From Laccaria trichodermophora (Eukaryota; Basidiomycota; Agaricomycetes; Agaricales; Hydnangiaceae), in the NCBI GenBank assembly GCA_018417955.1, contig JACTVC010000008.1, positions 434,001 through 498,000 on the forward strand: DNA of 64,000 bases, given 5' to 3'. The position numbers and the translations under genes are program-made. Shown in pieces: positions 1-64,000 of the stretch (positions are counted from its first letter, which is position 1; every line of letters begins with the position of its first letter). The notes beneath the pieces are model-generated. The model was not told the DNA's origin and did no database searches. It worked only from the letters and a program-made list of their open reading frames with translations.

Positions 1-1418
1 CTAAACAGCATGTATTTCTTGGGATGAGCCCAGGAAACAGATACCTAGTAATACTCAGAATTGGGCATAAGTGAGAGTTGAGCGAATAAGTGAACATAAG
101 TGATTATGTTGGGTCAATTTAGCTTATATCTGGCTCATTTTAGTGGATTTAAGGACCCTTGATACCAACCAGTTCAATTTATGGGTCAGGCAAACTGGCA
201 GCAGGCCAGCTGATTTACTTGTAAATCAGTTGCCAAGTCCTCAATACCCTGGTTGGGCCTGGGTTGGGCTAAAGTAAGGGTCATCCATGGTTGTACCCTG
301 TTGTACCCTGTTTCACTGTTGAAAACACAGATTTACAACAGTAACCCTTGAAATTCAAAGACATGATTCAAGTCAAATTCAAGTTTGAAAAAAACTATTA
401 TCTCAAAGAGTACACACTATACAATAAGATGGACCTATGGCTATGTAAACAATTCAAGAAAGTGATGATTGGTGGACAGGACTCGCAGCATCAGCAGAAG
501 AGCTGGTGGTGGATGACAAGATCACAATACACAGACTGCAAGGGGTGATCAGATGGTGAAACTTGGGACCAGGCCTGCAGGGCCACTTCAGGAAATTGAA
601 TGAAGGTGCACCAACTTGCACCAAGCAAAGAAGAGGGCCTCTTAGACAGGAAGATGTCCCAGATCAGGTGAGAGGGATCGACGCATTTTGCATCCTGCCT
701 GGAGACTCAAAATAGCGAGGACTCCTCGCTATGCCGAGAAGACATTGCATCATAGAAAAGTGTGTTGAAAGTGGTTACGGTGGGAGCCACTGACTGTGGA
801 ATGGGTTGAAATGAAACAGGTGCATGCTGTGTCAATAACATAGGAAGTATCGACATTCATGGTGAAAGAAAACTCTGGTAGAAATGCATCAGTATAGGTA
901 GTCACAACATATTTCAAACAAGACTAGAAACTGATCTGGTTTCACTGCTGACTGAAAATTGTTGTGTCAAAAGTTCTGAACATTGAGAGATGTCCATAGG
1001 TTCAGTCAGGCATCAAATCGAGGTCTTTCGAGGGGGAGAATTGAGCAAGACATTGGATGGAAGGAAAGCTCGAGGTTTGACAAAAGGAACAATATCGAAT
1101 GCATTTGCTCTGTTTGCGTATGGGTGCGGAAGGCACATGGAACAAGATGCTGCATGGAAGCTGAGGTGAAGAAAGCCATGTCGGAATTGAGTACTTCTGT
1201 TTCTTGAAGGTATGATGCATTGATTGATCTTTAAGTGATAGGCTCTGAACATGGAAGCAAGAACAATGTAGTTACCTGAGTGATGCAGAGTCAGGGAAGT
1301 TTTGGGCAAGAGACTTGGCTCAGGGAAAAGTGATTTCTCACAGGAAAATGGAATCTGGTGATGGGTGCATTTTATTGAATTTAACATTCACTCCCTTAAA
1401 TTGAGTGAAATAATTGTA
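1..1418. other. No gene recognised
   Basis: AT-rich sequence with only short, unsupported open frames. I see no intron-bearing coding stretch, RNA gene or recognisable transposon protein here. Confidence 0.5.
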
Positions 1419-1676
1419 CTTAATCCAGTGTGGTTCCAATGCCAGCACCTCAATACCTGGGTCAATTACACACCCAGGCAAGAGATGCAGCTACTTTCGA
1501 CGCTTAGCCTCATGGGCTCCACGCATTAGGAGATGTGACCTTGGCAATGGCTGACTCAGAGGCAGGAGCAGATTACTCACCTAGGCTGAAACACATGAGG
1601 GCATGAGTGATGGTGATGCTTGACATTGGTATGCTGCTAGGCGACATTGATAAACAGCAAGGAGGTGTCTTGGGCG
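1419..1676 (+). repeat. Left arm of a decayed long inverted repeat
   Basis: This stretch matches the reverse complement of 3901-4162 over about 260 bp with scattered mismatches. Shared blocks include the TTAATCCAGTGTGGTTCCA edge, a CACCCAGGCAAGAGATG block and a GTGATGCTTGACATT block. The arms enclose about 2.2 kb, as in an old terminal-inverted-repeat or fold-back element. No target duplication was identified. Confidence 0.6.
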
Positions 1677-3900
1677 ATGGTGGCTTACATGGGTGAAATA
1701 AATCACCAGTGTACTTGGCAATATCGTCAAGATTGCAGGTGGCTGGTGGCTTTCCATAGCATTGGGCGTGAGTTGAGCGTGAGTGGCATAGGCTTGATGG
1801 TGATGACAGTAACTTGAGTCTCATGGAGATCAAGAACACTTTTGTAAGAAGTAATAGATATGATCAAGCCAGATGTAGGGGGCGAACAAAGTGTGTGCGA
1901 TGTTGTGGACATGAGTAGCCCCTTTATACAAACACAACTTGTTGTGTGTGTTTGGTGCCCAAACATGGTACAACTCAACCAAATATGCACAGGTATAAAT
2001 TGCTGTCAAGGGGGTCTTAGGATTCCAAAGTCCAACTGGGGGTTGGGTAGGTAGGTCAGCCACAGGCCCAGAAAAAAAATTCTTGGAACCCTCTACAAAA
2101 TGATCTCAAAACAGGCCTGAAAGGCCATACCTTGCAGGTTTGCAGAGCCAATATACTCCAGAACATGGAGATCAGTTCAAATTTAATGATATTCAAGCTT
2201 TATATAATATTTCTTTAATCTTATCTGGTACTTCATCATTCACAAGGGAGCAGGAGGTGAAAATTAGGAGATGCTCCAGTGGTGGCAGACTTGTAAAGTA
2301 TCATCACTGATGACATGGAATTGGAGAATAACAGCATGAGTATCATTCAAACTTAGCTGGACAGGCACTCACATGATGTAAGAAGCTTGGCTGTGAGATG
2401 CAATGGGTAAGGCTATCCTATCTTCCATACAAAAAAGGTTTTATATCATTTGCCTACATTTCAGTATCACCTAGGTTGTGTTTCATTGGAAACTGTTCCA
2501 CAAAACTGGGTTTGCAAGGCCTGTGAGGCATCTGGGACAAGTAGAGGGACAAAGCAATGATGATGATGATGTCACATGACCATATATGGGTATGTGCCTG
2601 ATTACGTAGGTAGGTAGGTCGAGCTCCAAGGGCTTAAAAAAAAAAATGACCCTAGGTATTTTTTTTTAATCCTAAGACCCCCTTGATTGCTGTTCAGCTC
2701 CTTGCTTGATCTAATCCATGGCTCTTACTCAAACCACAACAACACTCTCAATATGGCTCAGGTGCCATGTCTGGAACAAAATAACGCCTAATCAGGTGTT
2801 ATTTAACACCCGTTTGGGAACAATCAAAAGATAACACCCAATTGGGATTGCCATCAAAATTAACACCTGAATAGGCAGGCAGCCTCTAACACACACAATC
2901 TTCCACAAAACCATAACTTGCACTGCAGGCTGAGAAAAAAAATACCTGTATTCTATGTTTACCTCTACTTATATTGTCAGTAAAATTTGATAGGCAAAAT
3001 GTCTGAAATCACAGTAATGTAGTTAACACCTGTTCTGGAACCTGGGAAATTTTAACACCTGATTGGGATTAACACCCAAATAGGCAGCTGCTCAAGCAGT
3101 TCACCTCCCTACAGGCTTTTCTTGTTGTGTTATGCGCCACAGGCCAGAAAAATATTTGAATAGCTCACTTTACTTGTGATAAATTGTAGGATACTCCAAT
3201 TTGATCCCAGAATGCAATTTTGAACCATTGGGAAGAAAAATTGTGTTGTTCTGAGCATATAAAGTCAGTTCTACTCAATGCAATTGTTCATTAAAGTATG
3301 AGTCAATGCTAATAAAATATTTCAGGGTATGTGGAAGCACTTTACATACACTTCTCTGTCCTAATGGCATGTTGCCATGCAGCAGGCAACAAAAAAAGAA
3401 TCAATAGGTAAAAAGAATTTGTTGCACTACTATCAAATGCTGATACATGGGCAACTGGTATGTTATTAATATTTCCTGCCATTGCCTTGAGCTTCATGTG
3501 CAAAAGAGTTGTACTTATATCAAGATCTGGACTGTGTTACAATAAATCTATCCAAAATTGAAAATAAATCTGTCAAAATTGAGCAACTTTTGCTCTTGAT
3601 CTACAATTTTACATATGTAGTCAGGGTAAAGTACCCTACTTCTTAGATGCACATTTTTGAAAAACATTGAAAAACCATTGACTGTTCCAGACATGGCTCC
3701 AGAGCCTCAATTATTACTGTGCCTGCCCTGCTTGAATCACCACATGGACCCTTCCTCTTCGTCTTTTCTATCTCTTAGGTCTTTCTCTTAGAATCCCTCT
3801 GCACATCGCTTGGCCCACCAACACCATGCTATCTTGCCAGCCTCCTCGCCTCCTATCTCTCAGTGTCAGCCACACTTGCTCAACACTACTCATTCCCAAC
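1677..3900. other. Interior between inverted arms, no gene
   Basis: No convincing coding sequence. A short inverted pair built on CAAGGGGGTCTTAGGATT lies near 2006-2023 and 2671-2690, and 2780-3080 holds several copies of a TAACACCTG/TAACACCC motif. Both suggest remnants of small mobile elements. Confidence 0.4.
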
Positions 3901-4162
3901 TCCAAGATGCCTCCTCGCCATTTAACTAATATCGCCTAGCAGCATATGTTGTAAAAATGTCAAGCATCACCATTGCTCATGCCCTCACAGGTTTCAGCCT
4001 AGGCAAGCAACCCATTCCCATCCCTGAGTCAGCTATTGCTGCGGTTACATCTCCTAATGCGTGAAGCCCACAAGGCTAAGCATTGAAAGTAGCCACATCT
4101 CTTGCCTGGGTGTATAATTGACCCAGATATTGAGGTGCTGGCATGGAACCACACTGGATTAA
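3901..4162 (-). repeat. Right arm of the decayed long inverted repeat
   Basis: Reverse-complement partner of 1419-1676. Homology weakens toward 3900, where the arm runs into unrelated sequence. Confidence 0.6.
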
Positions 4163-5211
4163 GTCCTGTGGGGCTGGAGTGACACACCATCTGCCAGGAC
4201 TGCAACTGGATCATGATGAAGGTTGGCTTCGTTCCAACATGGTGCATAAGCGGCTTTGACTTGTCTTGTGGTGGGTTTGGACTTGCTGAAGTAGGGTGGG
4301 TCCATAACTCGGTATGTTCCCAATCTTTTGTGAAGTGGTGTTTGGTTGTTTTTGCTTTTGGATTGGGTGCCCTACATGTGGACACCTCTAGTTGAGTGAG
4401 CACACCCCCAATCTACACATCTTCTAAATCTCAGCACTTTATTTCAATCAGACCCATAGCCTGTCAACTTCATCTGCAGTTCACACAAGAGTTTACAACC
4501 ACATTACTAATTTGGACCAGCTATGTGCATACAAGGGGGTGGCAGAATGTGGAAAAGAGACCAACACTCATTATTTTTTTGTCAGAGTTCCACTTGACAC
4601 CCCCCCACCACCTACCTTCCTAATAGAGTATGTTTTTCCCATACTATGTTTTTTTTGTTTTTTTTTTTTGAATTCATAAAATTCACAGAAAGTTTACATG
4701 TAACAAGTAAATTTGGCCTAATGGCGATGGTTACTCCAAATCTGATTATGTTGTACATTGCACCACAGCCAGCTGCATCGCAGTTATGGTCACCAGGATT
4801 GTAATAGGGAGCTGGGAAGGGAGGGTAATGGTGCCAAGTAAGAATCCAAAGCATCGAAAGTGGTGTGACTAATTGCAACTAGGTCAGCATAAAGGCCATT
4901 GGATACTTATGAGTAGACTAGCATGAGAAGCCTGAGCCTCTTGGCTTGGGCCCTTGGGGCAGCGTGCAGAGTGTATTAGGGTGTGTCAAGACTTGAGACT
5001 TGATGTAGACAGTATGTTGCCACATCAGGTTTGTGATTGATTTGAACCATCAGCGCTTCAGCTTCAGTGCTCATCCATGAAACATGAAAATTTGAAATTG
5101 ACGGGGGTCACTTTTTTTTTTTCAGCCTGTGGTCAGACCCCCTCCCCCTACCCTTGGTTCAGGATCCACGTCCCACTACCCCCTTGTGTGCATATTAACT
5201 GAGCCAGCCAT
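4163..5211. other. No gene recognised
   Basis: Only short isolated open frames without intron signals or familiar protein features. Poly(T) tracts and C-rich runs occur near 4570-4670 and 5110-5150. Confidence 0.4.
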
Positions 5212-5925
5212 TGGATGACTTCCCATAAGGTTTAGAAACCTAGATTATTTTTCTAAACTGACATGCTGCCATGCTGCTTGCCAAATGGGTCACAATCTGT
5301 CAAGATTCAACTCCGCTTGTCATCGAGCACCCTCTTCTAGATAAAAATCTAGATGAGGCCTCCAACCCCCCCTTCTAGTTTAAAATCACTTGAATAAACC
5401 CTTCTTTCATTGTCTGATGATCAATCCCTGAGCATCGTGTCCATATCAGGTAATGCATCGAGATACACCAACATATGTAGTAGGCCCTCTATAGGACTAT
5501 ACACTTAATTTTATGTATTTTCCTCGAGAAATAGTATGTAAGGAATAAACAGTTAATGATGATGAAGTCATTTTCTTCAAAAATCCATTGTGGACAAAGT
5601 TTTGTAAGATTGCAGCATGTTGACATGCATTGCTCTCTTTCAAACGACAGATTTGGGCTACCAGATTGTATACAACCATTGTCTATGCATTGGAGGCCAC
5701 TTCTCTTTGTGTGATTCTGTGCCAATTAAAGCTGGAGGTGCAGTGGACAAGGAATGAGCTCAAGTGGGGAGATCCTGAACAAGATCTGCTTCACAGAAGA
5801 AAAATTGTGTGGATTTGTATTGCTTGGTTTATGGTTTAGAAAGCTGGCTGAATATATTTTCGAACCCCGCCCATCAAACATTTAAAGGATAATCTAGGTT
5901 CCTAGACTCTATGGGAAGTCATCCA
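5212..5925. mobile_element. Non-autonomous terminal-inverted-repeat element (MITE-like)
   Basis: A 714-bp segment is bounded by imperfect inverted repeats of about 36 bp. The left end begins TGGATGACTTCCCATA and continues to about 5247; the right end mirrors it from about 5889 to 5925. The interior has no protein I recognise. I could not fix a target-site duplication, so the superfamily is unassigned. Confidence 0.6.
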
Positions 5926-7710
5926 TTGTCATTGTGCTAATTTGAAACTTTAGTTGTGTGGCACTGATTGTTAGTTTTTTTAATCTGGCTTGATCATACC
6001 TACTACATACTTTTTAGAAAAAGCATCTTTGATCTCCCATCAGCAAATCATGGGAAATACGATGATCCATCATAAGGTACGAAATTGATCACAATTTGCT
6101 GAAATCATCACAATTTACTATAAGATTTTGACCCTCCTCACAACGTCTGATGAGGCCTCATCATCGCTGCGCTTCTAGACAATCTCTCACAATATAAAGC
6201 AAGATTTCACAATATCATGCTGCTATACATTCTTTTGTGACGTTGTGATCCATTTTGATAGCTTTTGAGGGATTTTCTCACATTTTAGACTGTCCATTCC
6301 TTTCAATTATGGTTTGTAGGATTGAAACATATGTATTACAGCTACAGGGTACAAGAATGAAGGACTACAAGCTACTATAGAATGCCTGAGCTAAGGAAAA
6401 GGGGAACAGGGAGAAAGACGGCTGAACAGGAGGCAAAGTTACCCACTGACCCCCAGAACACATAAGATCCATCGTGTATTCTGAGGGTCCGTCATGAGCC
6501 GATGGGGGGAGCAGAGAAGATGATGGATAAGTGGCGAACCCGCTTAATCCGAGCAGGAGGACTGACGGAGTGGAGGCGCATGCCAACTCATCATAATTCT
6601 AGATGAAATCCGTTAAATTGAAGGGGCTTTGACCACGCAAACGCATGACTCACTGTAACGAGAGCATAAGGCCAGACTAGAGCAGCACATACACCAACTC
6701 ACGGATGTGGCCAACATCGGTGAGCGGGTGTATGTGCAGACTCAGGGAGCGATGGTGGGGAAGTGGGTGGTGGTTACGAAGACAAAGTCCCGAAATTCAA
6801 ACTAGCGAAGTTCAACATCAGTCACATGGCATGATGTTCTGACCTCAGCCGAACGTATCCGATGGTCACATGACACTCTTCCGACACCCAAAGTCACAAC
6901 ACCCATTGGTGACGTCGGTTTTATTCAAGTTTCATCTCTCGGTTACTTGCGATATGGTCCAGAAGTGTTTGCGTTCGTCAAGAGCTGAGAAGACTATGAT
7001 ATGGGAATGCTTTTCCCCATTACACTATCTCATAATTGTAAAAAAATGATATATATATAATTTTATCCAGCTACGAGACTGGAGTAATCTGCATGTATCC
7101 TCGCGAGGAGCACACAAGGATTGCGACGGATTGTGAGGAATTGTGATCTGCCATCATCTGACAAATATCTCGTGAGAAATAAAAGGTCATATAAGGAATT
7201 CACCGGTTTGCTGATGCCACGTTTATGATCACTTTGACTCGGATACTACTCATTTGCTTTTATACATAAGGCTCCTTCAAAGAAAGAAAGTTTTGTGCCT
7301 TCACGGCATCTCGTGTACCATCCTTCAATATGATTCCATTAGTATGATTCATTCAATACCCTGCGTATACGCGTTGCATCTGGAGGCTCATAAGACGCGT
7401 CAAAACAAAACATAGACGTGAAGTGATATCCCTCGACGTAAATTGGATCGCGGGTACATCAAGGGTACATAGAACTGAATCCGGGCCAAGAGTTCTTTGT
7501 TTTCGTTTCTTCCTACTCCTCCAGTGTTCAGAAATCCGGAGGGCCACCTCTTGATGCCAACTTGACGCCTGTGTGCAAGCAGGAAAGCAGTCACGTTCGA
7601 CGCGCCCACGTGATCGCGTTACCGTTGTTGATGGTTAAATTTGAAATTCACTTCCTCTTAACTACCTTGCCCGACGAGCAGCGACGACGTCGGACGTTGG
7701 ACTCCCTCTT
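5926..7710. other. No gene recognised
   Basis: No coding stretch I can defend. The sequence becomes more GC-balanced after about 6600, approaching the gene at 7711. Confidence 0.4.
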
Positions 7711-9319
7711 ATGTCAAAGCGACCCCGCGGTGCCGATTCCTCTCCAGTCGAGCAACGCTCAAAGCGCCGTCATGTCTCTTTCCCGCAGACACCAGTGGCG
7801 TCACCGTCATACTCAACACCCAGCAAAACTCCCTATACACCGTACCCCCTCCGTGCCTCCGACTCGCCTTCAAACCCGTTCGGAAGGAAACGCACCCAAC
7901 GTCTCATCCACACCCTGCCAGCTGAGACCTCCTTCAGTAAACACCTCGCTTTGCGCTTCCAGTTCGTCCGACGTGGCGTGGGCCCCAAGCAGGGAGGCGT
8001 GTATCGCGTCGTCCAAGTCCCTCAGAGCTATACGTTCACCCACCTTCGCTGCTTGATTGCCTTTTTGTTTGGGGTACGCTCGCGTGGCAGTGGGCTGGAG
8101 GAGGACGAGCACTTGTGGCTCTTTATAGTGCGCGGCATAAACCTGGGCAGATCAAGGTGGGAAAGACGTGGGCGAAGCTTTCGAGTGTGCAGGATCCTTG
8201 TAGGTGGCGGTCGATGTATGGACGCGATGCGCTTGAGGATGAGGAAGAGGTGGATGAGAATGAGGAAGCGGAAGTTGAGCTGGAGGAAGATGAGGGAGGC
8301 GAGTGGAAGTGGGAGGATGAAGAGGTTTTTACGGTCGCCCATGCGTGGCCGGAGGGAGTGGACACTGAGAGGGGAATCGTATACGTTCGTTATCTTCTTA
8401 CCCTGCTTCTTTCATTGTTTCTGACCTTGGTGTCTAGCATCACTCCCGAACTACGCAAGTCCATATAACCATCAATACGACCACTATTCCTCGGAGGAAA
8501 GGAATCTCAAACCTGCCGTTCGTTTTCACCGCTCGAGGACGAGTTCACCTTTCGCCAGTCCCTCTCCCTCCGCCCAACTTTGCTGAAGAGGGCTCCGGTC
8601 AAATCCGTCCCCCGACGCGTCTCATCCTCGAAATTGTCGAGCGAGTCACGAAGAACTCTCGCCCAGTTAGAGGCAGATGGGGATTCAGATTCAAAGTTTG
8701 AGTCAAGCCGCCCCTTTGACAAGAACTACCCCTTCGTGATGTCGAATTACGATGACGAGATAGCCAGCGAGACTGAAGAAGAGGAAGACGACAGTGACGG
8801 CGAGGAAGACATTGATGCTATGCTCAACCCGAACAAGTGGAACGACCCCGAAGACGCCTTCGAGCAATACTTGGCCTGGTTCATGGGCCCTCCCCCTGCC
8901 ACGGAGGAAGATTCCACCGAAGAGGAAGACAAAGAGAACTCCAACACCAGCATGATGTCCACCCCGGGACTCAGCCTCTCCTCCCCAGGCATCCCCTCCT
9001 CCTCCCCCTCATCCCCCTTCCGCTCCTCATCCCCAACCTCCTCCTCCGGCTTCTCCCTATACTCCCCCTCCTCCTTCCCACTCTGACCACTACCCCAACA
9101 CGAAGTACAAGTATACGCCCGCACCGCCTAAAGCCAAAGTGGCGAGGATGCGTATTGAGCGCGTGCAGAAGAGGATGGAGAAGGCGAAGAGGGATAAGTG
9201 GTTGTGTGCTAGGGACGAGAGTCCTGAAGTGAAGGGGGCTGAGGTTGATGAGCTTTGTGACGATAAGGAGGAAGAGGATGATGGGAAGTGGGTGAAGCCT
9301 GTGTTGAAGCCTGCATAGC
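7711..9319 (+). pseudogene. pRiA4b Orf3-like protein, frame-disrupted
   Basis: The start is an ATG opening MSKRPRG, followed by a Ser/Pro-rich N-terminus and a block near residues 70-120 (GVYRVVQVPQSYTFTHLRCL) that I recall from the plasmid pRiA4b Orf3-like family of basidiomycetes. The family's later blocks are present but in other frames: ALYSARHKPGQIK near 8117, TQVHITINTT after a likely GT-AG intron at about 8380-8437, an acidic WNDPEDAFEQYLAWF block near 8840, and a basic RMRIERVQKRMEKAKRDKW tail near 9150 ending at a TAG. Frame changes near 8110, between 8570 and 8690, and near 9075 have no usable intron signals. This is either a pseudogene or a gene with assembly indels. The function of the family in fungi is unknown to me. 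Confidence 0.5.
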
Positions 9320-9559
9320 CATGTGATAACCTACAGTCGAGGCCTTGATCTTTTCAATCCATGAGACTAAAGCTTATCTCGCCAGTGGTTAACAGTAGGT
9401 CCTTCCATTTGCACTGCACGCTGATAGATATCCATGCTGATTCCTTCGCACAGTTTGGTACTGCTTGCGACGCTGCGGAAGTCAAGTGGAAGACTTCTGA
9501 GGCTTTGTTGTTGGCAAATTTTTCTGTTGGTCAATGATCAGGATGGCGATGGGCAAGAA
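9320..9559. other. Intergenic
   Basis: Short gap between the broken pRiA4b-like gene and the duplicated block. Nothing specific seen. Confidence 0.3.
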
Positions 9560-10660
9560 CCTCATCAAATCCCTGTCTTCTTGCATCAATATCCGTTCCT
9601 CATCCCATTAGCAGCCGTCCAACCCCATCCGCCTCACACCTGCCTCCTCCACTCCCCCAAACTATGTATTTCTCTTGCGCGAAACAGGCGAGCAGAAGGC
9701 ACCATCCACAACTCCCCCTTCACAACCCAACCTCGGTCCTATCTCGCCTCTCGTACACCGGAATCCTCATACAGACCCCCACCGCCCTCTAGCATTTCCG
9801 TGGTTGGCGTTTCTCAGATAGACGGCTAGTTCCTTTTCTTAGCCGTCGGGACTGGAACGACGATGAGCCTCGGACTCGTTGGTTGGAAATGACGGGGATG
9901 GGACAGAGAGTCGCCGCCGTTTAGCGGATACTATTCCGCAGATCTCTTCCAACCGGAGTTGATTCGCATCACGAACGGACATTGGAGCTCCTCAACAATC
10001 ACGACAATTCGTGAGGAGCGTGAACGAAGACGGCGGCGGCGAGGGTTGAGTTCATTTTTGTTAGATGGTTCCGCGAACACCTTCATCCCCTGGATGGGTG
10101 TCGACCCCCCAAACTCAGCAGACCTCACTTGTCTATCACAATCCACGCCAACCCATCTGTTCTTCTCCTCCCACTCATGCCGTCTCATCCGCGATGCCCT
10201 ATGACCGCAATCTGACCGTATTCCTTGGATCTTGATCACTGTATCGTCCACTCGTTTCCATCGTCTTCTGCCCTCGTCATACCCACATCCTGTCTGTCGT
10301 CTCTCTTGAAGACGCTGGGACGCACGCTTTCCGCTACCCCATCTCTGAACTGTCTTCCACGACGCAATCTACGGTTCTACGGTGTAGCAGCTCAGTTCGT
10401 TTACAGCTGGTCATGGTTGAAGGTTCTGGTTGGGCTCAGACCTTACCCGTGAACTGTGCTGGGAGTTAGAGTTTCGTCGAAGCCTTTGATGTTCACTTGT
10501 GAAAATAAGTGACGACGATGCTTGAAAGAGCGCTTGCAGGCGAAGGGAGGCTCGTGGTCTTCAAATTCCATCAACTTGAGCTCAAACGGCTTTTGATTCA
10601 CCGGTAGAGAGACTTCCCGAGTATGGCTCTCTTTGTTCCCATCATGGCGGTGGCTCACGA
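9560..10660 (+). repeat. Duplicated gene-fragment block, copy 1
   Basis: About 1.1 kb is homologous, inverted and diverged, to 26000-27450. Translated fragments match between copies, for example SSAMPYDRNLTVFL here against SSAMPYQRNLTAFL there, ALVIPTSC in both, and an MLERAL..VVF segment followed by PSMALFVPIMAVA. The matches survive as protein-like pieces in several frames, so both copies look like broken members of one unidentified gene family. I do not recognise the family. Confidence 0.6.
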
Positions 10661-10684
10661 ATTTCTAGCCGGCTGGGTCTTCGA

Positions 10685-11038
10685 ATGAGAGACGCGTATC
10701 GACTATCAGAGTCCTACCTGCTTCCTCTGTCACAAGATCAAGCGCAAGGTCTACCGCTTCTACTTGCTTCCCTCAAGTCAGTGACGGACGACAGCAATCT
10801 AACCTCTGCAAGTCTTTCACGCATTACCGTGCTACAGTCTCACCTCTCATTCCTGGTCTGTTTTACCGCCACAACACAAGGGCACAAATCAGACCCGAAC
10901 GCCTTATGCTGGACTCGTTGGGACTTTTCACGAACTACCGATGCGCAGCTTCGAGGTTTCGTAGCCGAGTTGGATGTTATTGGGTTGCCGCTCGCGCTAT
11001 TGAAGGACTTGACAAGGAGATTGCTAGTCCACAAGTAG
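10685..11038 (+). CDS. Hypothetical protein, 117 aa
   Basis: An ATG-initiated open frame with protein-like composition follows directly after the duplicated block. It contains a leucine-rich N-terminal half (SYLLPLSQDQAQGLPLLLAS) and ends in LTRRLLVHK. I see no membrane segment, signal peptide or catalytic motif, and the frame may be one exon of a larger broken gene. It is absent from the inverted copy at 25-27 kb. Function unknown. Confidence 0.3.
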   Translation: MRDAYRLSESYLLPLSQDQAQGLPLLLASLKSVTDDSNLTSASLSRITVLQSHLSFLVCFTATTQGHKSDPNALCWTRWDFSRTTDAQLRGFVAELDVIGLPLALLKDLTRRLLVHK

Positions 11039-11260
11039 TCATGTTGTGGACTCTTGTCATTCGTATACGATGTACATCCCCAAGTTGGTCTTAGAATTTT
11101 CAGTCAATTTTTGCCAATTGTAGCTCATCGTGGCCACTGGCCATGTACTTACTTGAGGAACGGAGTCAATCTGTGCAACTGGCTGTATGGTATCCATTGG
11201 GTATCCATCGTGATCTAACACCCATCATGGCAAGCAAACATCAAGACCAGCCATTCTTCG

Positions 11261-11621
11261 AAAACTCACAACACCCGTATTCGAAAACTACTTACGAAGC
11301 CCCTTAAAGAACTATCAGTCGACAAACTCACAGTAAAACCTGTCAATACTACGGGGAGAACAATCCTAACACCCTCGGATCAGAGGACACCTAGCGGTAT
11401 AGTGCGACGCGCCTGTCCAGAAACTCGTCAAAAACTCGCAGATTCGTTGGTAGCTGAAGAGAGGACGGAGCATCTTGGTTCCGTTAGGGAGCTGGTGAGT
11501 ACTTACTTGGGTTTCGACGACGTTTCGTGCATATCAATGACATGATTCTGTCTAGTTGTTCATCCCTTTGGCTATACGTACCGTACGTCATGAGGCCAAA
11601 TTCTACACCAAAGCACAATGA
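11261..11621 (+). CDS. Two-exon coding fragment, unidentified
   Basis: A frame is open to 11494. It is followed by a GT-AG intron (GTGAGTAC donor, about 11495-11555) and a second exon that stays in frame to a TGA at 11619. The first exon is basic and ends in AEERTEHLGSVREL; the second begins LFIPLAIRTVRHEAKFY. The start is not visible, so this is partial or lies downstream of other exons. I do not recognise the family. The sequence just after the stop (11640-11760) is shared, inverted, with 24950-25110. Confidence 0.3.
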
Positions 11622-12782
11622 AAACGACACGGACGAACTGAGTCCCCCCTCCGTCTCGGACCCCAGCCCCCTAGAAGCCAACCCACCCACGCTGTACAAC
11701 TTTCAAATGAGCAACAAACAGTGTTCGGACGGCAACTCAAACACGTCGTTAGGCTAGGGAGCCCAGTGGTGATACGTACTCATGAGGCGAAGGGGCGATA
11801 CGTGGCGGATTTCGAGGGGAAGTACCGAAAGAGTCCAAGGTTCGTTTCATTCCCTTTGCTTTTCCCAGTTCTTCCAAACCCATACCACTACCACAGATTC
11901 ATGTACCCTTTTCCTCCGATATGCTAGAGTCCGCAGCGTCACGATGGAGGCGAGGGATAATGCGCGGGGGTATAGAGGTCTTGGCTTGAGTGCATTTGAA
12001 GAAAGATCAAGCTGCGCGTCATCGCCGAACACACCCTGCCTTTGCGTCCCACTTTCGCATTCTTTTCCGTCTGGAGAGCTTCCTCCTACTCCGACTCCCA
12101 TGACCCATACTCGCATAAGTCCCCCTCCAAGGTCTTGCATTACAGCAGAATGTCTTCGAGACGACCAGTCTTCGGTGTCCCCTCTCTTTGGACGAGGAAG
12201 ATTTCACAGTCTACCTACGTGTACTTGCAGGGCGCGGATTTGAAGACAGACATCGCGAATGGAGTCAAAGAATTCCGATCCTGTCCTTGTGGTATGCTCT
12301 TCATTGGCGACCTCTCCCACGATGCTCAATCCAAATGCAGCTCTTCCACCGTTGACTTGATATGGGAGGAGGGTCGCTTCCGCCATGTCACGGCTGTACT
12401 TCAAGTTGGGGGAAGCAGGAGAGCAATGTGGTCGTTATGCGCCTGGGAATGGGGATGAAGATGGAATTGATTATGTTCAAGTCGTTCCTTTTGGCTGAAC
12501 ATACCACTGCATCTCCTCGCGAACCGTCTTCTTCCGGTAAGTCCTCAATTCTTAATTTTTTATGTGAGAACTAAGTGACCGCTTTGTTAGATATGGGACA
12601 TCATACTAGGAATTCAATTCCTCCATCAGAATAAGTGTTACAAGGGGATCTCAAAGGCGTAAGACCTTTTTCATTAGTAGTCGTTCGAGATTTACTGATA
12701 ATTCTTAGATTTTCACCTTTCTCACATCTACCCCGACGGTATCACGATTCTGAGGAAGGCCGGTTTCCTTGTAGCCATACCT
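11622..12782. other. Unresolved coding-like stretch
   Basis: Several overlapping short frames with protein-like composition, such as one around 12040-12458 containing FRSCPCGMLFIGDLSHDAQ, but no model I can splice with confidence. About 11640-11760 is homologous, inverted, to 24950-25110. Confidence 0.3.
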
Positions 12783-13211
12783 CTAAGGCGTCGGTCCCTC
12801 CTTCTTCCTAGATGACTTGGCTTCCTCTTCAAACTTATACCACGGCATGCGCACGGGCGGGGAGATGGAATGTGTTGAAGGGTTGGTGTCACGGAGGGTC
12901 TGGGGTGGCAGACGTAAGCTCTCAGCCCCAGTTGCGTGAGCTTGAATGATGTCCTTTGGAAACCAAGGGTGACATTTTGGGAGTGGGCAGACCGTCGCCA
13001 TGTAACAGACACTTGTCATGCTCGATCCGCTCTCGAACGACCAGCTCCAATCTTTCATAGATATTTCCAGGGATGCGGCCTTTTCTCTCCTTTTCCCTTC
13101 CAGACGGCGAAGGAGAATGCAAAGCACTCGTACTTTCCCACTGCTGCTGTTGTATGGACAACCACACAGCTGACACCCAGTCATGGCGTCTAGAAATCCT
13201 TTCTCCTGCAC
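12783..13211 (-). CDS. Hypothetical protein, up to 142 aa
   Basis: A minus-strand frame whose second half looks like genuine protein: a HPWFPKDIIQAHATGAESLR block, then an MPWYKFEEEAKSSRKKEG tail rich in charged residues. The N-terminal part is less convincing, and an internal Met (MATVCPLPK) could be the real start. No domain recognised. It could be one exon of a decayed gene. Confidence 0.25.
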   Translation of the reverse strand: MQEKGFLDAMTGCQLCGCPYNSSSGKVRVLCILLRRLEGKRREKAASLEISMKDWSWSFESGSSMTSVCYMATVCPLPKCHPWFPKDIIQAHATGAESLRLPPQTLRDTNPSTHSISPPVRMPWYKFEEEAKSSRKKEGPTP

Positions 13212-13639
13212 TCGAGATCATCGATCCTTAAAGGGCACCCTTCACTTCCCCGCCAAAGTTGAACGTTAACTACAGTGATTGAGGTTCTCCCATGAAGACA
13301 TTTTGATCAGGTCGCGAAGCTTGTGTTGGCGAAGGACGGTATCCTTCATTACTCCTTCATTCCTTCTCCATTCTTTGTCCATTCTTTATCCCTTCCTTCT
13401 CCCTTCCTTCTCCCTTCCCTCCACCATTCACGTACATAAACGACGCTGACGCCATGCAAACCACCATAGCAGTCATCGATAATGTTCTCGACCATCTTCA
13501 TTCGCACCAGGACCTTCAAAGATCAGCTACGTACGCGCAGATGCCATCGCCTATTTCGTAACGCGGCTCTTCTACGAATCCATAATCAATTCTTTAGCAA
13601 GCTGGAGGCTCCATTGGGAGAATGGAGCCGTGAATGGGT
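13212..13639. other. No gene recognised
   Basis: Contains a CCCTTCCTTCT pyrimidine run at about 13380-13425. No defensible frame. Confidence 0.3.
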
Positions 13640-14430
13640 GCATATAAGGGGGTGACACCTTTGAGGGGTTTCTGCACGGCTTACGTGCCGTTCACAATGC
13701 ATATTCGGCTAAACGGAAGCAGAAGGAGGGAGATGTCAGGCTCGTCATCGTTGTGAAATGTGCTGAGAGGCTAGTATCGGAGTTGACGGTGCCAGACTTG
13801 CCGATCTGGTGAGCGCTTCGTTGTCGTCGTCATTCACGGCCCAACTCACCTTCTTTGATAGGTACGAGTTCACTTTTGCATCGTCTTTGTAAGGCCCCAT
13901 CGGAGACGATTCGACCACCGTTGAGCGCGTCGCCTGATCCATACTTCTTCGAAACACCTCCTACCAAGGAAGGTATGTCTTGGGGAAAAATATCTCTTCA
14001 ACGCACTCATTCAATCTTCACAGACGTAATCAAACACCTAGTCTCGAAGTACTCATTCCACACGTCCCCTCAAACCGGTCTAAACGCATTTTATAACCAC
14101 CCTCTGCGACGTTTGCTATCCATTTACTCATGACCCTCATGAGCTAGCATACATCGCAGCTGAGCCATGGCCTGGATTCGTTAAACCCATATTTAATTTA
14201 TATTGGATGCCAATAAACGCGACAGATTTGGATGCAGACTCTGACTCTGTGAGAACCCTTTCAACCCCGACCCAAGGAAACCTGCATGCGCCTCAGCCGT
14301 GTATTCAATCTCTCCCTTCCTCTCGCTCTCGACGTTCTCTATCCCCACCTCCAAAACACCACAAACTGAGCAAAACCCAACGAACCATCACCAAACCTCC
14401 TCGACAGCCCACCAAGCACCACGAAAAACA
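13640..14430 (+). repeat. Duplicated segment, copy 1 (inverted partner at 25260-25980)
   Basis: About 790 bp match the reverse complement of 25260-25980 closely. Shared landmarks are ATGCATTGTGAACGGCAC, GTGAATGACGACGACAACG, CCCAAGACATACCTTCCTTG and CGCGTTTATTGGCATCCAAT when read on one strand. Two GT-AG introns fit a plus-strand gene fragment here, at about 13809-13860 and 13974-14023, the latter between PYFFETPPTKE and VIKHLVSKYSFHTSP. Intron-like signals appear in both copies, so the source was probably a real gene. The protein is not recognised. Confidence 0.65.
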
Positions 14431-14939
14431 TGGTACCCTCCAACAAGAAAGACGCGTGTGTCACCCCCCTCCTACGACTATCCAGATGCACCATCATAAC
14501 GTCCTTCCTCCCATCTTCCAAGCCTCCAAAATCCGATCTGAGCATATTTGGCAGAGGACTGGACGAGGAGAAGAAGAAAAGGAAACGACGCTGTCAACCG
14601 ACAAAAACGAAAGGAGGGCCGACAAAGGTCACTCAATGCCTCCTGGGCCCAACTTTGTTCACCCTAGACAGAATGCTCGGTATACCTGGTGCTCTCCTCA
14701 AGGGGAACGACGTTGATTTCAGGATACACGCACACGAGTGCTTCCGAGTTCAGTATACCGGGAGAGTAGACGGATATGGAGGTATCACGCGTAGCTGCGA
14801 TAATGGAGCTGACTGGTCTTTGACTGGAACATCGGCTGTTGATCGCTTGGATGGTTCGCCGTTCACCGACATCGGTGGGGTGACATGTTGGCGAGGGAGT
14901 TACTTGGTCTTGGGGATATCTCCTGGGAGGCTACGCTAA
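14430..14939 (+). CDS. Hypothetical protein, 169 aa
   Basis: Starts at ATG (MVPSNKKDACVTPLLRLSR). It has a basic stretch near residues 50-65 (GRGLDEEKKKRKRRCQP) and a C-terminal half rich in Gly, Asp and Thr (VDGYGGITRSCDNGADWSL). No domain recognised. It begins where the duplicated segment ends, so it may be a fusion of duplicated and unique DNA. An overlapping frame from 14207 is also open but looks like low-complexity shadow. Confidence 0.3.
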   Translation: MVPSNKKDACVTPLLRLSRCTIITSFLPSSKPPKSDLSIFGRGLDEEKKKRKRRCQPTKTKGGPTKVTQCLLGPTLFTLDRMLGIPGALLKGNDVDFRIHAHECFRVQYTGRVDGYGGITRSCDNGADWSLTGTSAVDRLDGSPFTDIGGVTCWRGSYLVLGISPGRLR

Positions 14940-15717
14940 AGCACGTTAATAGCACCCGCAGCAGAGTCCATCAAATCTTCGACGCAATCGGGATAGCTGC
15001 GTGCAAAACCGCCACTTGAACTTGAAAGGGTCATCGTCACCTCACATGACGTGACAAACGCGTCAACACCGCAAAATAACTTCGAAAATCCATCATCAGA
15101 AAGGTTGTCTGCGGCCTTGATTATTTGACGCCACTGAGGACGCTCAATACCCATTCAAGTTAGCTAACGTCGACCCTCGGGATATTGCGTTGCCAGCACC
15201 GAAACTTTGCAGTTACATCCTACCTGAGCTTTTACACTGGCAAAATGATACAACTTGTTAAGCAGTGTCGAGTAATTGAGAAATCTAGTAAATATCGTTC
15301 TTCAGGAGAACGGAAGTCATGATTTGATGGGGTTCTAAAGAGGGCGAAGTGCCCTGATGGTTTCTTCGACGCATCCTCTCGAAAATGCTTGGCTGTCACT
15401 TGCATCCTTCTAAGGCTGAGGACATGCCAGCACACAATCATTCCGAAAACGACCAGGGAGAGAACAAAAAAATTCTAGAGATGGCAGATACCGAGGACAA
15501 GATATATAAAGAAGTCGGATAGCGAGCCGGATATTCTGTGTACGAGACACCGCTCTAAACCTGGAATACTAAGCTCAAGCCAAAAGTGTAGTAAAGCCTG
15601 AAGAGAAGCACGTTGCTGCACCGGATTGTCGATTGACGCGTTATAAAGCGCGCAACAGCTTTCTGTATGACTTTCCGGCTTCCAATTATTCCTTGCTCTT
15701 GACCATCATCATCTACT
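14940..15717. other. No gene; short duplicated piece
   Basis: About 14935-15020 is shared, inverted, with 25130-25225 (common GTCGAAGATTTGATGGACTC on the opposite strand). The remainder, to the ATG at 15718, shows no coding signal. Confidence 0.35.
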
Positions 15718-18030
15718 ATGGCTCCCCAGCACCAGCTAAAAGACAAGCAGAAAGAAAAGGCGAGTGATGCTATTCGAGTGGCGTGGAATGCATTCCAAAA
15801 AGAGACTTGGGAAAACCGAGGCAAGGGGAACGGCAGAAATCACGTTCAAATGAGTCCCAGACAGCTGGAGTTCATTTTCCGCGACGGTGCACGACGAAGG
15901 TGGCGCAGTATACTTAAAGACCAGCGAATGGATGCTGAGGCATGGATAATGACGGACACAGACAAGGAGGTTGCTATTCTCCTCGGCTGGAACCGGGGCC
16001 AAATGATTGATGCTTGCGAGGAGGAATGGGGTTTTTTTGTGGTCAGTGCAACTTTCTACATGAGTTTATCACGCAGCTGACACTTTTCAAGAATCCGGCG
16101 AAGTTGAAGCCAGACATATCTCAGAGCCTCCCTGGACCCTCTACGCAGAGCATTCCCGGACCACCTTCAGTAGGGCGACCACAAACAACTGTGCAGCCTC
16201 AACTCCCTGAGCGGCAGTCGCAACTCCAAGATTTGCATGCCCCACAACCATATGCACAGCCTAGGGTGGTTAAGTTTTTCAAACATGCTGTGCATGCACA
16301 AGAGCGACCAATTGTGCAACCCCGACCTGCATCCGCCCCGCATTCGCAACCTCAAGATTCGCATGCCTCACACGCATATATACGGCACAGTGGTATTCCG
16401 TACCCACACAAGCTCAGCTTCCCCGACATTCACTTGGTCCATCACAAATGACACAATCACGACCTTCGAGTGGACAATCATCGCGCGTCCCACCACCTCG
16501 CCAATCGCGACCTTACAGCGATGAGGGGGAGGTACCAGTGACGAGTATGATGACGAAGAAGAGGAAGATACCAGTGACGGTGAAGAGAGCGGCGGGGAGG
16601 ACGACGAAGAGGAGGGGGATAGCGATGATTACAATGAAGAGGTGGATAGCGATAACCCCATCAAAGAGGACGACGAAGAAAAAAGGACCAACGGAGTAAA
16701 CAACAGCACGACGAGTACCTCATTCTCGCACACCGAACCATTTTTCGGTGAGGTGAGCTGGGCCGAATTAAAAGCGAAGTCTCCTGAAACCGCCTTGTTC
16801 GCCGAGCAGTCTGCCTATGCGTGGGCGGAGAAGTGTCGTAAAAAGGCAGCACGAAACAATAGGTCGATCGCTAAAGACCGGCTTGCTGGGCTTGCGAAGA
16901 TGAGGGTGGAAGAATCGTTGATCCTTGGAGTGCAAGAATATAGTCGAAGGGCCCACAAAAAATGGATCAAAGCGGTCAATGAAGAGTGGGAACGAAACTT
17001 GAGACCGGCTCAGCCACTCCATTCTAGTGAACTGAGAGACCCAGGATCAAACCCAAAGACCAAAGACGGCAGAGGCGGACGTGCCCCCAGAGACATGTTT
17101 GAGCGCTTGGAGTCTTTCGTTAGAAAGCGCAATGTGGCTGGTGACGACCTTTCTTCGGGTGAATCTGAACCCTCACACCCTGATGGGCGACCAACTCCCA
17201 AAGAATCACCCTTGACAATAAAGACAATCAGCCAGCTAGATCCAGTTATCGGTGAGACCTCGCTTCTGCCACACCCTGCCATGCATCGCAACAACACTCC
17301 CGTGCCTTCCGGGTCCCATCCCATGCACACCAAGCTAGATCCAGTTATCGGTGAGACATCACATCGGCCACCCTTGACCATGCATCGTAGCGGCACTCCA
17401 GTGTCCTTTGAATCCCATCCCATGCACGCATCGTCCGCAATGTGGTACGACATTGATGAAGAAGCTATCGCAGCCGAGGAGAAAGCGGAGTTGAAGCCCT
17501 GGGCTTCCGTACCTCACGAATATGACCAAACTGAGCTGCCTCACAATGATATCAACGGCGTGAGGTCATCCGCGTTCATGTTGGCCGAAGGCGGAGAACA
17601 ATATCGCCAGGATGATGACGAGGATGAAAGCGATTGGGACAGTGCCATCAGTTCAGAAAGCTCCATAACCATGACAGAAGCTTCTGCCCACTTTACGACA
17701 TCTGATCAACCACGGCCAAGCAATATTGGCCAATCCGCGCCAAGGACGGTGAATGTAGGAGGAACAAACCCGGACCAGCCAAGGGTTCAACGTTCCGCGT
17801 GGCGAACGATACAATCCATCCCCAAATCCATGATGCCGGCCGATATTCATTCAAAAAGTTCCACCACCAGCACGACGGCCGCTGGTCAACAAGATCCCTG
17901 GAATAGCAGCCAATACACCCTGGGAGGGGCACTAAATGGCGGAATTAATCGACCTGGCGCCCAACGAACAGTACGGATGATGCAAGGCCTTCAGAGGTTT
18001 AGGATGTTTTGGGGGGGGTCCTGGATTTAA
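15718..18030 (+). pseudogene. Acidic low-complexity protein gene, frame-disrupted
   Basis: Begins MAPQHQLKDKQKEKASDAIR with a basic/helical N-terminal region to about residue 107. A Pro/Gln-rich segment follows in another frame (16077-16451), then a second short frame (from 16448), then an acidic run starting near 16540 that leads into a long open frame ending at a TAA at 18028. The long frame has a helical, Ala/Lys-rich segment (WAELKAKSPETALFAEQSAY), two tandem imperfect repeats of about 38 residues at 17237-17435 (each with LDPVIGETS and SHPMH), and a Ser/Thr-rich C-terminus. The first junction could be a 38-nt intron, which is very short; the others have no splice signals. The gene is therefore either broken or carries assembly indels. 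Probably nuclear from its composition. Family not recognised. Confidence 0.4.
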
Positions 18031-18824
18031 CAACGGCGATAGCGATAGGGGAGGGTGGAAGGATAAGTAACGAAAGCAACAGATGATCCTGTTACGCTCG
18101 ATGGCTGGTCAACCTGAGCGCTCACAGGGAGGAGACGAGATCCTGCATCATTCTAACACTAAAGTGATCCTTCCCATCAACATAGTGGCAGGAGCCTCCA
18201 AGCATCTGGGGTGAGATTGCGCCGTCGAGAACGCGAGAGAATAGAAAGGAAGATTGGCGAGTGCATAGGTGGGGAGGATGTTAATGGTGTGGAATCCACC
18301 TGAGTCCCACGAGGTGAACATATACCATATCGATGTTCTAAAATGATAGCCACGTGTACAATCGTTCCGGAAGGATTATGAATCTTGTTATTTGACGAAT
18401 ATACAAATACTTTTTCTGTCCACACCTGTTCAGAGCTGGGATTTCCTTTGAAAGAATAGGACGCAACCGAAGCGGCGAGTGGTGTCATGCGTGTGAGGTA
18501 GCTGTCCTTATCAGCTGGCTCAAACAAGTCGTGGTCGTCCAAAAGACGTCCAACTTTCAACTGTTGGTAAACACTCCGCAATGGAGTTTGAGTGCATCTT
18601 GACGACTTTCCTCGAGAAACGAGGGGAAGCCATTCGGAGATGTCTCAAAGTCCATTTTCCAAGTGCCTCTTCGTCAAGATCTGCACGGAAGTATGCCTTT
18701 AAGCACGATCAAGTCAGCCAAAATGCAAAATTTAAATCGAGAAAATATGCAAGACTAACAATTGGATTAGCTCGCACTTTCTCTCGGTCCTTTCCTTCTG
18801 TATGCAGTTCCACGCGCCAGAACG
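18031..18824. other. Intergenic; weak minus-strand frame
   Basis: A minus-strand frame at 18177-18581 (containing FEPADKDSYLTRMTPLAAS) is open for 134 codons but lacks an ATG near its beginning and any family resemblance. I leave it unannotated. Confidence 0.3.
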
Positions 18825-20064
18825 TCAGATAAAGCCATCGAAGGCTCTCGAAGTTGGGGTGAGGAGATGGGAGTCAAGGACAGGCACCTCGAGGCGCAAG
18901 CACTTTATCGTGTTTTGTGAACCTAAAAACTGGAGCAATGTCTCGTAGTCGTAATCCTTGTAAGTAACAGGCACGTCGTAACGTAGGTCAAGCTTGGTTA
19001 CTGTACCAAACGATCGAAGCCACTGGACGGCGCCATTGTAGTGCGAAGGCAGTAGTCTACGCCCGACGGCCAACGTGCGCAAGTTTGGGAGGGAACAAAG
19101 CGGAAGGTCCTGACGGATCCAGGACAGCGCGCTGTTTTCCTCGGCTGGTGTGTATCTGCTGCATAAGCGGAGATCCTGAAGACTGCTGCCAATAGATTCT
19201 ACCAAGGATCGCAGTTTGGAGGATGGTATTGAATGAAATGGTAAAGCCATTCTGAGATCGCGGAGATGAGCAATGCGGCTCAATGCCTCTAGGAGAGGAT
19301 CAATGACTTCTGTAGAATCCAGGGGATTTGGGAGGACCAGCGCTACCGATTGAAGGGTGTTTTCATGGGTGGCAATGAAGGCTGTCAAATGCTTGAGAAC
19401 TGGTGTTGAGGTTGAATCCAGGGTGTAGCTGCGTCGTTCCTCCAATGTGACATCAAAATGCATTAGCTTCGGAAGCTTATGTTCCAACGGAAGGAACGAT
19501 AGGACAAAGGCATATGCAAGAGAGATCTTCAGTTTGAGAAGACTTGTGCGCGAAGAGTCGAGGATGGCTCTGACGATAGGGAAAAGCGTGTCTAACTCCG
19601 AATCGACGGTCAACTCTGTAATACCATTTAAGCCTCGCACTACGCTGACCATGTTTTCAATGAGGTCGCCAGAGCTTATCCCTTGCTTGAAGTATTCTCG
19701 GGCGTTCCTCATTCGCAGCAAGGGATTCTCGGGATTAGGCCATCTCTGCTGTTTAACCATTTCTTCAGCCAAGGAAGGCCCCAGGACGAGTGAGCGAACA
19801 CGTTTAACAACAAACGGGTCTCTATTCGGAAAGTCTGACTGTGAGTTTAACCAAAGAATCGTGCCAGGAGGTTGAGTAGTACCTGAGACGAACAAGATTT
19901 TGAACAAGCCGTTTGTCCTTGATAGAGGTGAAAGAAATTGTTTGGTACCGAACTTTCATCGATGCCAAGAACAGCGGCCTGTTGACACCATATAAAGCAC
20001 GTAGTCTCCTCGCTGGAATGTGAGAGGCAATGACCTCCCAGACGTCGTATGGCAAATCTTGCAT
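18825..20064 (-). CDS. F-box/LRR-like protein
   Basis: The start is the ATG at 20064, opening MQDLPYDVWEVIASHIPARR, a typical F-box beginning (LP..VW.VI..HIP). F-box proteins bind Skp1 in SCF ubiquitin ligases and present substrates through their C-terminal region. One intron of 55 nt near 19835-19893 joins the F-box exon to a long second exon; two neighbouring GT/AG pairs give the same length, so the exact boundary is open. The second exon resembles the irregular leucine-rich region of Agaricomycete F-box proteins, with LRDLRMALPF, LQDLRLCSRYT, LPNLRTLAVGR and VTKLDLRYDVP spaced about 25-35 residues apart. It ends at a TGA (complement of 18825-18827), giving about 390-400 residues. It is transcribed away from the gene at 20261. 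Such genes are numerous in mushroom genomes and the substrate cannot be predicted. Confidence 0.75.
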
Positions 20065-20260
20065 GACAGGCGAACAAGTTGGAATAAGTGATTTCTTCAA
20101 CTTGACGCTCCAATGGCAGTGATGTCCACCTTTTTTTTGAAAGGAGCCTTGGTTCGAGTACTGAGATTACTTATAAGAACTTAAGAAGGCCTTGATAGCG
20201 AGTTGAAAATTCAGATGTTGCACGTGACTCCACTCTAAACTTTAAACTCTGAGCGCCGCG
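20065..20260. promoter_or_regulatory. Shared divergent promoter region
   Basis: Fewer than 200 bp separate the start of the minus-strand F-box gene from the first ATG of the plus-strand ARM-type gene. Any promoters must lie here or overlap the 5' exons. No clear TATA box is visible. This is inferred from gene arrangement only. Confidence 0.4.
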
Positions 20261-22333
20261 ATGGAAGTTGCAGGATTACCACATCGTAGGTGATGCCGCT
20301 GGACAAAGATCTTGCGACGGCGCTTCACCTTCCTGTAGGCTCTGACGACGAGGTACTGTCCGTGTTATAGATCTCATAAACATCTTGACAGAACTGCAGG
20401 CAGCGAGCACAGCGATAATAGCTCTACTCACATCTGCTACACACGATGCCAGGCCAAAGCACTCTCTTTCGGAGATACACCATCTTATATTCAAGTCGGA
20501 ATGCTCAGATCTTCTCGTACGTTGTCTTATTTAACACGTTATCTTGAATGTTGAAACAGAATTACAGGATCCGCTGAATTCGATTCCACTGCTTCTATCG
20601 TGCGATGACCCAGCCGCGACGGAGTTGTTATCTCTTATCGGAGAATGCTGCTCCGCGAAAGAGGTTGTCATCGCCGTTCAGGAAGCAGTTGAGAGGCTGG
20701 AGGTATCATTCAACTCCGATGACGATGCATGTGAAGAAATGGAGCAAAAGGTACCCCAACAGGCGGCTTCCTCGCCTGTAGTTTGCCTTTCTATTCTCAC
20801 TGAGCTATACGCTGCTTGTGAGCTCTTTTACTGTTCGATTCATGGGAAAGCAACTGATGACACACAGCGATCCCAAGGCTGAAGCTGCGAAAGAAAACAG
20901 CCCCGGACACTCTTCGACCTTTACTTACTGAGCTAGAAACCGTGAATCTTATGGCTGGGTCCACGGCGTCCACTGAAGAAGGCCGAGCACTTATTTCTGC
21001 GACGGCGTCTTTGGTGAAAAGGGCTGCTCAGTGGGTCAAGGGCATCCCGGACGCCAAAGAGGAAGACGTTCTAGGATGCACCGTACGTATCATCGAAATA
21101 GACTTCTTCTTCAAAGATCTCACTTACATCTTCTAGAAACTCATGAAAAACTTCTTAGATCAAACTTTGACCGCTTATGCTCACTGTATTCGCTCATCCG
21201 TGGCACAGAGAACATTTGAGCAATGTTTCCCTCGACTGTCTATCAAAACTTCCGTTAGTGCGGGATGGGAAGAGGGAGAGAAAGTCGTTTTAGAAGCTCT
21301 CGTATGCGTTGTGTCCATTGTCCCGGCTTCATTCAACTAATCAAAATGGCAGGACGCGCATACCTTTCTTGGATGCACTTTCAAAGAACTCACATCAGCA
21401 CCAACGACGGCCACCCTAGTTGTCGTAGCATATCATCAAACCGGTTTGCCAGACTCAAGTGACGACCTGGCGCTCATCTTCCCCATCCTAATCTCCTCTA
21501 TTCAAACCAACTCCGCCCTCGACGAATGCTTATCGATTCTGCTCAAGTTCCTTCACCGCATACGATCGTCATCCGTATCTCCACCACCCACTCTCTCTCC
21601 AGAAATTGTAACGCCTTTGTGTACTATTCTACCTACCATAGCCAGCGCCCACCCTGACCCACTCGTCAGACATCAAGCATTCCGAATCATCTCCTCTCTC
21701 CTCATACTCACCCAACCCGATCTAAGGATTCAGCTCCTCGCAGACCTTACTGGGGATTCGCAGCTCCCGCAGATGCGTGTTGCGGCCGTGGGTCTCGTCA
21801 AAGAAGCAATCATAGAATCACTCTCCTCCGCGACGCCAAACCTTTTCGCATCCCCACTCTTTCTGCGTGTCTTTGGCCCAATACTGTTTAGGCCCGATCC
21901 TCCGGATTTGTTCAATGGGAGCAAGGAACTTTCACTGGGTAGCTTCCAAGAATCAAGCGAACCTCAGCGGTTGGTAGAATGCTTAGCACTCTATTACGTC
22001 CTTCTCCAGCACGATCACCAGAATCTGGTTCGTTGCTTCTGCTTCCTCTCTCGATGCGTGCTGAAAGTATGATTCTTGTTCAGACGGGCGTGCGTGATAA
22101 AGATGTCTTATCAAGTGTTGAGAGCAGTCTTTTAGAACCACTGCGTTCGATCTTGGCAAAGTGGATGAACCATCCGTCTGTTTCTGGAAGTAAGTCGACC
22201 AGAACGGATTCTTGGGCCCGTCTGAACGCTCATCTCAGGTCATATGCATGCTATAATGCCCGTCGTGGCTCTTCAGATGGGTCTTGAGAGGGTAGACGCT
22301 GCCATAGCCCAACTCCGATTTCCCAGAACTTAG
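20261..22333 (+). CDS. ARM/HEAT-type protein, ALF4/glomulin/YBP1-like
   Basis: Eight exons give an uninterrupted frame of 558 residues: 20261-20285, 20371-20516, 20568-20817, 20868-21082, 21137-21301, 21353-22027, 22084-22189 and 22239-22333. All introns are GT-AG and 49-85 nt. The protein is mostly leucine-rich helices: LLSLIGECCSAKEVVIAVQE, an FPILISSIQTNSALDECLS block, MRVAAVGLVKEAIIESL, LFLRVFGPILFRPDPPDLF and TGVRDKDVLSSVESSLLEPL. These recall the fungal ALF4/glomulin/YBP1 family (glomulin binds the cullin-RING subunit Rbx1; yeast Ybp1 acts with Yap1). A PSMD5/Hsm3-like proteasome chaperone is the main alternative. The 5' end is uncertain: an ATG at 20293 gives a plausible N-terminus (MPLDKDLATALHLPVGSDDE) but would need a 2-nt frameshift. 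Divergent neighbour of the F-box gene. Confidence 0.6.
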
Positions 22334-22502
22334 AGCATGCAAAAATACTAACGAGGAATGGTGGAACTCCATATGTACCGTATCTAATCTGTTGACATGA
22401 AAATCTAAATAAAGAGTGAAAAAATCTATTTTCTCTTTCTGATGCTGTCTTTACCGTGTCGGATGCCCCGCTCCTCCTCCATTCTCACCATCCCCCACCA
22501 TA

Positions 22503-24480
22503 ATGTCTCTCAACGACAAGGAAGACGTAGAAAAAGAAGGCGGTACATGGCAGCCTGTGACGGCGGTAGCATCGTTGCCGAGCAATACTTCCCCTCTATA
22601 CACGGACCGCTGGACTAGAAAACTCTTATCATATGGGATCGAATCGCGGGGTACATCTTCCTTGCACTTTCTTCCGCTGGGATGCGAACTTTTGTTGTAG
22701 GGATTCAACCAGTGCCGGTGGAGGAACGTACAGATACCCAGTTCAGCAAAATCTTTTTCCTCTGGTTTTCGTGGAATGTCAATATCCTTACGTGAGTCAT
22801 TCGTTGCGTACGGTAATGCAGTTTTGACGGAGTGATGGCCAGGTTCTCTGCTGGAACGTTGGGCCCTGCTATCTTTGGGCTTGGACTGCGCGACTCGTGT
22901 TTGACCATCCTGTTTTTCAACATCATATGTTGCGCGCCTCCCGCCTACTTGTACGTCATTTGTCCACTCCTGGCATTTGAAGGTTCACGCGACAGTTAAG
23001 AGCGAACATGGGGTCCTAAACTTGGGATGCGGCAGATGGTCATATCGCGATATTCGTTTCGGCATGTGGGCTTGGGGTGCATGATTGATTCACCATTTCC
23101 TGACCATCAATGACAGATACTACGGAATCATCATACCCTGCATTCTCAATCTTGTGAACATGTGTGGATTCTCTATCCTCAACTGCATTCTTGGTGGGCA
23201 GGCTCTCGCAAGTGCAGGGAACGGGAACCTCAGCTGGACGTGAGCACCTTTGTCTCCTCTGTCAGGTTAGGAGTCACAGCATCTGATGCCTTATTAAACT
23301 TAGAGCGGGCATCGTTGTCATTGCTATCATCTCACTGCTGGTGTCATTCTGTGGATATGAAGTTTTGAACTGGTAAGCCCAAGCTCATTCTTTACCTATG
23401 ATTTCTAATGTCAATCAGCTACGAGAAAGTATCATGGGTCCCAGTCCTGATCACGTTCATTATTGCCCTTGGAGTGGGAGGCAAACATCTGTCTAATCCT
23501 CCACTTGCGGAACCTGCAACGGCAGCTGGTGTCCTTGGTTTCGCGGGGACCCTTGCCGGCTTTGCCATCACATTCTCGAGCCTAAGCTCCGATTTTACGA
23601 CTTGCTATCAGCCGGATGTCTCTGGGTAAGCTATTGCCGTGCTCGCATGTTATTTGAGCTACACTGGCATATTGTCAGGTGGAGGATATTTGGCTACTCT
23701 TTTGCGGGGCTCTTATTACCTATTGTGCGTTACCATCGTGTGTCTTCGTTCTCTTACGCTCAATCATCCCGCGCAGGTAACTCTCCAGTGCCTTGGTGCT
23801 GCAGTAGTCATTGCAGCTCCTTCTATCCCAGCCTGGGAACAAGGATACGCAGGTGGAAACATTGGCGGCCTCTTGGAGGCCATGGTCCGCCCCACCGGAG
23901 GATTCGGAAAGTTCCTCGCAGTGCTACTGAGTCTTTCAGTGGCAGGCAACATCGCAGGAACATTTTATTCGATATCGCTGAACATCCAGATCTTTATTCC
24001 TCCCCTGGTTGTAGTTCCTCGATATTTATTCTCGCTAGTTGCTACGGCGATGTAAGTGCTCCCAATCGCTGCCTTCTTCACAGAAACTTACATTCTCTTT
24101 TCAGTGTGATACCAATATCAATCGTAGGCGCGCACAGGTTCTATGACACGATCACCAATTTCCTTGGGTTGATCGGGTACTGGGCCAGCGCATTCATCGC
24201 TATTATTATTCTGGAACATCTTGTGATTCGACACAACAACCCTGCGGAGTATGACCTTGATGACTGGGACGCACCAAGAAGGTTGCCTTCGGGCATCGCT
24301 GCTCTTGCTGCTGGGATAGCTTCGTTCGGACTTGTTATACCTTGTATGAGCCAGGTGTGGTTCACGGGCCCAATCGCCAAAACGACAGGGGATATCGGCT
24401 TTGAGGTTGCGTTTGGGGTCAGTGCAGTACTATACCTTCCTTTTCGTCTGCTTGAGATTAGAATACTGGGGCATGTGTGA
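22503..24480 (+). CDS. NCS1-family purine-cytosine permease (Fcy2-like)
   Basis: Ten exons fit a 501-residue protein: 22503-22650, 22701-22791, 22843-22954, 23003-23061, 23117-23239, 23304-23372, 23419-23625, 23679-23724, 23777-24051 and 24105-24480. The order of blocks matches fungal NCS1 purine-cytosine permeases: KLLSYGIESRGIQPVP, FLWFSWNVNIL, GTLGPAIFGLGLRDS, TWGPKLGMRQMVISRYSF, LNLVNMCGFSILNCILGGQ, a VSWVPVLITFIIALGVGGK helix, a WRIFGYSFAGLLLP segment, and late helices such as LIGYWASAFIAIIILEH. Members import purines or cytosine by proton symport across the plasma membrane. The length is normal for the family and nothing essential looks missing, so it is probably functional. Two junctions are odd: the exon 3-4 donor would be GTCATT, and the exon 4-5 intron (23062-23116) appears to use a GC donor. 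Confidence 0.85.
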
Positions 24481-24949
24481 TATATATGTGCAAGACATGC
24501 CTGCGCCTATTCACCGTCAATTTTAAGGGTTTTCAGCGAGATTTCGCAATTGCACATGGACGTCACTTGTCAAAATGCGCCAAGTTGTTGCAGACGAAAC
24601 GTTTGTCCTTTTAGTTTTACATGTTACAGTGCAACATCACCCAAAAAAGGTCTCCACTGGGCCTAACGTCGAATACGGCATTAGATTCATTCCATCTCAT
24701 CTACGAAAGATAAATACACGGTTGAACAACTGAAAACGCCGAGTTCTTGTGCACTGGCAGCGCGGGCCAGCTCATCTGGATTCCAAACAAGATAAATGGC
24801 GGGATTCACGGCGAATCATAATGCCAGGGTGAAAAAAAACTGTTTTGCGCTTGGCAACTCTTTCAATTCTTCGGAACGTGACCCCCTGTACTGGTCATCC
24901 ACTACTTTTGCCCACACGTTCCTACGTATCGTCCTCCCGCCACCAATGG
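24481..24949. other. 3' flank of permease gene, no gene
   Basis: Non-coding. A short frame around 24800-25020 belongs to the edge of the duplicated block rather than to a gene. Confidence 0.4.
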
Positions 24950-27450
24950 GTTCCCAGCCTAACGGCGTGTTTGAGTTGCCGTCCGAACACCGTTTGTTCC
25001 TCGTCAAAAAGTTGTCCTAGTAGTAATCAGGCCCTGTCATATTTTGACGATTACGGCGCAGGGCGGGTGGGCCATGGCTCCTAGGGGGCTGGGGTCAGAG
25101 ACGGGGAGGCGACTTGAATGCAATGGCGGATTTGGCTCCTTTCAGCTTCAAGTGGTTTTGCACACAACCACGCAAGTCGATTGGGTCGAAGATTTGATGG
25201 ACTCTGCTGCGGATACTAGTAAGGAAGAACGCTATGATCGTTTCTTGTCAGAGGGTACTGTGTTTTTGTAGTGGTTGGTGGGTTGTCGAGGAGGTTTGGT
25301 GATGATTCGTTGGCTTTTGCCCAGTTTGTGGCGTTTTAGAGGTAGGGGTAGAGAGCGGCGAGGGCGAGAGGGAGGGAGAGGTTGAATACACGGCTGAGGC
25401 GCATGCAGGTTTCTTTTGGTGGGGCTGAAAGGGTTCTTTCAGAGTCAGAGTCTTCGTCCAGGTCTGTCGCGTTTATTGGCATCCAATATGGTCAAATATG
25501 GGTTCAAGGAATCCGGGCTATGGCGCAGCTGCGATGCATGCTAGCTCATGAGCGTCATGAGAAATGAATAGCAAACGTCGCAGCGTTTAGACTGGTTTGA
25601 GGGGACGTGTGGAATGAGCACCTCAAAACTAGGTGTTTGATTACGTCTGTGGAGATTGTATGAGTGCTTTGAAGAAATATTTTTTCCCCAAGACATACCT
25701 TCCTTGGTAAGAGGTGTTTCGAAAAAGTAGGGATCAGGAGACGCGCTCAGCAGTCGAATCCTCTCCCATAGAGCCCCACAAACAACGACGATGTAAAAGT
25801 CGACTCGTGCCTGTCAAAGAAGGGGAGTTGGGCCGTGAATGACGACGACAACGATGGGCTCACCAGTTCGGCAAGTTTGGCACCATCAACTCCGATATTA
25901 GCCTCTCAGCGCATTTCACAACGATGACGAGCCTCCAATATGCATTGTGAACGGCACATAAACCGTGCAGAAATCCGTCAAAGGTACATATCGACAACCA
26001 GGTCTATAGATTCGTTAGCTACCGCCATGATGGGAACAAAGAGAGCCATACTTGGGAAGTCTCCACAATAAGATGTCAACCGATGAATCAAAAGCCGTCT
26101 GACCTCACGTCGATAAGATCTGAAGACCACGACCCTCCCTTTGCCTGTGAGCGCTCTTTCGAGCATCGTTGTCACTTATGAGCATCGAAGGCCTCGACAA
26201 AACTCAACCTCCCAGCACATTTCACTGGTAAGATCTGAGCCCAATCGGAACCTTCAATGACGACTGTAAACGAGCTGAGCTGCTACACAATAGATTGCCG
26301 CGTGAAAGACAGTTCAGAGGCGGGGTATGCACACCTTTCTGCAGCCACGGCTGCAGGTGGAAGACGCTTCCTTGGGTTTTGAAAGGGCATACTTGGGGCT
26401 TACGGACGTCAATTCCTGGATCACAGGGTATGTAGAGAGAGTCGAAGTTCTTGTGAGCGTGCCTCCCAGCGTCTTTAAGAAAAACAGCTGACAGGATGTG
26501 GGTATTACCAGGGCAGAGGTACCAGGAGACGATGGAAACAAGTCGACGATACGGTCAAGATTCAAGAAATGCGGTCAAATTGCGTTGATAGGGCATTGCG
26601 GATGAGACAGCTGAGTGGGAGGAGAAGGACAGATGGATTGGCGTGGATTGTGATGCTCCGGAGAAGCTTGACAAGTAAGATCTGCTGAGTTTGAGGGTCG
26701 ACATCCATAGGTGGGGACATAGATGTCCGCGAGACCGTCGAGATCGTCTTCTTGCGTCTCCTGTGCCACTAACAAACTCAATCCTCTCGCCAACGCCGCA
26801 TTCGTTCACGTTCCCCCATGAATTGTGGTGATAGTCGAGGAGCGCCAATTCAATTTCGACATCGAGCGAGCTTCTCCAGTCCGTTCGCACTGCAAATTCA
26901 CTCCAGCTCGAAGAGATCTGCGCGGTAGTATCCCCTACACGGTGGCGACTCTCCATCCCATCCACATGATTTCCAGCCAACGAGTCCGAAGCTCGTTGAC
27001 GTTCCAATCCCGTGAAAAGACGGGTAACAAAGGGAACTGGCCGGCTATCTGAGAAACGCAAACCGCGGAAATGCCAGAGCGCAGTGGGCGCCTGCCTGAG
27101 GATTCCGGGGTGGGCGACAGGCGAGATATATAGGACCGAGGTTAGGTTAGTGAAGGGGGGGTTTTTAAGCCATCGTTGGGGGGATGGTGATGGAGGAAGA
27201 GCTGGAGGTTGAACGTTGAGGAGCGGATGAGAGAATGGAGGGAAGCTTGGACAGTGCTTCGCCTATTGCTCGTACGTTTCGCAGAAGAAAGATAGGTAAT
27301 TTGAGGGAATGGAGGAGGCGGTTGTGAGATGGATGGAGCTGGACAGCTGCTAATGGGATGAGGGACGGATGTCGGTTGAAGGAGACAGATAAGGAGACAG
27401 ATATATATTGATCAGGCTTCTTGCCCATCGTTTCCGTTCGTTTCATATTA
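24950..27450 (-). repeat. Rearranged inverted copy of parts of 9.5-15 kb
   Basis: Read left to right, this block matches, inverted, about 11640-11760 (at 24950-25110), 14935-15020 (at 25130-25225), 14430-13640 (at 25260-25980) and 10660-9560 (at 26000-27450). The last three follow the order expected of an inverted duplication with internal deletions; the first piece is out of order. The minus-strand frame 26555-27061 contains the homologue of the fragment at 9.9-10.2 kb. No intact gene is visible, and the copies are diverged, so this is not an assembly duplicate. Confidence 0.65.
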
Positions 27451-27683
27451 TGCCTCTGGTTGCTGAAGGCTCGACATCGAGGTATAGTTATTGTTATCCG
27501 TCGGAGAAATACACCGCTATTCAAACTGTTACAAAATGCGAGTCAGACGAAATAGAAAGTCTTGCACGGGAATTGTGACAGCTGGCCCAGCCCTCCCCCA
27601 CTCAGACATGTCCCCAAAAGGAAATATTGCAAATTATGTGTCCCTTGTACGGATATATGTTCTCATAACAACTTAAATAATAT

Positions 27684-27777
27684 GCCCAAATGGCTCAATG
27701 GATAAATGTGCTACAGAAAACTTACATAATGCCTGCTGAGATTCTTGAGGTTGATGGTTCAATTCTCTCTTTGGCCA
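27684..27777 (+). repeat. tRNA-like segment, probable SINE head
   Basis: A 94-nt segment starts GCCCAAA and ends TTTGGCCA, allowing six of seven acceptor pairs. It contains a good A box (TGGCTCAATGG, 27691-27701) and B box (GTTCAATTC, 27757-27765). The anticodon arm does not fold normally, so I read it as tRNA-derived retroposon sequence with a pol III promoter rather than a working tRNA. Confidence 0.5.
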
Positions 27778-27807
27778 CTTTTTATCTTTTATATTTAAAA
27801 CATATCT

Positions 27808-27933
27808 AGGGCAATGTCAATATTTTGACATTGCCCTAAGTATTTTGTTGGTTAGGTTAGGTTAGGTTAGGTTAGGAGGTTAGGGTGCTCACAGATGCGC
27901 ATAGCGCATCTGTGAGCGTGACTTAGGGCAATG
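27808..27933. repeat. Nested perfect palindromes around a (GGTTA)5 array
   Basis: Three perfect inverted repeats: 13-bp arms 27808-27820 and 27825-27837 (AGGGCAATGTCAA); 14-bp arms with a 3-nt loop at 27887-27917 (GCTCACAGATGCGC); and 12-bp arms 27829-27840 and 27922-27933 (CTTAGGGCAATG) that enclose the second hairpin. Five GGTTA units occupy 27850-27874. Confidence 0.75.
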
Positions 27934-30460
27934 GCACATTGCCATATACAGCAGAGATTACCATATATGGAAGGTGAACACATCACGTGTGTCTGAGTGG
28001 GGGAGACGTAGGACATTTCGAATATTGTGATAAGATCAATCACAACTTGGTTCATCGCAACCATCACTCTCCTAGCCAGGATGCTCACCATCTCTGCTCT
28101 ACATGCACGTGAGCGCCCATCATCTGGCCCTCCACGCTGTTTCTGGGTGGATAAGGTGTCGTCGAGCCGCCTCGATGACATGGGTATGTACTCAGTACTC
28201 ATTCCTCATCTGCTAATATTATTCTCATCATCATTTCGTCAGTCCACCCAACATTCTTCCTCCCCTTTTGCTGCATCCTCATCATTGTTCAATGAAGGCC
28301 ATGGCCGCGATTTTTAGCAGCAACATACAGGACACTATCGAGTGCGCGTATCTCAGATGTGTGGATGATTTTGATGGACCGATGAACAATGGTGAGGTAT
28401 ATTCTCTATTTCAGATCTGTCTTCCACTCATACACACATTATCTATTACCAAGGGCTGTGCGTATTGCAAGCTGCTCGCGGGCGTCCATTTCTCCTCAAT
28501 CGTTCTTTACCATAACTCAAATGCAGGTAAGGATCCTCTCTGCTTTTCGTCGCTTTCATCTAACCCTCCTCACAGTAAAAGCTTTTCAGGTTGTGAGATC
28601 AAGAAAAGGAGACACCATTCAAAGGTTGTCACCCAGCAAGCCTCACAACCCGGTGTACTGATGTGGCAGATGACCATGGACAGGAGTGATCGCCGGATAC
28701 TTGGAGGATGTGGGTTCGTTCGATGTTAAAGTCTCAGCTGTTGCTCAGGTCGGCAAAATTCAAGTTAGCTCAACAATACCGTTCGGCAGGGACATGATCT
28801 CAAACATACCACGGGTTGTTCGAAGACTTGGTATCTCTTCCATTCTGCTCATTTGCACGCCACATATATAAGCCTGGCCGTGGTCGTCCAATTGATTTGG
28901 TTTGGTAAGTGAGATTTCATCTGTACCGCTCCTTTTCTACCTCTCACTAGTCTGATCTAGAGCTACCAGTTCCTCGAACCTGCAGTGCGCTTCTGATAAG
29001 ACGGCCTGCAGGGTGACGTGTAACGTCTCGGACTGACGATGCTTGGGTCGGCAGTGGAACAGTGGACTGTTAGACACTTGGCATCTGAGAGAGGGGATGG
29101 AGGACAATCGTACGGGTGACATATCATCAAGGAGGCCAACTTTCGGCAGGTGTCGGATGTCGTCATGGGGCAGGGATTGCTAGGCAGGCGCAACTGGGTT
29201 TCATCTGCGTTGTGGAGCACTGTGGCTTCTCAGTAACGACATGCTGCAGTGTGGTTTGGCTTCACCATAGGCCATACATCTAGTGCTGTGGAAGGCCGTG
29301 GTCGGCTACTGAGATCGGTAGTCTCTAGTTCCTGTGGGTGGGGACAATGGTACAACAAAAAGGGAGTGTTAGTTCGAGCAGCAATTCTGTGGTCGCGTTT
29401 GGGTCGCGTCAGCCAGGGGGTTGCACTGTACAGATCCGTGCTTTGGAAGAGAAACTGGCCTTCAATAGTAGGAGCAGTTAAGAAACCATAGGAAGGGAAC
29501 CTAGCTAGACCCATAATCCTGTCGCACTCTTGGTACATACTAAGTACTTGCAAGAAGATGTTGCAATATTTTGTTATGTCGTGATCACATGACTACAACA
29601 CCCTCAAGGCAGTTGACATTCAATTAAGAACAAATTTGTATGCAAGTACCTCGCAGGCTAGATGGGGACCTTGATATATCCTAGCTTATTAAGTCAATTT
29701 TTATTATTATATACAAAAATTGCTGATAGATCTTATAGCATATTTGACCATAAAATATATACTCAGGTGAATCCATGTCATAATTGTTCAATGTAAAACA
29801 GCACGTACCACAATTTTGTGATTGTCATGCACATATCAGTAAGTTCGCATGGGATGTCCATGCTGTGCAATGTGTAAACACAGCCAACTACTTGTGGATT
29901 AGGTCATCATCTACATTTTGGAGTTGGTTAGCAGTACAAAGGGGAGCAAGCTCCCCAATTAGACTCACAAGCCAGTCATGCTCGCAAGCTCTATGTCACA
30001 GCAGTCACAGGACGTTATGAGGCACATGATAAGAGAAGGGCACTGGAAACTCTTGTCACCCTTTTGGCGGAGAGTCGATTTCCCCGCCAAACCAGAGTGG
30101 GTCACTTCAACAAATAAGCCTTCAATTTCAAAAAAAAAACACCCCAAAGTTAGTATACAAAAGTTGACATTTACAATGAGTAGAACAAAACAAGGGGGCA
30201 CCAGCAATAGAATGCTGGACTGGTACCCAGTTAGTTAGTCCAAGGTCCAGTCCAAAAAAAAAAAAAAAAGGAATCTTCAACAACTTAGTTCCCAAAACAT
30301 TGTAGAATGTCATATCAGTTTACTGTGACCCAGCCAGACTCCCACCTATGCTAACTAGTGTTGTAGAGTCCAAATAATAGTGGTTTCTGTTGTACATAAT
30401 TGTGCTTATGCTATAATTATCTTATCACAAATCACAAAAATCTTTTTCAGATTTCCGACA
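27934..30460. other. No gene recognised
   Basis: Short intron-like GT..AG pairs and protein-like scraps occur near 28080-28870 (for example GYLEDVGSFDVKVSAVAQ), but I cannot assemble a gene. From about 29540 the sequence is AT-rich. A poly(A)-ended repeat lies near 30185-30270. Confidence 0.35.
30185..30270 (+). repeat. Possible retroposon with poly(A) end
   Basis: A short segment with tRNA-like pairing (CTGG..CCAG around GACTGGTAC) and a degenerate B-box-like GGTCCAGTCC is followed by 16 A residues at about 30255-30270. The A box is not convincing, so the SINE reading is tentative. Confidence 0.3.
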
Positions 30461-31419
30461 TGAAAATGGAACCAGTAGAACCTGCAATGAAATCTCAGGT
30501 AAGTAGTCAAGCATCTGTCAATCAGGTTACTTACTGGTCATCTTGACAGGGAAGTAATATGGTGCCAACATCAGAGTTGGTTTTTGACACTGATGCACCA
30601 TATGTCCAGAGTGCAAAGTATGCATCCACTGCAGCAGTGTTGGGATCTTGAACCTCACAATACGTCATATGGGTTCAAAAATCTGCTGTGAAACAAAAGC
30701 AAATCATGATAAGGATGACAAGAAGAAGAATTCTTCCATACTCACCTTTTTCAAATGACCGAAAGTGGTCCCTGTGCCTTCAAAAGCCATGCCTACAACC
30801 ATAATCAGTAACTGTCAACTGACAAGTGGGGCAAGTTTAACCTCTTCCCCCCCCAACATTCATAAAATGCTGCTCTCTGGACAGCCAGTCAGCAAACTCA
30901 TTGCAAAATTCCAGTCTCTGATCAATAACCTACCAGAGAGTGTTCCTGAAGTGTTGGCTGATGATCCCCTTGCAATTTTTGAAGAAGACCCCAAGAGTTT
31001 CGATGACCTGAGCCTGGATGCTGAGGAACTCTGGGAGGTGAAGTTGAATGGGCTGCTGAAGGCAGTGTTGGGTTGGGGAGTGGATCAGAGCATGGATGGG
31101 ATGATACTGCAAGGTCAGAAGGGTGTAGATGGCCTTGCAAAATTTGTGGAATACTTTATCATGAAGTGTGGGGTGAGTGAAGCTTTATTCAAGGGAAAGC
31201 TGTTGCACCTGTTAGGAGAACTTGAGAAACTGTGAGTCCGATATGCTTTGACTTTTTTATGGGGTTTGGTACTCATCTCTATCTGTGGTGGTAGGCCATT
31301 GACTCATATCAATACCACCACAGTGGCTATGATATCTTCCAAACCTTCATCTATTGATATCACCCAATCTGACAGAATGGACATATCTACATTGCTCTGT
31401 CAAGGATCAGCTGCAGCTA

Positions 31420-32421
31420 TGTCGGAAATTTCCCTGGTGCCTAATAAGGGTTATTAGGCCCCCAAGGCACCCCCAACCTAATAATGGCTTACGACATTGC
31501 AGTTAATTTATTAAGTTTTGGGTTACTTAATAAGATCACATTATTAGGCCTGATAAGGTTATCCAAATTATAATTAGTCACGGTTTAGACTTAACAATGT
31601 TACATGGCAAATTAAAATGCAACAAGCAAGGATTGAACCAAAAACCTCGGTGCTTGTGCGATCCTCACGTAAAGACTACAAATTTGTAGTCACAACATAC
31701 CACTACACTACAAAGGCATATAAGAAACTTCCCAAGGCCGTTCATATATCTAGTATTTAAGCCTACCTTACAACACCATTATCTTTATTCTCTGTATGGA
31801 ATTTGGTATCATTTTCAGCTGAACATGATCAAAAGGATACAAGTAACCTTATAAGACACACAAAACACCAGTAATTGGTTCATAGCCTTGAGTTGACTGC
31901 AGAGGCAATTGAGAGCTTATATCATGAGGTTGGACTAATCTTATCAGACCCGATTTGCCTTATCACACCTTACCAGAGATCATCAGGCTTGTAGTACTTG
32001 TACTATCACTTGTGGGATCTTTGCAAAGGCATCAACTTTGCAAATACTGTTTCATTGACAATTGTCGAGATAGCTAGGATACATAGACTAGATGTATGAC
32101 TACCTGAAGTGTAGTTTGATAAAAATATGTCCTTTGTAGAAGCGACTCAGGGCAGAATACTGTCAATGAAATGGATTTGCAAAGTTGATGTTCTTGCAAA
32201 GTTCCCACAAGTGATAGTAACGTGGAAAGAATCATTACATCAGACATATGGTCGCCTTGTAAGGCAATTGCCCCCCGGAGTTTCCCGGCATCATCTCCTC
32301 AGGTTTGCCGTGAAATGACAAGGGCTGGTAAGGGTTGGATTCACTTTGGCAAGGCCTGATTAAGTCAGCGATCAACATTGCAAGGCCGGAGCCTTATCAG
32401 GCGCCTGGGAAATTTCTGACA
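31420..32421. mobile_element. 1,002-bp element with TA target duplication (Tc1/mariner-like)
   Basis: The ends are inverted: TGTCGGAAATTTCCC on the left and its near-complement at the right, the similarity running about 30 bp. TA dinucleotides flank it at 31418-31419 and 32422-32423. Removing the element with one TA rejoins the surrounding transposon-protein frame without a stop. No transposase is encoded. It carries a tRNA-like segment at 31620-31720. Confidence 0.7.
31620..31720 (-). repeat. tRNA-like segment inside the TA element
   Basis: On the minus strand an A box (TAGTGTAGTGG, 31700-31710) and a B box (GTTCAATC, complement of 31631-31638) are spaced as in tRNA genes. An 18-bp perfect palindrome (GACTACAAATTTGTAGTC) lies between them. 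The acceptor ends do not pair, so this is tRNA-derived rather than a tRNA gene. Confidence 0.45.
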
Positions 32422-33597
32422 TAGCACCAAAAATGCACGGTGCACCATCATCGACATTGATTCCTTTGAAGAGGAAAAATTTCCTGGCCAACTGTGCAAC
32501 CAACAATTAACAACAACCTGTAAGGGGTTTAAACTTGACTTCCCACCTGGAGTATCTCTACATACTGCATATACATTTGCCCTTCACACCAAGTGTGTAC
32601 TCCCATGGGACTACACTGTCAGAAACAGTGTAATGATGCTGTCTGCTCAAAGTTGTACTGGGTTTTCTGAAGGCGACCATCAGCTTTGTTGTCCATGTCA
32701 ACAGTTGACAAGAAATGGAACACTTGAGGGAATTATCAGGCAGATGGATGAGGGTCTTCATAAAAACTCACCATTTGCATATTACGGTTTCAGTGGACTT
32801 CAGGAACTCCTTCAAAAGAAGAACCAACTATGGCGTTATCAGACCAGAAGAGGTTGCTGATGGCCATAGCAAGTGGGAGTGTCAATCATGTTGATCATGT
32901 CATAGGTCATGGTCTTCACCAAAAAAAGGGCACAAATGGACTTCTGGCTTCATGCCTGGCAGTTGCAGATGGAGTGTACAAGCCGAAAAGCTTTACAGAG
33001 GAAGAGGACATGAAGGCACTCCTCCTCTGGAAACTTGCTGGAAATTGTGTGGCTGAAATCAACCATCAAGCTAATGGGGCACAAAGTGTCTCATACCTTA
33101 GAACTCGGTCAACTGTTCCCCCAATTGTCCCCTCCCATGCATGGCCAACAGTGGATGAAGTTCACAGCAATGTGAACGTGATCCTCCAGGGTATACTTGA
33201 AGTGATGCACCAAAGGATAGGTTCAAGCATCATTCATGCTGCTGTTTTTGCTGTCTATAGACCAGTTTCCATCTGCATCAGTTTTAACTGGTTTATGACT
33301 GGTCTTTAGGCCAATATTTTAAAATTGAAAATTATGAATCAGTGAGGGTCTGTTCAGTAACGAGAATGCAAGTGCATTCTCATTTTGATGGCAGCTGGAT
33401 TATTCCCACCCACCAGAAATACTTGGATGCTAAGAAAATATTCAGACTCTGAATGATTGCTTCTCATGCAATGTCAAAACCTTCCATGCTGTCACGTGTC
33501 AACAGACATCATCCCAAGGGTGCCCCTCGCTGTTGAGCATAGTGAGCTCACATTTTATAAACATTTTTGAATAAAAATCATTTTGATACAAGACATC

Positions 33598-35526
33598 AGT
33601 ACTTTACAGTGCCCCTCCCATTCCTGCAGGAATCCACTGGAATCCACAGGAATCTGCAGGAATGGGACCAGAATCCACAGGAATGGGACTGGAATAGAAG
33701 TAAAATCACAGATACAACATACATTTACACCAATACACACTTCTGCATACTTCTCTTAGTACTTTTTAAGCTGATCAGTTTTCAGTATTAGTTCTGATCA
33801 GACCTTGGACAAAGTAAGGAGATATTATGTGACTGAATCTAACTCAGGCCTTCTGCTGACAACTTAATCTTAGGATTCCTTAGGACATTTATACTTAAAG
33901 AGGGAAGATTCATTTAAACTCATTTATTAAAAATACATGATGGAATTTATCTACATTGAATCTAGATAGAGGGAGGGGGAGGAGTGGAGGCAGGGGGAGG
34001 AGTGGAGGCAGGGGGAGGAGTGGAGGCAGGGGGAGGAGTGGAGGCAGGGGGAGGAGTGGAGGCAGGGGGAGGAGTGGAGGCAGGGGGAGGAGTGGAGGCA
34101 GGGGGAGGAGTGGAGGCAGGGGGAGGAGTGGAGGCAGGGGGAGGAGTGGAGGCAGGGGGAGGAGTGGAGGCAGGGGGAGGAGTGGAGGCAGGGGGAGGAG
34201 TGGAGGCAGGGGGAGGAGTGGAGGCAGGGGGAGGAGTGGAGGGGTAGAGGTGCTGGGGAGTGGGGGGAATGAAGAACTAGAGGGGGGGGAAGAACTGAAG
34301 GGAGGGGCAGTGAGGGAGAGGGGAGGTAGGGAATGAGGGAATGAAGACAGGGGGTAGGGAATGAAGGGGGTAGGGAATGAAGGGGGTAGGGAGAGGGAGG
34401 GAGGGAGTGGTGAGCAGGAAAGGAGGGGGAGTAAGGGAGGGGATGGTGGGTAGTGGGTGAGCAGTAGAAAGAGGGAAGGAGTGGTGAGCAGCAGGGGAGG
34501 GGGAAGGAGTGGTCTCGTTGGCACGCATCGTTGATGCGTCCTCGCGTTGTGTCGTTGTTTTCATGTGTTGTTGTCCTCATTGGCGTTGTGTCTGCTGGGC
34601 ATTGCGTTGTGGGTGTTAGGCGTTGGCATGGGCGCTGGGCGTCGTTTCATGGGTGCTGGCGGTGTACGTGGGCGCTGGGTGCTGTTTCGTGTCCGTGGGG
34701 TGTTGTTTCATGTCCATTTGTGGTGTACATGAGTGCTGGGGCTTCGTTTCGTGGGTGGCGTGTTGTTTTCATATATGCTGGGGCATTTTCGTGGGTGGTG
34801 GGGAGTTTCCGTGGATGCGGTGTGCCATTGTGCACTGTTGTGGGTGCTGGGCGGCCATCGTGGGTGCTGGGTGGGGTGTTTTCGTGGGCGAGGTGGTGCC
34901 ATTGTGTTTCGTGTGGGTGCTGGACGTTGGTTCCAGAGTGCTGGGGTGGTGCCGTTGTGGGGTGTGAGACCTGTTGCCATCGTTTTGGTGCCACGTCGCA
35001 GTCAGCGATGTGGCACCTTGTTTTCGTGTTGAGAAATGAGGGAGGAGAGGGGGTTATGGGTGCTTACCTGGTTTGTGTGCTGTGGTGACATGGCACAGTG
35101 TTGTTGTGTTGGTGATGTTGCTGGATCTCGGGTGAGCGGTGTGGTGGTCGATGTGAGCCCCCTCACGTTGCTTAGCCCATGGCAGGCACTCACAATGTGA
35201 GGGGGGTGGTTACATGGAGTGATGACGGTGGTGGTGAGAGGAGAGAGGGTTGTGTTTGGATGAGCGTGAAAGCCGTTGCCAAACAATTGTTTGTTTGGCA
35301 ATGGGCATGTGCCAAACAAACCGGATTCCAGTTGCATTCCGTTTTTGCCAATCCGGGGACCATTCCGGTCACAATTCTGGAATGCCGAAATTCCGCCAGA
35401 ATGGTAAAGCACCGGAATGATGAAAATAGCAGGCCTCCCTGCTAAATTTCACTCCTCCGGAATCCACCGAAATCCACAGGATTGACCAGAATCCTGCAGA
35501 AATTAGGGGGGCACTGATAAGACCTC
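33598..35526. mobile_element. Non-autonomous element, copy A (9-bp duplication, MULE-like)
   Basis: Left end AGTACTTTACAGTGCCCC; right end reads GAGGTCTTATCAGTGCCCC on the opposite strand. Flanking nonamers CAAGACATC (33589-33597) and CAAGACATT (35527-35535) match at eight of nine positions. Subterminal regions hold dense GGAATCC/GGATTCC motifs. The interior is a G/A-rich stretch with an 18-bp minisatellite, then GT-rich low-complexity DNA. The long open frames inside are by-products of this composition, not genes. Confidence 0.75.
33971..34243. repeat. 18-bp minisatellite, about 15 uniform copies
   Basis: The unit GTGGAGGCAGGGGGAGGA repeats about 15 times with no differences I can see. It lies in copy A of the MULE-like element and is absent from copy B. 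Confidence 0.9.
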
Positions 35527-35815
35527 CAAGACATTCTGTAATAATACTCTGCCTGATATTTGAAAGCAGACAAAAAAGAAAAAGAAGATTTGGGCAATAG
35601 AGGTGCACTATATATGAGCTTGCTGTATTCAACAATGATGAGAGACTTAGGGACGACATTGAGGAGGTTTGGGCAGTGATGACATTGCATGAGAAGCAAT
35701 CATTTGGAGTCTGAATATTTTCTTAGCATTCAAGTATATTTGGTGGGTGGGAATAATCCAGCTGCCATCAAAATGAGAATGTGCTTGCATTCTCATTACT
35801 GAACAGACCCTAAAT

Positions 35816-36567
35816 TTATCAACATCTTTATTTGTGGGAACCTATTTGAGAGGTTACGCCGGATTATGTAGTTTGAGGTACAACGACGAAGTGAACTGGC
35901 GAACTTCTAGCACTTGGATTACCACAATGGTGTATGGACCTCCGTAGATAATCTAATTGTAGACTTCGGAGTCGAAATCTCTGTGTGAGTAGCTACTGAT
36001 ACTCTGGAATGCCACAAGTGTAGTTGTACTCTACCTTCTCAGAATGCCGCAGAAGGGTACAGAGAATTCTTCTGCAAAGGACAGAAGGGGAGGAAAAAGA
36101 GAAATTCAGTTCTTGGAGAGTCACGAGCTCTCCGCGTTAAGTCACTGCACTACTGACCTTATTACTATATCCCTGTCGCGTGAGGAGTCAAGTTGTGAAG
36201 ACGATGCTCGAGGCTGCAAGCCGAGACAAGAATGATGGATAAAAGATGATATACTACATGTGTGACAGCGAGAATTGTAAGCCAGTGTGACTACTGTGAC
36301 TACATGACAAGAAAGGTGGTATAGTGTAGAATCGGAAATACTAGTACTAAGGGAATGAAGTGCTCTCCCAGGCCTACCCATTACATTTATTAGCTTCAAA
36401 ACGAGCCCAAGAATGTTAAATTCCATTAGGAATTGGTGCTTCTATAAAATAAGTCTGGTACATCTATTATTCCCAAAAGTAATTTACATTTTAATTCATA
36501 TCTCTCTCGTTTTTTGACCAAATCATACATTCTTGGGTGCATTCTAAAGGGTATTTAAGGGGCTACA
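35816..36567. other. No gene recognised
   Basis: AT-rich sequence with no supported frame. It starts at the right edge of the MITE-like element. Confidence 0.4.
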
Positions 36568-36720
36568 AAAGACTGGTCCAAGCCGGTCAAGATGGTCAAG
36601 ACTGGTTCACATTAACATGTTTTTTTGCAGTCTTTACATCTCAAAAATAAAAAGACCAAACCACAGATCCAGTCTGGTTACAGTCTTTTTCCAGTTGTGA
36701 GACCAGACTTCCAAACACTA
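36568..36720. mobile_element. Fragment of the hAT-like GACTGG element
   Basis: The segment is dense in AGACTGG/CCAGTC and ends GACTTCCAAACACTA, one base different from the right end of the intact element at 53385-54713. The left terminus is missing or too diverged to see, so this is a truncated copy. Confidence 0.5.
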
Positions 36721-37189
36721 ACACCTTCTGCCTTTTCCCTTCCTTCCTTTTCCCTCCCACTTTCTTTTCCCTCCCCTTCCTTTTTCTTTGTCCATCTCCC
36801 CTCCCTTTTCTCTCCCCCTTCCTTGTGCATCCCTCCTCCTTTTCTCTCCCCTTTCCCTCTGCCTCCCCCCTTCCTTGTGCCTCTCTTTCTCAGAAATTTC
36901 ATCCTTTCCCACCCCTTTTATCAGCATGTATCAATTTTGCATCACATCTGAAAACAAAGGATCCATTTGCTTTGGCTTTCCTCTTAATCTTACCCATCAG
37001 TCTAACCTTTACTACAATTTCACTAACATGAAAATGCTTTGAATATTTCAGCTTTTGTTCACCCTTTACAGGTGTGGTAAAGGCAAAGCAAAGTTCTTGG
37101 CCTGGATTTTTAAAAATCCCATGCCTTTCCCAACATGAAATACTCTAAATATAATCAGAATGTTCCTGAAAAGAAAAAGTGTCACACTT
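36721..37189. other. Pyrimidine-rich stretch, no gene
   Basis: 36725-36905 is almost entirely C and T on the plus strand and produces long but meaningless open frames on both strands. The remainder is AT-rich. Confidence 0.5.
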
Positions 37190-39690
37190 TCTCAGAGGTC
37201 TTTATTGTCCTCCACTGATTCCTGCCGGATTCCAGCAGAATCTGGGCAATTCCTGGAATTCCAGAGGAATCAAATTTGGCAGAGGGCCCTGCCAAATTGA
37301 TCAAACAATTCTGCGGAATTTTGAATGGAATTCAAATTCCGCCAGAATGGTTCTGGTGATCACCCAGAAGGAATGCTCACAGAACGAGCCAGAACAGAAT
37401 TCCTAACACCCAAATCGAGTGTCAGCATTTGCTGACATTTGATCTGGGCATCATCAACAAACAGTGCCACATCTCTCTCTTAACCACCACCATCACCAAT
37501 GCCTATGCACAATGTCCACCACCACGCACACCAGCCACAACGACAAGAGAACAATGACATCTGTTGTCGTTCTCACCATGCTAACATAACATTACAGCCA
37601 CGACACAGGAAACAATGCCCCAATGCAACATCACCAGTCCCAGTAAACGAGTGCAGCAACATGTTGCCACGTTGCTGATAGCGACATGACAACCAGACAG
37701 CGAACGACAAAATCGTTGTTTGTCATCCTAGGTGAGCACCCTGTCCCCAACCCAGCTTCAACACATGACCACCATGACCACGCCAGTACTTTACAGTGCC
37801 CCACCCATTCCTGCAGGAATCCTCAGGAATCCTCAGGAATCCACAGGAATGGGGCCAGAATACAACAGATACAACACCTCTTTGTGCTAGATACATTTAC
37901 ACTAATATACACTTCTTCACACTGACTTAAAGGATATCAACACTTTCTTATAAAATTTATATATTAAAATTCAAATATACATCTAATCTACTATTTTCTA
38001 AGTTAAATGAAGGGGCAGGAAGAAAGGGGGGGAGGGGGAGAGGAAGGAAGGAAGGGAGGGACAGGGAGTGGTGTGGGGCTGTCATCAGGATAAGGAAGGG
38101 GGAGGAAGGAAGGGAGGAGGGACAGGCAATGGTGTGGGGCAGGCCCTGGGGAGGGAGTGGTGGGAGGGGGACTGAAGGAGGGGGGAGAGAGTGGTGGGGA
38201 CTGATAAAGGGGGAGGGGGTGGTGCTGGGCCTCGTCGTCCATTGTTGTTGTTGTTTTGTTGTTGTTGCGTTGTTGTCGTCGCATTGTTGTCGTCGCGTTG
38301 TTGTTGTTGTTTTGTTGTTGTCGTGTTGTTGTTGTCGCGTGTCGTCGTTTGGATGTGGACGTCATCGTTGTCATTGTCGTGGTCATTGGTGGGGTGCTGC
38401 TTGCCGTTTGTTGATCGTGGTGGTGGTGGGCACTCCTGGGTGGCAGTGGGCACTGGTTGGCGTTGTTTGATGGTGCTGGTGGGTGCGTGGTGTGTTGTTC
38501 GTGGCTGGCTGGTGTGGTGGTCGTGGTTGGAGCCATTGTTGGTGCCGTGGGGCCTCGTTTGGTTGGTGACGTGGCATTGCGGCGTTCGCGTGGTGGGCAC
38601 TCGTGGATGGTGGTGGGCGCTGGTCGCCGTTGGTTGATGGAGGTGCTCGTGGATGGTGGTCGGCGCTCGTGGATGGTGGTCGGCACTCGTGGATGGTGGT
38701 CAGCGCTCGTGGATGGTGCTGGTGCCACGTCGTTGTTGTTGTTGTTGTCCGTTTCATTGCCACATCGCTGGCCATGGTCATCGCCGTTCGTTGCTGGGGT
38801 GGTCGTGGCCGTTGTTGGTCGTGTGGCGTTGTCGTTGTTGTCGCCGTTGTCAATGTGGTTGGTGGTGGGTGGAAAGGAAAGGGTATTGCATTTGTTTGGT
38901 AATGTTGCCATTGTTTGGTAACAGAAGTAAAATAAACAAACAAAGGACCGGATTCCGTTCCATTCCGTTCCTGTCAGTCCTGCGGAACATTCCGGTCTCA
39001 ATTCCGGAATGCCCAAATTCTGCTGGAATGGTAAGGCACCGGAATGACAAAAATAGCAGGCCTCCCTGCCAAATTTCATTCCTCCGGAATCCACAGGAAT
39101 CCACAGGAATGACCGGATTCCTGCAGGAATTAGGGGGGCACTGATAAGACCTCGACCACGCCAACAGACGACACACAGAGCACCACCATGTCAACGGACG
39201 ACGCCCACCTCAACAGACCACCACCACGTCAGCAGACAATGATGACGACATTGTCAACAAACTGCTGCCACATCAGACAATGACCACCTCAATGGACGAC
39301 ACCCATGTTAACGGACGACAACAAGCATGCCAGTGGATGATGAGCACATCAGCAGACAATGCTCATGTCAATGGACGATGATGACATCAGCGGACAATGC
39401 CCATGTCAACAGACGACGGTGAGCACATCAACAAAGACACGACAGGAACAACGTAAAGCACAGGACAATGAACAGCGAAGAGGCCCAGTACTCCCCACCA
39501 CTCTCTCCCCCCTCCATCAGTCCCCACCACTCCATCCACTCTCCCACTCTTCCCTCCCTCCATCCTTCTTCCCTCCCTCTGTCCCTCTTCCCTCCTGTAA
39601 CAGAGGATTCAACTCCTCCATGTCCATGCATTTCGTTTCTTTCATTACCTTTATATACTTTCCACTGATCAACCTTTTTCTCAGAAATCA
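37190..39690 (-). mobile_element. Relative of the MULE-like family, copy C, truncated
   Basis: The left edge (AGGTCTTTATTGTCC) matches the right terminus of copies A and B in opposite orientation. It is followed by GGAATTCC-type motifs, CAAC-rich low-complexity DNA (37400-37784 and 39163-39480) and a CT-rich tract (39480-39600), which is the family's internal order reversed. Its other terminus is not found. Copy B sits inside it. Right boundary approximate. Confidence 0.5.
37785..39153. mobile_element. Non-autonomous element, copy B (1,369 bp, perfect 9-bp duplication)
   Basis: Ends are the same as copy A (AGTACTTTACAGTGCCCC at left, GGGGCACTGATAAGACCTC at right), flanked by perfect GACCACGCC duplications at 37776-37784 and 39154-39162. 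The interior has a purine-rich run, GTT/GTC-rich DNA and a short array of GCTCGTGGATGGTGGTCGG units (38640-38730). It encodes no recognisable protein. A nine-base duplication is typical of Mutator-like elements. Confidence 0.8.
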
Positions 39691-39736
39691 TAGTAACAAG
39701 TCACATTAGATCACATGCTTCTCAGTTTAGTACATG

Positions 39737-40130
39737 TTGTTACCACATGCAATGCATTGATTCTTTACTCTCACCACCACTGTGTTTTGCACACTCGAAG
39801 CGACGTTCTATCGTGCTTCCCACCTCAGAAAGTAAGTGGTGTAGTTTAGTATCCCTCGCTAATGCCTTCTATAATATAGAAAGCGTCAGACTAGTTCAAT
39901 TCTATGTTACACATCAGCATCCAATATCCAGCCTTCTGTGGATTTCCTGGAAAGTAGAAGAGGTTGTAGCTTCGGATTTCCAGAGCTCTCACAACCTCCT
40001 CTTGGATACACCCACAACCGTCTTCTGATAAGAGGGTCACCTCACCTTTTAAATCTATCTCTCTTGACATTCGTCAGGACCACGCATTGTTAGTAAGTTA
40101 CTACGATAACTCACAGAACACCTGCTACAA
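39737..40130 (+). repeat. Possible Ty3/Gypsy 5' LTR and leader
   Basis: Non-coding DNA directly upstream of the gag frame starts TGTTACCACATGC and holds a TATAATATAGAAAG promoter-like stretch near 39869. No second copy of this sequence is seen downstream of pol, so the LTR call rests on position and on the TG start only. Confidence 0.3.
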
Positions 40131-40132
40131 AG

Positions 40133-42173
40133 GTGGACACTGTGGGAAATCAATGTGCCCTGGCCGACTCAACAATCAAAGATGCTACGACAGCCGACCA
40201 GGATAGTGCCGACCCTCTCCCAAGGAGAAACTTGAGCGGAGTCACCACTTCAAGGCCCTCGTACTCTTTCAATCGAGCCAGCTCTTCCAAATCGACACTG
40301 CCTGCTTCACGTTCAGCTTCTTGTTCCACATCCCCTAAGAAAGGAACTACGAAGGCTACCACTACCAAATCAGCTTCCCAGGAGCTCTCTTCAAAGTCCC
40401 ATAAGAAAGCACATGTGGAAGCTATTTCGAAATCAGCACCTTTCCATTCAAAAACATCCCTCACACCCTGAAGCACTGAAATTCTCAACGCCTTTAACAA
40501 TACCCCTACTTCACCTATCCATGCTCTAAATTTTTCCATGGCTACTCCTTTGCAAACACCAACTACGTTATCTAGTGTACACATCACCAGAGAATTCAAA
40601 GCAGCGACCAGACAATCCTGACCAACTCCTGAAGCTCATACTACACTCCCAGCGAATCAAGTTGTCTCCTCCCCACCCACAACCAGTCAAACCATTGAAC
40701 CAATCGTCGAAGTCAATATGGAAATGGAGAGGACCAGCCACTTAGGTATGGAGGATGGATTCAATAACTCACCGATGGCAAAGTTACTATGAGAATATAC
40801 AGGAGAGGCAGGCGAAGCCGACAATTTAGAAACTGCTCTAGTTCCTACTCAAATGAACGTAGGCCTAGTACTAGACTTGGTGGAATTATCAGACAAAATG
40901 GTAGTAGATAGAGGACCCATTAGAGACAAAGGGCTACCTCGATACCACTTGGATGCCCTGACCCTGGGCAGAATAACTACCGTAGTGACGGAACAACAGA
41001 TTTTTCTGGAACGGGCAGCTGGTCTCATAGAAGAACAGACTGACTATTTCAAAGTGGACCCGGGAGACACGCTGCTGCTGATCTTGAAAGGCACTTCAAG
41101 TTTGCCTCAACTACATGCGGCCTGGAAGCCCTAAGACATAGAATTGAGTTGGGCACTAAAGCTTGGAGCAAATACATTATGGAGTACAGACTTCCAATAG
41201 ACTCAAAACCAGTCCTTTCCCCACTGTCTATGCTGCCTGAGCTCTATCTACCGCTACAAGACATTGCGGATCAAGACGATAAGTTATGATATCTATACAA
41301 GCACATCCCTCACCACCAAGAACAGCTCACCAGTGAAGGGAAACAATCCTTATACAATACACATTCGTGGCTAGACATCCTGCCAGTCCCAGATGCACTC
41401 AAAAGCGTCTTCATGGAAAATAAGACAGATGCCCCACTGACAACAGACACCAGAGAAGACAAGAGGATGTCGAAAGGGAAAGAAAAGGAGCAACCCACAG
41501 GCGCACAATCTTCAATCTGGATGGGGATGGAAACGCCTTTCAAGAGCTCCAATTCTTGGTTTGTGAACCCAGGCAAAAGCAACAGAGTGAAGCAGCCAGG
41601 TACCTCGAGGCCCCCTGCAGAACTGAACATCCTCCTTGGAATCGCCACTCCCACAGTGCCTTCGACAGCGAAAGCATGGGAAGGGTGAGATCAACTGCCA
41701 CACATGCCTGTACAGTCCCAAGCCCTATGGCCAGAGAAGGCAGGGTCTTGAGCAAGTTCCCGTGCAAGTGGGAAACATGACCGCGCACGTCACCGGGAAC
41801 GCAGAGAAAGCAGGAGAGAGCCAGATGAGCCTCCAAGCAGTGATGACGACAGTAATTCGTCCAGGACAGTTTGATCTCGTCAGAGCTGCAGTCAAAAGAG
41901 ACGTTTGCACACCCCCAAGCCTCGGAGGCGACGATCATCGACTCCTCAACCAAGACAGAGGAAGCCACCACCAGGCGACGATGGAGGGGATGACGGCGAT
42001 GGAAGTAACAGCAGCAACTATTCTTCCTATTCGTCCTCTGGTAGCACATGTTCAGGATCTAGGAGGCATCATCAAAGATGGTCCAAAGATAGTGTGGTCA
42101 TTCCTTATGGTTGAATCGCCCCGACTATCGACGCAAAACTGAAACAGGAAGACTTACCGACATGGGACGAGTG
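40133..42173 (+). pseudogene. Ty3/Gypsy gag, N-terminal part, decayed
   Basis: A Ser/Thr/Lys-rich leader (40133-40471) continues in the same frame through TGA codons at 40469, 40619 and 40790. A frame change near 41100 follows, then a frame with IELGTKAWSKYIMEYRLPI interrupted by TGA at 41287. Another frame near 41905 carries a Gly/Asp/Ser-rich stretch (PPPGDDGGDDGDGSNSSN), a TGA at 42112, and the conserved TIDAKLKQEDLPTW. That last motif is the usual lead-in to the capsid region of basidiomycete Gypsy Gag. The capsid follows only after the 8.3-kb palindrome, at 50491. Gag forms the virus-like particle; this copy cannot be translated intact. Confidence 0.65.
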
Positions 42174-42309
42174 GTCCCTACCACTTTTATGATAAACTAC
42201 AGGCAATTGCCTGCACAGCGATTTGATCATTGCCTAGCTTTTTATGAAATGAAATACATAAGGCAAACCTTATGAAATTCATCTCATTTCTTCCCAAGGC
42301 TTTATATCA

Positions 42310-42860
42310 TTGCAATTTCATTTCTATTTCATTCCTCCCCAGGATTTCATTTCATTTTTTTTCCCCACTTTATTTCATTTCTGCCCAGGACAATTTTTCA
42401 TTGTGATATTGTTGGTATTTCATTTCTGTCTCATTGCAATATTTTTGGTATTTCATTTCTGTTTCATTGCGATATTTTGGTATTTCATTTCTGTTTCATT
42501 GCAATATTTTTGGTATTTCATTCCTGCCTGGCATCATTTTTCATTACAATATTTAGGTATTTCATTTCTGTTTCATTGCAACATTTTTGGTATTTCATTT
42601 CTGTTTCATTGCGATATTTTGAGTATTTCATTTCTGTTTCATTGCGATATTTTGGGTATTTCATTTCTGTTTCATTGCAATATTTTGGGTATTTCAATTC
42701 TGTTTCATTGCAATATTTTTGGTATTTCATTCCTGCCTAGCATCATTTTTCATTGCGATATTTTGGTATTTCATTTCTGTTTCATTGTGATATTTTGGTA
42801 TTTCATTCCTGCCTAGCATCATTTTTCATTGCAATATTTAGGTATTTCATTTCTGCCTAG
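42310..42860 (+). repeat. ~33-bp tandem array (left copy)
   Basis: Units built on ATTTCATTTCTGTTTCATTG followed by CAATATTTTGGT. The mirror array at 49740-50292 is about 66 bp longer, the size of two units, and accounts for most of the length difference between arms. Confidence 0.8.
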
Positions 42861-42874
42861 CATCATAGCAAAAA

Positions 42875-43215
42875 AAATTGGAAAAAGATATGAATGGTGC
42901 ACAGAACATCAGGCACTGCCTTCAGGGTCCACTTCACAGTCCATCCCAAAGAGGAAACATCACCTGGTTTGACCAATAAGAGGAGAATGTTGTTACCTAT
43001 CAGAATGTAATGGGATGTTGGGATGATGGTCACATGACCAATTACCAAAAATGGTCAAAAAACCAAAGTTGTAGCCCTACACTGTAGCTTCCCGAATCTG
43101 TTTGAATTATATTCTGAAGTGCTCCTGTTATGGAGATATGAGGTAAAGGAATTTCAAAATTGTTGTGTTTTTTGTTTTTTGTTTTTTGTGTTTTTCTCCA
43201 TGAAAACAAAACCAA
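42875..43215 (+). repeat. Module M1 (outer copy, left arm)
   Basis: About 330 bp that recur in direct orientation at 44790-45122 with moderate divergence. Shared blocks include CAGGCACTGCCTTCAGGGTC, GGGATGATGGTCACATGACC and GATATGAGGTAAAGGAATTT. Mirror copy at 49387-49727. Confidence 0.8.
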
Positions 43216-44789
43216 ACCACTTCAGTCACCCATTTTTGGGTACCTATGAGGTTATCCAATTCTTTGAATTAGGGAACCTTAGTGGTACCCCATTCCAGAG
43301 TGGTATGACCCTCATACCAATTCCATCATACCATGGTATGGATACCACATACCATACCATACCATACCATACCATACCATACCATTCCATTCCATACCAT
43401 ACCATACCATACCATACCATTCACCAAACCAAACCAAACCATTCCATACCATACCATACCATCATTCCATAGCTGTCACAGGGTGTCTGGGGTCCTTTCT
43501 ACAAAATTTGAAAATTATTTCTCCAGGCTGCAATACTGATCCATTGGGCTCCATTTTTTGTGGATTGGTTCTTCAGATTTCTTCAGACATTTTAAGCTAC
43601 CAGTGGAGGCTATAGGATGAACTTGATCCTTTGAAAATTCACTTGAAAATTAGCTTGATTGGGCTTTATCCCAGGGTTTGGCCATTTTCACTGTGGATAA
43701 TCTATCACAAGCCACTTAAAAGTGTATATCTTGCCAGGCCATTTATATTCATGACAAATAAATCAATGTTGTATCCATCACAATGGCATGGGCTCTGAAG
43801 GAAAACAAGAATTTTGCAAGACTTTATTTATTGCAAAGGCATGAACTTTAGCCAAATTACTACCCAAGGCAAGGATGCCTTCTTCAGATTGAATATGTTC
43901 AAAATTTGCCATTTATGAAAAAGTATGGGGTCATTCCATAGGAATGGGATCATCAAAAAACTTGGATTTGGAATCTCCTCATATCTGCCACTCAGCAGAG
44001 CTGGGATTGTGGGGAATTTGGATTTGAACATTTGAACACAAGCAGGCCAAGACTTCTAATTACAAGCTTCAAGATATCATTATTAAATATAGCTATTCTA
44101 ATTTAAATAAAAATTCTGTCTTTCATACAATTAATCAGGGATGGTGAAGAGGTCCATAACATTGACAGCAATATGAACAAATGCTATGGACATTCACCTA
44201 TGAGGGAGCAACTTGGGAGATGCTCTTGGAACAGATTGCCAATTCCTTATCCCACATATCTTCAGAATCATACAATAGAGATGGAATCATACCATAGGGG
44301 TGGAATCATACCATACCATGGGAATGGGATTATACCATGAGAATGGAATCATTCCATTGAGATCATACCATGGAGATGGAATCATACCAAGAACATGGAA
44401 TCATTCCATTGGGATCATACCATGAAGATGGAATCATACCAAGAACATGGAATCATTCCATTGGATCATACCATGAAGATGGAATCATACCATGAAGATG
44501 GAATCATACCAAGGACATGGAATCATACCATACCATACAGAGATTTGCTTACAACATCCATATGTTAAAACACATAATAACAACCACATGAAATTTTCAT
44601 GTAAGCCAAATATGGTAATATAGCCAGGAATAGCCAGGAATAGCCAGAAAATAGCCAGAAAATCAGAAAAAAATGGCAGGGTGGTGCTCACTGTTGGTGA
44701 TGACATTGGGGTTGTTTTCAGGGTCCAGGGCACATTTCCAAATATGGTAATATATCCAAAATAGCCAGAAAATAGCGAAAAAATTGGAA

Positions 44790-45122
44790 AAAACATATGA
44801 ATGGCATACAGAACATCAGGCACTGCCTTCAGGGTCCATTCCAAAAGGGAAATATCACCTGGTTTGACTTAAAAGTGAAGAAAACCAAGACAAGAATGAT
44901 TTGACCTATCAGGGTCCATGTAATGGGTTGTTGGGATGATGGTCACATGACCAATTACCAAAAATGGTCAAAAACGAAAGTTGTAGCCCTACACTGTAAT
45001 TTCCCAAATCTGTTTGAATTATATTCTGAAGTGCTCCCGTTGTGGAGATATGAGGTAAAGGAATTTCAAAAGTGTCACGTTTTTTTGTTTTTTGTGTTTT
45101 TCTCCATGAAAACAAAACCAAA
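44790..45122 (+). repeat. Module M2 (inner copy, left arm)
   Basis: Direct repeat of M1 within the same arm, mirrored at 47480-47812. The palindrome therefore carries four copies of this module, two in each orientation. Confidence 0.8.
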
Positions 45123-45269
45123 TAACATGATTTTAGTATATTTAGAAAGCTAAAAGAAAGGGCTACAATTATTGTATTGTGGGAAAATTGACCAAAAAAG
45201 GAAGGTGCATGCCCTGATAGACTATAAAAGTCAGACTTAGACTACAAAAGCTAGGGTTAGGGTCAAAAG

Positions 45270-45730
45270 GTTATCTTGGCTACAAAGTTTGTAGTGTCTG
45301 CTTTTTGTCATTACAAAAGTTTGTAGTGTGTGCTTTTTCATCAGAAAAGTTTGTATTGTCTTCTTTTTGTCATTAGAAATGTTTGTATTGTCTGCTTTTT
45401 GTCATTAGAAAAGATTGTAGTGTGCGCTTTTTCATTAGAAAAGTTTGTATTGTCTACTATTTGAGACTACAAAAGATTGTAGTGTGCACTTTTTCATTAG
45501 AAAAGTTTGTAGTGTACACTTTTTTAGTACAAAAGTTTGTATTGTCTGCTTTTTGTCATTAGAAAAGATTGTAGTGTGCACTTTTTCATTAGAAAAGTTT
45601 GTAGTGTACACTTTTTTAGTACAAAAGTTTGTATTGTCTGCTTTTTGTCATTAGAAAAGTTTGTAGTGTGCACTTTTTCATTAGAAAAGTTTGCAGTGTC
45701 TACTTTTTGAGACTCCAACAGGTTATAGTG
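45270..45730 (+). repeat. AAGTTTGTAGTGTGCAC-type tandem array
   Basis: Units of about 30 bp alternate between CATTAGAAAAGTTTGTAGTG and TTTGTATTGTCTGCTTTTTG versions. Mirrored at 46872-47332. Confidence 0.8.
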
Positions 45731-45858
45731 TCTGCTTTTTCATTTAAAAAATGTTTTTGCTGACATGTACTTTATGGTGTCCTTGGCCCTATCTATGTTA
45801 TGGGGATGAGGTTGAAGGATTGCCATCCTTTTGCCAGTGCTGCAGCATTAGTTTTTGA

Positions 45859-46743
45859 CATCATGCACAAGTTGTCTTTCACATTAGGAAAGGCCATTCT
45901 AAGCCTTTCATATTGATACCTACTGTCTGATCAAAAAACCTAATTATCAGTTGATGTGGGGATATGGCTGAAGGATTGACATGACATCACCAGGTTTTAA
46001 CATCATGACCATGTTACCTTTCATCCTGTCTGCTTTCACATTGATAGCTACTGGCCTGTCTGAAACATAGTCAACTTTGATACATTCATGTGGGGATATC
46101 ACTGAAGGATTAATTTAACATAACATCACCAGTTTTTTACATCATGACCAAGTTGGCTTTCAATGATTGGCTGATTCATTCTTGGAGGTGTCTTTAAGTC
46201 AGGTCATGTTGCAAGTTGACTATGTATTGAGTAGATATCAACATGAATAGCCTCCTCTACCTTGAAAAGACAACTTTGGCATCATGTGAGAAACTGATGA
46301 TGTAGCAATAGCAATATGTAAAGTCATGTCAATCCTTCAGCCATATCCACATGAGTAGGTATCCATATGAAAGGCTTAGAATGGCCTTTCCTAATGCAAA
46401 AGACAACTTGTGCATGATGTCAAAAACTGTGATATAGGATTGGAAGGGAATGCCCAGAGGCCATAGTCAAACAGTGGTATATAGCTAGATTTGGATATCT
46501 TACATAATATATTGATCTTTTGTCTTGAACAACCACCTTGTCAGCAGTCTTGCCATCCTCTTGCACTACATGTAGTGCTTTGTATATCTGTACTTCCTAC
46601 AGTATGCATAATTATGTTGGGCCAGCTGAGTATCTTGTAACTGCTCATTGCTCACTCATGGGTGTTGATCCCAGATCCACCCAGTCTTGCCTCCTCCTTC
46701 CCTCTTGGCTTCAGCTATGCAAGAAGTTCAGAGTGAACGCTTC
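45859..46743. other. Central spacer of the palindrome
   Basis: Unpaired in the main register, but it contains its own smaller, offset inverted repeat: about 45853-45990 matches the reverse complement of about 46320-46430 (shared GACATCATGCACAAGTTGTC on the left). Two direct repeats on GGGGATAT..CTGAAGGATT lie at about 45957 and 46093. An 88-codon frame at 46538 has no recognisable features. Confidence 0.6.
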
Positions 46744-49700
46744 ACAAAAACGAATGCAGCAACACTGGCAAAAGGATGGCAATCCTTCAACCTCATCCCC
46801 ATAACATAGACAGGGCCAAGGACACCATGCACCACATGTCAGCAACAAAGTTTTTTAAATGAAAAAGCAGACACTATAACCTTTTGTAGTCTCAAAAAGT
46901 AGACACTGCAAACTTTTCTAATGAAAAAGTGCACACTACAAACTTTTCTAATGACAAAAAGCAGACAATACAAACTTTTGTACTAAAAAAGTGTACACTA
47001 CAAACTTTTCTAATGAAAAAGTGCACACTACAATCTTTTCTAATGACAAAAAGCAGACAATACAAACTTTTGTACTAAAAAAGTGTACACTACAAACTTT
47101 TCTAATGAAAAAGTGCACACTACAATCTTTTGTAGTCTCAAATAGTAGACAATACAAACTTTTCTAATGAAAAAGCGCACACTACAATCTTTTCTAATGA
47201 CAAAAAGCAGACAATACAAACATTTCTAATGACAAAAAGAAGACAATACAAACTTTTCTGATGAAAAAGCACACACTACAAACTTTTGTAATGACAAAAA
47301 GCAGACACTACAAACTTTGTAGCCAAGATAACCTTTTGACCCTAACCCTAGCTTTTGTAGTCTAAGTCTGACTTTTATAGTCTATCAGGGCATGCACCTT
47401 CCTTTTTTGGTCAATTTTCCCACAATACAATAATTGTAGCCCTTTCTTTTAGCTTTCTAAATATACTAAAATCATGTTATTTGGTTTTGTTTTCATGGAG
47501 AAAAACACAAAAAACAAAAAAACGTGACACTTTTGAAATTCCTTTACCTCATATCTCCACAACGGGAGCACTTCAGAATATAATTCAAACAGATTTGGGA
47601 AATTACAGTGTAGGGCTACAACTTTCGTTTTTGACCATTTTTGGTAATTGGTCATGTGACCATCATCCCAACAACCCATTACATGGACCCTGATAGGTCA
47701 AATCATTCTTGTCTTGGTTTTCTTCACTTTTAAGTCAAACCAGGTGATATTTCCCTTTTGGAATGGACCCTGAAGGCAGTGCCTGATGTTCTGTATGCCA
47801 TTCATATGTTTTTTCCAATTTTTTCGCTATTTTCTGGCTATTTTGGATATATTACCATATTTGGAAATGTGCCCTGGACCCTGAAAACAACCCCAATGTC
47901 ATCACCAACAGTGAGCACCACCCTGCCATTTTTTTCTGATTTTCTGGCTATTTTCTGGCTATTCCTGGCTATTCCTGGCTATATTACCATATTTGGCTTA
48001 CATGAAAATTTCATGTGGTTGTTATTATGTGTTTTAACATATGGATGTTGTAAGCAAATCTCTGTATGGTATGGTATGATTCCATGTCCTTGGTATGATT
48101 CCATCTTCATGGTATGATTCCATCTTCATGGTATGATCCAATGGAATGATTCCATGTTCTTGGTATGATTCCATCTTCATGGTATGATCCCAATGGAATG
48201 ATTCCATGTTCTTGGTATGATTCCATCTCCATGGTATGATCTCAATGGAATGATTCCATTCTCATGGTATAATCCCATTCCCATGGTATGGTATGATTCC
48301 ACCCCTATGGTATGATTCCATCTCTATTGTATGATTCTGAAGATATGTGGGATAAGGAATTGGCAATCTGTTCCAAGAGCATCTCCCAAGTTGCTCCCTC
48401 ATAGGTGAATGTCCATAGCATTTGTTCATATTGCTGTCAATGTTATGGACCTCTTCACCATCCCTGATTAATTGTATGAAAGACAGAATTTTTATTTAAA
48501 TTAGAATAGCTATATTTAATAATGATATCTTGAAGCTTGTAATTAGAAGTCTTGGCCTGCTTGTGTTCAAATGTTCAAATCCAAATTCCCCACAATCCCA
48601 GCTCTGCTGAGTGGCAGATATGAGGAGATTCCAAATCCAAGTTTTTTGATGATCCCATTCCTATGGAATGACCCCATACTTTTTCATAAATGGCAAATTT
48701 TGAACATATTCAATCTGAAGAAGGCATCCTTGCCTTGGGTAGTAATTTGGCTAAAGTTCATGCCTTTGCAATAAATAAAGTCTTGCAAAATTCTTGTTTT
48801 CCTTCAGAGCCCATGCCATTGTGATGGATACAACATTGATTTATTTGTCATGAATATAAATGGCCTGGCAAGATATACACTTTTAAGTGGCTTGTGATAG
48901 ATTATCCACAGTGAAAATGGCCAAACCCTGGGATAAAGCCCAATCAAGCTAATTTTCAAGTGAATTTTCAAAGGATCAAGTTCATCCTATAGCCTCCACT
49001 GGTAGCTTAAAATGTCTGAAGAAATCTGAAGAACCAATCCACAAAAAATGGAGCCCAATGGATCAGTATTGCAGCCTGGAGAAATAATTTTCAAATTTTG
49101 TAGAAAGGACCCCAGACACCCTGTGACAGCTATGGAATGATGGTATGGTATGGTATGGAATGGTTTGGTTTGGTTTGGTGAATGGTATGGTATGGTATGG
49201 TATGGTATGGAATGGAATGGTATGGTATGGTATGGTATGGTATGGTATGGTATGTGGTATCCATACCATGGTATGATGGAATTGGTATGAGGGTCATACC
49301 ACTCTGGAATGGGGTACCACTAAGGTTCCCTAATTCAAAGAATTGGATAACCTCATAGGTACCCAAAAATGGGTGACTGAAGTGGTTTGGTTTTGTTTTC
49401 ATGGAGAAAAACACAAAAAACAAAAAACAAAAAACACAACAATTTTGAAATTCCTTTACCTCATATCTCCATAACAGGAGCACTTCAGAATATAATTCAA
49501 ACAGATTCGGGAAGCTACAGTGTAGGGCTACAACTTTGGTTTTTTGACCATTTTTGGTAATTGGTCATGTGACCATCATCCCAACATCCCATTACATTCT
49601 GATAGGTAACAACATTCTCCTCTTATTGGTCAAACCAGGTGATGTTTCCTCTTTGGGATGGACTGTGAAGTGGACCCTGAAGGCAGTGCCTGATGTTCTG

Positions 49701-50490
49701 TGCACCATTCATATCTTTTTCCAATTTTTTTTGCTATGATGCTAGGCAGAAATGAAATACCTAAATATTGCAATGAAAAATGATGCTAGGCAGGAATGAA
49801 ATACCAAAATATCACAATGAAACAGAAATGAAATACCAAAATATCGCAATGAAACAGAAATGAAATACTCAAAATATCGCAATGAAAAATGATGCTAGGC
49901 AGGAATGAAATACCAAAAATATTGCAATGAAACAGAAATGAAATACCAAAAATATTGCAATGAAACAGAAATGAAATACCCAAAATATTGCAATGAAACA
50001 GAAATGAAATACCCAAAATATCGCAATGAAACAGAAATGAAATACTCAAAATATCGCAATGAAACAGAAATGAAATACCAAAAATGTTGCAATGAAACAG
50101 AAATGAAATACCTAAATATTGTAATGAAAAATGATGCCAGGCAGGAATGAAATACCAAAAATATTGCAATGAAACAGAAATGAAATACCAAAATATCGCA
50201 ATGAAACAGAAATGAAATACCAAAAATATTGCAATGAGACAGAAATGAAATACCAACAATATCACAATGAAAAATTGTCCTGGGCAGAAATGAAATAAAA
50301 TGGGGGAAAAAAATGAAATGAAATCCTGGGGAGGAATGAAATAGAAATGAAATTGCAATGATATAAAGCCTTGGGAAGAAATGAGATGCATTTCATAAGG
50401 TTTGCCTTATGTATTTCATTTCATAAAAAGCTAGGCAATGATCAAATCGCTGTGCAGGCAATTGCCTGTAGTTTATCATAAAAAGTGGTA
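46744..50490 (-). repeat. Right arm of the palindrome
   Basis: Reverse complement of the left arm, with the same order of arrays and modules: M2 copy 47480-47812, M1 copy 49387-49727, ATGGTATGGT microsatellite 49140-49255, 33-bp array 49740-50292. Longer than the left arm by about 66 bp. Confidence 0.85.
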
Positions 50491-51425
50491 GGGACTAGTG
50501 ATGGGAAGGCAACCCCAACACGGCAATCGAGTATTTTTGGAAGGTGCAGCAACAAGCCACCTTGGGAGGGTACATACCTTCTGTGCTAGGGTATTGGCTC
50601 TGGCTAAAGTTGAAGGAGGGATCAGACGTTCAGAATTGGTTCGCTACTTTACCTTTCAAAGAACAGTCCAGAATGCGTGGACCTTGGGTCGATTACTTGA
50701 AAGGGATCAAGGAAGGCTACTTGGGTCACAACTGGCAGTTTGACATTGCGGAAGCATACAAAGCTCAGTACTTCAGGCAGCCAGGTCACGAACGAGAATT
50801 GCCTAAGTCTGTTATCACACGTCATATTATGTACACTAGGATGCTAGCTAAATCAGATGACAGAGGACCCCTCGAAGTTCATCTAGTCATGGCAAGGGCT
50901 CCTTTGCTGTGGAGGACTATTCTCATACTCAAAAACATTAAATCTTCGTCAATGCTGTACACCAAAGCCGCCGAACATGAAGCTGCGCTTATTGAAATCT
51001 CATGAAGTCGGGCACAGTCGTCCAACGCAATCACCTCAGAGAATCTTGTGTCTACTCTAAACAAGATGGGATATACTCTGGACAGATCGAAATTTCAGAA
51101 CTTTCCGCAGAATAGGAGAGCCAACTTGACTTACAATGATGAGGAAGTGAAGCCACCAAGTGAAGAATCAAAGGAATCTTATACAACACAAGCAGTCAGC
51201 CAGGAAACACATTCCAACAGGCAAGAGAAGATTCTCACAGAAGTCTTTCAAGTCTTGAAGAAGAGGCAACGTCCCCCACCACCTGGAGGTTCCATGTTTT
51301 CTAAAAACAATCATGTTACTACAAAGATGGGGAGGATGCCCCCTTCACCTTGCAAATGTTGTGGTAGCACTAACCACTGGGACAAGGAGTGCCCCGACAG
51401 GCTGTCTACCTGGAAAAAACAGTGA
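50491..51425 (+). pseudogene. Ty3/Gypsy gag, capsid and zinc knuckle
   Basis: The Gag frame resumes with NTAIEYFWKVQQQATLGGY and runs through the conserved basidiomycete Gypsy capsid region (LPFKEQSRMRGPWVDYLKGI, then MYTRMLAKSDDRGPLEVHLV). A single in-frame TGA at 51003-51005 interrupts it. It ends with a classical CX2CX4HX4C zinc knuckle (CKCCGSTNHWDKEC), which binds retroelement RNA. The N-terminal part of the same Gag lies upstream of the palindrome at 40133-42173. Confidence 0.8.
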
Positions 51426-53376
51426 AGTCAAGCTACAACAATGAACGCGAACTCATTGAAGAAGAGACGTACTATCTGAGTGCTTACAATATTCTGCTCT
51501 CTCAATGAGTAGCATCACTGCAAGTCGACCAAGCCCAGTTGGAGAAGGATTTTAAGCCAGCAGTTTGTAGTAGCATGAGCAATCAGAGCTACCATGGGCG
51601 TAAGACCGAAGTCCTGCCAAGGAAGATGGCCGTCACTGTAGAGGAGACAGAAGATGAATTTTGGGAAGAAGATAGGAACAGACCTAAGAGCGATACTCAC
51701 CTGCTTCAGTCAGAAAACAAGGAAGACACTTTGCACAAAGAACCTGAGGAGAGGAGGCCCTCCCCAGTAAACATCCTACATCATCTAGGAATTCTGCACC
51801 ATCAGCCAGTAGATCTCAGTCACGAGTTGCTGTGGAGGAAATTGAAGACAAGGATGTGGTGGCAGCGAGGATTAAGCCAACTTCGCCCAAACACCTGTTG
51901 ATCTCGGTAGATGAGGCAGACGAATCTGGGGACAGCAACGAACCGAACACATCAGAAGACGTCAAAGCTAAGGAAGAGGACAAGGAAGCACACCATAACG
52001 CGCAGCAGGCAGAGTCCGCTGATAGGCCACCTTCCAGGGATCTACCTCTGCCACCACCCAACTCCAAACCCATTCGTCTACGCAAGAAACGGCTGACTTC
52101 GCCAGGGATGTTGTCCTTAGGAGTTTCCATTCTGTCAACTAGAGGATGGGTAGTGGGTTTAGAGAACACTAGGGTCGACCTTAGAATAGATTCATGCATG
52201 GATGTCACATTGATCTCTGAGGAATTCTTTAACACCTTAAAAGGCGTGCCTTGTATTCAGCAAGGGATGAGGATGAAACTATGGCAGCTCACGGACAAAA
52301 ATGAAGAGCTCAAAGGCTACGTGAGGATCCCCATTTTCATGCAAACCACGGAAGGAGTGTTGATAGAATCGGAGGTGGAGGCGTACATAGTGCCGAATAT
52401 GACAGTGCCTATACTTCTGGGAGAAGACTATCAGCTAACCTACGAACTCAGAGTCACCAGGAACGTTGAGACAGGCACCAAGTTACGCTTTGCGGACACA
52501 GACCATGAAATCTCTGCAGTGCATGTCAGTCGTACCCCAGACTTTGACAGGCTGAGACAAAGTACCTTGCTGGTCGGCAAGTTTGCCAAAGCCAAAGTCC
52601 ACTGTTGTGAAAAAGCCAGAAGACACTGCCGCAAACTCAAGTTTGGCGTAGAAGAGAAGATGGTTCAGGCAGCAGAAGACTGTATCTTGAAGCCACATGC
52701 GTGTCGTCGTGTTTGAGTTGAGGGACAATTTGATGACGACAAAGACTGGCTGGTACAGAAGAGTCTGTTAGCAAACGCAAATGACTCTTATTTCGCCATA
52801 CCTAACACTCTGATCTCAGCACGCGATCCCTGGGTTCCGATTGCCAATCCCACTGATCAACCGAGATACATCTGTAGGGGAGAGGTGATTGGTACGATAC
52901 ACGATCCAAAAGACTTCTTTGAGACCCTGAGCTCCGCTGAACACACAGATGCTCTGTACAAACACGCTGCAGCCATTAAAGTGGCCATCGCAACCCAAAT
53001 GGAGTCGGAAAGCAGAACGAACCACGCCATGCCAGACATAGTCAATCAACAGGTTCCCGAGGAGGAAGAGGAGTACAGACCGAAAACGGCAGCCATGCCT
53101 GACCTCACAAACTTCCCATCTGCAAAAATGGAAGAATTGATTGACGTAGGAACATTACCAGATCACTTGAAGGATCGGGTGTGGAATATGCTGTGGAACC
53201 GTCAACAGGCATTTGGCTTCGACGGGAGATTGGGACATTTACCCACTAAAGTGCACATCAGAACAGCTGATGGCCAGGTCCCAATATCCAGGCCAATGTA
53301 TGGTAGTTCACCTGAGAAAAGACGCATGATGGACGAACAAATGGATAAATGGTTTGAGCAGGACGTGATTGAACCT
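51426..53376 (+). pseudogene. Ty3/Gypsy pol, protease and start of RT
   Basis: After a frame change near 51425 a linker frame carries a TGA at 51506. The main frame starts near 51770-51832. The retropepsin region reads LRIDSCMDVTLIS, where family members normally have D-S-G, so the Gly after the catalytic Ser is replaced by Cys. The flap-distal ILLGEDYQLTYEL is normal. A TGA at 52714 interrupts the frame after HACRRV. Beyond it the PR-RT linker (SYFAIPNTLISARDPWVPI) and the first RT block (PISRPMYGSSPEKRRMMDEQ) are present up to IEPSIS, where a hAT-like element is inserted. Protease would cleave Gag-Pol; this copy is inactive as read. Confidence 0.75.
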
Positions 53377-53384
53377 TCTATCAG

Positions 53385-54713
53385 TAGTGCTTGGAAGTCC
53401 AGTCCCAAGACTGGAAAAAGACCAAGACTGGACTGGACCAAGACTGCCGAAGACCGGAAATTCCCAAGACTGTCAAAGACCGCAACCATGGTCCGGTCTT
53501 CGGTCTCGAACGATTTCGGAAATTCTAAGACTGACAAAAGACCGGTTAGACTGGTCTCAACTGGTTTTTGTAACCAAATACAAACACAACTTTCCTCCTC
53601 CTACCACCACCTTCCCCATCACCATCACCACCCTTTCATGACTACTGCTCTGCATCGTGAGTGCCTGCAATGGGCTAAACGACATACACATCGACCGCCA
53701 CCTCATGCGCTGAAACCTCTGCAACAACATCCACATGGCCATGGTGTGCCACGTCCTCCATGACGACACCCCCCGCCATGCTCTCAACATTGCCTATGGC
53801 CACCACCTCCCACAACTGTCGTCAACCACTCACACCTACCTTGGCCCACACACGCACACCAACCACAGCAGCAACAATGAGCGCCAGCTCAGTTGACAGT
53901 GCATGGAGACAATGACGTGGCACCCCTTTGGGTGTGCCACATTGTCGAGAACAACTGTCGTCAACTGCTCACACCCACCTTGGCCCACACACGCACACCA
54001 ACCACAGCAGCAACAATGAGTGCCAGCTCAGTCGACAGCGGATGGAGACAATGATGTGGCACCCCTTTGGGTGTGCCACGCCATCGAGATGGTGATGGTG
54101 GCACCTGTAGGGCAGGTGAGTAGACTGTATGCTCTACCACCCTTTTCCTCCTATCTAATAGCCACAATGTCCAGCTGCCTTCGTAACACCTGCCAACCAC
54201 CGCCATGTCACCTTGCCCTCTGCTACCTTTGGCATTGACAACACACAACGACGACCACGCAACGACGATGGAGACAGGTGGACGACAATGACACGATGTC
54301 ACAGTAACAATGGATGACCACAACAATGATTGACAACTGAGGGCAATGTGATGAATGAGATGGGCGACGACGGACTACCATAAGGACACATGAGTGCTCC
54401 CCCCCCGCTTCCTACCCCCCTCGTTCGACCTCATGTAGCACTAGCCTAACGCAGTATAATTAGTCATTTACATACATGTTTTACCCAACTCAGTAGCTAC
54501 AAGACCGGTCCTCAACCAGTCCTCAACCAGTTGAGACTCAGACTGGTTGAGACTTGTCTTTCAACTGTAAAAAACCGACGAAGACTGCACTGAACCGGTT
54601 GATGTCAGTTCAGTCCAGTTTTCTGTGGTTAATCAACCTGTGAAGACTGGTCCCAGTCCCAGTCTTGTCAAATTTTGACAAAAGACCGGACTGGACCAGA
54701 CTTCCAAGCACTA
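53385..54713. mobile_element. 1,329-bp hAT-like non-autonomous element
   Basis: Inverted ends TAGTGCTTGGAAGTC are flanked by perfect 8-bp duplications TCTATCAG (53377-53384 and 54714-54721). Subterminal DNA is full of GACTGG/CCAGTC/GACCGG motifs. The interior holds a tandem duplication of about 139 bp (53816-53954 and 53955-54092), each unit containing TGGCACCCCTTTGGGTGTGC. No transposase is encoded. It splits the Gypsy RT frame, which rejoins perfectly across one copy of the duplication. Confidence 0.85.
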
Positions 54714-55740
54714 TCTATCAGTCTGTGGAGTGTGCCGGTAGTCATCGCGTATCGCAACGGTAAACCAAGATTCTGTGTCAACTACAGGAAGCTGAATGTG
54801 GTTACGATTCCCAATGAATTCCCAATCCCGTGTCAATCAGAGATCCTTTCTTCATTGTCAGGCACTCAGGTCTTATCTTCGATAGACGCTCTGTCAGGTT
54901 TCACTCAGTTGGAGCTACATGAAGAGGACGTGGAGAAGACCGCTTTCCGAACACACAGAGGGCTATTTCAGTTCAAAAGAATGCTGTTTGGTTTGAGAAA
55001 CAGTCCATCCATCTTCCAGAGGGTCATGCAAGGGATCTTGGCACCCTACTTATGGTTATTCTGCCTTGTTTACATTGACGACATAGTAATATTCTCCAAA
55101 TCCTATGAAGAACATATCCTACACCTGGACAAGGTTTTGGAAGCCATTGAGAAAGCAGGAATTACCCTCTCACTGAATAAATGCCACTTATTCTATGGGT
55201 CCATCCTCCTCTTGGGTCATCAAGTGTCGAGACTGGGGCTTTCAACCCATGAAGAGAAGGTCAAAGCCATATTAGAGTTGGAGCGACCTAGAAAGTTGTC
55301 TCAGCTGCAGACATTCCTCGGTATGGTCGTTTATTTCTCTACCTTCATCCCTTATTATGCTTCCATCTGTGCCCCGTTATTCCAATTGATGCGGAAGGGT
55401 GCTAAATGGAAGTGGGGGGTGGAGGAGGAATACGCCTTCCAAGCAGCTAAGGAAGCTTTGCAATCCAGCCCAGTATTGGGGCATCCAATCGAAGGGCGGC
55501 CATACTGTCTCTACACAGACGCATCAGATGAGGCAGCTGGATGTGCTCTACAACAAATACAACCAATTCAAGTCAAGGATCTCAAAGGTACCAGAGCTTA
55601 CAGTCATTTACGGAAAGCCTACAATGAAGGATTGCCACCGCCTAAGCTTACCATGACTTTGAGTGCCAAAACGGCTGACAGCCCTGTGGACGACAAGTGG
55701 GGTGCTGACTTCAATTCTACAGTGGTTCATGTGACACAAG
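54714..55740 (+). CDS. Ty3/Gypsy reverse transcriptase and start of RNase H (fragment)
   Basis: Continues the RT frame with SLWSVPVVIAYRNGKPRFC. It has the first catalytic Asp block (SSIDALSGFTQLELHEED), the FKRMLFGLRNSPSIFQRVM block and the YIDD catalytic motif (LVYIDDIVIFSKS). The connection region and the start of RNase H follow (GRPYCLYTDASDEAAGCAL). There is no stop or frameshift in this part, so the element is not very old. Homology ends at STVVHVT near 55738, where unrelated repeats begin; the rest of RNase H and the integrase are absent. Reverse transcriptase would copy element RNA in the particle, but this is only a fragment. Confidence 0.85.
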
Positions 55741-55986
55741 TAGACATAGGTGTCCCTATAGTACCATAAAAGTACAACATGAACAATTGTCCTATGGGTC
55801 ATAGGACTACCCAAATGGGCCCAATAAGCAACTAGACTATGGTGCTGTAGATTGCCCCAAAGGTGTAAAAACACCTAATGTTTATCATTGGGCCAAATGA
55901 CCCCAGATGTCTTAGGCAAAAATGGATGGTGAAATTAGGAGAGGGAGTTCCGAAATACACTATTCCAGGGCATATGTCCCATGAAC
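55741..55986. other. Unidentified insertion joining RNase H to the satellite
   Basis: Non-coding DNA interrupts the Gypsy RNase H. It begins near a short imperfect palindrome (ATAGGTGTCCCTATAG). Its right limit merges into the satellite. Confidence 0.4.
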
Positions 55987-57110
55987 ATGCGAAATGTCCA
56001 GAGCATTAGTTTCAATATACAGAGGACATCCAAAAAGCACTTGCATAAATGTTTTGGGGAAATGCAAAATGTCCAGACCAATAACTCGATTGTCTATGGA
56101 ACACCAGAAGAACAGGCCTGGTGGTGGTATAAGTGTCCCGAAAAAAATGCGAAATGTCCGGAGCATTAGTTTCAATATACAAAGGACATCCAAAAAGCAC
56201 TCGCATAGATGCTTTAGGGAAATGTGAAATGTCCGGACCAATAACTTAATTATCTACGGAACACCAGAAGAACAATCCTGGTGGTGGTATAAGTGTCCCG
56301 AAAAAAATGCGAAATGTCCGGAGCATTAGTTTCAATATACAGAGGACATCCAAAAAGCACTCACATCAATTTTTTGGGAAAATGCAAAATGTCCGGACCA
56401 ATAACCTGATTATCTACGGAACATCAGGAGAACAATCCTGGTGGTGGTATAAGTGTCCCGAAAAAAATGCGAAATGTCTGGAGCATTAGTTTCAATATAC
56501 AGAGGACATGCAAAAAGCACCTGCATAAATGTTTTGGGAAAATGCGAAATGACCGGACCAATAACTTGATTATTTACAGAAAATCAGAAGAACAACCCTG
56601 GTAGTGGTATAAATGTCCCGAAAAAAATGCGAAATGTCCGGAGCATTAGTTTCAATATACAAAGGACATCCAAAAAGCCCTCGCATAATGGGACATCAGA
56701 AAAACAACCATGGTAGCCATGTAAATGTCTGAAGAAAATGTGAAATGTCCGAAGCATTGATTTGAATGCCCACAGGACATCCAAATAACACCCCTGGATG
56801 TCCCAGAAAAATGCGAAATGTCTGGGGCATGACTTTTCTTACCCACAAGATGTCAAAAAAGCAACACTGGTGTCCATATAAATGTCCCAGAAATGTGAAA
56901 TCTATGGAGCACTAGTTTTAACATCCATATGACATTAATAAAGCAACCCTGGTATTGATATAAATGTCCTGGGAGAATGCAAAATCTCCTGGGCAATAGT
57001 TTAAATGCACTGGACCTCAGAAACAACTCTGAATGTCCCGAATAAAATGCAAAATGTCTGGGGAATAACATTTAATATCCACAAGATGTCAGAAAAGCAC
57101 CCCTAGTGTC
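55987..57110. repeat. 160-bp satellite with ~80-bp subunits
   Basis: The landmark ATGCGAAATGTCC recurs at 55987, 56147, 56307, 56467 and 56627, exactly 160 bp apart. Each unit contains two related halves starting A/GAAATGTCC and ending before GTCCCGAAAAAA. From 56740 to 57110 diverged single subunits of about 70-82 bp follow. Inverted ATGTCC..GGACAT pairs mark each half. Confidence 0.85.
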
Positions 57111-57399
57111 CATATAGGACTCTGGTTTCTAGTTAAATCTCCTGAGACAATGTGAAGGTCTTGAAATGAAGGGTATGATATTCTAGGACAGAAAACCTTC
57201 CTGTGTCAAGAAACATAAAGTGCCTATGAGCTTTTCCTAGGATGTGCATGAGCTATTCCCCCAATTTCTAGTACCAAAAAGCAATGTATAAAATCACTGA
57301 GATAACCAAGATATCAAGCATATAGGTCCTTATGCACTTTGCAGAAAATGCTGATGTTCTCTCACTTTGCAGAACTTGGTGATGTTCACTTGTAGATGA
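57111..57399. other. No gene recognised
   Basis: Short AT-rich stretch between the satellite and the GGAGTCC cluster. Confidence 0.3.
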
Positions 57400-57760
57400 G
57401 GTCATTCAATGGCATTCAGTTTACACAATGGAACAGACAATTGTGGACACACAGAATGCTTTGTGGATGTCCCAATTAGTGTTCCATGGAGGACTTTACA
57501 CTCCTCCACATATTCCGGTTGGACTCCGGATGGACTCCGGCGGACTCCAGATGGATTTCTGGAGTCCATCCACACTTTTTTCTTTAGTGGTAACCAGCCA
57601 AATATTAGTCTGGAATACCCCTGGAGTCCACCTGGAGTCCAGCTGCTCTCCAGGTGGACCCATCTGGACAGGGTAGACTCCACCTCAGAACAACTGTTGA
57701 TTCATAAATTAACCAGCCTGACTCCACATGGAGTCCAGCTAGACATGAATTGCATCACAG
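57400..57760. repeat. Cluster of GGAGTCC/GGACTCC motifs
   Basis: About ten copies of GGAGTCCA or TGGACTCC in both orientations, within a non-coding stretch that looks like the core of a small mobile element. Boundaries not determined. Confidence 0.5.
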
Positions 57761-57796
57761 TTGTTGTTATTTAACTTATTATATAATAAGAAAAAA

Positions 57797-57890
57797 AAGC
57801 GCAATAGCAAGAATTGAACACTCAACCTCATGATGGTCACAATAATACTTATGAATGCTCAACCAGCTGGACCACAAAGGCCATAGTATA
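57797..57890 (-). repeat. tRNA-like segment (minus strand)
   Basis: Reading the minus strand, an A box (TGGTCCAGCTG, complement of 57864-57874) and a B box (GTTCAATTC, complement of 57811-57819) are spaced as in tRNA genes. The segment ends in a short T run, a pol III-type stop. It shares the GAGGTTGA.GTTCAATTC stretch with the copy at 27684-27777. Confidence 0.5.
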
Positions 57891-58073
57891 CATAGAAATT
57901 ATATGCATAATATACCCCTGTTCTTGGCATGTTCCGCACGCTGATCAAACGTGTTTGTTTAGTGTTTACACACTTGTCTTTCTGACTCCCACCACCTCCA
58001 TACATTGTTCAAACCACTCACGGCACCACCTTCCTCCCACCACCACCTCGTTCAATCAACTCCAGTGCCACGT
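57891..58073. other. Upstream flank of the 58-kb gene
   Basis: Non-coding, with CACCACC-rich DNA just before the ATG at 58074. No promoter element is clear. Confidence 0.3.
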
Positions 58074-60842
58074 ATGGCCCCGAAAGCGAAGAAGGCCACG
58101 TCACAGACGTGCCAAACGTCAAACACGGATGAGCAACCTGTCAAACGAAGCTGGCGCCATGCAAACAACGATGATGACGACCAGGAAGAGACCACTGCCA
58201 ACCAATGGGCCGATCACGAGGACCAAGCAACGAAGACCAAAGGAAGGGGAGGAAAGGGGGGGAATCGAGGCCAGGGGCAGAGAGCGGCCACTCAAAAGTG
58301 CATACCCCTGTTAACAATTGCCACCGATCGGGCGCGATCTCCATCCCAACTTGCCACCACTAACAACTACCACAGGAAAACTGCCCAGGACCGCAATCAA
58401 GAGGATGCTGCCCTCAAATCGCCGCCCAGGTCAAAACAAATGCCGTACATATCCCATCCCCTCTCCTTTTTTCTATTTTAATTGATTATTTTCTATCTAG
58501 TGCCAAGCGCGTGCTATCCGCCAGCGGCATCAGTGTCGCTCCCCCATGCCGCTCCCTTTGACGCGCCGATCCCACCTCTGGCCAACCCATGCCCCCTGAA
58601 GACACGGCCTCTGCTCAGCCTGCTACCACTACCAGACACCGCCCAGCCACTGATCCACACAGTGGGAAAGATGAAACAAACAGCGACGAAGAGAAAGTAC
58701 ACGATGCTGAAGCCGACAAGCAGAACAAACACAACGAAAACAAGGAACGACCCAATGAAGACGACCAGGACAACAAAGAAGACGACCAGGACAACAAAGA
58801 AGACACCCAGCACGACGAACAAGACAACGAATATGACAACCAGCAAAGCACCAACACCACGCGTCAGTGTGATCCCACCACCACACGTCAGCCAGATGAG
58901 ACCACCAACACCACCACCACCACCACACATCAGCGTGACGCGCCCACCACCACCACACGTCAGCCGGATGAGACCAACACCACCACCACGCGTCAGCGTG
59001 ACGCACCCACCAACACCACCACCACACGTCAGCATGATGTGCCCACACGTCAGCTGGATGAGACCACCAACACCACCACCACGCATCAGCGTGATGCGCC
59101 TGCCAACACCACCACTGCACGTCAGCGCAATGCACCCACCAACACACGTCAGCGTGACGTGCCCGCTAACACCATCACCAACACAACAGGTACGTCCAAC
59201 TTACCATGTCTCATCCCCACTCATCACAGTCAGGATGGTGGATACCCCACCACCATTCCTGACAGTGAAAACCTGTCTCGACATCAGGATGGTATGTAAC
59301 CCACCACCCATCCCGATTGTCAAGAAGGCTGGATAGGCTATGCTTATCTTTATCTTTTTTATTGATATCTATATACCATGTATCATTATGCTATGTTGGT
59401 GCTAAGTAGAACATTTAGACCTTAGTGCTATCTCGCAGGGGCGGCCAATGAAGCATTTAGACTCTGCTGCCAATGAAAGTCCAGCAGCATCCATGCACCA
59501 TGGTGAAGGTATGATTTATCTATCTGTCTTCTATGATATGGTGTTGAACTTTCTAAAATGCAGATATGGTTATGGCTAGTCCACCAAAGGGGGGGATTCC
59601 TGCATATGGCTCATCCCGTTCGACTGGTGGAGTCTTTTGGGGTAAGGCCCTAGGCAATGCCATTGACATTGGTGATGCCAATGAAGTCTGGGAAGAGATG
59701 GATGTTTTCACACAGGGACTAGCCCAGAAGCCAATCAAGGGAAAGATCCACTTTTATATCTCAAACATTAATCCACCCGATGTTGACATCACCCAATCCT
59801 CCTTTATTGCCAATGCTCATGATATCAGCAAGTGCGAAACTATTCAAGATGTTATTAGTCGTGGTTCTCAAGACTATTCACCTATTTGGTGTAAGTTTGC
59901 AATTGTTTAGTGAATATCTATTAATTGCTTTACATAGGACCTGCTTATTGACTCTTCAAATATGAAGAAGAGGGCTGGAGTATTCAAGGACACTATGAAT
60001 CAATCATGAACTGCAAACTGACTGATGAAGACTATGTGGAGTGGTTGGATGATGAGCAGAACAGAAAGTTTATTCGCATTTTGGGTGTAAGTTATTTACT
60101 GGACTCTTTTTGAATTGTTTTAATTAAGAGTCTGGTTTCTAGACTACATTTGATCCAAGTCTCTCAGTATCCTTGCCTGGCTTTGCAGGCTGTCTTGGTT
60201 CTAGCATTGGGTCTCGCTCTGTGTCTGGCTCTCGTACTTCTCATATATCTGCTGGTCATTCTTCTCCCACACTTTCTGCTGTTGAACAAGGTTCATCTTC
60301 AGGTCACTGGCTTGTGGGAAAGGACAAAATATCTCCAGCATTGCGACAGTGTCTCATTGAAGAGCTTAATATCAATGCCAATTATACAAACTGTTCAGCT
60401 ACAGGTCTGCGGTTTGCCTGGGGATGATATCTGGAATGTACTGCAGCTCTTGCACAGGCCAAAGAAATGGTAGAAGCTGGAAATTGGCCATCTGATATCC
60501 CTCCTTTTACTGAATGGCTGGTGATTGAAGTCTTTATTGGAAGGTCAACCTGGTATGGCAACTATGTCCCAGCCTTTGGATCAATCACAGACAAAGAAAC
60601 AGACTTTGCTGACATGAGAGACTGGTTGGATAGCCCACCAGAGCAAGTCCATCACTCTGATACTGAGCGTCTTTGGGGTATTCGTGATCAGTCATCTTTT
60701 ACAATGGAGGATATAAAGAAGTGGCAGGAGAATGGTGGCACATTGGATAAACATTATAGTCCAACTCCTAGTCCAGAATGAGATCACTCATCAAAAGGAA
60801 AGGGAAAGGTGAAGGCAAAGACTCACAGGAAATTGAAGTATT
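58074..60842 (+). pseudogene. Transposon-linked multi-exon gene with TGA lesions
   Basis: Exon 1 (58074-58444) opens MAPKAKKATSQTCQTSNTDE, basic and nuclear-looking, and has an acidic middle. A 56-nt intron (58445-58500) leads to an exon starting AKRVLSASGISVAPP with a TGA at 58559. That exon continues into an acidic run and a (TTR/QRD)-rich minisatellite. Later exons read RPMKHLDSAANESPAAS (about 59441-59511), DMVMASPPKGGIPAYGSSRS (from 59564) and TTFDPSLSVSLPGFAGCLGS (from about 60143), with TGA at 60425 and 60779 before a TAG at 60840. The later part (ERLWGIRDQSSFTMEDIKKW) looks like a folded domain I cannot name. It lies just upstream of, and on the same strand as, the KDZ-associated gene, so it is probably part of the same mobile unit. 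Exon joins around 59890-59960 are uncertain. Confidence 0.45.
58860..59170 (+). repeat. Coding minisatellite CACCACACGTCAGC..GATG
   Basis: Imperfect units containing ACCACCACACGTCAGC followed by GTGATG or CGGATGAGACC. Read in frame they give TTRQRDAP or TTRQPDETN repeats within the transposon-linked gene. Confidence 0.7.
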
Positions 60843-60931
60843 AGATTTTTTTCTCTTTTCTTTCTATTCAAAGTTACTCATGTTTTTTGTACTTGTAGCT
60901 CAGTTGTGAACTGTTTTCCTTTGTTTTACAG

Positions 60932-63900
60932 ATTTGCAGTATTTCTTGGCTCCCTTGGTTTCAGCATTATATGCACTTTGTTCTCTGCTTTGATATGCCT
61001 TACTTTCCCTGTAACTGCTTTCTCATTCTTGACAAGGCTGTGTGTTATTCTTGCCTTTGTACCTTTGGTCTCTGCAGCTCCAAAAACCCAGCCATTTCCC
61101 AATCTGCCATTTAAAGCTTTCAGTGCATTTGTGGAACAAACATTTGGTCCAACTATCTCATTAGCCACAGTGCTTCTTCTCTTGTTTACAATGACTGAAA
61201 ATCCTGAATTGCTCAGTCTACATGCCTGTCAACAGCATCCAGCTGAGGGTGAAAATAAAACTGTAGCTTCTGGATGGATTCATTCTTTGTCACGTGCTAT
61301 AGTGCACCGATTGAAGGATGATATTAAAACAGTGTTTCGTCCTGGAGAATATCGGCCAAAGCAGAATCACCAAGTCACAAAATTGTCTATCAAACTTGAT
61401 GCATTTGCAAATTTATTGAATCTAACCCCATATGACCATCAGGGAAAGTTCAAAGAGAGATTGCAGCCAGTTTCCTATATTGCAATTCAAGCAGTTCATG
61501 CCATTTGTCCTGATAGCATTACTTGTGTTGATCAACAGTGTGCTTCTCAAGCCCTTTTGCAAATAACCAGACCAAGAGATATTCCATTGGTTACTTTAAT
61601 CAAAGACAATATTCCTTATGAGGATGTTCCTATTCTAACAGGCAAATGTATGCAATGTGGTGCTACCTATTATGCAGATCATGAGCGCTTCAAAGACAAC
61701 TATGGTTCTTGGACCAAATGCTATCTGAACTCTGCACAATTCCTAAAGATAGGACAGTCTACTTGGGTTGACAGAAATTTTACACATTCTGTTCTTAGTG
61801 GAATGTATAATTTCCATGCATCAGCCTCTTCATATACACTGATACAGGTGAAACATATTCAACCATATAAAATCCGATTTTCACGATTTTACCGTTAAAA
61901 GGTCTTCTCTGTAACTACACTATGTACAGTTTGTAATGATAGAGAGTCTTTGAACATACCCGGTTCAGTAGACTAAAAGTGCACATGCATTGAGTCTGAA
62001 CATAGGACAAAGGCCTTGGAGCTGGCAGCAGTATGTGCCATGACATTATACTTGGAGCCTATCTAACATTCACCCACCATGAAATAGAGTACAAAGAGAC
62101 TCTAGAGTAAACCACCCAATGCAGGGACAAGATTGCATTACTACCAAGGGTTTAGAAACAAGTAATGGATTTTATATGGAAAAACTCAGTCTTTTATCTT
62201 GCGATAAAACTACCAAGACTTTTGAAGGATGAACTACATGTGGGCATTATGAAATAATGTTCTACTACTAGAAAGACTATACTATGAGAAGATAGTATAT
62301 GTACAAAGACCAAGTGTGGCTTGCGGCCATGTAAAGAGTCAAGTATGGCAATTCCCGCATACACATCAAAGAGTGATGCGTCACAACGTCTAATACACAT
62401 AAAGCACACACCTGGAGCTACATTATGTAATCCATCCTAGAGACATTTGAAAACATCTTCGGAGCGTCTTCCGACCTCCATAATGAACAGACAGAGCCAA
62501 GACAAGGCATTTTAATTAAAAACCCGGAAATAATGGGAAACCAAAGGCTAATGGCAATGTGTATGCATGTGCATCAATGCATCAGGAAGCGTTAATCATT
62601 ATTGATGCCAGCTGTCAAACCGGTACACCAGGCCATAGAAAAGAAACATGCGGAATCACGCCAAGCTAAGAATAGCACACTGGCTAAACTTCATGCATGC
62701 ATCAAATATTGATGCGCTTGAAAATGAAAGAGGCAACATTACAAAACTGTAGTGTCCCATTAGAGAGAGACTACAAAATATACCATACGTTCAGTATAAG
62801 CCATTTGTAATTCATGCCAATATAAAACCATAGAAAAACACATGTAAAAGCGTAGATAGGAGTTTTGGAGTATAAAAAGGGCACACTGGCAGGTCAAACG
62901 GCAGGAAATCGTCCCCCGTTGACCAGCTAGTTGCACTCCAAGTAGAGACTTAGGAGGTGGACAGTTGTAATCAATTAAAGGAGTTTTCTTCATGGTCAGA
63001 AGAGTACAGTGTGAACGAAGCCAGCGTGCTTGGGAGTCAACTTACTTGGAGACTTGAATAAGAGGTTTTAAAACACAGTATCATTTAGACAAGACAGCTT
63101 ACTCGTACAATTTGTTTTGGAGTGTAGTGACATAATAAAAGCTCAAGGGAGTTATAAAAGTCCGATAAATTCGTGTTTCGTGTCAATTAAAGAAAACTGT
63201 GATCGAGAACTTTACATTTGAGAAACCAGGTTCCCTGAAAGATATACTTTGTTCTATTGAACTATTCTAATACCACACCCAATAATAAAACCCTGTTTTA
63301 TTACAAAAACTATTGAGACTTAACCTAAGAAGATAAAAGAGGTATTTCTTAATACCAAAGGCCCTCGAACTCTTGCACCAAGATTGTGATAGTGTGTGTG
63401 TGTGTGTGTGTGAGTGAGTGTTAGGTGTTAGGGTTTTCCCCCGACGCACTTGAACCTTGTTTGCATGTTCCGCACTTTCACATTCATCCCCGTGCAAAGC
63501 ATATCAACGCAGTATTGGAATGATTGTGCTTCAGTTACTGATTCCAAAGTCAAAGTGACTCAGTGTCATGTTTGGCAGACATTTGTTCAGGAATCAATTA
63601 GAACAATTGCAAGTGTGAATAACTATAATTTAGAGTTGCCTGAAAACTTGAACATTGAAGAAGTTACTGAGCAGGCATTTAAGAAATTAGGAAATGGAGG
63701 GATAATAGAGCCAGGAAAAGAACATTCATGTTCTAAGTGCTGTCAACCATATAAAGCCACTGCAGATTTTATGGCCAATGAAGACCCTGCAGCAGTGATA
63801 GGAGCAGATGAAAATTCTACTGTACCTGTTTTAACAGGAGAATATGCAAATTTATCTGCACAAGAGACTACAAGAGAGAGACAAACAGCCCAATCAAGAG

Positions 63901-64000
63901 CAAACATTCTTAACCATGCTGATCCCAATGCTATGGATGTCAGTGATGATGATGCTGATTGTTCAATGATTGTAATGGATGGTGTTGTTATGGGCCCTCA
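60932..64000 (+). CDS. KDZ-associated cysteine-cluster protein (CxC5/CxC6-like), partial
   Basis: Exon from 60932 (after a TTTTACAG acceptor) to 61847, then from 63513 to the window edge; phase is preserved. The first part begins with hydrophobic segments (FAVFLGSLGFSIICTLFSAL) and then has a paired-cysteine block: ITCVDQQC, followed about 40 residues later by GKCMQCGATYYADHERF. The second exon has EHSCSKCCQPYKATADF, DPAAVIGADENSTVPVL and MIVMDGVVMGP. I recognise this order as the CxC5- and CxC6-type clusters associated with KDZ transposases in Agaricomycetes. Cysteine clusters of this kind probably bind zinc and assist DNA or protein recognition by the transposase. No stop interrupts the visible part. 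The C-terminus, and possibly a KDZ transposase domain, lies beyond 64000. Confidence 0.75.
61848..63512 (+). other. 1,665-nt GT..AG intron with probable insertion
   Basis: Donor CAG|GTGAAA and acceptor ACGCAG|TATTGG join codons in phase 0 between SSYTLIQ and YWNDCAS. It is about thirty times longer than other introns in the window. It contains a TATA-like TATAAAAAGG (about 62871), AATAAA-type signals near 63135 and 63285, a (GT)n run near 63393 and a GTTAGGTGTTAGGG stretch. It may be a normal intron that received an LTR-like element, or a plain insertion. A clear target duplication was not found. Confidence 0.5.

Follow-up and report, generated by a model that had tools for sequence, protein, structure and literature searches.

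The 8.3-kb palindrome in the window (the whole stretch of 64,000 nucleotides analysed here) is a mobile element, and we interpret it, with a probability of roughly 0.8, as a composite fold-back transposon that is non-autonomous and derives from KDZ elements. Its mobility is evident from a target duplication and from three uninterrupted paralogues of the Gypsy insertion site (C18, C33 and C77): an outer fold-back element, A, interrupts a Gypsy element and is flanked by a 7-bp duplication (Table 1). The original prediction had located the palindrome in a Gypsy gag. The Gypsy assignment holds, given the reverse transcriptase frame and the uninterrupted paralogues, while gag has no Pfam support: the two frames adjoining the insertion gave no Pfam match above the cut-off, and this part is taken to be gag from its position and from the usual layout of such elements.

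The two arms pair over 3,110 nt (42748–45857 with 46745–49854) with zero indels. All 13 mismatches fall within 45715–45850, so that 42748–45714 (2,967 bp) is free of mismatches, which bears out the mirror sum of 92,602 and the indel-free arms of about 3 kb reported before. Across the outer 551 nt of the arms pairing is 99%, with the register offset in 33-bp steps, and the arms differ at their tips (GAGTGG versus CACTAG), in repeat number and near the centre. Four mirrored pairs of frames of at least 90 aa were found. Most of the element consists of long inverted repeats of modular build that contain tandem arrays, and its earlier reading as a fold-back transposon is sustained by the target duplication, the dispersed copies and the lack of a recognised transposase. 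Its extent had been given as 42174–50490; the palindrome is real, but the ends lie 5 and 10 bases further out (42169–50500). The picture of a single fold-back element had missed that two elements are nested, that relatives encode KDZ transposases and that the spacer is in part a solo LTR; the KDZ origin and the overrun of the palindrome described below are additions to it. A chance origin is excluded, as the tips of A and of B are each present in many copies and controls with reversed patterns had 0 hits.

Table 1. Features of the nested fold-back elements and their insertion site (positions in the window)
Feature	Position	Strand	Evidence or remark
Left target duplication, ATGGGAC	42162–42168	+	Empty sites C18, C33, C77
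Outer fold-back element A, 8,332 bp	42169–50500	.	Arm pairing, target duplication
A tip, GAGTGGTCCCTACCAC type	42169–42184	+	
33-bp tandem array, left A arm	42396–42855	+	
Module M1, outer copy, left	42865–43217	+	A sequence ends at 43217
Inner fold-back element B, 6,167 bp	43218–49384	.	Tips CACTTCAGTCACCC
Left B arm end, KDZ-type terminal repeat	43218–44390	+	Common to KDZ element L010, 96.4%, 1,211 columns
Tandem array, 52-bp type, left	44265–44532	+	
M1, inner copy, left	44772–45122	+	83% to outer copy; core common to A and B elements begins
Core tandem array, 30/62/92 bp, left	45284–45740	+	
Spacer, 887 bp	45858–46744	.	
Solo-LTR-like insert, 319 bp, TG..CA	46428–46746	.	AAAAC duplications at 46423–46427 and 46747–46751
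Core tandem array, right	46862–47318	-	
M1, inner copy, right	47480–47830	-	Mirror
Tandem array, 52-bp type, right	48071–48337	-	
Right B arm end	48212–49384	-	Mirror of KDZ-type terminal repeat
Module M1, outer copy, right	49385–49737	-	Mirror of left copy
33-bp tandem array, right A arm	49736–50297	-	
A tip, CACTAGTCCCTACCAC type	50485–50500	-	
Right target duplication, ATGGGAA, 6/7	50501–50507	+	C18 empty site is ATGGGAC
Gypsy reverse transcriptase/RNase H frame, host retrotransposon	54633–55766	+	PF00078, E 2.3e-29

The inner element, B, is enclosed by A, and the junctions fall on the same mirrored base in either arm (AAACCAAAC and GTTTGGTTT); B has no direct target duplication in the window, its flanks being inverted copies, and a core sequence is common to A and B fold-backs. 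Both families are dispersed, and most members have 7-bp duplications. These are perfect in 13/20 B pairs, a count that omits the alternative tip pairings L017:1506-8231 and L018:1990-9242; L023 and L063/064 lack a duplication, and in one further B pair it measures 8 bp. Seven of the 12 A pairs carry perfect 7-bp duplications, the window element matching at 6/7 bases and L035 at only 5/7, with L031, L045 and L047 having none.

Evidence for a KDZ origin comes from B: its tips and about 1.2 kb of its arms consist of terminal repeats that also bound elements encoding a KDZ transposase (PF18758). One such element of 20,780 bp carries the B tip, a 727-bp TIR at 98.8% and a 7-bp duplication, CTTTACC, and its frames include KDZ (PF18758, E 1.4e-59) and CxC1. 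In the tree, the B arms of the window are sister to an arm of the KDZ element L010 (99/98), and the first 627 bp of the left B arm also match both ends of the KDZ element on C63, in whose searched frames no TET/JBP domain was detected. Comparing 150 of the 182 KDZ matches by hand with the tip places listed out of 202, we observed 11 matches inside a B tip at 2.7–4.0 kb, all 11 pointing at the tip, against about 0.5 expected (calculated from 155 KDZ rows by arithmetic that ignores clustering). Four further KDZ matches among those listed lay on the outer side of a B tip at less than 4 kb, which indicates that transposons cluster in this genome. A total of 782 KDZ protein relatives were retrieved at E up to 1e-3, with a top identity of 97% among the best 120.

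For A, a connection with KDZ is suggested by one degraded KDZ element (C23:2753993-2765064) with A-type tips and TAGGATG at both sides. This element is diverged, with ends about 75% alike over 164–201 columns, its KDZ match carries four stops inside the domain, and among the KDZ matches listed there was no intact A-type KDZ element. A might instead have been moved by a different transposase with 7-bp target duplications, for instance a hAT of the hAT7 type, with B alone being KDZ-derived. hAT7 elements with 7-bp duplications are reported from rust fungi (PMC12730594); a hAT gene is found 2 kb from one A-type tip, and five other hAT matches, read by hand, fall within 3 kb outside A-type tips. 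However, the case with the gene inside the tip has neither an A-type partner tip nor an exact 7-bp flank copy within 9.6 kb, so the one hAT-gene/A-tip locus examined does not support a hAT source. Given in addition the C23 element, which combines both A-type tips with a perfect duplication, and the core that A has in common with B, we regard this alternative as distinctly unlikely.

Unlike tips (one GAGTGG-type, one CACTAG-type) are probably not universal in A. While 11/12 A pairs fit this pattern, nine further A-type pairs are no test of it because they were picked as one of each type, and facing tips of like type also exist as candidate pairs in the tip listing (C34:1981465/1985617, C1:4508890/4513216 and C45:1662166/1664994).

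In 7/10 elements, which differ from one another in sequence, each arm has its nearest relative in the other arm of its own element, in support of the earlier proposal that the palindrome formed recently or that gene conversion between its arms continues. The exceptions are L018, whose arms differ by 10%, the C63 element, whose arms are nearer L020 than each other, and L014, which is tied with L013 (3/31 tips were removed for poor arm match, and L018_m9242 was also removed from the tree). Moreover, the palindrome extends beyond the B tips in 4/20 B pairs, including that of the window, and elsewhere does so at 100% identity over 58 bp (L024), 570 bp (L017) and at least 773 bp (C39). Apart from a 48-bp local piece, nothing else is more than 81% alike to the L017 overrun flank. 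Together, the 2,967 bp of identity, the closest-relative arms and the overruns suggest that one arm has been recopied from the other.

Recopying could have proceeded as follows. KDZ transposases from other loci of the genome would act on the tips in trans, and one A arm would have received the B insertion. Near the palindrome centre, a break or a collapsed fork may then have been repaired with the opposite arm as template, one side probably becoming a copy of the other. The copied side would comprise the B half and about 470 bp of A, and the copy would have joined the original opposite A arm inside the homologous repeat array. With one-sided copying of this kind, arms would stay identical, a new shell could be gained and a tip would at times be overrun. 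It is possible, albeit with the odds against it, that KDZ transposition itself drives palindrome growth by cycles of insertion and self-templated copying; breaks at tips or centre would trigger fold-back copying, thereby homogenising arms, capturing neighbouring DNA and stacking shells.

Other explanations have to be weighed. A very recent formation of the palindrome, without recurrent copying, is compatible with the mismatch-free stretch as a single event, but within-element likeness in 7/10 elements of differing sequence and overruns whose length varies among loci make it unlikely. The mirrored position of B in A could also result from a precise deletion by which one B tip became fused to the A arm on the other side. 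The order of parts would be identical, yet the cut would have to fall at exactly the mirrored base and the overruns at L017, L024 and C39 would be left unexplained, and we therefore consider such a deletion highly improbable. The complete identity over 2,967 bp, like that of the nearly loopless L024, whose arms are identical over about 2.5 kb each, is also what a fold-back chimera or missed adapter would generate as a false inverted duplication. Such an assembly or sequencing artefact has a very slim chance of being correct, given the duplication (6/7) with three empty sites, the arms that are unlike at their tips, in repeat number and near the centre, the LTR present on one side only and the target duplications at many other pairs.

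In the portions of the sources drawn on here, Kyakuja elements (a KDZ branch) are described with 7-bp duplications and CA..TG termini, with two Laccaria families stated to be without TIRs (PMC12730594), and Cryptococcus KDZ1-3 with CxC1, TIRs of 139–241 bp and 4–8-bp duplications (PMC12810828). The KDZ elements of this genome share the KDZ domain with both, and CxC1 and the presence of TIRs with KDZ1-3; like Kyakuja, B has CACT..AGTG tips and mostly perfect 7-bp duplications, whereas A tips are mixed. The 727-bp TIR contrasts with the two Laccaria families, a point against our reading, though lack of TIRs may not define the group; together with the multi-kb fold-back derivatives the TIR also sets our elements apart from KDZ1-3. 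Galileo (P superfamily, Drosophila) likewise makes 7-bp duplications and has long TIRs that bear tandem repeats and recruit non-TIR sequence; a 9,021-bp copy consists of two such TIRs containing fragments of other transposons (PMC4168063). It differs as an insect element with a P-type transposase, and no palindrome beyond the element tips is described in that portion of the source. Drosophila FB4 (PMC4022104) and Tetris (PMC4079207) are also non-autonomous with long modular inverted repeats, containing tandem repeats in Tetris, but they are not fungal and the portions drawn on describe no KDZ link. No KDZ fold-back was found in the literature searched.

How fold-back elements acquire and maintain kilobase-long perfect arms is, to our knowledge, an open question. 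A single genome here contains plain-TIR KDZ elements, fold-backs of several sizes, mirrored nesting and tip-overrunning palindromes, which seem to be stages of a single process and lend themselves to base-by-base comparison, and the origin and upkeep of giant palindromes thus become testable. One family of the little-studied KDZ superfamily is tied to fold-back elements, and candidate transposase–tip pairs are supplied for a transposition assay.

In the spacer, the solo-LTR-like insert implies that the original loop was shorter; with the LTR set aside, the centre is self-complementary further inward (224 bp at 93%). Two long copies were considered as transposase sources and rejected. The 16-kb B copy on C30 has a weak integrase-like frame under the cut-off (PF00589, E 0.013) and no KDZ among 150 of the 182 matches. 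The 17-kb A copy on C45, a candidate autonomous element, carries a 2,241-aa frame that we read as a Helitron Rep/helicase and hence take to be a nested guest.

The original prediction of a near-perfect fold-back palindrome at 42174..50490 was borne out when the window was compared with itself: the arms, at 42748-45857 and 46745-49854, pair across 3,110 nt with 0 indels, and 2,967 bp are identical, as all 13 mismatches are confined to 45715-45850. Outward of this tract, the arms are 99% alike over 551 nt, the outer portions carry an unequal number of 33-bp units on the left and right, and the terminal six bases read GAGTGG on the left versus CACTAG on the right. The solo-LTR-like insert in the spacer has 98–99% matches at contigs C20, C1, C23, C12 and C67 of the same genome, and in several other copies, among them those at C77, C1 and C6, the spacer matches on either side of the LTR point and the insert is lacking. 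An assembly artefact is an unlikely source of the palindrome, and we conclude that the structure is a composite fold-back element.

The palindrome is a mobile element, inserted in a host that is Gypsy-type, given the reverse transcriptase frame 4 kb downstream. The proposed check for empty sites succeeded within the element's own genome, against the whole of which the left and right flanks were queried separately. Indeed, both flank matches abut at C18, C33 and C77 (66–96% identity), overlapping by 5–7 bp in agreement with a 7-bp duplication; C18 reads CGACATGGGACGGCAACCCC, the window counterpart being CGACATGGGAC, the element and ATGGGAAGGCAACCCC.

Judged by the boundaries of its relatives, the palindrome comprises two elements, an outer one (A) and an inner one (B). 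A-family copies (L021 and one at C45) match the window to 43217, resume at 44772-45215 and continue to 45985, and B-family copies start at 43218 with the tip CACTTCAGTCACCC and run through to the centre, which places B within A, with the junction at the mirrored base of each arm. The junctions in the window are flanked by AAACCAAAC and GTTTGGTTT. Genome-wide, there are 202 occurrences of the B tip at ≤3 mismatches (control 0); A-type tips, counted together with related subfamilies, number 71 (≤3 mismatches; control 0) or, by a broader pattern, 213 (≤2 mismatches; control 0). A second B element between two A tips was seen at L078 (C1:4486600-4496590); its duplication is 8 bp long, its arms pair over 2,065 bp at 99.95%, and the A tips around it lack a duplication. 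Furthermore, a 17-kb A element (L049/L050, C45:1107650-1124629), perfectly duplicated at its target as TGACGAT, encloses a frame of 2,241 aa, which we take to be a Helitron-like Rep/helicase. At C67:900145-900774, two B tips face each other just 0.6 kb apart, possibly a miniature derivative.

Perfect 7-bp duplications flanked 13 of the 20 B pairs examined, the remainder showing an 8-bp duplication (1), inverted flanks (4) or none (2). For A, the duplication was perfect in 7/12 pairs, matched at 6 of 7 bases in the window and 5 of 7 in L035, and was absent from 3; of 9 additional A-type pairs, 7 had a perfect duplication and 2 none.

Coordinates of the elements and target duplications (window positions unless a contig is named)
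Feature	Position	Length	Details
Outer element A	42169-50500		inserted in Gypsy element
Inner element B	43218-49384		within A
Left target duplication	42162-42168		ATGGGAC
Right target duplication	50501-50507		ATGGGAA
Solo-LTR-like insert	46428-46746	319 bp	inside spacer; AAAAC duplications
KDZ element	C63:14460-35239	20,780 bp	727-bp TIR at 98.8%; CTTTACC both sides

There is strong evidence that B originates from elements of the KDZ transposase superfamily. The C63 element has a KDZ frame (PF18758, E 1.4e-59) and a CxC1 frame (E 4.6e-7), and its ends align with the B arm of the window at 95% over 627 bp. Likewise, the B element L010 at C22 carries KDZ 4 kb inside its B tip (one tip compared), matches the window B arm at 96.4% over 1,211 columns, and has an arm sister to the window arms (support 99/98). 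Two further KDZ-bearing B elements are flanked by perfect duplications, CCTGATT at C10 and CCTTCTG at C17. By hand reading among the 150 KDZ matches and the B-tip places listed, 11 KDZ matches lie 2.7–4.0 kb inside a B tip, 11/11 directed at it, with about 0.5 expected by simple arithmetic on 155 KDZ matches; four others among the matches listed lie ≤4 kb outside one (C10, C18, C19, C45), so background clustering is evident. The C63 element also holds two long minus-strand frames (L027:5708-7321 and 8053-9822; 538 and 590 aa) with zero Pfam matches, and near-identical DNA is present in L020. A 16-kb B element (L025/L026, C30:442804-458970) has TIRs of ~2.5 kb at 98% and a frame with weak resemblance to integrases; none of the KDZ matches listed falls within it.

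For A, a KDZ origin is moderately supported. The support comes from a single degraded element, C23:2753993-2765064, in which a KDZ match containing 4 stops lies between A-type tips and TAGGATG stands on both sides; its ends share ~75% identity with the A arm of the window across 164–201 columns. Among the matches listed, three other KDZ matches (C9, C3 and C17) are similarly arranged relative to A-type tips, at distances of 2.6–4.1 kb, a weak indication of KDZ origin for A, since about one would be expected by arithmetic.

Two Laccaria Kyakuja families (a KDZ group) are reported to make 7-bp duplications and to have CA..TG termini but lack TIRs, and 8-bp duplications are reported for Zisupton and a Dileera (Kojima 2025, PMC12730594). 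Cryptococcus KDZ1-3 have TIRs of 139–241 bp (PMC12810828), and for one mushroom, characterised TIR motifs of KDZ or Plavaka elements are mentioned (PMC8290104). Titles and abstract openings in the open-licence literature yielded no KDZ or fungal fold-back of this kind. The nearest structural parallel is Galileo, a 9,021-bp copy of which consists of two TIRs with tandem repeats plus pieces of other transposons; sequence is recruited into its TIRs, a precedent for guests in both arms (PMC4168063).

Under simple descent, the two arms would be expected to form separate lineages. The arms differed by 0–0.5% in 9/10 elements (658 aligned columns), and in 7/10 the nearest relative of each arm was the opposite arm of its own element, with L014 tied and L018 and C63 as exceptions; the tree agreed, with exclusive arm pairs in 7/10. 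Moreover, the palindrome continues past the B tips without mismatch for 58 bp in L024, 570 bp in L017 and at least 773 bp at C39, and in the window the identical tract extends 470 bp beyond the B tip into A. Recopying of arms is well supported as a pattern, and as a mechanism we infer it: all four overruns, as well as the missing direct duplication of the window B, would be accounted for by one-sided arm copying. At L017 the flank consists of a dispersed repeat; the two copies at this locus are identical, and its other matches are ≤81% except for a 48-bp local piece.
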